Shown: positions 1-32,938 of the stretch, in pieces | How the letters are laid out: each line of letters opens with the position of its first letter | Numbering within the stretch: position 1 is the stretch's first letter | Source: a virus | DNA length: 32,938 bases | IMG/VR virus record: IMGVR_UViG_3300043548_000077 | Coordinates: 1 to 32,938 of that record | Reading direction: 5' to 3' (one strand) | Position numbers and translations under genes: made by a program | Notes under the pieces: generated by a model | The model's input: the letters and a program-made list of their open reading frames with translations, nothing else | Told to the model about the DNA's origin: nothing | Databases searched by the model: none

Positions 1-477
1 GCTACTAACGTAGTGGCCATATAGAACACCGTCGTACTCAGCAAGTGAAGGGCCTGAGTTTCTGTATCCGTGGTATTCATCGAACCAGTAGTCTGTTTGA
101 AGATGGGAAAATGAGATTCCATATCTACTCCCCTCTAGTCGTGGATCATGGTTGATAGCCTTCTTGATCCTGTTTTCGTGGTTGCCCTCAAACCCAATCC
201 GATAAGGGCGCTTCTTCTTACTGACCTTGTAGCGACCCCAGATACGATCCTGAGCCTCATTGTAAGCCTCTACGTCCTTCTGGTAGGACTGTGCCACAAT
301 AGCCTGTGGGTAGCGTGTATCGTAGGTGTTAAGGGACTGCATGTCAGCACCATCACCAAGGTCAACACAGTAGTCAGGCTTTACGTCTTCGATCAAGTCA
401 CCCAACCAAGTGAAGCGTTCATTGCTTACATCTGGATGTGCATGGGCGCATGTCCATACGATTACTGTCTTAGTCAT
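1..477 (-). CDS. Metallophosphoesterase-like protein, C-terminus cut by window edge
   Basis: Hand translation from ATG at 477 stays open for 159 codons to the left edge. Visible motifs are LGDGAD (residues 40-45, like GDxxD) and GFEGNHENR (GNHE motif), the signatures of calcineurin-like metallophosphoesterases and phage DNA-repair phosphoesterases; a later GHY near the edge could be a metal-binding histidine. Oddity: the usual motif I DxH appears as C-A-H within WTCAHAHPD, so the expected aspartate is a cysteine. The start overlaps the end of the upstream gene by 8 bases, so it is the next gene in the leftward replication operon. The family call rests on GDxxD and GNHE; substrate and activity are unknown, and the C-terminal metal ligands are outside the window. 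Confidence 0.8.
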   Translation of the reverse strand, partial: MTKTVIVWTCAHAHPDVSNERFTWLGDLIEDVKPDYCVDLGDGADMQSLNTYDTRYPQAIVAQSYQKDVEAYNEAQDRIWGRYKVSKKKRPYRIGFEGNHENRIKKAINHDPRLEGSRYGISFSHLQTDYWFDEYHGYRNSGPSLAEYDGVLYGHYVSS

Positions 478-742
478 TATCTTTCCATTTCTTGACACGA
501 CCTCGGACATATTCTCGGAATTCTTTGTCAGACAAGTCTTCTTTGTCTACCCTATCCGCAATATTGTATTTAACATCCTCATAAGTGTAGAGGGCGTTTT
601 CCATCTTAGTGGCGTGGTATTGAATACGTTCGACAGCGGCGGCAAGACCAGAAAAATCGTAGCTTTTAAGCATACCCCGGATTTGCTCAAGATTGCTGCA
701 AATGTATTCATCCACATTGACAGTGTAAGGTACTTTACTCAT
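470..742 (-). CDS. Hypothetical protein, 90 aa
   Basis: Not recognised. The protein is charged and probably helical, with a strongly basic and acidic C-terminus (RGRVKKWKDND) and no membrane segment or cysteine cluster. I chose the ATG at 742, which shares its A with the upstream stop (TGATG), over an in-frame ATG at 760 that would overlap the upstream gene further. It ends 8 bases inside the metallophosphoesterase gene. The tight coupling on both sides supports real translation within the nucleotide-metabolism and replication operon. Confidence 0.75.
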   Translation of the reverse strand: MSKVPYTVNVDEYICSNLEQIRGMLKSYDFSGLAAAVERIQYHATKMENALYTYEDVKYNIADRVDKEDLSDKEFREYVRGRVKKWKDND

Positions 743-987
743 CAGTAGTTGTCTTCCCATTCTAGAGGAATGATCTGATCGCAGAAGTGTTCCACAATCT
801 CAATTGCATCATCGAAGTCTTGGAAGATCAAGTCTTCTTCACTCAGAACCCCACGTTCATCCCGAATTGTCACCGACAGGACAAACCCTTCTCCATATGG
901 CAACCCAAACCCATCGTCTTCAATGTCCCAGTCAGGGATTTCTGACGAGTGAATTGGGCCACGAAGGACATTTACAATTTGAACCAT
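742..987 (-). CDS. Hypothetical acidic protein, 81 aa
   Basis: Not recognised. A small acidic protein (many D and E; ends EWEDNY) with an alternating hydrophobic pattern that suggests beta strands (FVLSVTIRDERG) followed by a helix (DFDDAIEIVEHF). No cysteines in a zinc pattern and no membrane segment. It begins 16 bases inside the endonuclease I gene and is coupled by a TGATG junction to the next gene, so it belongs to the same leftward transcript. Its position after endonuclease I hints at a role in DNA metabolism, but that is only context. Confidence 0.75.
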   Translation of the reverse strand: MVQIVNVLRGPIHSSEIPDWDIEDDGFGLPYGEGFVLSVTIRDERGVLSEEDLIFQDFDDAIEIVEHFCDQIIPLEWEDNY

Positions 988-1379
988 TGCTCAGGAACCT
1001 CTTTGTCTGCGAATGTGAAGCCATTCTTGTTGCACCAATCAGCATAGGAAGTCTTAGAACCTTTGCTGATCTTCGTTTTAGAGTTAGAGAAGACAAACCT
1101 AATGTCCAGATCAGGATACTGCTTCTGAACCAGTAGGTGTTTCTTTCTGTCTGCTACCACAAACCTCCCTTTGGTTTCTACGATGATCCCATTAGGAAGT
1201 ACGAAGTCTGGGGTATAGGTGTGAAGGCTTTCTGGAACAACATACTTGATCTTCGTTGTCTCATACTCGACCTTCACACCCTGTTGTTCTAACTGCTTGG
1301 CTACCTTGCCTTCTAGACCTGAGCGATACCCTCTAGATTTGGGGGTTCCCACATTTGGTTTTCGTAACGTCTTAGCCAC
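972..1379 (-). CDS. Endonuclease I, Holliday-junction resolvase (T7 gp3-like)
   Basis: A 135-residue nuclease of the T7 endonuclease I family, which cuts branched DNA during phage recombination, replication-fork breakdown and packaging. The four catalytic residues are visible: E23, D58 (in TPDF), E68 and K70 (in ETKG). Their spacing (35, 10, 2) is exactly that of T7 endonuclease I (E20, D55, E65, K67). The start is a GTG at 1379 preceded by GGGAG seven bases upstream; no ATG is available before the catalytic core. It overlaps the upstream exonuclease gene by 67 bases, an unusually long overlap here. The T7 enzyme acts as a dimer on four-way junctions. Confidence 0.93.
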   Translation of the reverse strand: MAKTLRKPNVGTPKSRGYRSGLEGKVAKQLEQQGVKVEYETTKIKYVVPESLHTYTPDFVLPNGIIVETKGRFVVADRKKHLLVQKQYPDLDIRFVFSNSKTKISKGSKTSYADWCNKNGFTFADKEVPEQWFKL

Positions 1380-2020
1380 AACAGTCTCCCATTCAGTACT
1401 GCACGGTCATAGTCACCTTCATAAGCCTCAAGACAGCGTTTCCACATTTCTTGTTCTGTGGTAGCCCCATCAAGGATTTTCTGAGAGGTAATCTCACCGA
1501 CCTTCCAGACACCAACAATGTTATCAGCCCTGTCTCCCATCAGCAGTTGTTGATAGAAAAACAACAAACCTTCCCATTGTTCAATATCTGACCACTCTCG
1601 TCTAGTTGGGTTGTAGAGTTTACAAGGGACTTGTCGGAAGTCTTTGTCGATAGAGACAATTACTACATTGGGATACAGCTTGGTCGCTTGTATAGCAATT
1701 GCATCATCAGCTTCTTCCCCGTCTGTCAGTTCAGAGATATAGTTATCAAGGATATACTCTCTGGCAAGACCCAATAACGTAGGTTTCTCAGCCTTCCTGT
1801 TGCCCTTGTAACTCTTAGAAATTTCCTTTCGGAAGTTGTTTGGCCCTGTCAAGAAGGCTTTGTATGTCAAATCATCCCCATACCTCTCCTTGACTGCTTC
1901 GACACTATCCTTGAACAGTTCATCAATCTTTTGAAGAACTCCCCCAATAGTATCGTTGTCTTTGGATAACGCAGCCCTGTAAGCAAAAGGGTCAGCGTCG
2001 ATCAGGATATGCTTTGTCAT
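1313..2020 (-). CDS. 5'-3' exonuclease, FEN/PIN-like (T7 gp6 role)
   Basis: A 235-residue flap-endonuclease-type exonuclease. Acidic metal-binding motifs are in order: LIDADPFAYRA (D8, D10), GEEADDAIA (E103, D105, D106), VSIDKDFRQ (D125, D127) and GDRADNIVG (162-170), the last being the helix-hairpin-helix-type DNA-binding turn seen in FEN and Pol I 5' nucleases. Expected roles are removing RNA primers and degrading host DNA to nucleotides for phage synthesis. It starts in a 4-base ATGA overlap with thyX and runs 67 bases into the endonuclease I gene, so the three are translated from one message. Confidence 0.93.
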   Translation of the reverse strand: MTKHILIDADPFAYRAALSKDNDTIGGVLQKIDELFKDSVEAVKERYGDDLTYKAFLTGPNNFRKEISKSYKGNRKAEKPTLLGLAREYILDNYISELTDGEEADDAIAIQATKLYPNVVIVSIDKDFRQVPCKLYNPTRREWSDIEQWEGLLFFYQQLLMGDRADNIVGVWKVGEITSQKILDGATTEQEMWKRCLEAYEGDYDRAVLNGRLLWLRRYENQMWEPPNLEGIAQV

Positions 2021-2682
2021 TCCTTACCTGTCAGGTTGAAGACTGTTGGAAATGCTGGGACCAGCACTTCTTTGATCTTACGGGCCAACACAACATGTTC
2101 CCACTGGGTCACACCGGGATCATCACGAACTTCAAGGTAGTGCAACCAACTGCGCAGTGTGCCATTGACGTATAGGCGGCTCATGGTAAGACCTTCGGGA
2201 AGAATTACCCTAGCACACTCTTTAGCGACTTGTTGCTCTCTCAGGTGTTCGTACAGGTTCTTAGAGAGGTTCCCAAGTTGTCCTACAGAGTGTTTTATCA
2301 TACCTTTATCTACAGGGTCCAGATCATCAACACTATTCTGACGGTTCTTGTTATCTTGCCTACGGAACTCACGTTCAGTAAACTCGATTTCATCAGAGTA
2401 GCGTTGACTAAACTCTTGGAAGCTGAACGAGCGGTGACGCAACAACTGTCGGGTAATATCCCTTGGAGCCTCTACCTCGACAACAGCATTGACCATTTCG
2501 AAGACTGACCAATGCTTGTTCTTGACACAGTAGTTTAGGAGTTTCTCTGCTGTGTCGAAGTTGTCTTGGTTAGAGGGGTTAGACACCCTAGCGCAGTATG
2601 CTAGGATGCCTTCCGAATTAGGGATACGAGCCTCGATTGTTGGTTGAGTAAGTCCAATCAGTCGGGCATTGATCTTTGTCAA
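2017..2682 (-). CDS. thyX: Flavin-dependent thymidylate synthase ThyX
   Basis: A 221-residue ThyX, which makes dTMP from dUMP using methylene-tetrahydrofolate, FAD and NADPH. The diagnostic ThyX signature RHRxxSxxxxSxRY is complete at residues 82-95 (RHRSFSFQEFSQRY). Also visible are HWSVFE (H57 to E62) and the C-terminal substrate-binding segment NGTLRSWLHYLEVR. Length is normal for the family. It overlaps both neighbours by 4 bases (ATGA), sitting between a small gene after SSB and the exonuclease. Together with nuclease degradation of host DNA it would raise the dTTP supply for phage replication. Confidence 0.97.
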   Translation of the reverse strand: MTKINARLIGLTQPTIEARIPNSEGILAYCARVSNPSNQDNFDTAEKLLNYCVKNKHWSVFEMVNAVVEVEAPRDITRQLLRHRSFSFQEFSQRYSDEIEFTEREFRRQDNKNRQNSVDDLDPVDKGMIKHSVGQLGNLSKNLYEHLREQQVAKECARVILPEGLTMSRLYVNGTLRSWLHYLEVRDDPGVTQWEHVVLARKIKEVLVPAFPTVFNLTGKE

Positions 2683-2870
2683 AGTGTTGTTTCCACTTCT
2701 TTCCCGTTGTCATAGACAGCTACCATCTGGTTCACATATTTGTATCCAGAGCCTTGCATAAAGGACAGGAACAGTTCTAGTACCTCTGGGACCGTCTCTG
2801 CTTGACCCTCGACATTGACAGCGCGATAGTCACCACCTTCGTCGTCATACATTCCAAACGTGAACCGCAT
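2679..2870 (-). CDS. Hypothetical protein, 63 aa
   Basis: Not recognised. A short acidic protein with a predicted strand-helix-strand pattern (MRFTFGMYDDEGGDY, then VPEVLELFLSFMQGSGY, then VNQMVAVYDNGKEV). No cysteines and no membrane segment. It shares one base with the end of the SSB gene (stop/start overlap) and 4 bases with thyX, so it is translationally coupled within the SSB-thyX-exonuclease operon. Function unknown. Confidence 0.75.
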   Translation of the reverse strand: MRFTFGMYDDEGGDYRAVNVEGQAETVPEVLELFLSFMQGSGYKYVNQMVAVYDNGKEVETTL

Positions 2871-3370
2871 TAGGCAGCTTCCTCTTGATTAGGACGGGTA
2901 TAGGGCAGGAACTCAACGATCTTGACCTTGGTGAGAGAGGTACGGCTGATAGGCTTACCATCCTGACCCTTGAAAGTCGTGATAAGGTTGGTAATCTCTG
3001 CTACCGTGCCATTACCAATCAGACCATCGACTTCAACATCCCAAGGCTTACCTTCGCTGTTGACCACTTTCGGGGGACCACCAGCTTTCAGGATAGGCGT
3101 ACCATCGCTTTTCTGGACAAGGTGCTTACGCTCAAACTTCACAGCGATTTTGCCATCACCTTCCAGAAGACGTTTTTGGATAGGTTTCTTCTGTGAACCT
3201 GCCTTCTTAAGTTTGTCGTACTCCGACTTGTCGAGAACTTGGGTCACAGTGTAGGCACCATCACAAGGCTCATAGACACCTTCATACCCAACCATTTCAC
3301 GGTTGTTCTCGAACACCTTAGCCCACTCAATCGGGCCAGTCGTAGTCACTTCTTTATAGCTAGTAGCCAT
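2870..3370 (-). CDS. Single-stranded DNA-binding protein, T7 gp2.5-like
   Basis: About 166 residues. The C-terminal half (DGLIGNGTVAEITNLI, then LTKVKIVEFLPY) matches the pattern of the gp2.5 OB-fold (a glycine turn then a long strand pair ending in V-x-L-V-E-L in T7). A lysine- and arginine-rich middle (KKPIQKRLL, KFERKH) would suit DNA contact. T7 gp2.5 coats single-stranded DNA and recruits polymerase and helicase through an acidic tail; here the tail is short (NQEEAA). The second of two tandem ATGs (3370) has the better spacing from GAGGA. It is the first gene behind its own promoter (3414-3442). The call rests on pattern and position, not on a diagnostic motif. Confidence 0.72.
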   Translation of the reverse strand: MATSYKEVTTTGPIEWAKVFENNREMVGYEGVYEPCDGAYTVTQVLDKSEYDKLKKAGSQKKPIQKRLLEGDGKIAVKFERKHLVQKSDGTPILKAGGPPKVVNSEGKPWDVEVDGLIGNGTVAEITNLITTFKGQDGKPISRTSLTKVKIVEFLPYTRPNQEEAA

Positions 3371-3413
3371 CATTTCCTCATTTTGTCAGGACAACTGATT
3401 CGGTCGGTCTTTG

Positions 3414-3442
3414 CATATAGTTGTACAGTTGGTTCTTGTCAA
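3414..3442 (-). promoter_or_regulatory. Sigma70-type promoter with AACTGTACA operator, reading into SSB operon
   Basis: On the minus strand: TTGACA (3442-3437), a 17-base spacer containing CCAACTGTACAAC, then TATATG (3419-3414), 41 bases before the SSB start. It is one of five copies of the same promoter type in the window (others near 9940-9968, 9994-10022, 15141-15171, 15929-15957). It lies in the gap between the end of the polymerase gene and SSB, allowing SSB, ThyX and the nucleases to be expressed separately from polymerase. A GATTC (CcrM-type) site lies just downstream at 3397-3401. Confidence 0.75.
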
Positions 3443-3459
3443 CTGTCTAACCACATTAT

Positions 3460-5337
3460 TTAGTGCGTTTCGGCATAATTTTTTCCGATCTGCACATCCA
3501 CGTCTAGCAGGACATTTAGCTTAAGTTTGTCGTTAGTCTTCTTGATAGACCCCTTAAGAATGTCTGCGATATACTCGGTCACTTGTTCCTTCACATAGAA
3601 GCCAACCTCGTCGTGAAACTGCATGGCGATCTTAATGCCAGCCTTGCGACAGAACGACAACCAAGTGTCAAAGCAATAGACACCTGTAGATTGGTTAGCA
3701 GTAGAGAAACGATCCTTTTCAGATCGTAGGTTGTGCCAGAACTTAGAGACAGGGTTCTGTAGCCACATAGAGTTTCCCACAAGTTTGACCTTGAAACTCT
3801 CTGTTGCTTTGACCACAGAATGATTCCGTTCCCAGTAAGCCTTGATGATTGCTGTAGCCTCTTTAGGGGTCACACCAATCTCTCTGGCAAGTTTAGCTGC
3901 ACCTACACCGTAGACGCAACTGTAGTTCGCAGCCTTGTACTTGCTACGAATAGGTTTCAGGTTAATCTCCCCTCTTGCATGTTTCGCTGCATCTTCTGCG
4001 GTGATAGCACCTGCAAACTCCGCAAGATTAAGATGGGGGTCAAATCCCGGTAGGCTCATCTCTGCCACATAGGCAGGATCGTAGGGCTTCATGTAGTGGC
4101 GCTTTGTGGTATCCTCTAGGGAAACCATGTCAGACCCCACCAGATCGAAGCCATCAGGGGCAATCAAGCAACCCCTAATCTCTGCGCCCCAAGGCTTGTC
4201 CACCTTCGGGATATTAGCTAGAGGCTTGGCATGTTTGAACCTGAACGTGTTGGTCAAGCCTGCCACAGAAGCAACAAGCCAACCATCTGTATGGCTGTCG
4301 AGCATAGCCTTGAAGAAGCCCTTACGATGTCGAATAACAGTCAGACCCTCTAGAATTTCCACGCCGGGGGCTTTGTCCTTGAGGCTAGTGACACTGGCAC
4401 ACAGTTGACCACCTTCTGCGTGGGTGGCTGGATAACGTACTTGGGCAATGCGCTTCTCCACACCAGTCTGCTTGTTCTTGTCGTATTTCCACGTCTGGGG
4501 TTCCCAGCCAAGTCTGTAGAGCCAATCCTTGACCTGAGCATCGCTGTTGGGATTAGCGTCTTCCCAGTCAACGACCATTTCCACCGTATCCCCCTCGAAG
4601 TTAGAGGGCAGTTCAGATTGGAAGAGAATATTGAGCCACTTCTTCCAAGCCTCGGTCATGGTCCCATCCTTCTTGACCTGTTGTGCAGGCTTCTTGAAGG
4701 TCTTGTAGACAGGTTGCTTAGGCATAGCCTTGACCAGTTCCTCAAACTTCTCTTGCTGTAGACGTTCCAGTTCATCGTAGTTCTTCTGTGCGCGTTCTAC
4801 ATCAAGACGGACACCCACCTCTTCCGCTTCCCTTGCACAGTCCATCTTGAACCCAAGATAGTCTACAATGCGAACAGCCTCATCCCAGTTGCCATACAGC
4901 TTGAGGAGTTTACGCTCTAGGTCTTTCCAGAGACGCCAGTTGATCTTAACGTCCTCTACACAGCGATGGGTATACTCTTCGTAGGACAGGCTCGACCAAT
5001 CCTCGACCTTGGGCTTAGGGACACCGTATTCGATGCCATAGCCCTCTAGACCATGCTTGTCTCGTTCAAAGTTGACGTACCAAGACAAGGCCAGACTGTC
5101 GATGAACTTTGTGTGGTTCAGGTTCAGCCCAAGGATTTTGTTGAAGGTAGGAAGATCGTGCCGGATAGAGTTGTGGGCAACAATCCGGGTATCTTCTTCC
5201 AACAACAGAGACTTCATAACTTCGTAGTCATTGGTGTGGTGGTAGGTTTCCCCATCATCAGTCCAAGCAACCACATGAAGTTTAGTAGCCTCTTTCCACA
5301 GACCATCACTTTCACTATCCAGCACGATGATTTTCAT
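3460..5337 (-). CDS. DNA polymerase, family A, T7-like with 3'-5' exonuclease
   Basis: A 625-residue replicative polymerase. N-terminal proofreading domain: DSESDG (D7, E9), VAHNSIRHD (N56 to D61) and CVEDV (D129). Polymerase domain: motif A VGSDMVSLED (D403, E408); motif B RSKYKAANYSCVYG (R464, K468, Y472, Y476, spaced as in T7 polymerase); motif C HDE (575-577). The protein ends in histidine (NYAETH), as T7 polymerase does. It is shorter than T7 gp5 (704). The Exo III tyrosine of the Y-x3-D motif is replaced by arginine (R125). It overlaps the upstream 65-residue gene by 4 bases. It would act with the gp4-like primase-helicase encoded just upstream. Confidence 0.97.
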   Translation of the reverse strand: MKIIVLDSESDGLWKEATKLHVVAWTDDGETYHHTNDYEVMKSLLLEEDTRIVAHNSIRHDLPTFNKILGLNLNHTKFIDSLALSWYVNFERDKHGLEGYGIEYGVPKPKVEDWSSLSYEEYTHRCVEDVKINWRLWKDLERKLLKLYGNWDEAVRIVDYLGFKMDCAREAEEVGVRLDVERAQKNYDELERLQQEKFEELVKAMPKQPVYKTFKKPAQQVKKDGTMTEAWKKWLNILFQSELPSNFEGDTVEMVVDWEDANPNSDAQVKDWLYRLGWEPQTWKYDKNKQTGVEKRIAQVRYPATHAEGGQLCASVTSLKDKAPGVEILEGLTVIRHRKGFFKAMLDSHTDGWLVASVAGLTNTFRFKHAKPLANIPKVDKPWGAEIRGCLIAPDGFDLVGSDMVSLEDTTKRHYMKPYDPAYVAEMSLPGFDPHLNLAEFAGAITAEDAAKHARGEINLKPIRSKYKAANYSCVYGVGAAKLAREIGVTPKEATAIIKAYWERNHSVVKATESFKVKLVGNSMWLQNPVSKFWHNLRSEKDRFSTANQSTGVYCFDTWLSFCRKAGIKIAMQFHDEVGFYVKEQVTEYIADILKGSIKKTNDKLKLNVLLDVDVQIGKNYAETH

Positions 5338-5531
5338 ACAGTATATCGCTCCAACACACGTTTCGTTGCGGCATAGTCTTGGATGAATTGCTCAAGATCA
5401 TGCGGGTGAACCCAACCACCTTGGGCATGTTTGATGATTTCATCCTTGTAGTAGTTCAGTTGCCATTCCAGTTCTTGAACGATGATACTGTCAACAGTGT
5501 CATGCCCAAGTTCTACTACCACATTAGACAT
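5334..5531 (-). CDS. Hypothetical protein, 65 aa, between helicase and polymerase
   Basis: Not recognised. A small, mostly helical protein (VQELEWQLNYYKDEI, then a helix with YAATKRVLERY). It overlaps polymerase by 4 bases and the preceding 59-residue gene by 8. Small proteins of this kind often sit directly before polymerase in T7-like modules; the tight coupling suggests matched expression, but no activity can be read from the sequence. Confidence 0.8.
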   Translation of the reverse strand: MSNVVVELGHDTVDSIIVQELEWQLNYYKDEIIKHAQGGWVHPHDLEQFIQDYAATKRVLERYTV

Positions 5532-5703
5532 TCTGCAAATCCTTTACTGCTTGTTGTTGTCCCCGAACCCAGCCACCACCAAAAGCCCAGCGCAAGTCAA
5601 CAAGACTTACCCCTCGGTTCTCTGCAAACTCCCTGCGGCTCTCAGTGTCAGTCATAGGTTCATCCAACCAATCTTCAAAAGCCTTATCGGTTCTGTTCAC
5701 CAT
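5524..5703 (-). CDS. Hypothetical protein, 59 aa, between helicase and polymerase
   Basis: Found by hand translation: ATG at 5703, stop at 5524-5526. The peptide starts MVNRTDKAFEDW, includes FAENRGVSLVDLRWAFGGG and ends QAVKDLQNV. A clear AAGGAG lies five to six bases before the ATG, inside the last codons of the primase-helicase gene, which it overlaps by 7 bases; it overlaps the next gene by 8. It fills what would otherwise be the only sizeable gap in this operon. Function unknown; no recognised motif. Confidence 0.8.
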   Translation of the reverse strand: MVNRTDKAFEDWLDEPMTDTESRREFAENRGVSLVDLRWAFGGGWVRGQQQAVKDLQNV

Positions 5704-7304
5704 CCTACTCCTTTTTCTGTCAGGGTGAAGGTTTCTCCATCAAAGAGAAGTTCACCAGAGTTTCCTTCAAGACCACACGGACGGTTCTTCTTAACCACAA
5801 GCCGTGTAGTGTTACGTTCTAGCATATCGCTTGCCTCTTTGTCACGCTCTAAATCAATAATGACAGAGGCACGTTGACCAATCATCCGACAATACTTGAA
5901 GTCACCATTGTCGTTTGTGTGACCAATCGTAACGATACCAACATTCAGATCAGCCGCCAGCTTAGACAGACGAACAGACAGTTCCGCCAACAAGGCTTCT
6001 TTGCTTTCGTCACTGGATACTGTCACAACGTCTTGGATAGGCTCAAAGAACACATACTTGCAGCCATACACCTGTGTCAGAACCCTGATCTGTTCAATCA
6101 GTTCATCAGCACCATCTTCTTCACGCAGGTGAAACTGCATGTACCCTGTGTTGTTCGTGATGTATCGGATAGCCTCTTCTACATCCTGCAACCGACCTTT
6201 CTCTTGGATCAAATCCTTACGGGTAAGGTTGTCCTTGAGGTAGTACGAAACAACACCAAGAAGTGAACGTAACTTAGTCTCTTCCAAGTGCCATGTCGCA
6301 AACTTCACGTCAGGATAGTTCTTGATGAAGTTATATTCCAGATAGCGCATGAACTCTGATTTACCAATGCCAGTAGGTGCCTTGATAACAGTGAAGTGTC
6401 CCTGCATTAGTCCAAGGATTTTATCGTCCAGCCCCATGATCCCAGTAGGAACATAGGAGTGGTCAGGGGTATCATGCAACAGTTCTAGAAAGTCTTCTTC
6501 TGTAGCATAGATATTGTCAGGGGTGAACAGACCTGCACTGAACCATGCCTTAGAGAAACTCTCAGAAGCATCAGCCATCAAGAAGTCATTGGCATCCTTG
6601 TAGACATCGTGAGGCACACGATAGACACGACCGGGGAACAAGTGCATCAAAGAGATAGCAAACTTCTCTGCTTTGTCGTCAGTATCAAGAGACAGGTAAA
6701 TCTTCTTGAACGACCCCAACCAGTCTTTGCAGTTCTCTAGCAGACGCTTGTTCGGTGTGGCAGAAGGTAGCGACACAAAGGGATACTTCTGACCCATCAT
6801 CTGATAACCAGACATGGCATCAAGTTCACCCTCAGTGATGGTCACAGCCTGTGCTGATCCAGCAGGGAACTTGTCCATACCAAACAGCTTGTCAGACTTG
6901 AAACCTTTACCAGTGAAGAACTCCTTGGGGAACACCCTAGTCTTAGTGGACCCATCAGGATAGGTGTAGGTATGCTTAAGCGGTACTTCATCTTCCACAT
7001 AAGTCTTTACACCATAGAACTCCATAGTTCTTGCTGTGACCTTACGGTGACCATTGTGCATCCACACACCCTGTTCATCGTCTACCCTTTGGGCAGGCTC
7101 TACAAGTTTAATCACGGCTCTGTCCTTCTTTAGAGGATAAGTCTTAGATGCCCAGTCAAACACTTTATTCCCACTGCTGGGATAAGCTGTATGACAACTA
7201 TGGCAGTGACCAATCTGGTGCTTAGTGTTCCAAGAAAAGGCGTCAGACGATCCACACTTTTCGTATGGGCAGGGTTGATGGATCAGTTCTACTTGTTCAT
7301 ACAT
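5697..7304 (-). CDS. Primase-helicase, T7 gp4-like
   Basis: A 535-residue bifunctional replication protein. Order: zinc ribbon with C12, C17, C34, C37; a Toprim primase core with TEGELDAM (E159), SLDTDD (205-210) and KDANDF; then a RecA/DnaB-type helicase with Walker A APTGIGKS (309-316), HLEET (339-343), VFFEPIQD around E421 at the Walker B position, GHTND (H462) and an arginine-finger-like KKNRP (R508). It should unwind the fork 5' to 3' as a ring and lay primers for the polymerase. The N-terminal zinc ribbon is closely repeated as a separate gene immediately upstream (7289-7480), which it overlaps by 16 bases. AGGGGA precedes the ATG. Confidence 0.96.
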   Translation of the reverse strand: MYEQVELIHQPCPYEKCGSSDAFSWNTKHQIGHCHSCHTAYPSSGNKVFDWASKTYPLKKDRAVIKLVEPAQRVDDEQGVWMHNGHRKVTARTMEFYGVKTYVEDEVPLKHTYTYPDGSTKTRVFPKEFFTGKGFKSDKLFGMDKFPAGSAQAVTITEGELDAMSGYQMMGQKYPFVSLPSATPNKRLLENCKDWLGSFKKIYLSLDTDDKAEKFAISLMHLFPGRVYRVPHDVYKDANDFLMADASESFSKAWFSAGLFTPDNIYATEEDFLELLHDTPDHSYVPTGIMGLDDKILGLMQGHFTVIKAPTGIGKSEFMRYLEYNFIKNYPDVKFATWHLEETKLRSLLGVVSYYLKDNLTRKDLIQEKGRLQDVEEAIRYITNNTGYMQFHLREEDGADELIEQIRVLTQVYGCKYVFFEPIQDVVTVSSDESKEALLAELSVRLSKLAADLNVGIVTIGHTNDNGDFKYCRMIGQRASVIIDLERDKEASDMLERNTTRLVVKKNRPCGLEGNSGELLFDGETFTLTEKGVGW

Positions 7305-7480
7305 GCTGTTCCCCTACTGGGTATACCTCTTGCCCAATCCATAGCCCCCTTCTTTTTATTGGGGTAAGTGTTGCAACAAGAGAAGCAAAGGCCGATTTGT
7401 GTTTCAGGTACCCACGAAAAACCGTCTTTTGATCCACAGTCTTCATAGGGGCAGGGTTGGTAAGTTAAGACTTCACGCAT
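7289..7480 (-). CDS. Stand-alone zinc-ribbon protein, paralog of primase N-terminus
   Basis: A 63-residue protein that is essentially one zinc ribbon (CPYEDCGSKDGFSW, then GLCFSCCNTYP) followed by a short MDWA tail. It aligns along its length with residues 7-52 of the adjacent primase-helicase (QPCPYExCGSxDxFSW, QIGxCxSC, DWA), so it is a tandem duplication of the primase zinc-binding domain. In gp4-type primases that domain recognises the template and helps hold the primer. The two genes are in different frames and overlap by 16 bases, so this is not simply a broken N-terminus. It may act in trans with the primase or compete with it; function is inferred only. Confidence 0.82.
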   Translation of the reverse strand: MREVLTYQPCPYEDCGSKDGFSWVPETQIGLCFSCCNTYPNKKKGAMDWARGIPSRGTACMNK

Positions 7481-7483
7481 CTT

Positions 7484-7696
7484 TCACCAAATGCAGTTGT
7501 ATTTCTGTTTTTCAACAGAGCCATCGTTGTAGTGAACTTCAGTCTTGTAGCACTCTCCCCAACGAATCCTCTCAAGGAAGTTTTGGTCAAACTCGATTTC
7601 ATCTTCGAACCAAAATTCAAATTTACTTGTAGGGTGACGACAGAAAAGCCCCCAAGCCACAGGAACTTTTTCTACAGTTTCAGAGGTTTTAGGCAT
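7484..7696 (-). CDS. Hypothetical protein, 70 aa
   Basis: Not recognised. Aromatic and acidic, probably mostly beta (FEFWFEDEIEFD, CYKTEVHYNDGSVEKQKYNCIW), with three cysteines but no CxxC pair. AGGAAG lies eight bases before the ATG, inside the end of the preceding gene, which it overlaps by 8 bases. It ends three bases before the zinc-ribbon gene. Co-transcription with the replication genes is clear; the role is not. Confidence 0.78.
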   Translation of the reverse strand: MPKTSETVEKVPVAWGLFCRHPTSKFEFWFEDEIEFDQNFLERIRWGECYKTEVHYNDGSVEKQKYNCIW

Positions 7697-7895
7697 CTTT
7701 CATCTTCCTAACATTGTCTAGAGCATCTTGTAGATCAAGGTTATATGCTGCACAGCGAAGAACAAACTCTAGGCCAATCTTAACCATTTCTGTCTTTGCG
7801 TGGTCATTCATAGTAAAGGTGTAGGTTGCCGCACCATCTTCATGCTCTTTGGTTTCTTCTACACCAATGTAGAATGGTTCATCGAAGTTTTCCAT
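7689..7895 (-). CDS. Hypothetical protein, 68 aa
   Basis: Not recognised. Starts MENFDEPFYIGVEE, with a strand-turn-strand (AATYTFTMNDHA) then a helix (LQDALDNVRKM). I chose the ATG at 7895 because GGAG lies seven bases upstream and the ATG follows the upstream stop by one base; a longer in-frame version (from 7940) would read back through the upstream gene. It overlaps the next gene by 8 bases. Confidence 0.78.
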   Translation of the reverse strand: MENFDEPFYIGVEETKEHEDGAATYTFTMNDHAKTEMVKIGLEFVLRCAAYNLDLQDALDNVRKMKDA

Positions 7896-7896
7896 A

Positions 7897-8061
7897 TCAC
7901 ATCTCCATTTTGAAGTAGAGCGTGTACAGAACACTCCCATTATGCTTCTCTCGCAGGATAGTCACAAGTTCCCAACCTACATCACCCAGCTTATCCAGCA
8001 TTGGGTGTCCCGGAGCGTTCCATGTCTGTTCTACATGGTATTTGAACTTCTTCTCGCTCAT
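7897..8061 (-). CDS. Small DUF4177-like protein, 54 aa
   Basis: Starts MSEKKFKYHVEQTW and ends LYTLYFKMEM. The core LDKLGDVGWELVTILRE followed by a strand resembles the DUF4177 pattern (short helix, GWELV, then a beta strand), a small fold of unknown function found in bacteria and phages. The ATG at 8061 has GGAGGAG just upstream and overlaps the previous gene by 4 bases (ATGA); an extended frame to 8127 lacks this support. The family call is from the pattern only. Confidence 0.72.
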   Translation of the reverse strand: MSEKKFKYHVEQTWNAPGHPMLDKLGDVGWELVTILREKHNGSVLYTLYFKMEM

Positions 8062-8249
8062 GTCTTCTCCTCCTTCACATTCGCCCGCAGATACAGCCGC
8101 TTCGACCCGGCCCCGCAGGTCGGGCATTTGGTTTCACGGACCAGCTTGCTCAGCTTCTTCACGTCCATCGGGAAGACCGCATCGGGGGTGCTGAAGTTGG
8201 TGTCGCAATCTCCGCAGCGGAAGTGCATGCGCTTGTCTAGGTCGGTCAT
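8058..8249 (-). CDS. Zinc-ribbon protein, 63 aa
   Basis: Two CxxC knuckles, CGDC (residues 12-15) and CPTC (42-45), about 26 residues apart, form a probable zinc ribbon; the tail is basic then acidic (KRLYLRANVKEEKT). GGGAGAG precedes the ATG. It overlaps neighbours by 4 bases on each side. This gene and the next three upstream are visibly richer in G and C than the replication genes, which fits a separately acquired block. DNA or RNA binding is possible, but no function can be assigned. Confidence 0.8.
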   Translation of the reverse strand: MTDLDKRMHFRCGDCDTNFSTPDAVFPMDVKKLSKLVRETKCPTCGAGSKRLYLRANVKEEKT

Positions 8250-8701
8250 GTCTTCTCTCCCTCAATCTCGGCCAGCGTGGCTCGGGCGGCATATTTGATT
8301 GCCAAGTGCGACGGCGGATAGTCTGCCTCACAGTCGGCTTCGATCAACCGCAACGCCTCCACCGCCTTCGCCAGCTTGGCCTCAAGCTCACGATAAGCCT
8401 CTGTCCCGATCCTGCCCATCTTGTCGTATGCGTCCCGGTATTTCTCACAGGTTGCCAGCTTGGCTTCACAACGACCCCACTGTTCCTCTACGTGTTCTGC
8501 ACGTCTCCATGCTTCATCACGCTCGGCGGTTAGTTTTTCATTAGCCTCAGCAAGCCGATCAGAAACAGACGACTGATCTTTGAGGGCTTGTTGGAGTTGC
8601 TCGATGCGGTCGGAGCTTTCTAATGCAATCTGCCGTGCCTCGTTTGGCCCTGTCGCCTCGGCTACATCACGCAGCCGCTTCACCAGTTCTTCGTCAGTCA
8701 T
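8246..8701 (-). CDS. Coiled-coil protein, tandem paralog A (151 aa)
   Basis: Starts MTDEELVKRLRDVAEATG and continues as long heptad-like helices (DRIEQLQQALKDQ, SDRLAEANEKLTAERDEA, LEAKLAKAVEALRLIEAD), so an extended coiled coil is likely. It is a paralog of the adjacent 8698-9147 gene: both begin M-x-DEELVKRLR, share DRIEQL and LEAKLAKAV-x-ALR, and end in a helix with LAEIEG. At DNA level a 29-base stretch is identical (8358-8386 versus 8828-8856), and a 27-base one near the 5' ends (8670-8696 versus 9116-9142). It resembles the loosely conserved Ead/Ea22-type accessory proteins of phages, without known function. Confidence 0.85.
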   Translation of the reverse strand: MTDEELVKRLRDVAEATGPNEARQIALESSDRIEQLQQALKDQSSVSDRLAEANEKLTAERDEAWRRAEHVEEQWGRCEAKLATCEKYRDAYDKMGRIGTEAYRELEAKLAKAVEALRLIEADCEADYPPSHLAIKYAARATLAEIEGEKT

Positions 8702-9147
8702 CCCTTCCCTCCTTCAATCTCGGCCAGCAGGGCGCGGGCGATTTTACCAAAATCTGTGCTTCCGAGACCCCAAGGGCCATCACTTGGCAGGCCGTATCTA
8801 TTTTCGTCCGCATAGAACCGCAGCGCATCCACCGCCTTCGCCAGCTTGGCCTCAAGGTCGGCCATTGCAGCCTTGTGGATGCTCCACGCAAAGTCGGGCT
8901 GGCCATACCGTGCAATGTTCACTTCACGACCAAGCATCTCGTTCTTGGCGGTCAGGGCTTCATTAATCGCAACAAGTTGCTCGATGCGGTCGGCGCGGAC
9001 GTAAACAACATCCATGCTGTATTGCTTTTCCCACTCACTCGGTGGCAAGTCTGGGTCAAGGAACACAAACTCGGGCGCTGTGTTGGGGTCTGCGTATTGA
9101 TTGCTTCGAAGTTCCCGCAGCCGCTTCACCAGTTCTTCGTCACTCAT
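8698..9147 (-). CDS. Coiled-coil protein, tandem paralog B (149 aa)
   Basis: Paralog of the next gene with a different centre: between the shared MSDEELVKRLRE start and the shared C-terminal helices it carries an inserted segment (TAPEFVFLDPDLPPSEW, then VVYVRADRIEQL) and a DENRYGLPSDGPWGLG loop near the end. It overlaps both neighbours by 4 bases. The G+C-rich codons match its paralog. Mosaic divergence in the middle with conserved ends suggests recombination between such cassettes. Function unknown. Confidence 0.83.
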   Translation of the reverse strand: MSDEELVKRLRELRSNQYADPNTAPEFVFLDPDLPPSEWEKQYSMDVVYVRADRIEQLVAINEALTAKNEMLGREVNIARYGQPDFAWSIHKAAMADLEAKLAKAVDALRFYADENRYGLPSDGPWGLGSTDFGKIARALLAEIEGGKG

Positions 9148-9554
9148 CCCCGTGGCCTCCGCTGCTTGCTGTCTCGCCAGTCACACGTCCCGATCTGCAC
9201 CACGATGCCGGGGAAGCCGTCGATGCGGCGGTACTCGCTAGAGTTTGTGTGCCAAAAAAAACTATTACCAATGGGTTCATCCTGCCATGCATAGATTTCT
9301 CCGTCCTGATCCCGTGACACCCACTCAGCCCAATCAGGCAGCTTTTCCCATGCGATCACGTCTTGGGTCTTGGGCAGGGGAACGGTGCGGTAGATGGCAT
9401 AAGAGTGCCAAGTAGGCTCCATGGGGTCAACAAACTTAGTCCCGCTATAGAGGGACTGAAACTTACCACCCACCTTTTCATGTTCATGCAGCGCAGCCTT
9501 TTCCTCGTCGGTCAGCAGGCCGTAAGGCACTCGGTTGTTGGTCATGTCTATCAT
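9144..9554 (-). CDS. Hypothetical protein, 136 aa
   Basis: Starts MIDMTNNRVPYGLLTDEEKAA. Rich in tryptophan and proline (PTWHSYAIYRTVP, KLPDWAEWVSRDQDGEIYAW, SSEYRRIDGFPG), suggesting a small beta-rich fold; no catalytic motif recognised. The ATG at 9554 sits one base after the upstream stop and about ten bases from AAGGAG; a frame extended to 9647 would overlap the upstream gene by 92 bases. The C-terminus is basic (DSKQRRPRG). Start choice between 9554 and 9545 is uncertain. Confidence 0.72.
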   Translation of the reverse strand: MIDMTNNRVPYGLLTDEEKAALHEHEKVGGKFQSLYSGTKFVDPMEPTWHSYAIYRTVPLPKTQDVIAWEKLPDWAEWVSRDQDGEIYAWQDEPIGNSFFWHTNSSEYRRIDGFPGIVVQIGTCDWRDSKQRRPRG

Positions 9555-9555
9555 C

Positions 9556-9909
9556 TTAGAACCACTCCTTGCGACCATCAGCGTAGTGAATGACAACCTC
9601 TTTACCCTTTGGCATCCACAGGTAAGCCCTGTCTGCGACATACTCAACAGGTGTCTGCCCCCAGATCAGCGGCATAGGGTCCCCTGCGTCTTCATCATCC
9701 CACTTGGCATACCAGCGATCACCACAGCAACGACAGTCTCGGCCACTTTTACAGCCGTTGAAGTAGCCACCAAGATGCTCAAGTTTGGCATTAGCTTCGG
9801 CTGCATCTACCGCTTCAATGATAACCCAATGGGTCACATTATCCGTCAGGTCAAATCCACCACCAGAGTTGTTCTGGCCGTAAGCAAAGAAACGTGTTTC
9901 GTCGGTCAT
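9556..9909 (-). CDS. Conserved phage protein, possible zinc-binding (117 aa)
   Basis: The N-terminus RFFAYGQNNSGGGFD and the segment CKSGRDCRCCGDRW look like a small protein type I recall from many tailed phages; no function is known to me. Four cysteines plus nearby aromatic residues could bind zinc. AAGGAGAAC lies nine bases before the ATG at 9909. It is the first gene behind the leftward promoter at 9940-9968, so it heads the transcript that runs through the GC-rich block towards primase and polymerase. A short dyad (TAGGGT-AATGG-ACCCTA) lies in the leader. Confidence 0.8.
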   Translation of the reverse strand: MTDETRFFAYGQNNSGGGFDLTDNVTHWVIIEAVDAAEANAKLEHLGGYFNGCKSGRDCRCCGDRWYAKWDDEDAGDPMPLIWGQTPVEYVADRAYLWMPKGKEVVIHYADGRKEWF

Positions 9910-9939
9910 GTCTGTTCTCCTTGATAGGGTCCATTACCC

Positions 9940-9968
9940 TAGTTATGTTGTACAGTTCGCTCTGTCAA
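9940..9968 (-). promoter_or_regulatory. Leftward promoter with AACTGTACA operator
   Basis: Minus strand: TTGACA (9968-9963), a 17-base spacer containing GAACTGTACAAC, then TAACTA (9945-9940), about 31 bases before the start of the 9909 gene. Its operator GTTGTACAGTT (9947-9957) is an exact inverted match to AACTGTACAAC (10006-10016) of the divergent copy, so the pair forms a large inverted repeat. The -10 is weaker than in the 3414 and 15929 copies. Confidence 0.65.
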
Positions 9969-9993
9969 CGAGAAATATTTTTCTTCACGCACC

Positions 9994-10024
9994 TTGACAA
10001 CACCCAACTGTACAACCACTTACT
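9994..10024 (+). promoter_or_regulatory. Rightward copy of the same promoter, antisense to local genes
   Basis: TTGACA (9994-9999), then CCCAACTGTACAAC, then a poorer -10 region (CACTTACTA, 10017-10025) that aligns with the TATACTAAAA of the 15141 copy. It reads into 10059-10570, where every gene lies on the other strand, so it would give antisense RNA if active. The following 110 bases also resemble sequence downstream of the 15141 copy (shared AAGGATCA and AAGGTAATATCGGAG), which suggests a duplicated block. Confidence 0.5.
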
Positions 10025-10058
10025 AAAAGAACCTTTCCGCCACCGATCCCTATATACC

Positions 10059-10187
10059 TCAAGGATCATCCGATAAGATGTCAAAAGGATCATCTTCAAG
10101 GTAATATCGGAGAAGGTAAGAGAAGTCCTCTACATTGAAGATACTCTTCCAATCCTCACCCAATACCTGTTCAAGATAGTCACTCAT
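10059..10187 (-). CDS. Hypothetical acidic micro-protein, 42 aa
   Basis: Found by hand translation from ATG 10187 (MSDYLEQVLGEDWKSIF, then YLLRYYLEDDPFDILSDDP). Very acidic C-terminus and a helical, aromatic centre. The ATG overlaps the preceding gene by 8 bases, as for other genes in this operon. Part of its coding DNA (AAGGTAATATCGGAG on the plus strand) recurs at 15261-15275, where the reading frame is broken, so the second site may be a decayed copy. Function unknown. Confidence 0.6.
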   Translation of the reverse strand: MSDYLEQVLGEDWKSIFNVEDFSYLLRYYLEDDPFDILSDDP

Positions 10188-10323
10188 AGTCTTCTTCACT
10201 TTCATAGTCGTCTAAGTCTGGTTCTTGACTGTCCTGTTGTTCTTCACACAGTTCACACAGGATGTTCAGATCATCGTCAAGACTGATACCACAAGAAGCA
10301 CATTTCTGTAGTAGGTTAATCAT
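10180..10323 (-). CDS. Small two-CxxC protein, 47 aa
   Basis: Hand translation from ATG 10323, with AAAGGAG eight bases upstream. The N-terminus has two CxxC knuckles (KCASC and LCELC) 12 residues apart, a probable compact zinc ribbon; the C-terminus is strongly acidic (EPDLDDYESEEDYE). Such zinc-ribbon plus acidic-tail peptides may bind host transcription or replication proteins, but this is conjecture. The clear ribosome-binding site and coupling to the next gene support translation. Confidence 0.72.
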   Translation of the reverse strand: MINLLQKCASCGISLDDDLNILCELCEEQQDSQEPDLDDYESEEDYE

Positions 10324-10372
10324 GTCTATCTCCTTTCACAGAACGAAGTTCGAGAACAATGGGCCATGCCCA

Positions 10373-10570
10373 TCAGAATAGTGGGAACCACAAACTACCC
10401 GTAGTGACCTGATAGTGTCTTACATGTTGTAGTTCTAGCAGGACAGCATCGCATTTGTCAAGTTCACCATCCCACTCATAGGTACTAGCTATCTGTTCTA
10501 GTTGCTTGATATAGGCACTGATAGGGATCAGATACTGTTCCTTCGGTGTAGGGTGTTCTGATGCGCTCAT
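10373..10570 (-). CDS. Hypothetical protein, 65 aa
   Basis: Not recognised. Helical middle (YIKQLEQIASTYEWDGEL, AVLLELQHVRHYQ) and a hydrophobic end (GSLWFPLF). Starts one base after the SleB hydrolase stop, with AGGA within reach of the ATG. Followed by about 50 bases without a gene before the 47-residue zinc-knuckle gene. Confidence 0.72.
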   Translation of the reverse strand: MSASEHPTPKEQYLIPISAYIKQLEQIASTYEWDGELDKCDAVLLELQHVRHYQVTTGSLWFPLF

Positions 10571-10571
10571 C

Positions 10572-10940
10572 TTAGTATCCTGTATAGAAGATGTGTTTAC
10601 CGTATTTCCCTACACGGGTCAGTTTATTAGCCCAGTAGGGGGTGACTTTGGTGTTGTGGTAGTGGGTAGCACCTGACCCCAAGGTATACCCCTGTAGAGC
10701 CTCTACAGCAATGTCTACAGATGTTTCCCATGCAGGGTCAACAAGGATAGTCTCAAGGTCAGGTGTACGCTTTAAGCCACTGAATTGGTGTGGCTCAAAT
10801 GCAACAGCACATACATCCTCAGGATACTGTTCCATCTGGACCCTGTTGAGAACTACCTCAGCGACAAGAAGTTGACCATCTAGGGGTTCTCCCCTTGCCT
10901 CAGTGTAAACAACAAGGGCCAGACAGAAAGTTGAGAACAT
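10572..10940 (-). CDS. Cell wall hydrolase, SleB family (probable endolysin)
   Basis: A 122-residue protein matching the SleB/Hydrolase_2 family of peptidoglycan lytic enzymes: VVYTEARGEPLDGQLLVAEVVLNRV with the catalytic-type glutamate in EARGE (E14), then PHQFSGL, ATHYHN, PYWANKL and a final GKHIFY. The ATG at 10940 has AAAGGAG six bases upstream; a longer frame to 11066 lacks this and overlaps the upstream gene. The very N-terminus MFSTFCLALVVYTE is hydrophobic, too short for a normal signal peptide unless the catalytic domain begins at once. It is the only lysis enzyme I see; it lies in the leftward arm, not beside the tail genes. No clear holin is adjacent. Confidence 0.88.
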   Translation of the reverse strand: MFSTFCLALVVYTEARGEPLDGQLLVAEVVLNRVQMEQYPEDVCAVAFEPHQFSGLKRTPDLETILVDPAWETSVDIAVEALQGYTLGSGATHYHNTKVTPYWANKLTRVGKYGKHIFYTGY

Positions 10941-10942
10941 GT

Positions 10943-11137
10943 TTACTCCTTTGGTGGTTTGATAGGTTTCCAATGGGTAAAGCCAGTTACGATGTCGCCA
11001 TCCCAAGTAACTATCACTTTGTCGTCTACGCACTTCACTACTACAAAGACCCAATAACCAGCCCACATTTGTTTTGCAGCAAGAAACGGTGTTCCACTTT
11101 TTAGGTTCAGGCTCTCAATTGGTTGCCACTTAGCCAT
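10943..11137 (-). CDS. DUF551-like protein, 64 aa
   Basis: Starts MAKWQPIESLNLKSGTPFLA and ends FTHWKPIKPPKE. The opening W-x-P-I and closing THW-x-P-x-x-P-P are the hallmarks of DUF551, a short beta-rich family common in phage accessory regions with no known activity. It is coupled to the upstream gene by a TGATG junction and ends two bases before the SleB start. Confidence 0.82.
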   Translation of the reverse strand: MAKWQPIESLNLKSGTPFLAAKQMWAGYWVFVVVKCVDDKVIVTWDGDIVTGFTHWKPIKPPKE

Positions 11138-11379
11138 CAGTTCAGGTATCCCTCATGTTTGTGTTGTTGCCGTTGAGCATAGCTTACAAGAGTAGCTACC
11201 AGCACAGGGGTAATTTCCTCTACGGGGGGTTCATACATCTCCAAGATGGTCAAGAAGACTGCACCAAGGGTCATGGACGTAGCCTCTACAGGCAGGTCTG
11301 ACTGGTGCTTATCGAAGAACTCTGACCATTTATCGTCAATGGCTTCGTGTTCAGGGCTAAAAACAGAGAGGGTGTTCAT
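11137..11379 (-). CDS. Hypothetical protein, 80 aa
   Basis: Not recognised. Acidic N-terminus (FSPEHEAIDDKWSEFFDKH), then two hydrophobic helices (TSMTLGAVFLTILEMY and VLVATLVSYAQR) that are more likely the core of a small helical bundle than membrane segments. AAGGAAC is seven bases from the ATG at 11379. Precedes the DUF551-like gene with a 1-base overlap. Confidence 0.75.
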   Translation of the reverse strand: MNTLSVFSPEHEAIDDKWSEFFDKHQSDLPVEATSMTLGAVFLTILEMYEPPVEEITPVLVATLVSYAQRQQHKHEGYLN

Positions 11380-11409
11380 TTCAGTTCCTTTATGGTTTTA
11401 AGGAAGGTT

Positions 11410-11460
11410 CTCGGCCTTTGGCCTGCGAAGTGTTTTCCTTTTGTGGTCAGACCCTTATAG
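11410..11460. other. Intergenic dyads (GGCCTTTGGCC and ACCCTTATAGGGT)
   Basis: The 92-base gap between 11380 and 11471 holds CTCGGCCTTTGGCCTGCG (11410-11427), self-complementary around TTT, and ACCCTTATAGGGT followed by GGTTTT. Neither has a convincing T-run, so I do not call a terminator. The first element recurs with one mismatch at 12190-12207 inside the coiled-coil gene. Confidence 0.45.
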
Positions 11461-11471
11461 GGTGGTTTTGG

Positions 11472-11768
11472 TTATTTGACAGTCAGAACACGGTCCAGAT
11501 AGAAGCTGATCCATGCTTTCTTCTGTAGGTCGTAGAAGGGCTGCAACCCAATGGCCTTCATGTGTTCCGACTGCTTGAAGCCACGCTCAGAGCCAACGAT
11601 ATGCGACGAAGGACGGAACAGACCATTGGCAATGCGCTCAGAGCCATCAGCCTTGAGGAAGGTCACAGTAGCGATACGGGTGCCACGGCCCTTTATCAGT
11701 CCTCGGACTGTGTCCTGCGGGATGAAGTCTTTGACAACAACGGGTGACAGGGTGTCGATGGTAGTCAT
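11472..11768 (-). CDS. SH3-like beta-barrel phage protein, 98 aa
   Basis: Starts MTTIDTLSPVVVKDFIPQD; the core TRIATVTFLKADGSERIANGL and the end PFYDLQKKAWISFYLDRVLTVK match the layout of small phage proteins described as SH3 beta-barrel fold (strand, DGS turn, then VYDLQ-x-K and a final L-x-VL-x-x-K). The ATG at 11768 has GGAG six to seven bases upstream, better than the in-frame ATGs at 11780 and 11774 or the TTG/ATG codons beyond. Role unknown; such proteins are often abundant early products. Confidence 0.75.
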   Translation of the reverse strand: MTTIDTLSPVVVKDFIPQDTVRGLIKGRGTRIATVTFLKADGSERIANGLFRPSSHIVGSERGFKQSEHMKAIGLQPFYDLQKKAWISFYLDRVLTVK

Positions 11769-11823
11769 TTGCATCTCCATTTGTGCAAGCATGTATTCTA
11801 CTTACAGGTTCTTTAGTGATTCG

Positions 11824-12006
11824 TCAAGCCTTTTTGAACACTTTTTTAGCCCACTTGTCCCCAGAAAGAGCCAACTTTGCTATTTCTTTTGCTTCCTCAA
11901 AGGTAAGGTCATAAGCCTCAACCAGTTTAAGGAAGCTATAGTCTTTCCTTTTCTGATTGTATTTAGGGCAAATTTTAAGTTTTGTTGGGCCTTTTATGCT
12001 AGACAT
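11824..12006 (-). CDS. Hypothetical basic protein, 60 aa
   Basis: Not recognised. Lysine-rich (KGPTKLKICPKYNQKRKDY, ending KWAKKVFKKA) with a helical middle (FEEAKEIAKLALSG); a nucleic-acid-binding role is possible from charge alone. The start shares a base with the stop of the upstream 50-residue gene (TAATG), and GGGGTGA lies just before it. Confidence 0.7.
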   Translation of the reverse strand: MSSIKGPTKLKICPKYNQKRKDYSFLKLVEAYDLTFEEAKEIAKLALSGDKWAKKVFKKA

Positions 12007-12158
12007 TATTCACCCCAAATCCCAAGACGTTCAGCCTCTTCAAAGAAGCCCTCTTCCACTTGTGCCTGCCACGTCCCTACAGTCTTAGGGGCTGCGATAA
12101 CAACCACAGACAGGACAACAAACCACAGACAGGTCAGATTGATGATTGCGTTGTTCAT
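12006..12158 (-). CDS. Small membrane protein, 50 aa
   Basis: Hand translation from ATG 12158. Residues 5-23 (IINLTCLWFVVLSVVVIAA) form one clear transmembrane helix; the remaining 27 residues are acidic and probably cytoplasmic (QVEEGFFEEAERLGIWGE). It overlaps the upstream gene by 4 bases (ATGA) and the next by 1 base. A single-span protein in the same transcript as the SleB hydrolase could be a holin-like or superinfection factor; this is an inference. Confidence 0.72.
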   Translation of the reverse strand: MNNAIINLTCLWFVVLSVVVIAAPKTVGTWQAQVEEGFFEEAERLGIWGE

Positions 12159-12481
12159 TTCGATTGCACCTTCGTAGCTTCGCTATTTGCTCGGCCTCTG
12201 GCCTGCGCGCTCAGTTCTTCCATCTTGATGTCTTCGATGATCTTCAACAACATTTCTTCGATGTTGCCAAAGTCATCACTGGCAGTTTCAAGATCAGAAG
12301 ACGCATCTGCCAGACCATCAGAAGCCTTGTCATACGCATTGTGAATGTTCCTGTCTTCTTCGTAGACTGCATTAGACAGGTTTCTCTCTGCATCCTTACG
12401 GTTTTGAGATGCACGGGAACCAGCTTGCTTTACATCATGGATCGGGTCCAGAAGGTCACGAATAATCAGATCAGTATACAT
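12155..12481 (-). CDS. Coiled-coil hypothetical protein, 108 aa
   Basis: Highly charged, helical throughout (SRASQNRKDAERNLSNAVY, DKASDGLADASSDLETASDD, IEEMLLKIIEDIKMEELSA), without hydrophobic core or motifs; probably an extended helix or coiled coil. GAGGT lies about nine bases before the ATG at 12481. The 3' part carries the second copy of CTCGGCCTxTGGCCTGCG. Function unknown. Confidence 0.78.
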   Translation of the reverse strand: MYTDLIIRDLLDPIHDVKQAGSRASQNRKDAERNLSNAVYEEDRNIHNAYDKASDGLADASSDLETASDDFGNIEEMLLKIIEDIKMEELSAQARGRANSEATKVQSK

Positions 12482-12482
12482 G

Positions 12483-12668
12483 TCAGACTACCTCGCTGTT
12501 GTATTCTTGAAGTTTCTTGATTGCCACAGCCCGTTCAATGTCAGCATGGGTGGGGTTACAGTAGCTTTCACGCAACCAACCAATGACAAAGTGAAGGCTC
12601 TCACGCTCTTTCATAGTGTCGATCAGTAGGCTCTTGAGTGCTGCGTCAGTCATGCTTTCGTAGTTCAT
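12483..12668 (-). CDS. Hypothetical protein, 61 aa
   Basis: Not recognised. Helical (TDAALKSLLIDTMKERESLH, then DIERAVAIKKLQEYN) with a small aromatic middle (FVIGWLRESY). Three consecutive ATGs (12674, 12671, 12668) follow GGAGAA; the third has the best spacing and I use it. It overlaps or abuts the stop of the first gene in the operon. Confidence 0.75.
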   Translation of the reverse strand: MNYESMTDAALKSLLIDTMKERESLHFVIGWLRESYCNPTHADIERAVAIKKLQEYNSEVV

Positions 12669-12670
12669 CA

Positions 12671-12898
12671 TCATTTCTCCAACTGTTCCTTAGCCATGTC
12701 ATATATGATTCGCAGTACAATGTCAACAGACTTGTCAACCTTTTCCCACTTACCTTTTAGGCCCAGTATTTCGTAACCAGCAAGACCATTCATCAGGTCG
12801 CTGTTGTCTTCGATAGACTTCCCAGTCACTTCTGTCATTGCCACAGCAAAGATGTGTCCGACTTCCCGTACCAGTTTAATTGCTTCATCATTGGTCAT
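12671..12898 (-). CDS. Hypothetical protein, 75 aa, first gene of leftward arm
   Basis: Not recognised. Helical, amphipathic (DEAIKLVREVGHIFAVAMTEV, SVDIVLRIIYDMAKEQLEK), with no motif. GGAG lies eight bases before the ATG at 12898. It is the first gene after the divergent control region and about 27 bases from a TTGACA promoter, so it is probably among the earliest leftward products. Confidence 0.78.
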   Translation of the reverse strand: MTNDEAIKLVREVGHIFAVAMTEVTGKSIEDNSDLMNGLAGYEILGLKGKWEKVDKSVDIVLRIIYDMAKEQLEK

Positions 12899-12924
12899 TG
12901 TCTGTCTCCGTTTCTGTTGTGATC

Positions 12925-12953
12925 TTCTTAACCGATTCGTCTGTGGTTGTCAA
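12925..12953 (-). promoter_or_regulatory. Leftward sigma70-type promoter of the left arm
   Basis: Minus strand: a perfect TTGACA (12953-12948), 17-base spacer, TAAGAA (12930-12925). Start of transcription would be near 12918, about 20 bases before the first leftward gene. The spacer holds a GAATC (CcrM-type) site and no AACTGTACA operator, so it belongs to a different class from the five repeated promoters. Confidence 0.55.
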
Positions 12954-12959
12954 TCTTAA

Positions 12960-13088
12960 TTTCCACTGGCGGGGTCGATCCCAAAATTTCCACCGTAGGG
13001 GGTTCCAGACGAGTTCTCGTCGGAAAGCGACTGCGACGAACAATTTCCACCGTAGGGGTCAGACGATCATTTTCCACTGTGGGGGGTC
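12960..13088. repeat. Four direct repeats TTTCCACYGTRGGGG around a palindrome
   Basis: Copies start at 12960, 12987, 13044 and 13071, with spacings of 27, 57 and 27, a symmetric arrangement. Copies 2 and 3 are identical over TTTCCACCGTAGGGG; 1 and 4 differ by a few bases. Between copies 2 and 3 lies an imperfect palindrome, 13003-13025 (TTCC-A-GACGAG, TT, CTCGTCGGAA; ten pairs with one bulged A). This looks like a protein-binding array: operators for divergent transcription or origin iterons. Confidence 0.8.
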
Positions 13089-13208
13089 AAACCTTGTCGT
13101 TTTCATGCTGCACCTGCATTGCTGCATCGCGGCACGATGTTCCCGATTCGTTCTGGTCTTGGTCAAGGCATGACTCTCCAGTCTCGCACGATTCGTCCGT
13201 CGAGTCAA

Positions 13209-13225
13209 GTAACATTTTTTGTTAC
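13209..13225. promoter_or_regulatory. Inverted repeat GTAACA-N5-TGTTAC
   Basis: A perfect 6-base inverted repeat around five T residues in the control region, flanked by GAGTC (13202) and GATTC (13230). Size and symmetry suit an operator for a dimeric regulator; no downstream T-run in a transcribed context makes a terminator less likely. Confidence 0.5.
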
Positions 13226-13309
13226 AGTGGATTCCGACCGCGCAGCCGGGGTGATTTTTGCGAAACGCTTGCGCGTCCCCTGCCGAGTCCTTGCCCGGTT
13301 CATGTAATC

Positions 13310-13338
13310 AATCTAAGTGATTCGGCCTAGCTTGTCAA
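13310..13338 (-). promoter_or_regulatory. Candidate distal leftward promoter
   Basis: Minus strand: TTGACA (13338-13333), 17-base spacer, TAGATT (13315-13310). It would transcribe a leader of roughly 400 bases through the repeat array before the first leftward gene. A GAATC site lies in the spacer. Prediction from consensus only. Confidence 0.4.
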
Positions 13339-13344
13339 CCCTCT

Positions 13345-13372
13345 TTGCAAGAATCCTTCCCTATCTTATATA
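13345..13372 (+). promoter_or_regulatory. Candidate rightward promoter of the 13471-14737 cassette
   Basis: TTGCAA (13345-13350), 16-base spacer, TATATA (13367-13372), about 98 bases before the first rightward gene. It is back to back with the 13310-13338 leftward candidate. A GAATC site begins at the first spacer base (13351). Consensus-based call. Confidence 0.42.
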
Positions 13373-13470
13373 GTGCAAATTTTTCCGCTTTTTCTTGTTT
13401 TGCCCTATTGCGAATCGGATTCGACTATGTCACAAACAATACAACGGAAACACAAACAAGGTGAATGAAA

Positions 13471-13650
13471 ATGGAAAATCGCCCTTTTAAAGACAAGTCA
13501 GATGAATGGCTACAAAATGCATTGACTCGTGCAATCGAATTGCAAGGCTTTACTTGGTCAATCGAGATAGCTAGAGGGGAAAGGCTTTTCAGGCTTGCCT
13601 CAAAAGAATTGCTTTTTCGTGCTTTACAGCAAATTGAGGGGAGTCGCTAA
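13471..13650 (+). CDS. Hypothetical protein, 59 aa, first rightward gene
   Basis: Not recognised. Starts MENRPFKDKSDEWLQNAL, helical and amphipathic with an arginine- and lysine-rich middle (IEIARGERLFRLASKELLF). AAGGTG is about seven bases before the ATG at 13471; the ATG at 13465 is too close to it. First of five small genes that end at the 14766 terminator and use more GC-rich codons than the replication genes. Confidence 0.72.
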   Translation: MENRPFKDKSDEWLQNALTRAIELQGFTWSIEIARGERLFRLASKELLFRALQQIEGSR

Positions 13651-13651
13651 C

Positions 13652-13717
13652 ATGGAAGCCGCGCTTTTGATCCTGTCAATTTGGGGCCTTGCCGCCCTAG
13701 TAATTTTCGCAGAATAA
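13652..13717 (+). CDS. Tiny membrane peptide, 21 aa
   Basis: ATG 13652 to TAA 13715-13717 encodes MEAALLILSIWGLAALVIFA plus E: one hydrophobic helix spanning nearly the whole peptide. GGGGAG lies eight bases upstream, and the same GGGGAGTC leader occurs before the next gene, so both look translated. It fills the gap between two real genes almost exactly. It could be a small membrane regulator, a holin-like or host-inhibitory peptide; nothing more can be read from so short a sequence. Confidence 0.62.
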   Translation: MEAALLILSIWGLAALVIFAE

Positions 13718-13730
13718 GGGGAGTCCAGCA

Positions 13731-13928
13731 ATGCTTAAGACAGTTTATTCGGCATACTCTACCGACGACATAGAAGCGGAGTTTGTCGCGGAGTTTGGAA
13801 AATACGACGACATTCCGCCCGATGTTCAAGTTTTGTCGCTGCATATCCTTGGGGTTAAGGTATCGTTGCTTTCCCTGCCCAAAGACTTGCAATCCGCTAT
13901 CCTATCCCTTGCCCTTGAAACCCTGTAA
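13731..13928 (+). CDS. Hypothetical protein, 65 aa
   Basis: Not recognised. Acidic N-terminal half (YSTDDIEAEFVAEFGKYDD) and a leucine-rich second half (VQVLSLHILGVKVSLLSLP, LQSAILSLALETL). GGGGAG is seven bases before the ATG. Second-to-last residues are hydrophobic but not long enough for a confident membrane call. Confidence 0.72.
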   Translation: MLKTVYSAYSTDDIEAEFVAEFGKYDDIPPDVQVLSLHILGVKVSLLSLPKDLQSAILSLALETL

Positions 13929-13943
13929 GAAGGAAAACCCGAC

Positions 13944-14096
13944 ATGATTAAAACTTACAAACTCGCCAAACCCGCCAATTGCGGATGGATCGCCCTTCCC
14001 CAAGGTCCTTTCACCTTGGCACAAGCGGAATCCCTGCGTGATGATATGATCCGCGCCGGGTTCTATGTTTATGTCGTGAATATCAACACAATCTAA
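13944..14096 (+). CDS. Hypothetical protein, 50 aa
   Basis: Hand translation from ATG 13944, with AAGGAAAA nine bases upstream. The peptide (MIKTYKLAKPANCGWIALP, then FTLAQAESLRDDMIRAGFYV) reads as a strand, a loop, a helix and a final strand (YVYVVNINTI), a compact alpha/beta fold. Not recognised. Followed by a small GCCC-TAAC-GGGC dyad before the next gene. Confidence 0.68.
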   Translation: MIKTYKLAKPANCGWIALPQGPFTLAQAESLRDDMIRAGFYVYVVNINTI

Positions 14097-14140
14097 CCGC
14101 TAACGCTAACCGCCCTAACGGGCTATGAGGAGTCTTAGCT

Positions 14141-14737
14141 ATGCAGAACGAAATCACCGACATGTCGCGTATCACGCTCGAACTGGACCCCACTGGGGCG
14201 ATTGAGACCTATATCTGGGACGAGATCACAGAATCCAAATGGTCGAGCCTTGAATCAATCGTCTCGCAACTCGAAAGCGCCTCGTGCAGTGCTGGCAGTT
14301 GGTCCGGCATGATTTATACCCGCGACATTCTGGACAAGCTGGGTGACTCGCAATGGGTTCAAGACATTGAGCAAGCGATTGCTGAGTATGAAGACGCCAC
14401 AGGAGAAGCCCCTACCTTTGACCCCTACGGCTCTGGGTTCAGCCTGTCAGCAACTGTGACCTTTGCAGTTGATTGGGTCGCTAACCGCATTGCGTCTCGG
14501 CTGCGCTATCTGAGAAGTCCTGCCGTGGTCACATGCGCAAGCGATAGCCTCGACCCTTTCCCGGATGTGATAGCCTTCCCCAGTGAATGGGAAGCGACTG
14601 ACTGGGTATCGGATGAGGTGCAGCGCCGCATTGCCCATAGGGTTCAGCATAGCCCCTATCCTGTCACAGATGAGGGGTTGCAGCAGTGGGAAGAAGAAGA
14701 GATGCAGTTGATCCGGCTTGAGGTCGAGCGACTCTGA
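14141..14737 (+). CDS. Hypothetical acidic protein, 198 aa
   Basis: The largest product of the rightward mini-cassette, acidic (many E and D; LQQWEEEEMQLIRLEVERL at the C-terminus), with tryptophans spread through helical segments (VSQLESASCSAGSWSGM, WVQDIEQAIAEYEDATGE, FAVDWVANRIASRLRYL). No catalytic or membrane motif seen. GAGGAG lies about eight bases before the ATG. An intrinsic terminator follows 29 bases after its stop. Function unknown; an early host-takeover protein is possible from location only. Confidence 0.82.
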   Translation: MQNEITDMSRITLELDPTGAIETYIWDEITESKWSSLESIVSQLESASCSAGSWSGMIYTRDILDKLGDSQWVQDIEQAIAEYEDATGEAPTFDPYGSGFSLSATVTFAVDWVANRIASRLRYLRSPAVVTCASDSLDPFPDVIAFPSEWEATDWVSDEVQRRIAHRVQHSPYPVTDEGLQQWEEEEMQLIRLEVERL

Positions 14738-14765
14738 TTCTTCTGTCGCAGATACCGCCAAGGAT

Positions 14766-14794
14766 AGCCCGGCCAAGTGCTGGGCTTTTCTTTG
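14766..14794 (+). terminator. Intrinsic terminator of the 13471-14737 cassette
   Basis: Stem AGCCCGGC / GCTGGGCT (eight pairs including one G-U) around a CAAGT loop, followed at once by TTTCTTTG. Shortly after lies a second hairpin AGCCCG-N7-CGGGCT (14809-14827) followed by TTTA, which may back it up. This separates the small-gene cassette from the structural region. Confidence 0.85.
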
Positions 14795-14808
14795 TGTGGC
14801 GTTATGTT

Positions 14809-14830
14809 AGCCCGGACATATCGGGCTTTA
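14809..14830 (+). terminator. Second, weaker terminator-like hairpin
   Basis: AGCCCG (14809-14814), 7-base loop, CGGGCT (14822-14827), then TTA. The arms share sequence with the first terminator's arms (AGCCCG/GGGCT). The T-run is short, so it may be a processing or back-up site. Confidence 0.45.
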
Positions 14831-14975
14831 GGATAGACTTTCAATGCTAAATTCAATGTGATGGAAAGTGCCAAAAGGGTTGCCGATTCGCTCCCCTCTG
14901 TCAACATTTTGATTTGTCAAGGAAATTTCTTGCACATTTTTACCATAGGCGGAAATCCGCGCATGATTTTCCCCC

Positions 14976-15005
14976 TTGACACCCCTATGGGTCCCCTGAT
15001 ATTAT
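14976..15005 (+). promoter_or_regulatory. Rightward sigma70-type promoter
   Basis: Perfect TTGACA (14976-14981), 18-base spacer and TATTAT (15000-15005; five of six). The spacer holds a dyad ACCC-CTAT-GGGT, a plausible operator, and a palindrome GCGGAAATCCGC lies 16 bases upstream of the -35. It has the best -10 match of the promoters listed here and would read towards the HNH-like and terminase genes. Confidence 0.65.
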
Positions 15006-15140
15006 GCGCCGGAGTGATTCGGCAGGGGGTAACCCGCTACATAGCCAAGACAAAAAATTTAATCGTGTAAAAAATGCAGAGAAAAAACAAATACTTGTAA
15101 GATTTCTGCAAAAAAAAACAAAAAAAGTTGAGTTCCGCCC

Positions 15141-15171
15141 TTGACAAGAGCCAACTGTACACCCATATACT
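15141..15171 (+). promoter_or_regulatory. Rightward AACTGTACA-type promoter
   Basis: TTGACA (15141-15146), CCAACTGTACA in the spacer, then CATATACT with TATACT at 15166-15171 (19-base spacer) or CATATA at 17. A-tracts at 15108-15127 could act as an UP element. It is the third rightward-arm signal before the HNH-like gene and nearly identical to the 15929 copy that follows that gene. Confidence 0.68.
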
Positions 15172-15311
15172 AAAAAGTCCTTCCCCCGCCCCTGAATATA
15201 TACTAACAAGATAGATGGTACAGAATCTCCCATATAAGGAGTGTAAGGATCACTAGATAAGGTAATATCGGAGGTAGATAGAGATAACCTTACTTATCAT
15301 AGTATCCTATA

Positions 15312-15340
15312 TTGACATATCCTAACTGAGTTCCTATGTA
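15312..15340 (+). promoter_or_regulatory. Candidate promoter just before the HNH-like gene
   Basis: TTGACA (15312-15317), 17-base spacer, TATGTA (15335-15340), 34 bases before the chosen ATG at 15374. Lacks AACTGTACA. Its position makes an upstream ATG at 15341 impossible as a start for transcripts from it. Confidence 0.5.
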
Positions 15341-15373
15341 ATGGGTAACAACCAAACAAGAGGACTTAGAGAT

Positions 15374-15886
15374 ATGGACTACAAAGGCTACACAATTGAC
15401 CAGATCAAGGACTTGTTGGACTATGATCCTGAGAAGGGTGAGTTTACTTCTAAGAGGAGTGGCAAGACCCTCATTGGGAGAGACTTTTCTCATAGGGTTG
15501 ATGGGACTAAAGAGATTGTCAAGTTCTGGTTAGCTAGAGTAGCTGTCATGTTTGTCAAGAATGACTACATTGATGACAAGGATAGAGTGATCTACAAGGA
15601 CAAGGACATCTACAATCTCAAAGCTGATAACCTTGTTGTCGTTCCCTACAACCAAGTGTACATGAAAGATGCCAATGATCCTGTCAATCGGTACTATGAG
15701 ACTGAGGAAGAGCATATCTTTGTAGGTTCGATGAACAGATTGTTTGTCGTTAGGAGAGGGCCTGAACAGGCTATCTACCGTACCTATAGCAAACAAGAGG
15801 CTATAGAAGTGAGGGATCGTTGGTTGCAATCTGGGAAGATTCTGCACGAATGGGATGCAACAATGCCTGAAATGTTCAGAAACTGA
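15374..15886 (+). CDS. HNH-like DNA-binding protein lacking clear catalytic histidines
   Basis: A 170-residue protein. The N-terminal half has the layout of phage HNH homing endonucleases: IKDLLDYDPEKGEFTSKRSG (like L-x-Y-D-P-x-T-G-x-x-x-W), then a helix FWLARVAVMFV where the HR-x-A motif would be, then DIYNLKADNLVVV in place of the D-N-x-x-x-N-L-R motif. The two histidines of HNH are not seen at these places, so it may be a non-cutting, DNA-binding relative. I chose ATG 15374, ten bases after AGAGG; an ATG at 15341 has no ribosome-binding site. The gene is flanked by two near-identical promoter copies. Codons are AT-rich. The family call is moderate. Confidence 0.6.
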   Translation: MDYKGYTIDQIKDLLDYDPEKGEFTSKRSGKTLIGRDFSHRVDGTKEIVKFWLARVAVMFVKNDYIDDKDRVIYKDKDIYNLKADNLVVVPYNQVYMKDANDPVNRYYETEEEHIFVGSMNRLFVVRRGPEQAIYRTYSKQEAIEVRDRWLQSGKILHEWDATMPEMFRN

Positions 15887-15901
15887 GGGGAAAATATAAA
15901 A

Positions 15902-15923
15902 AAAGTGATATTTTTATCACTTT
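15902..15923 (+). terminator. AT-rich hairpin after the HNH-like gene
   Basis: AAAGTGATA (15902-15910), TTTT loop, TATCACTTT (15915-15923): a perfect nine-pair dyad with A residues before and T residues after. It lies 16 bases after the stop and just before the terminase promoter. It can serve as a weak terminator in either direction or as an operator. Confidence 0.5.
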
Positions 15924-15928
15924 ACCCC

Positions 15929-15957
15929 TTGACAAAAGCCAACTGTACAACTATATA
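15929..15957 (+). promoter_or_regulatory. Promoter with AACTGTACA operator before terminase
   Basis: TTGACA (15929-15934), 17-base spacer with GCCAACTGTACAAC, TATATA (15952-15957). It is the best of the five copies and probably drives the packaging and structural genes, about 280 bases before the small terminase. A GAATC site follows at 15994-15998. Confidence 0.75.
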
Positions 15958-16021
15958 CCAACAAGCAAGCCACAACCATCACATTCTCTCACCGAATCAT
16001 TTAAGTACGAAATGGGTGCCG

Positions 16022-16171
16022 ATGTGGTTTGCTACTCTACCTATAAGACCTGTTACGCCTTCTGGAAAGTCAGATTACAATGCTGACTGTAAACCCAAGC
16101 GCACCCCAACGGGTTACTACCAACCGCGCTTGATCCGTCGCGGTATAGAAGTAACTGAACAGTTGGTATAA
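16022..16171 (+). CDS. Possible small basic protein, 49 aa
   Basis: Open frame from ATG 16022 to TAA 16169-16171, MWFATLPIRPVTPSGKSDY to RRGIEVTEQLV, in the leader between the promoter and the small terminase. Sequence character (KPKRTPTGYYQPRLIRRG) looks protein-like, but no good ribosome-binding site is visible and a GTG at 16016 is an alternative. Treat as unproven. Confidence 0.35.
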   Translation: MWFATLPIRPVTPSGKSDYNADCKPKRTPTGYYQPRLIRRGIEVTEQLV

Positions 16172-16237
16172 TGGTCTGGTTCCACTCGGATCGTGCTAAC
16201 GGATCGCCAATTCAATTTCAGCTAACAGGTGATAGAT

Positions 16238-16621
16238 ATGGCTGAGAAGCTGAAACACAATCTCCACATTGCTACCTACATTCGTAAGGCCATTCGGGCT
16301 GGTGTAGCAATGAAGGTCATCTTGGACAATATCCAGAAGTATGACCATGCACCCTCTTCCATGAACGGTATGTACAAGACCTACCGTAACGACATTGCAG
16401 AAGCTAGGGCTGATATTCAAGAAGCAGTAGGTAATGTTGTTGTCAACAAAGCCCTTGAGGGCGACCTTAAAGCTGCTGAACTCTTCCTTCGTAGTAAGGC
16501 TGGTTGGAACCCGACAATCAAGGTTGAAGAAGTTGACCCCGAAGAAGTCAAAGAAGACACTGGGGCTATTGATGATCTTCTTGCACTCCTTGGTAAAAGA
16601 AAAGTAGAACAAGACGAATGA
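16238..16621 (+). CDS. Terminase small subunit (probable)
   Basis: A 127-residue helical protein: N-terminal helix-turn-helix-like region (IRKAIRAGVAMKVILDNIQKY, then SMNGMYKTYRNDIAEARADI), a helical centre (VVVNKALEGDLKAAELFLR) ending in SKAGWNP, which resembles the ALEGD-x-xAA-x-x-FLR-x-KAGW pattern of small terminases that bind the packaging site, and an acidic, lysine-rich tail. ATG 16238 has AGGTG seven bases upstream; a GTG at 16229 is in frame. It overlaps the large subunit by 4 bases. Identification rests on pattern and on its place before TerL. Confidence 0.82.
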   Translation: MAEKLKHNLHIATYIRKAIRAGVAMKVILDNIQKYDHAPSSMNGMYKTYRNDIAEARADIQEAVGNVVVNKALEGDLKAAELFLRSKAGWNPTIKVEEVDPEEVKEDTGAIDDLLALLGKRKVEQDE

Positions 16622-17997
16622 GTAAGAACGGTCTTCCAATCCATGCTGATGATCTAAGGGCTATGGGTGAAGACCTAACTTCTTTGTTGTCGCAGCTTCC
16701 CCAAGCTAAAGCAGAAGAACTCCTCTACAATTGGCCCTTCTGGGCTAGACCACAACAGATCGCCCCTGTTGGTGACTGGAACACTTGGTTCATCAATGCT
16801 GGTCGTGGTTTCGGTAAGACCCGTGCTGGTGTTGAGTGGGTCCGTGGTAAAGTGATGCAAGGCCATAAGCGTATTGCTGCCATTGCTGCTACAAACTCCG
16901 ACATTGAACGGGTTATGATTAACGGTGAGTCAGGTTTCCTTGCTCGTTGCTGGAAGAATGACAAGACTGTGAAAGGTGTGCCTCTAGGGAAGCCTTTGTG
17001 GTCGCCAACCAAACGTCTTCTGACGTGGGAGAATGGTGCCTACGTCCAGTTCTTTAGCGCAGAAGAGCCTGAACGTCTCCGTGGTCCTCAGTTTGAGGTT
17101 GCTTGGTGTGATGAACTTGCTGCTTGGAATAAAGACAGAGACACTTGGGATATGCTCCAATTCTGTCTCCGTCTAGGTAAGCATCCACAAATTTGTGTAA
17201 CCACAACGCCAAAGCCTACAAAACTCGTTAGAGACATTCTCAAGAACCCTAAGACCGTTGTGACCTATGGTTCTACATTCGATAACTCTGCTAACCTTGC
17301 CACAAGCTATATTGAAGCAGTTAAATCTCAATATGAAGGCACTCGCCTTGGTCGTCAGGAACTCTACGCAGAAGTCCTAGATGAAGCCTCTGGTGCCTTG
17401 TGGAACCGTCAACTCCTAGCAACTTGTGAAGTTGAAGTTGATAACCCCGTAGAGTTTGCAGAAACACTTGCTCGTGTTGTGGTATCAGTCGATCCGGCTG
17501 TCTCCGCTAACAGTGAAAGTGACATGACTGGTATTGTTGTGGCAGGGCAAGACATCAACGGTGTCTGCTATATCCTACAAGATGCCACAGATAGATATTC
17601 TCCCGAAGGTTGGGCTGCTAAAGCAATCGAACTCTATAACCTGTATGGTGCAGATCGTATTGTTGCAGAACGCAACCAAGGTGGTGAGATGGTTCGCTAC
17701 ACATTCAAGAGTGTAGATGAGACTATCCCCATTAAACTCGTACACGCATCCCGTGGTAAGTTCGCTCGTGCAGAACCTGTCTCGGCCCTCTATGAACGGG
17801 GTCGGGTAAAGCATGTCAAGGGTCTAGATGCCCTAGAAGATCAGATGGTCCAGTGGGAGCCTTTGGGTTCTGTTGGTTCACCTGATAGACTTGATGCTAT
17901 GGTCTGGGCTGTAACAGAACTTGCCCTAAAGGGTGTGGCTAAACCTGAACTCAATTTGGCCTATGCTGATGCGAAAGGTCTTCTCAGCCGGAATTAG
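16618..17997 (+). CDS. Terminase large subunit
   Basis: A 459-residue packaging motor. ATPase: Walker A GRGFGKT (62-68), Walker B VAWCDE (D165, E166), motif III TTTPKP (195-200). RNase H-like nuclease: SVDPAVS (D292), VAERNQGG (E351) and RLDAMVWA (D426). The N-terminus (NWPFWARPQQIAPVGDW, NAGRGFGKTRAG) is close in style to large terminases of alphaproteobacterial phages and gene transfer agents. It pumps DNA through the portal and cuts it. Length is normal. It overlaps the small subunit by 4 bases and is followed by the portal after eight bases. Confidence 0.96.
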   Translation: MSKNGLPIHADDLRAMGEDLTSLLSQLPQAKAEELLYNWPFWARPQQIAPVGDWNTWFINAGRGFGKTRAGVEWVRGKVMQGHKRIAAIAATNSDIERVMINGESGFLARCWKNDKTVKGVPLGKPLWSPTKRLLTWENGAYVQFFSAEEPERLRGPQFEVAWCDELAAWNKDRDTWDMLQFCLRLGKHPQICVTTTPKPTKLVRDILKNPKTVVTYGSTFDNSANLATSYIEAVKSQYEGTRLGRQELYAEVLDEASGALWNRQLLATCEVEVDNPVEFAETLARVVVSVDPAVSANSESDMTGIVVAGQDINGVCYILQDATDRYSPEGWAAKAIELYNLYGADRIVAERNQGGEMVRYTFKSVDETIPIKLVHASRGKFARAEPVSALYERGRVKHVKGLDALEDQMVQWEPLGSVGSPDRLDAMVWAVTELALKGVAKPELNLAYADAKGLLSRN

Positions 17998-18005
17998 GTA
18001 GTGAA

Positions 18006-19352
18006 ATGAAGAAACTCTCGGAAACCGCAGCCAAGATTGAACTTGGTGTCTACGGAAAGAACACTTATACCGGGGACATCCGGGCTGACGAGTTTCTTCA
18101 AGAACTCAAAGGTAAGAAGGCGATCCAGAAGTATCGTGAGATGCGTGACAACAACGCGATTGTCGGCTCCATCATGTATGCTGTGGAACAGACCCTCCGC
18201 GATGTCAAAGTTGATGTGGTCCCTGCTGACGACAGCGAAGCTGCTAAAGAAGGTGCAGTCTTCCTCAAATCTGTCATTGAGGATATGGATCACAGCCTTG
18301 ACGATCATATCTCAGAAGCCCTGTCGTACCTGACCTATGGCTTTTCGTGGTTCGAGGTTGTCTACAAGGTCCGTGCTGGTGATGCTCGCTCGCCTAAGAA
18401 AAACTCTAAGCATGAAGATGGTCGTATCGGTGTAAAGAAGATTGCTATCCGCGCACCGTGGACTGTAGAGACTTTCCAAGTTGACCAGAACACTGGTGAA
18501 ATTCTTGGCATGTACCAAGAGGCTGTTTGGGGCAAGCCCCCTAAGATGATCCCTGTCGAAAAATCCCTGTATTATCGCACAACGAGCCTCAACAATGATC
18601 CCTCTGGTCGCTCCGTTCTTCGCAACGCTTATGTTTCTTACACTTACCTCAACAAGATTCAAGGATATGAAGCTATTGCTATTGAGCGAGAACTTCATGG
18701 GGTGCCTGTTGGCCGTATGCCTGCGGAGTATCTGAGTGCAGATGCTACTGCCGATCAGGCTGCACTTCGTACCCAATTTGAGCGTATCCTTCGTGACCTC
18801 AAGAACAACGAACAAGGCTATGCCCTTCTTCCCTCGGACCTGTATGTAGATGCTGATGGCAAACCTACTAACCAGCGTCTCATGGACGTGGAGTTGATTA
18901 CTGCTAATGGCTCTCGCTCCATCGACATTGATCCTGTTGTTAAGCGTTACCAGCATGATATTGCTCGTAGCCTTATGGCTGAGTTTCTTATGCTTGGTAG
19001 TGGCTCTGGTTCTTACGCTCTGTCAAAGACTAAGACTGACCTCTTCCTCAGAAGCCTCGAAAGCTACATCAACACGATTGTAGATGTCCTGAATAAGCAA
19101 CTTGTTGAACGTCTGTGGCAGTTGAATGGACTTGATTGGTCCACCATGCCTAAACTTGTTGCTGGTGACGTTGCTCCCCACGATCTTCGTGAAATTGCTT
19201 CCTTCCTGCGTAACATCAATGGCGCTGGTATTGAACTTCAAGATCAGACTGAGGTTGTTACTGACCTTATGTCAATTGCTGAGATTGATTTCGATAGTTC
19301 CAAATATGAAGCTAAACTCAACAAACCTGTGAAGGATGCTACAGATGGCTGA
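18006..19352 (+). CDS. Portal protein, Mu gp29-like (DUF935 type)
   Basis: A 448-residue portal that forms the 12-subunit channel at the capsid vertex. Typical features are YREMRDNNAIVGSIMYAVEQ near the N-terminus, the SYLTYGFSWFEVVYK strand-helix segment, RAPWTVETF, and the loop DPSGRSVLRNAYVSYTYL, all resembling the DUF935/Mu gp29 family. The C-terminal domain includes a helix with SYINTIVDVLNKQLVERLW. It lies in the expected terminase-portal-protease order. AGGTAGTG precedes the ATG. Confidence 0.9.
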   Translation: MKKLSETAAKIELGVYGKNTYTGDIRADEFLQELKGKKAIQKYREMRDNNAIVGSIMYAVEQTLRDVKVDVVPADDSEAAKEGAVFLKSVIEDMDHSLDDHISEALSYLTYGFSWFEVVYKVRAGDARSPKKNSKHEDGRIGVKKIAIRAPWTVETFQVDQNTGEILGMYQEAVWGKPPKMIPVEKSLYYRTTSLNNDPSGRSVLRNAYVSYTYLNKIQGYEAIAIERELHGVPVGRMPAEYLSADATADQAALRTQFERILRDLKNNEQGYALLPSDLYVDADGKPTNQRLMDVELITANGSRSIDIDPVVKRYQHDIARSLMAEFLMLGSGSGSYALSKTKTDLFLRSLESYINTIVDVLNKQLVERLWQLNGLDWSTMPKLVAGDVAPHDLREIASFLRNINGAGIELQDQTEVVTDLMSIAEIDFDSSKYEAKLNKPVKDATDG

Positions 19353-20073
19353 TTGGGGACACCTCACTCTTAGGGATAGTTACTTCTCCATCGCTCAAGG
19401 TCAGTTTGATGGCTACTCTGTTGTCAATGTCACTGGGTATAATGCAGACGTTGACTCTGGTGGTGACGAGACTGTCTGGGCGGCTGGGGGATTGTACCCT
19501 TGGTCCGTCTGGGACTCTGTGAGGGTCGTCACAGTCGTCTCTGCATCTGCCTCCGACACAGGGTCTGTTGTGGTAAGCGGCCTAGACGCAAACTTCAATC
19601 CTATCACAGAAGAGATTGATTGTCGTGGTCTTACCCCCACCACAGGCACTGTGCAGTTTAAGCGTGTAAACTCTGCTGTCTATAAGAATGGTGCAACTAA
19701 CAACGCTGGCAACATTACGCTTACTGCCAACGGAAACACTGTTGGGCTTATCCAAGCTGGTATTGGTCAAACCCTTAATGGCATCTACACGGTCCCTGCT
19801 GGACACACAGCTTACATCGTCTCTGGCGATTTTAGTGTTCAGAAAGGTGAAGATTCTCAGGTTCGCTTCTTTATTCGACCATTTGGTCAAGGTTTCCGTA
19901 TTGCTCACATTGGTGAAGTTTACGAAAACACCTACAGATACGACTTCTACGCCCCTGTTGCAATGCCTGAAAAAACTGACCTTGATGTACAAGCCGCTCA
20001 GGTTGAAACGAACAATACACGAGTTACCACAAACTTTTCTATGATTTTGGTGAGGAACAATGCCGTACAGTAG
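19345..20073 (+). CDS. Putative virion structural protein, beta-rich (242 aa)
   Basis: Starts MADWGHLTLRDSYFSIAQG. Almost wholly beta: repeated strand-turn patterns rich in T, V, N and G (SVVNVTGYNADVDSGG, GSVVVSGLDANFNPITEE, AGNITLTANGNTVG). There is no catalytic motif; the later part, with FSVQKGEDSQVRFFIRPF and YENTYRYDFYAPVAMPE, resembles capsid-associated or decoration proteins of marine phages. ATG 19345 has AAGGA upstream and overlaps the portal end by 8 bases. Position between portal and protease suggests a head-associated protein; exact role unproven. Confidence 0.75.
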   Translation: MADWGHLTLRDSYFSIAQGQFDGYSVVNVTGYNADVDSGGDETVWAAGGLYPWSVWDSVRVVTVVSASASDTGSVVVSGLDANFNPITEEIDCRGLTPTTGTVQFKRVNSAVYKNGATNNAGNITLTANGNTVGLIQAGIGQTLNGIYTVPAGHTAYIVSGDFSVQKGEDSQVRFFIRPFGQGFRIAHIGEVYENTYRYDFYAPVAMPEKTDLDVQAAQVETNNTRVTTNFSMILVRNNAVQ

Positions 20074-21175
20074 CAATGAAGACCTCCCGAAAGCAGTCCG
20101 TAGCAAACTCTCTGCACATCAGCAATCAGTCTTCCGTAACGTCTTCAATTCCATGATGGCCGAAGAAGGTATGTCAGAAGGTCGTGCTTTTGCTGGTGCG
20201 TGGTCACAGGCTAAACAGGCTGTCGAAAAAGTCAATATGGACACACTTCGTCAGAAGGCCACAGAACACAACGAGAAGTATGGAGACAAGGGCAGAGTTA
20301 CTGCTGAAACCCTTCGCCAAGTTTATGATCGTGGTGTCGGTGCTTATCGCACTAACCCTCAGAGTGTTCGCCCTAACGTCACTTCCCCTGAACAGTGGGC
20401 TATGGCCCGTGTCAACAACTTCCTTCGGGCTATCCGAAATGGCAAATTCCGCTCTGGGAAGCATGACACAGACCTGTTGCCAGAAAATCATCCGATGGCC
20501 TCTAAGACTGTGGAAAAAGCTGAGTATCAAGGTCGTAATGTCGAACTCGACAAACCTTTCCGTCTCGCGGCTGGTTCTTCTAAGAAGTTTGGTGTCTACG
20601 TCAAAGATGGTGACAAGGTAAAGAAAGTCACCTTTGGCGACCCGAACATGGAAATCCGCCGTGATGATCCAGATGCTCGTGCTAACTTCCGTTCTCGCCA
20701 TTCCTGCGATACTGCCACAGACAAGACTTCTGCCCGTTACTGGTCCTGTCGCATGTGGGAAAGCGGAACCTCTGTCTCAGAGTTGACCAAAGTTTCCGTT
20801 GAAGGTCAGATCGTCAAGCAACTTGATGAAGAGCGTCTCGCCTTTGGTTGGGCTTACGTCTCGACTGTCAACGGTGAAATCAGCCTAGATCACAGCGAAG
20901 AGTTTATTCGCCCTGACCAGATCGCAAAGGCTGCAACCAATTTTATGCTTTCCATGAGAACCGCCAAGGCTATGCACACTGGTGGTAAGATCGGGGAAGT
21001 TGTCCATTCCATGCCCTTGACTAACGAGATTGCCAAGGCATTGGGTATCCAGTCTGACCGCGAAGGCTGGCTAGTCGCTATCAAGGTCTATGACGACCAA
21101 GTATGGCAAGATGTTAAAAGCGGTAAACTGGCTGCGTTCTCCATTGGGGGACGTGCTTTGAAGGAGATGGTGTAA
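20060..21175 (+). CDS. Multidomain prohead protease: ChaB-like domain plus XkdF-like protease
   Basis: A 371-residue protein with four parts. Residues 1-57 (SNEDLPKAVRSKLSAHQQSV, AFAGAWSQAKQ) resemble ChaB. Residues 60-150 form a helical segment ending HDTDLLPENHP. Residues 158-235 form a module with FGDPNMEIRRDDPDARANFR and HSC...YWSCRMW. Residues 245-371 match the XkdF-type phage serine protease (FGWAYVSTVNG, HTGGKIGEVVHS with H306/H316, AFSIGGRA with S361). The protease should mature the prohead by trimming scaffold and capsid. It shares one base with the scaffold-like gene. The order of domains is unusual. Confidence 0.85.
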   Translation: MPYSSNEDLPKAVRSKLSAHQQSVFRNVFNSMMAEEGMSEGRAFAGAWSQAKQAVEKVNMDTLRQKATEHNEKYGDKGRVTAETLRQVYDRGVGAYRTNPQSVRPNVTSPEQWAMARVNNFLRAIRNGKFRSGKHDTDLLPENHPMASKTVEKAEYQGRNVELDKPFRLAAGSSKKFGVYVKDGDKVKKVTFGDPNMEIRRDDPDARANFRSRHSCDTATDKTSARYWSCRMWESGTSVSELTKVSVEGQIVKQLDEERLAFGWAYVSTVNGEISLDHSEEFIRPDQIAKAATNFMLSMRTAKAMHTGGKIGEVVHSMPLTNEIAKALGIQSDREGWLVAIKVYDDQVWQDVKSGKLAAFSIGGRALKEMV

Positions 21176-22044
21176 TGCCCACCGAACTCGTAAACTTGGA
21201 ACTTGAAGAGGTTTCCTTGGTCGATATGGGCGATGACCCACTCGCTAAGGTCGCACTGTTCAAGCGCAGCCCGGAAGGGGAACACATGGAAAACGAAGAA
21301 GATGTCGAAAAGGGCATCTCCATTGAAATTGAAGTCAAATCTCCCGAAGAAGAAATGATGGAAATGCAGATGGAAAACGAACAGCCCGAAGAAGATATGA
21401 TGTCCAAAGTCGAAAATATGAACGACAAAGAGGACATGATGGACGAAGAAGATATGATGGACGCTGATAAGGGCAACTACGAAAAGCCGATGCGTAAATC
21501 TTGGAAGACTGAGGCTCTTGAACTTGAAGAAGTCAACAAGATGCTTCTGGAAGAGATCGAAACTCTCAAAGGTAAAGTTGCTGACCTTGAAGTAGCTGCT
21601 GTCGAGAAGGCAAAGCCTGCCGAAGAGATGATCGAAGTTGAAGGTGAAATGATTGCCAAGTCGGCTATCCCTGCACCGATCCTGAAAAAACTAGAAGATG
21701 TTCAAAAGGCTCTCGAAGTCGAAGAACTCCGTAAACGCGCCGATGAGGTTCTCCCCAATTTCAAGGGAACTGCTGATGAGCGTGGTAAACTGTTGAAGTC
21801 GATTGGGCAAGACGAAGAACTGCTTGCACTCCTTCGTTCCGCTGACGCTGCCTTTGCAGGCATCTATGAAGAAGTCGGCAAAACTGATGCAGCTAATGAT
21901 CTGAAAACTCCTACTGAAAAGCTGAACGATATGGTTAAGTCTTATCAGGAAGAGAAGAAAGAGAAAGACTTCCACAAAGCGTATGCTGCTGTCATCAAAA
22001 CCGCACAGGGTCGCGCCCTCGTGCTTGAAACCTACAAAAAGTAA
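21175..22044 (+). CDS. Scaffold-like protein with protease-tail N-terminus (289 aa)
   Basis: The N-terminus LVNLELEEVSLVDMGDDPLAK resembles the C-terminal tail found on many prohead proteases (E-V-S-L-V-D-x-x-x-x-P), here moved to the next gene. Residues 35-100 are extremely acidic and methionine-rich (EEEMMEMQMENEQPEEDMM, KEDMMDEEDMMDADKG). The rest is helical coiled coil (LELEEVNKMLLEEIETLKG), ending in lysine-rich helices. This is the composition of a head scaffold cleaved by the protease. It begins by a TAATG overlap with the protease. Capsid follows after the decoration protein. Confidence 0.82.
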   Translation: MPTELVNLELEEVSLVDMGDDPLAKVALFKRSPEGEHMENEEDVEKGISIEIEVKSPEEEMMEMQMENEQPEEDMMSKVENMNDKEDMMDEEDMMDADKGNYEKPMRKSWKTEALELEEVNKMLLEEIETLKGKVADLEVAAVEKAKPAEEMIEVEGEMIAKSAIPAPILKKLEDVQKALEVEELRKRADEVLPNFKGTADERGKLLKSIGQDEELLALLRSADAAFAGIYEEVGKTDAANDLKTPTEKLNDMVKSYQEEKKEKDFHKAYAAVIKTAQGRALVLETYKK

Positions 22045-22058
22045 AAGGAGCCTCTATT

Positions 22059-22427
22059 ATGGCATTTACGGAAAACATGGCAACCCGCACCTACATTTCG
22101 GGCGCTGTCATCTCTCAATTCACTTTTGTTGCTGGCCCTGCTTCGGATGGTCAAATTGACCCCTGCGGCGATGGCGCTCGTGCTTGTGGCGTGGCCCTCT
22201 CGGCTGCTACTGGCGCTGGTCAGGCTGTTACGGTTGCCTACGACGGTCGCGTGACTGTTAAGGCTGCTGGCAACATCACTCGTGGTGCTGCTGTCGCTTC
22301 GGACGCTAACGGTGAGGCTGTTGCTGCCGCTTCGACGGACATCATCCTCGGCTACGCTCTGGAAGCTGGCGTTGACAACCAGATCATCACGGTTGAACTG
22401 TCTCGCGCAGAAACCGCTGCTGCCTAA
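22059..22427 (+). CDS. Head decoration protein, DUF2190-like (capsid cement)
   Basis: A 122-residue alanine- and glycine-rich beta protein: NMATRTYISGAVISQFTFV, CGVALSAATGAGQAVTVAYDGRVTVKAAG, GAAVASDANGEAVAA, ILGYALEAG and a final IITVELS. The pattern (variable N-term, G-x-V-x-V-x-A-x-G, final strand) resembles DUF2190, which trims and stabilises capsid surfaces. AAGGAG is before the ATG. Codons are strongly biased to G and C at the third base, like the capsid gene, as expected for an abundant protein. Confidence 0.85.
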   Translation: MAFTENMATRTYISGAVISQFTFVAGPASDGQIDPCGDGARACGVALSAATGAGQAVTVAYDGRVTVKAAGNITRGAAVASDANGEAVAAASTDIILGYALEAGVDNQIITVELSRAETAAA

Positions 22428-22455
22428 TTTCTAGTTTAATAAAGGATTACCAAAA

Positions 22456-23463
22456 ATGGCTATGCTGACTCCGAGCGCCGTTCATATTGACGCCCCGCTT
22501 ACCAACCTGACGATTGCTTTCCTGCAAGACGCCAATAACTTCATTGCTGACCGCGTGTTCCCGAAGGTTGGCGTGTCGAAGAAGACCGACAAGTACTACA
22601 TCTACAACCGTGCTGACTTCAACCGCACTGGTCAGGTGCAGGCCCGCGCTCCGCGCACTCAGGCTCCTCGTGTGGGCATGACCCTCTCGACCGACACCTA
22701 CTCGGCTGACGTGTACTCGCTGGCAACCGACTTCGACTTCGAAACTCTGGCTAACGAAGACGCCGCTCTGGACATCCGTTCGGCTGGCGCTCAGATGCTG
22801 ACCCACCAACTCCTGATCGACCGCGAAATCAAGTGGGCTAACACCTACTTCGCTGGTGGTGTCTGGGGTACGGACTGGGATGGCGTTGCCTCGTCTCCGT
22901 CAACTGGTCAGGTTATCCAGTGGTCGAACTACTCGACCTCGACCCCGATCCAAGACGTTACCAACATCATGCGTACCGTGCAACTCAAGTCGGGCGGCTT
23001 CAAGCCCAACGTCATGGTTGTTGGTAAAGAAGTTCGTGACATTCTGGTCAACCACCCCACGATCCTTGCCCGCCTGAATGGTGGTGCTACCGTGACGAAC
23101 ACCGCTCTGGTGACGGATGCCAAACTGGCTGAAATCTTCGGTGTGGAAGAATTCATGGTCATGGAAACGGTGAAGAACACCGCTGCCGAAGGTCTGACCG
23201 AATCGAACGCTTTCATTGGTGGCAAGCTGGCTGGCTTCTACTACCGTCCGCGCTCGTCGGGCCTGATGATCCCCTCGGCTGGTTACACCTTCACTTGGGA
23301 CGATCTGGAAAATGCTTCGGGCCACGGCATCACGATCAAGTCGTATCGTGGCGACTATCTGGCTATCGACGGTGTTGCCGAAGTGCTGGAAGCCAACTTG
23401 GCCTACGACCACAAGGTTGTTTCGGCTGATCTCGGCGCAGTCATCGACAGCGTTATCGCCTAA
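22456..23463 (+). CDS. Major capsid protein
   Basis: A 335-residue capsid protein of the HK97-fold class: N-terminal LTNLTIAFLQDANNFIADRVFP, a YYIYNRADFNR strand, VYSLATDFDFETLANEDAA, the long helix region SAGAQMLTHQLLIDREIKW, then KPNVMVVGKEVRDILVNHP and NAFIGGKLAGFYYRP typical of this capsid family, and a C-terminal strand (ITIKSYRGDYLAIDGVAEVLEANLAYDHKVV). No delta domain is obvious; the scaffold is a separate gene. Codon use is heavily biased (CTG, TCG, GGC), fitting the most abundant protein. AAAGGA precedes the ATG. Confidence 0.93.
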   Translation: MAMLTPSAVHIDAPLTNLTIAFLQDANNFIADRVFPKVGVSKKTDKYYIYNRADFNRTGQVQARAPRTQAPRVGMTLSTDTYSADVYSLATDFDFETLANEDAALDIRSAGAQMLTHQLLIDREIKWANTYFAGGVWGTDWDGVASSPSTGQVIQWSNYSTSTPIQDVTNIMRTVQLKSGGFKPNVMVVGKEVRDILVNHPTILARLNGGATVTNTALVTDAKLAEIFGVEEFMVMETVKNTAAEGLTESNAFIGGKLAGFYYRPRSSGLMIPSAGYTFTWDDLENASGHGITIKSYRGDYLAIDGVAEVLEANLAYDHKVVSADLGAVIDSVIA

Positions 23464-23482
23464 TTAAGAAAGGGGAGAGAGA

Positions 23483-23899
23483 ATGATCCCGACTAATTTT
23501 CTCTCCCACTCTTTCGACCCTACCAAGAAACTGTATGTCAAGACAAGAGTGCATATTGGTGGTAGGTGGCGTGAGAGGGGAGAACATTACGATTGGAAGG
23601 GTACTGAGAGTTATCAGAACATCCTGACCCTGTTCAATCAAGACTTCTTCTACCATGAACCTTATGATGAAGAAGAAGAAAGAGAAGTCCTTGCCGATGT
23701 GTTCAACAAGAACCTTGATGGCATGACCCTTGCAGAACTCCACGCTTACATTGATAAACTCAATGAGAGGTTTCAGGAGAAAGCTAAAACTGCAAAAGAG
23801 TTTCGAGAAAAGAAATGCCCTAAAGTCCCAAAGGACGTTGAGACACAAGTTCGCAGGATTAAGTTCTGGCGTGATACTCATAGGGAATTGTTTGAATAA
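23483..23899 (+). CDS. Hypothetical protein after capsid, 138 aa
   Basis: Not recognised. Basic-aromatic N-terminal part (LYVKTRVHIGGRWRERGEHYDW), acidic centre (HEPYDEEEEREVLADVF), and a long helical C-terminus (LHAYIDKLNERFQEKAKTA, KDVETQVRRIKFWRDTHREL). GGGGAGAGAGA lies before the ATG. It sits between capsid and head-tail adaptor, where small accessory head proteins occur. Codon use is unlike that of the capsid gene. Confidence 0.82.
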   Translation: MIPTNFLSHSFDPTKKLYVKTRVHIGGRWRERGEHYDWKGTESYQNILTLFNQDFFYHEPYDEEEEREVLADVFNKNLDGMTLAELHAYIDKLNERFQEKAKTAKEFREKKCPKVPKDVETQVRRIKFWRDTHRELFE

Positions 23900-23914
23900 T
23901 AAGAGGGCGACCAG

Positions 23915-24388
23915 ATGGCTTGGAGTTATTCCGCTGCTGACTTGAATACAACCACATCGTCTGGTCGTCTAAACAGCGTCCGTCTGCTTGTTGGTGACAC
24001 AGACACTTCTGACCAATTGGTTCAGAACGAAGAGATTACATTTGGCTTGGCTCAAGCTAACGACAACATCTACTATGCTGCTGCTTGGGTTTGCCGTACT
24101 ATCGCTGCTAAGTTCAGCCGTATGGTTGACACTACCCTTGATGGGGCTTTGAGTGCCAAGTATTCTACTCGCGCTCAACAGTATCAGCAACTGGCTGCAC
24201 AGGTTGAAGCACAAGGGAAGAAGACTTCTGGTAAAGCCCTTGGCGTCTTTGGTGGTGGTTATTCATCGTCTCAGATGGAAGTTGCTAACCAAGACTCGGA
24301 TCGTGTCAAGCCTGCTTTCAGCATTAACCAATTCGATAACGTAGAGGCGGGTGATGGTTACATCCCCGATGAACCCAATGGCGTTTGA
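23915..24388 (+). CDS. Head-tail adaptor (head completion protein)
   Basis: A 157-residue protein with the usual adaptor layout: RLNSVRLLVGDTDTSDQLV, then NEEITFGLAQANDNIYYAAAWVCRTIAAKFSRM, a helical bundle that docks on the portal, and a disordered glycine/serine-rich C-terminus. The R-LLVGDT-x-x-x-x-x-L-x-x-EEI pattern is common to such adaptor (gp6/gp15-type) proteins. Its 3' end overlaps the next gene by 35 bases. Confidence 0.85.
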   Translation: MAWSYSAADLNTTTSSGRLNSVRLLVGDTDTSDQLVQNEEITFGLAQANDNIYYAAAWVCRTIAAKFSRMVDTTLDGALSAKYSTRAQQYQQLAAQVEAQGKKTSGKALGVFGGGYSSSQMEVANQDSDRVKPAFSINQFDNVEAGDGYIPDEPNGV

Positions 24389-24740
24389 CCCCTACACTCT
24401 GCGACAGATGATTAGAGAGCATGGCATAGCCCTCACGCTTCGAAAGAGAGCCGCCAGTGCGTATAGTGATGCCACGGGTACTGTGACCACCACAAACACA
24501 GACTACGCTCTACGGGGCTATTTCTACGACTATACGCCAGACATGGTTGACGGAGAGTCTATCCTTCGTGGTGATCGTCGGGTAGTCCTCGACAATAAAC
24601 TCACCAATGGGTCTGCCACTCCTGAACCTGATGCCACAGACCAGATTATTGGCCTTGGCGACACAGTGAACATTGTCAAGGTGATGGAGATTAAGTCTGG
24701 TAGTGGGACTATGTGCTACTTACTACAAGTGAGGGAGTAA
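24354..24740 (+). CDS. Head closure/stopper protein (probable), 128 aa
   Basis: Beta-rich small protein (IALTLRKRAASAYSDATGT, YALRGYFYDYTPDMVDGES, RRVVLDN, DQIIGLGDTVNIVKVMEI, YLLQVRE) with the G-DTVNIVKV core typical of SPP1 gp16-type stoppers that seal the portal channel. Several in-frame starts exist: ATG 24354 has AGAGG at six bases spacing; 24369 and 24378 are alternatives. The gene overlaps the adaptor by 35 bases. Family called by pattern and order (adaptor, stopper, gp10-like, terminator). Confidence 0.78.
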   Translation: MVTSPMNPMAFDPYTLRQMIREHGIALTLRKRAASAYSDATGTVTTTNTDYALRGYFYDYTPDMVDGESILRGDRRVVLDNKLTNGSATPEPDATDQIIGLGDTVNIVKVMEIKSGSGTMCYLLQVRE

Positions 24741-24741
24741 C

Positions 24742-25185
24742 ATGGCTCAAAACGTACAAAGAAGCGTCACTCAAATCCTCAGGTCCGTAGAAGAGAAACT
24801 TGATGAAGTTCGAAGTGAGTTTCTGGGCAACATGGCTCGTGACCTTGTATCCAGATCGCCTGTTGATACTGGGGCGTATGTGACTTCCCACAGCATTACC
24901 ACAACTTCTGGTGCTGGTCGGTCTAGAACCTCTGAGAATAAGCCTCGTGGTCAAGATACTGGGGCAAAACAACAAGAGGGTCTTGAGCAACTCTATTCGG
25001 ATATTGCTGCATTGCCTGCTGGTGCTACTAAAATCTACATCAACAACAGATCGCCACACAACAAAGCTGTTGAATTTGGTGGTGCTAACTGGACAAAGGA
25101 CGGATACTACGTCTACCAAACTGTCCAAGGAAGAGCCAAAGAGCATCTGGACAGTGCTATCGCCAAAGTGAGGAGTAGAGAGTAA
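24742..25185 (+). CDS. HK97 gp10-like tail/neck completion protein
   Basis: A 147-residue protein with the characteristic motif RSPVDTGAYVTSHSI near residue 38, followed by a disordered loop, then IYINNRSPHNKAVEFGG, as in HK97 gp10-family proteins that complete the neck or tail end. The C-terminal helix (VQGRAKEHLDSAIAKVRSRE) is basic. It starts one base after the stopper stop and shares one base with the tail terminator. Confidence 0.88.
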   Translation: MAQNVQRSVTQILRSVEEKLDEVRSEFLGNMARDLVSRSPVDTGAYVTSHSITTTSGAGRSRTSENKPRGQDTGAKQQEGLEQLYSDIAALPAGATKIYINNRSPHNKAVEFGGANWTKDGYYVYQTVQGRAKEHLDSAIAKVRSRE

Positions 25186-25592
25186 TGAGCATCATTAATG
25201 ACATTCGTGCTTGTCTCGACACTCATTTGACTGGCACTACTAGCATCCCGACTATTGCAAGGCAGAACGTACCTTTTGAACCTACAACGGGTACAGCCTT
25301 TGTTAAAGCAACCCTTGTACCAACACTTCGTCGTCCTGCTGTTCGTGGTTTGAACCCACAAAAGAGATATGATGGGTTCTATAACATCCTGATCTGCACT
25401 CCCGAAGGTTTGGGAACTGGTGCTGGTTACGATATTGCTGACACCCTGTTGTCTAGGTTTGATGCGGGAACGGATATTACTTACAATGGTTACACAGTCT
25501 CCATTGAATATGCAGAAGTTGGTACGAGTTATCTAGACTCACCCTTCTATTGCACTCCTGTTGCAATCGCATGGTACATTTATGGAGCCTGA
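25185..25592 (+). CDS. Tail terminator, DUF4128-like
   Basis: A 135-residue alpha/beta protein: INDIRACLDTHLTG helix, strand VPFEPTTGTAFVKATLVPT, GFYNILICTPEG, a helix with GYDIADTLLSRFDAG, then YTVSIEYAEVG and a final CTPVAIAWYIYGA strand, the fold and length of tail terminators (DUF4128 / lambda gpU role) that cap the tail tube and join it to the head. Correct place before the tail tube. Confidence 0.85.
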   Translation: MSIINDIRACLDTHLTGTTSIPTIARQNVPFEPTTGTAFVKATLVPTLRRPAVRGLNPQKRYDGFYNILICTPEGLGTGAGYDIADTLLSRFDAGTDITYNGYTVSIEYAEVGTSYLDSPFYCTPVAIAWYIYGA

Positions 25593-25596
25593 ACTA

Positions 25597-25767
25597 ATGT
25601 ATAAAGCTATTTCTAATTTTGCGTTTGTAGGTAATACCTACTTTATTGGGGATGAGGTTCCAGAGAGTGTGGCCTCCCTCTTGGCTGATCGGGAAGATTT
25701 GTTCGAAACCGTCAAGGCCACTTCTACCACCAAACCTCAAAAATCCAATACTCTTGAAGGAGAATAA
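25597..25767 (+). CDS. Hypothetical small tail-module protein, 56 aa
   Basis: Starts MYKAISNFAFVGNTYFIGD, a short beta motif, then a helix (PESVASLLADREDLFETV) and a polar tail (STTKPQKSNTLEGE). ATG 25597 has GGAGCC eight bases upstream. Similar short proteins with a YF-x-GD-x-V-P turn occur before the tail tube in other phages; role unknown. Confidence 0.75.
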   Translation: MYKAISNFAFVGNTYFIGDEVPESVASLLADREDLFETVKATSTTKPQKSNTLEGE

Positions 25768-25770
25768 ATC

Positions 25771-26682
25771 ATGGCCTTTGCACAGGGTTCGCGCTCTAGC
25801 CTCGCTTACATTGCTGAAAGCACTTTCGGCACTACGCCTTCCACCCCCACGCTTGCTAACCTGCCTATCAACAGCCACTCGCTTGATCTGACCAAGGATC
25901 GTGTTGAAGGTAACGAAATTCAAGCTGACCGTATGCCTCGCGTTGACCGTCATGGCAACCGTCAAGCTGGTGGTTCGATTGAAGTTGATCTTCGCAAGGG
26001 TGACTTTGACGCCCTCTTTGAATCGGCTTTCTTTAGCACCTTCTCGACCAACGTCTTGAAGATTGGCACCACCCCCAAGTTCTTCTCTATGGAAGATCGT
26101 GCTGTTGACATTGGCCAGTATCGTCTCTTCAAGGGCATGGCTGTCTCGACCCTTGGTGTTTCGATTGCTCCCAACCAGATGGTGACTGGCACCTTCGACA
26201 TGGTTGGTAAAAACATGACCCAATCGTCCACGTCTGCAACTGCTTCGCCAGTTACGGCTGCTTCTGCTAATGCTCCCTTCGACAGCTATAGCGGTGTTAT
26301 CTCGGACGGTGGTTCGGGTATTGCTATCGTGACTTCGCTTGAGTTTTCGCTGTCCAACTCGTTGGCCCCTACGTTTGTGGTTGGTGCTTCGACCACCCCG
26401 CAGTTGGAGTTTGGTCGCGCTGTTGTTGAAGGTACGATGACCGTCTACTACGAAGACGCTACGCTCATCAACAAGTTCCTGAACGAAACCGAATCGACCA
26501 TCCAAGTTAGTGTGGACGATCCTACGGGTTCCTCGGACTACACCTTCCTGTTCCCTCGCGTCAAGTACAACGGTGCTTCGGTTCCTCTGGCTAACCCCCA
26601 GTCGCGCCTGATTACTCTGCCCTTCGTGGCTCTGTATGACTCGACCGAAGGCACGAACATCAAGCTGACCCGCTCCGCTTAA
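25771..26682 (+). CDS. Major tail tube protein
   Basis: A 303-residue tail tube protein: starts AFAQGSRSSLAYIAESTFG (the typical tube N-terminus followed by T-x-P), SLDLTKDRVEGNEIQADRM, RQAGGSIEVDLRKGDFDAL, MAVSTLGVSIAPNQMVTGTFDMVGK, and a C-terminal half with EFSLSNSL and VPLANPQSRLITLPF. This matches the Phage_tube family, stacked hexamer rings of the siphovirus tail. Codon bias towards TCG, CTG and GGC is like the capsid. A structured RNA segment follows. Confidence 0.92.
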   Translation: MAFAQGSRSSLAYIAESTFGTTPSTPTLANLPINSHSLDLTKDRVEGNEIQADRMPRVDRHGNRQAGGSIEVDLRKGDFDALFESAFFSTFSTNVLKIGTTPKFFSMEDRAVDIGQYRLFKGMAVSTLGVSIAPNQMVTGTFDMVGKNMTQSSTSATASPVTAASANAPFDSYSGVISDGGSGIAIVTSLEFSLSNSLAPTFVVGASTTPQLEFGRAVVEGTMTVYYEDATLINKFLNETESTIQVSVDDPTGSSDYTFLFPRVKYNGASVPLANPQSRLITLPFVALYDSTEGTNIKLTRSA

Positions 26683-26689
26683 TAGAAAT

Positions 26690-26789
26690 CCCCGTAAGGG
26701 GTAGGGGCGAGAAAATCTGTGTCGGGCGGAAATCTCGCCCCGTCTTTAATAAAACCCGACACACTACCCGACAAATAAGGATACCCGAC
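26690..26789 (+). promoter_or_regulatory. Structured RNA with loop complementary to three CCCGACA copies
   Basis: After the tail tube stop comes CCCC-GTAA-GGGG (26690-26701), then a strong nine-pair hairpin GGGGCGAGA / TCTCGCCCC (26704-26712 with 26733-26741). Its loop contains GTGTCGGG (26719-26726), the exact complement of CCCGACAC (26755-26762); CCCGACA recurs at 26767-26773 and 26784-26790, the last overlapping the chaperone ATG. A pseudoknot or switch controlling termination and chaperone translation is plausible. The short TCTTT after the hairpin allows a weak terminator. Confidence 0.7.
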
Positions 26790-27188
26790 ATGGATTTGCT
26801 GAAAATTGGTAAACCGAAAGAGACTACCGAAGTCATTCTGTACCACCCCGTTACCTCGGAAGTGCTGACGAATGAAGATGGGTCTAACATGACTATTACT
26901 GTGCATGGCCCCTATAGCAAGAAGTATAAAGCTATTGCTCATGCACAACAGAATCGTCGCCTTGCCAAAGCCCAACGTGGTGGTAAGTTGACGCTTTCTG
27001 CTGAGGAGATTGAAAACTCGGCTATGGAACTTCTGGTACAATGCGTTGAAGACTGGGCCATCACTCTTGGTGGCACTAAGCCTAAAGCCACAGAAGCCAA
27101 AGTGCGAGAAGTCTTTACTCAGTTGCCTTGGGTCAAGGACCAAGTTGATGCTGCGCTTGGAGACGCTCAGGCTTTTTTGGAGAAGTAA
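26790..27188 (+). CDS. Tail assembly chaperone, gpG-like (132 aa)
   Basis: A 132-residue protein: DLLKIGKPKETTEVILYHP, TNEDGSNMTITVHGPYSKKYKA, a helical segment with AQQNRRLAKAQRGG, and a C-terminal domain (IENSAMELLVQCVEDWAITLGG, KVREVFTQLPWVKDQVDAAL). This is the usual form of lambda gpG-type chaperones that hold the tape measure. AAGGA lies ten bases before the ATG. Three codons before its stop is T TTT TTG (27173-27179), giving a -1 fusion with the next frame. Production may also depend on the preceding structured RNA. Confidence 0.9.
   Translation: MDLLKIGKPKETTEVILYHPVTSEVLTNEDGSNMTITVHGPYSKKYKAIAHAQQNRRLAKAQRGGKLTLSAEEIENSAMELLVQCVEDWAITLGGTKPKATEAKVREVFTQLPWVKDQVDAALGDAQAFLEK
27173..27179 (+). 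other. Programmed -1 frameshift site T TTT TTG
   Basis: In the zero frame the codons are GCT TTT TTG GAG AAG TAA. Slippage by -1 on T TTT TTG changes the next codon to GGA and continues without stop through 27227-27559, giving a gpG-gpGT style fusion of 130 + 16 + 110 = 256 residues. A small stem (AGAAG 27181-27185 with CTTCT 27197-27201) follows two bases later. This is the classic arrangement for tail chaperones. Confidence 0.9.
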
Positions 27189-27226
27189 GACTAGCCCTTC
27201 TGGATTATGCTCAGAAAACCTTTAGA

Positions 27227-27559
27227 ATGGATCGTAAAGTCAAAGGTTCGAAAGCAACAGAAAGGGATCACCTAGAGCAAGTCGCTAAACAGTTAGGGAA
27301 GAGTGTCGAGGAATTGGAAAGTGTTGAGAACACAGAAGAACCTCCCACCTTCCCTGATGTAGCTTTGCATATTTGGGCCGCTTTCTTGGAACTACACAAC
27401 GGTAGAACCTACAACATGAGTGGCCCAAATCCAATTTCCTATGACACAATCTACTTTTGGTGTCGTATGATGGGTATTGAACTAACGCCTTGGGAAATAG
27501 GTGTTATCAAAGACCTAGACAATATTTATATTAGAGCGATGGGTGAAGAGAATGTCTAA
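27227..27559 (+). CDS. Second tail chaperone segment, gpT-like, made by -1 frameshift
   Basis: 110 residues from ATG 27227; the frame is open back through the slippery site. Acidic N-terminal linker (VEELESVENTEEPPTFPD) then helices (ALHIWAAFLELHNGRTYNM, YDTIYFWCRMMGIELTPWEIGVIKDLDNIYI) resembling DUF1799-type T domains that follow gpG. There is no good ribosome-binding site at 27227, supporting production mainly as the fusion. The tape measure starts within its last codons (8-base overlap). Confidence 0.85.
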   Translation: MDRKVKGSKATERDHLEQVAKQLGKSVEELESVENTEEPPTFPDVALHIWAAFLELHNGRTYNMSGPNPISYDTIYFWCRMMGIELTPWEIGVIKDLDNIYIRAMGEENV

Positions 27560-30500
27560 CGATCTTGGTACTATTGGCATCCTTGTTGACGTTAGGGGTC
27601 AACCCATCATCAAAGAACTTGCGACTGATCTTAGCAATGTTGCCAAGGAAGAGGCTAGAGTTTCCGCTGCCACTCAAAAAGTTATGGCAGACTTTAAGCG
27701 AACCCGCGACATCATGGCTATGCTAAAGAAAAGCACAGACGATACTTCTGTAGCTTTTCAAAGGTTTTCTGTCACACAGTTGCAACAGACTTCTCAACAA
27801 GTTAGGAAATTTGAATCTGCTATAGCCAACACTCGTCGTGGTATGGGTGAAATGGGGATGGCTACGCAGCAATTGGGTTATCAGGTTGGTGACTTCTTTG
27901 TCCAAATCCAATCTGGGACTAATGCTTTTGTGGCTTTTGGGCAACAGGCAACTCAGTTGGTAGGTATCCTTCCAGCTTTTGCTAAACAACTCGGCGTATC
28001 GGTCAGTTCTCTTATTGCTGTCAGTTCTGTTCTTGGTATTGTTATTCCGATTGTAACTGCTATCGGCGCAGCTTTTATGAGAACGGGGGAAAACGCAAAC
28101 TCTGGCTCAGAAGGGGTAAATACCTATGCGGAAGCACTTAAAAACTTAACTTCTGAGATAGAAGCAAATCAGGTTGCTTTTCTTAAGGCAAAGTTTGGGG
28201 TGGGGTCTACCGCTGCTGCAACTGCTTTGCAAGAAGAGGTAAATCTTCGTAAGCAAGTAACAGACTCTCAGCAAAAAATTCTTGATATTGAAACTGAACT
28301 AGTTTCTCTCAGGGTGGGTAGTGGCGCAGCATACATTAATCTTGCTCTATCTGGTAAAAAAGAAGAGTTGGCCTTAGAAGAAGAGAACCTAGCTAAACTA
28401 GAAGAGGCTCTTGCCAAACTAGAGGCACAAGGGGAAGCCCAACAGATGCTTAATGGGCATTTGTCCGCTGCGGCTGGAACTCAGGCACGTCTTGCAGACG
28501 AAAAGATGCGGGAATTGCAAGCTGCCAAAGACCTAGAGGCTGCAACAATCAACGCACATCAGGCTTATGCAGCAAGTCGTATGGAAGCTAATCAGACTGC
28601 TGAACAAGTTGCTTTGATTGAATCTGGTATGTCTCAAGCTGCTGTAGATGCCTTGAGGTTTGCAGGGGTTGATCTTTCGAGCGGTGTCTCTGCCGCTGCA
28701 AGGGAAGCTGCTGTTCTCGCCGCTAATATGGGGATTGCCCTCTCTGATGCCATCAGCATTAGGAACATGCGGGCCAGTGAAACTTATAGTGGTCGCGGCG
28801 GTGATCCTAGAGATTTCATGGCAGGTGGTTCCAAGTCTTATAACGAGGGTGCTAAACCTTTTGTGGCAATTGCGAAAGCTGCCTCTGGCGCAGCAAAGAG
28901 TATCTCTGATGCTGAAAAAGCTGCAAAAGACCTTCAAAAACAACTTGAAGCACCTCTAGTCAGTGCTGTGGGCAGTATCTCTGATGCCTTCGGAGACTTT
29001 GTTGCTCGTGGTTTGAGTGACTTCAAAGGGTTCGTTAAATCTATCCTTAGTTCTTTCAAGAACATGATCGCTCAGATGATTGCTATGGCAGTCAAGAACC
29101 GTATCATGCTGTCTCTTGGTATTGGTGGCCTAACTCCCGGTATGGCTGCTGCGGGTCAAATCGCTGGTATCGGCTCTGCTGGCGGTATGCTTGGTAGCTT
29201 TGGTGGTGGGGCTGGTATGGCAGGACTTGCTGGTGGTACTGGCTTCCTTGGTGGTTTTGGTAATGTGGTCGGTGGACTTGCTTCTGGCGGTCTTGCTGGT
29301 GCAGGTGGTGCTATTGGTGGGGCTTTGGGTAGTGGCAGTTTTGCAATGGCTGCTGGTGCTATCGCTGCACCTCTTCTTGCTGTTGCAGGCATTTTCAGCC
29401 TCTTCAAGAAGAAGACTAAAGAACTTGATGCTGGACTTCGTGTCACAGTGACCAACATGGATGCTCTTGTTAAGAGTTTCCAGACGATCCAGACCACACG
29501 CTTCTTCGGTTTGTCCAAGAAAGTTACCACAACAGAAAGTGCAGCGTCTGCTGAGATTTCTGATCCGATTGTCAAAGCTGTTCAAGACATTCAAACGCAA
29601 GTCCTTAAAGCTGCTGAAATGTTTGGTATCTCTTCGGATGCTTTTGAGAACTTTGTCTACGATCTTGAAATCTCTTTGAAAGGTCTGACCGAAGAACAGA
29701 AAATCCAGAAGGTCAACGAAGAAATCGTCAAGATGGGGGATGCCTTCACGGCTCTGTCTGGACAGTTCACTTCGATGAACGAACTTCTGTTGGCGGCTCA
29801 AGAGCGTTATGACCTTACCACAAGGTTGCTTCAAGCACAGGGTAAAGAAGAGGAACTCCTTACTCGACAGCGTGAATTGGAACTGGCGGCTGTTCAAGAT
29901 GTCAACAAAGAACTTTTGTTGCAAGTTCAGGCTCAAGAAGAAGCCAATCGAATTGCTGAACAAACTCGTGAGATTGAACGTCAGGCCCAAGCCGCCGCTG
30001 AGGAAGCTGCCCGCATTGCCGAAGAGGCTGCTAGAAAGGCTCTTGCAATTACCCAAGAGCGTTCTGCTATTGAAATCAAGTTGCTTGAACTTCAAAGTAA
30101 AGCTACAGAAGCCCTTGCAGCACAGCGTGAGAAAGAGCTTGCTGCTGTTGACGAGACTAATAGGGCTTTGTTGAGACTTACTTTTGCTGCCGAAGATTTC
30201 AATGCGGCTGCTTCGAGAACTGCAAATGCTACTTCCAATCTTCGTGATGCAATGGATAGGCAACTATCTGCCGCCTCTGGGGCTGTTGGAACTGCTAGGG
30301 ACGCTCTGGACAAAGCTATCCAGAAACGTGCCAACTCTATCCGCAGTTCTATGGAGCGTGTTGTTGAAAGTCTTGAAAGAGGTTTGGATGCTGCTGGTCG
30401 TAAAGCTGATGCTTCTAGGCAAATCTTCGAGGCACTTGATGATGCTCTGAGAAGTCGGTCGCTGGTTCCTTCTGGTGGTGAGTTTGCTACTCGTCAGGCT

Positions 30501-31307
30501 GCATTGTCTTATGTGTCTGGTGGTGGAACTGATATTGACAAACTCACGAGTGCTTTGAGTGTTCTGAGTGAACCTAGTGAACAACTATTTAGTTCCTTCC
30601 AAGACTACGCAAGAGACTTTGCTAAAACCACAAACGCTATCCAGCAAAGCCGTGATCTTGCAAAGATAACTATGACTGCTGATGAACGTGCAGTCACTTT
30701 GTTGGAAACGGGGATTGAACAAGCTAGGGCGCAAGCTGAACGTCAAATTCAGAGCCTAGAAAGCCTTCTGACTGTCAATGAGGAAACTCTAACAGTTGAA
30801 AAGGCTCTTGAAGAGTATCTGGCGGCTCAAGCTACTTATGAGCAAGTTCAGAAACAGCATGAAGAGTTGATTGCACAATTCCCGCAGTTGACTGAAACCT
30901 TTATGAGTGTTGCGGATGCAGTGCTTGAATTGACAAATGCAATTGCTGCACAGACTTCCGTTCAAAACATTCTTAATAACCTGCTTGCAGAGGCCAATGC
31001 TGCGTCTACTGAAAGTGTTCCAGCCTTTGCTTATGGTGGTGTACATTCTGGTGGTATGCGCCTTGTTGGCGAGAACGGTCCTGAACTTGAAGTGACTGGT
31101 CCTTCGCGCATCTATAGCAACAGGGACACGGCTAATATGTTCCGTGACCCTGAACTTGCAGCATCTGTGGATAGCCTTCGTAGAGAGGTTTCGGGTATGC
31201 GTTCTGAGCAACTGCAAATCCAAGTTGAAATCTCTAAGAATGTTAAGCGTGTGTATGATATTGAACGTAAATGGGATACAGACGGTCTTCCTCCTGAAAG
31301 GGTCTAA
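27552..31307 (+). CDS. Tape measure protein
   Basis: A 1251-residue protein. N-terminal helical and coiled-coil region with a TMP-type core (RGMGEMGMATQQLGYQVGD), hydrophobic helix (VSSLIAVSSVLGIVIPIV, about residues 155-180), long coiled coils, a glycine/alanine-rich hydrophobic stretch about residues 520-620 (GGAGMAGLAGGTGFLGGFG) likely to insert in the host membrane, glutamine/glutamate-rich helices, and the C-terminal AYGGVHSGGMRLVGENGPE motif shared by many tape measures. At about 0.15 nm per residue it predicts a tail near 190 nm. ATG 27552 is chosen; a GTG at 27543 is in frame. Confidence 0.95.
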   Translation: MSNDLGTIGILVDVRGQPIIKELATDLSNVAKEEARVSAATQKVMADFKRTRDIMAMLKKSTDDTSVAFQRFSVTQLQQTSQQVRKFESAIANTRRGMGEMGMATQQLGYQVGDFFVQIQSGTNAFVAFGQQATQLVGILPAFAKQLGVSVSSLIAVSSVLGIVIPIVTAIGAAFMRTGENANSGSEGVNTYAEALKNLTSEIEANQVAFLKAKFGVGSTAAATALQEEVNLRKQVTDSQQKILDIETELVSLRVGSGAAYINLALSGKKEELALEEENLAKLEEALAKLEAQGEAQQMLNGHLSAAAGTQARLADEKMRELQAAKDLEAATINAHQAYAASRMEANQTAEQVALIESGMSQAAVDALRFAGVDLSSGVSAAAREAAVLAANMGIALSDAISIRNMRASETYSGRGGDPRDFMAGGSKSYNEGAKPFVAIAKAASGAAKSISDAEKAAKDLQKQLEAPLVSAVGSISDAFGDFVARGLSDFKGFVKSILSSFKNMIAQMIAMAVKNRIMLSLGIGGLTPGMAAAGQIAGIGSAGGMLGSFGGGAGMAGLAGGTGFLGGFGNVVGGLASGGLAGAGGAIGGALGSGSFAMAAGAIAAPLLAVAGIFSLFKKKTKELDAGLRVTVTNMDALVKSFQTIQTTRFFGLSKKVTTTESAASAEISDPIVKAVQDIQTQVLKAAEMFGISSDAFENFVYDLEISLKGLTEEQKIQKVNEEIVKMGDAFTALSGQFTSMNELLLAAQERYDLTTRLLQAQGKEEELLTRQRELELAAVQDVNKELLLQVQAQEEANRIAEQTREIERQAQAAAEEAARIAEEAARKALAITQERSAIEIKLLELQSKATEALAAQREKELAAVDETNRALLRLTFAAEDFNAAASRTANATSNLRDAMDRQLSAASGAVGTARDALDKAIQKRANSIRSSMERVVESLERGLDAAGRKADASRQIFEALDDALRSRSLVPSGGEFATRQAALSYVSGGGTDIDKLTSALSVLSEPSEQLFSSFQDYARDFAKTTNAIQQSRDLAKITMTADERAVTLLETGIEQARAQAERQIQSLESLLTVNEETLTVEKALEEYLAAQATYEQVQKQHEELIAQFPQLTETFMSVADAVLELTNAIAAQTSVQNILNNLLAEANAASTESVPAFAYGGVHSGGMRLVGENGPELEVTGPSRIYSNRDTANMFRDPELAASVDSLRREVSGMRSEQLQIQVEISKNVKRVYDIERKWDTDGLPPERV

Positions 31308-31310
31308 TGA

Positions 31311-32216
31311 ATGAAACTTATTAAACCTGTAACTGTGACAGACAGTATCCTTGTTAGTTCTACGGTCCCCGAAAATGATTATGCTGCGTGGTCTTCGGGG
31401 ACCACATACTCCGTTGGGAACAGGGTTATTGTTGTAAGTGTTCACAAAGTCTACGAAAGTCTGATTAACAGTAACCTTAACAACAACCCTGTGACTGATA
31501 ATGGTACGAAGTGGCTAGAGATTGGTGCTACTAATCGCTGGAAAGCCTTCGACAAGAAGATTGGTGATCCTGTTGTTCAACTTAACAGCATTGAATATGT
31601 ACTGAGTGATCCCGCTTCCAATGTGACTGCTGTGGCTCTCTTTGGGTTGCAAGGCATTTCTGCTAACGTCACTGTTACGGACACCACTGCTGGTGAGGTC
31701 TTCAACGAGACTGTCAGTCTTCTGGACAACAGAAACATTGTTGATTGGTACACTTACTTCTTTGAAGAGCAAGTCCAGCTTGAAGAAGCCCTCTTCCTTA
31801 ACATCCCTCCCTATCTTGGTTCGGATGTTGAGATTACAGTGACTAACTCCACTGGTCAAAATGCAGAGATTGGTCAGATTGTCTTTGGCTTCCTCTCTGA
31901 TATTGGTTTGACCACCTATGGTACTTCAATTAGTATCGAAGATTTCTCTCGTAAAGAGACAGATGCCTTTGGTAACTTCATTGTGGTTGAACGTGCTTTC
32001 GCACAGTTGGTTGACTACAACGTAAGCTACCCAACACAAAACTCAAGAAAAATTCAGTCTACATTGGCCCAATACCGTGCTACACCAATTGTGTACATTG
32101 GTTCAGAAGATACGTCTTACGGCACAGTGGTCTACGGTTTCTATCGTAGATTTGACTTGACCCTAGAAACACCATCTTACTCGCTTGGTGCCATTGAAGT
32201 AGAAGGATTAACCTAA
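31311..32216 (+). CDS. Distal tail protein with carbohydrate-binding-like module (301 aa)
   Basis: First gene after the tape measure. N-terminal beta region includes YAAWSSGTTYSVGNRVIVV, HKVYESLINSNLNNNP and NGTKWLEIG, which match the W-x-x-G-T-x-Y-x-x-G-x-x-V ... YES ... P ... W pattern of CBM5/12-like modules. The rest is beta with SVSLLDNRNIVDWYTYFF, and resembles distal-tail/baseplate proteins. It ends one base before the fibre gene. Function (tail tip or sugar contact) is inferred from location and module. Confidence 0.72.
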   Translation: MKLIKPVTVTDSILVSSTVPENDYAAWSSGTTYSVGNRVIVVSVHKVYESLINSNLNNNPVTDNGTKWLEIGATNRWKAFDKKIGDPVVQLNSIEYVLSDPASNVTAVALFGLQGISANVTVTDTTAGEVFNETVSLLDNRNIVDWYTYFFEEQVQLEEALFLNIPPYLGSDVEITVTNSTGQNAEIGQIVFGFLSDIGLTTYGTSISIEDFSRKETDAFGNFIVVERAFAQLVDYNVSYPTQNSRKIQSTLAQYRATPIVYIGSEDTSYGTVVYGFYRRFDLTLETPSYSLGAIEVEGLT

Positions 32217-32217
32217 T

Positions 32218-32938
32218 ATGGCTTACCCCCCGATTTCTACACTCCCATCCCCGCCCTCTCGTCAAGACCCTGCAAACTTTGCTACTGAGGCTGATGCTTT
32301 CCTTGGTGCCTTGCCTACGTTCCAGTCTCAGGTTAATGCTGCTGGGACGTACATTGATGGTGTAGGTGCCGCTGTAGATGCTGATGCTATTGCTGCTGCG
32401 GCTAGTGCTACCAGTGCTGCTGCCAGTGCTGCTGCTGCCTCTCAGGTGGCTTCTGTGTGGGTATCTGGCGCTTCCTACACTATCGGCAACGTCAGGTTCT
32501 CCCCTATTACTTATTCGACCTATCGTGCCAAGACGAACCATTCTGGTGTAACCACAGACCCTTCTTTGGACACTACGAACTGGGAAAACATTTCTGGTTT
32601 TAAGACACTCACTGATTTTGGTGTTACTGCCAGTGCGGCTGAACTAAACTACAACGACGTTACTACCCTTGGCACCACTCAAGCCTCTAAGGTTGTGACT
32701 GCTGATGCCAATGGCGATGTGAAGTTCGCTAATGCCATTGTTGAGACTGTCTATGCTCTGTCTGGCGCTACCCCTGCTTTAAATCCTAACAACGGAACTG
32801 TGCAGACTTGGACACTGAGTGGCGCTTCTACTCCCACAGACGCTTTTGTGGCTGGTGAAGCAATGACCTTGATGATTGATGATGGTTCTGCCGCTACGAT
32901 CACTTGGCCCTCTGTGACTTGGAAGACTAATGGTGGTG
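32218..32938 (+). CDS. Tail fibre-like protein, C-terminus cut by window edge
   Basis: Hand translation from ATG 32218 stays open to the edge (240 codons). N-terminus MAYPPISTLPSPPSRQDP, an alanine/serine-rich coiled-coil-like stretch (residues about 55-78), then a CBM5/12-like module (VSGASYTIGNVRFSPIT, YRAKTNHSG, NWENIS), then FGVTASAAELNYNDV and TLGTTQASKVVTADANGD, recurrent in phage tail fibres. The module is a paralog of the one in the previous gene. Probable adhesin recognising host surface sugars. Confidence 0.82.
   Translation, partial: MAYPPISTLPSPPSRQDPANFATEADAFLGALPTFQSQVNAAGTYIDGVGAAVDADAIAAAASATSAAASAAAASQVASVWVSGASYTIGNVRFSPITYSTYRAKTNHSGVTTDPSLDTTNWENISGFKTLTDFGVTASAAELNYNDVTTLGTTQASKVVTADANGDVKFANAIVETVYALSGATPALNPNNGTVQTWTLSGASTPTDAFVAGEAMTLMIDDGSAATITWPSVTWKTNGG

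Follow-up and report, generated by a model that had tools for sequence, protein, structure and literature searches.

A free-standing primase zinc-binding domain encoded beside a complete T7 gp4-type primase-helicase and its possible action in trans

The primase-helicase locus

The window, the whole 32,938-bp stretch of an IMG/VR virus record analysed here, encodes a primase-helicase of the T7 gp4 type on the minus strand (535 aa, positions 5697–7304). The protein matches PHROG 239 (DNA primase/helicase, E 2.6e-91), scores above the Pfam cut-offs for DnaB_C and Toprim_2, and has T7 gp4 as its best solved relative (6n7i, E 9.6e-24). Polymerase/TOPRIM and helicase domains are both present in this one chain. 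The nearest named relatives of the primase come from Roseobacter phage CRP-6 and the cobaviruses ICBM2, CRP-5 and CRP-4 (48–56% identity). By sequence comparison, the primase's own N-terminal zinc-binding domain (ZBD) covers residues 5–53 (7146–7292, minus strand). In the public records of CRP-6 (L001:4001-4124) and CRP-9 (L005:3001-3154) the primase is started downstream of the beginning of the zinc domain, and therefore most of that domain is unannotated there.

Directly before the primase gene lies a small ORF of 63 aa (7289–7480, minus strand) that starts with ATG and has cysteines at residues 10, 15, 32 and 35. The ORF call, its homology and a zinc-ribbon model mark it as a free-standing ZBD gene. 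It is read in a different frame from the primase and overlaps the primase start by 16 nt (7289–7304, minus strand). The overlap is 8 nt in two related contigs, L007 and L008, and 4 nt (ATGA) in a third, L025. A Shine-Dalgarno-like AGGGGA for the primase sits inside the small gene (7310–7315, minus strand; anti-SD duplex −6.4 kcal/mol). The small gene has a Shine-Dalgarno-like sequence of its own, GGTGA (7484–7488, minus strand; −5.8 kcal/mol), which overlaps the stop codon of the upstream ORF and stands at the boundary of the stronger quartile among 85 ATGs of the same strand. A scan for promoters and terminators around the small gene gave background level. Small gene and primase are probably translated together.

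The upstream ORF (70 aa, 7484–7696, minus strand) belongs to the same upstream module as the small gene: the two occur together in the window, L007 and L008, and not in L025. Relatives of the 70-aa ORF were found in L007 and L008 only. Further upstream, another 63-aa ORF resembles a zinc ribbon (8058–8249, minus strand; Zn_ribbon_8 E 4e-4, under the Pfam cut-off). Two adjacent paralogous ORFs (8246–8701 and 8698–9147, minus strand) both start with M(T/S)DEELVKRLR and are 36% identical (E 7e-11). Pieces of this pair recur in relatives in different orders.

The small ORF is a zinc-binding domain and nothing more

The earlier note described a 63-residue protein with its own start, in another frame, that repeats residues 7–52 of the primase and keeps all four cysteines. 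ORF call, BLASTP and alignment agree on this description. Residues 5–50 of the small ORF align without gaps to residues 7–52 of the neighbouring primase-helicase, with 25 of 46 positions identical (54%). At E = 1e-18 (BLASTP, single comparison) the match is not due to chance. C10, C15, C32 and C35 fall into cysteine columns that are invariant in 65 of 65 aligned zinc domains (62 picked from 87 diverse ZBDs, plus three small-ORF copies). In a tree of 136 sequences the small ORF is nested among primase ZBDs.

Profile libraries hardly recognize it. The small ORF has no PHROGs match and only a sub-threshold Pfam match, to PF08273 (Zn_Ribbon_Prim), where it scores 10.3 bits and the gathering score is 23. 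The adjacent, undoubted primase also falls below the cut-off (12.9 bits). Hence the PF08273 model misses this branch, and the small ORF is not assigned to the family.

The homology ends where the domain ends. In L007 and L008 it extends up to the WA-x-x-YP segment, the conserved closing segment of the ZBD in the primases compared here, and the ORF stops soon after with a tail reading ...DWAREVYPVGEQHV, which gives the L007 form a length of 61 aa. Thus the small ORF comprises the whole zinc domain and nothing else. It contains neither a polymerase/TOPRIM nor a helicase domain, its end coincides with the domain boundary, and it is not itself a primase. In the window, a loss of 2 nt after DWAR (7328–7331, minus strand, from the alignment) changes the tail: the last 12 residues are frameshifted relative to L007 and L008. 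The zinc ribbon is untouched by this frameshift.

AlphaFold2 models the small ORF as a zinc ribbon with a mean pLDDT of 78 (82–90 over residues 1–50). The best PDB match of this model is the T7 primase fragment 1nui, at Foldseek rank 1 with a weak E of 0.22. Other T7 gp4 entries follow at ranks 3, 4 and 6, again with weak scores, as expected at 50 residues. VIA-align superposes the model on T7 primase with a Z of 3.2 (49 residues, rmsd 7.1), and unrelated zinc proteins score little below (Z 2.1–2.3). A sequence search of the PDB with the small-ORF profile returned noise only (a tau entry; Bacillus primase 1d0q, E 2.4).

The gene is rare and patchy

A sample of 216 distinct IMG/VR contigs with related primases (188, and 28 further ones among L219–L250, told apart by contig name) was collected among the matches listed. 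A ZBD is present in 194 records, 183 of which extend at least 300 nt upstream of it. The ZBD profile detects a complete second, free-standing ZBD in 3 of the 216 contigs among the matches listed (L007, L008 and L025), in addition to the window. Hence the tandem that the earlier note suggested looking for does occur in relatives, rarely. One further contig of the 216 among the matches listed, L046, has a partial, fused copy. There (3968–4465, plus strand), 35 residues of the primase ZBD occur a second time upstream, nearly identical and joined to an unrelated reading frame.

Other collections gave no additional case. Searches with the small ORF as query found free-standing copies only in L007, L008 and L025. 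The INPHARED phage records yielded no free-standing copy: 19 records match up to E = 10, and the seven matches with E 6e-3 or better (H1–H7) are all primase N-termini. None of six fetched named phage records has a second ZBD copy. Searched with the alignment of the small ORF, 84,980 species genomes gave a single locus, L215 (34 residues, 47%, Polyangia MAG), which the zinc-domain profile did not confirm. Within open-access PMC texts, we found no report of a natural free-standing gp4-type primase ZBD.

The gene is patchy even among closely related phages. Of eight phages with nearly the same primase, three carry the gene, namely the window, L007 and L008, and it is missing from the other five, L009–L013. 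In these five the primase identity is 98%, and the DNA at the 5' end of the gene, as far as compared, is about 95% identical. Homology between the window and these five begins at 7313, 9 nt before the primase ATG. An assembly chimera is unlikely, since the same arrangement occurs in contigs from three other samples.

A foreign allele inserted at an exchange point

The earlier note called the small gene a duplicate of the neighbouring domain. An extra, free-standing and intact zinc domain is indeed there; the duplicate origin does not hold. In a tree of 136 ZBDs (FastTree) the free-standing copies form one clade with a local support of 0.998. Rather than joining the window primase, this clade falls with primase ZBDs of L047 and L029 (support 0.70) and with those of L017, L025 and L014 (0.88); inner supports are modest on a tree of about 50 residues. 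From this position among sister-lineage primase ZBDs it follows that the small gene is a foreign allele and not a copy of its neighbour, and together with the 54% identity it rules out a plain tandem duplication. Judged from these sequences, the small gene appears to have been taken from a sister phage lineage and is horizontally exchanged.

The insertion itself is visible in L025. Compared with its close relatives L014 and L015, both of which have the empty site, L025 contains a clean insertion of 185 bp that separates the upstream gene from the primase ATG and has ATGAGTGA at each end. The primase ZBD allele of L025 differs from that of the window primase. Hence one and the same free-standing gene is found in front of two different primase alleles.

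In the window, L007 and L008 the module seems to have arrived recently. Among these three, the small gene has 0 substitutions in 179–181 nt and the adjoining primase ZBD 9–12 in 175, a difference with Fisher P ≤ 0.0016; when the small gene is compared with the remainder of the primase gene, P is 0.01–0.06. The 70-aa upstream ORF diverges by 0.9%. This pattern points to a recent spread of the upstream module rather than a long co-residence. In selection tests the three copies therefore count as one. The primase zinc domain itself (7130–7304, minus strand) diverges by 5–7% among the three contigs, compared with 1.3–3.0% in the next 230 nt.

Related primases that hardly differ in the helicase part diverge strongly in the ZBD. 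In the helicase columns compared, L047, L017, L025, L014, L016 and L018 match the window at 95–99% identity; in the ZBD they reach only 49–55% (L047 is cut off in the helicase part). The identity table leaves aside 14 loci that failed the motif filter (ACP/KCP/RCP variants or truncated primases) and loci repeating a contig. The proteins of L025 and L029 are 95–100% identical from residue 60 on and 71% identical in residues 1–58. At four-fold sites their divergence is 0.47 in the ZBD (15 sites; counts range from 10 to 21 sites per ZBD) and 0.09 in the next 100 residues, so constraint alone does not explain the divergence of the ZBD. Phages whose helicase parts are almost the same thus appear to exchange whole ZBDs, and the small gene lies at the exchange point.

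Functional domain or by-product of recombination

Exchange at this site offers an alternative. The 5' end of an incoming primase gene may have been truncated and left upstream of the resident gene, where it is perhaps translated, inert and on its way to being lost. We regard such a recombination by-product as a serious possibility, yet one that we doubt. The exchange of primase ZBDs among relatives is what it would need, and the partial copy in L046, apparently an accident, is an example of such debris. The rarity and patchiness of the small gene, the frameshifted tail in the window and the longer branch of the small-gene clade fit it as well.

Sequence conservation speaks against it. Decay or loss of cysteines in relatives, the outcome that the earlier note had named against its own reading, is not what we found: all four copies are free-standing and intact in frame and zinc ribbon. 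The window type and the L025 type (represented by L007, whose tail is in frame, and L025) differ by 15 nucleotide changes over 53 codons. These lead to 6 residue changes, compared with 10.3 for random changes (P = 0.0097). When the same 15 changes are placed at random, about half of the trials produce a stop codon. For the first 41 codons alone there are 2 residue changes, 4.4 being expected (P = 0.053). This selection test amounts to one pair, because three of the four copies have no substitutions among them. Of the positions that never vary across 133 primase ZBDs, nine fall inside the small ORF of the window, and it retains every one. The invariant Tyr that follows the WA motif is still present in L007, L008 and L025 but has been lost in the frameshifted tail of the window.

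At several alignment columns the small proteins have residues that are absent from all 133 primase ZBDs: K or E in place of Ser at column 15, V at column 21 and an extra Cys at column 33. In the tree they lie at a mean distance of 2.6 from other ZBDs, against 1.9–2.2. The unusual residues and the longer branch would also fit relaxed constraint. For an inert by-product, neither the low number of residue changes between the two types (P = 0.01) nor the occurrence in two backgrounds of a free-standing form that has its own start, ends in a similar way and carries a ribosome-binding site for the primase is expected. On this one comparison, a functional domain with changed constraints fits better than a pseudogene.

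A possible alternative reading head for the primase

The ZBD of T7 primase reads the GTC start site (available part of PMC9198812), and its template contacts are S27, F29, D31, H33, F35, Y37, K41 and W42 (available part of PMC10557236). Seven of these align with S24, N26, I31, H33, H35, T39 and Y41 of the window primase, in a loose alignment that leaves F35 unmatched. At these positions the small protein carries S, V, I, L, F, N and Y and so differs from the window primase at 4 of 7: N to V, H to L, H to F and T to N, at the places of T7 F29, H33, Y37 and K41. All four copies combine a kept zinc ribbon with presumed template-contact positions unlike those of the neighbouring primases.

According to the part of PMC10557236 available to us, the primase domains of Arabidopsis Twinkle can be swapped with those of T7, and the ZBD brings its template preference along. 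When the Twinkle ZBD is purified separately and supplied in trans, the polymerase domain regains template-dependent synthesis. In the gp4 ring, the ZBD and the polymerase domain of different subunits cooperate (same source). Because of these swaps, the rescue in trans and the cooperation between subunits, a co-translated free ZBD could serve as an alternative reading head.

Hence we tentatively propose, with confidence just short of even, that the small ORF is an exchanged, free-standing ZBD that acts in trans on the primase-helicase and alters the choice or the efficiency of priming sites. A ZBD from a sister lineage would have been inserted just before the resident primase gene, where ZBDs already exchange. 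The small gene would be translated together with the primase. The free ZBD would then dock on the primase domains of the primase-helicase ring, beside the covalent ZBD, and act there as an alternative template-reading module. As a result, priming would start at further or different sites, or its efficiency would change. We infer expression of the small protein, binding to the primase and an effect on priming; the Twinkle experiment, an in vitro precedent (PMC10557236, available part), makes action in trans plausible. Along with the unusual residues and the longer branch, it counts against this reading that the gene is rare, that it is absent from the closest relatives L009–L013, and that its tail is variable and frameshifted in the window. 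The affinity in trans may also be low, because the small protein has no linker to the polymerase domain.

A bolder version treats the small protein as a mobile specificity subunit. An exchangeable ZBD would plug into the resident primase-helicase hexamer, reprogram the start sequences of Okazaki fragments and be kept through the diversifying exchange of ZBDs, a logic like that of an interchangeable sigma factor or HsdS subunit. We consider this unlikely.

Alternatively, the peptide could be incidental and the cassette kept for its effect on the primase, whose production would rise because its ribosome-binding site is stronger and its translation coupled. With the cassette, the Shine-Dalgarno sequence of the primase is indeed predicted to pair more strongly (−8.5 kcal/mol in L025 versus −3.3 in L014, which lacks it; −6.4 in L007 and the window versus −4.2 in L009, which lacks it), and the overlaps of 4–16 nt between small gene and primase would allow coupling. 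However, such a leader effect does not account for a zinc ribbon that is retained while most of the changes are synonymous, and we think it improbable. An inhibitor or decoy seems just as improbable to us. Here the free domain would occupy single-stranded DNA or a primase (the phage's own, that of a rival phage or the host DnaG) and block priming. The four contact-position residues unlike those of the neighbouring primase are what one would expect of a domain that docks and reads DNA differently, but the identity of the target is guesswork.

Finally, a programmed frameshift that yields a primase with two tandem zinc domains is very hard to credit: in L025 the primase frame is open back to an A-run in the small gene, where a −1 slip could fuse the two, but the window and L007 do not share one frame relation, and a stop in the primase frame directly before the primase start rules the fusion out for the window, L007 and L008.

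Comparison with known systems

The cobavirus-like phages (Lentibacter phage ICBM2 and Roseobacter phages CRP-4, CRP-5 and CRP-6) share the signature type of this zinc domain, CPYxxCGSxxxF...GxCxxC...YP. In those records, however, the domain is always the N-terminus of a primase, and no free-standing copy was found in them.

Like the zinc domain of T7 primase (1nui), the small ORF has four cysteines in zinc-ribbon spacing, and the primase next to it is a gp4 relative. Unlike that domain, it is a separate gene without a polymerase or helicase domain. The first cysteine pair is C-x4-C in the small ORF and C-x2-C in T7 primase, and most of the presumed template-contact residues differ between the two.

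T7 also makes gp4 with and without the zinc domain, as the earlier note stated and the available part of PMC9198812 documents. As with gp4A and gp4B (63 and 56 kDa), a single primase-helicase system here has unequal numbers of zinc and helicase domains. The means are opposite: in T7 an internal start produces a helicase that lacks the ZBD (same source), whereas here an extra ZBD is encoded.

The swapping of ZBDs between phages with nearly identical helicase parts raises the question why the template-reading module diversifies. If the small gene is inert, then it documents domain swaps that leave behind intact single-domain genes. If the free ZBD does act in trans, then a separate subunit, exchanged horizontally, would decide where a phage replisome primes. 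A close parallel is the split Twinkle of Arabidopsis, in which a free gp4-type ZBD restores template-specific priming in trans. Twinkle was split in a laboratory construct that used the enzyme's own ZBD (available part of PMC10557236), whereas the phage gene is a natural, second and foreign allele beside a complete primase. Acting in trans, it would be a natural version of a split-primase experiment otherwise known to us only from constructs.
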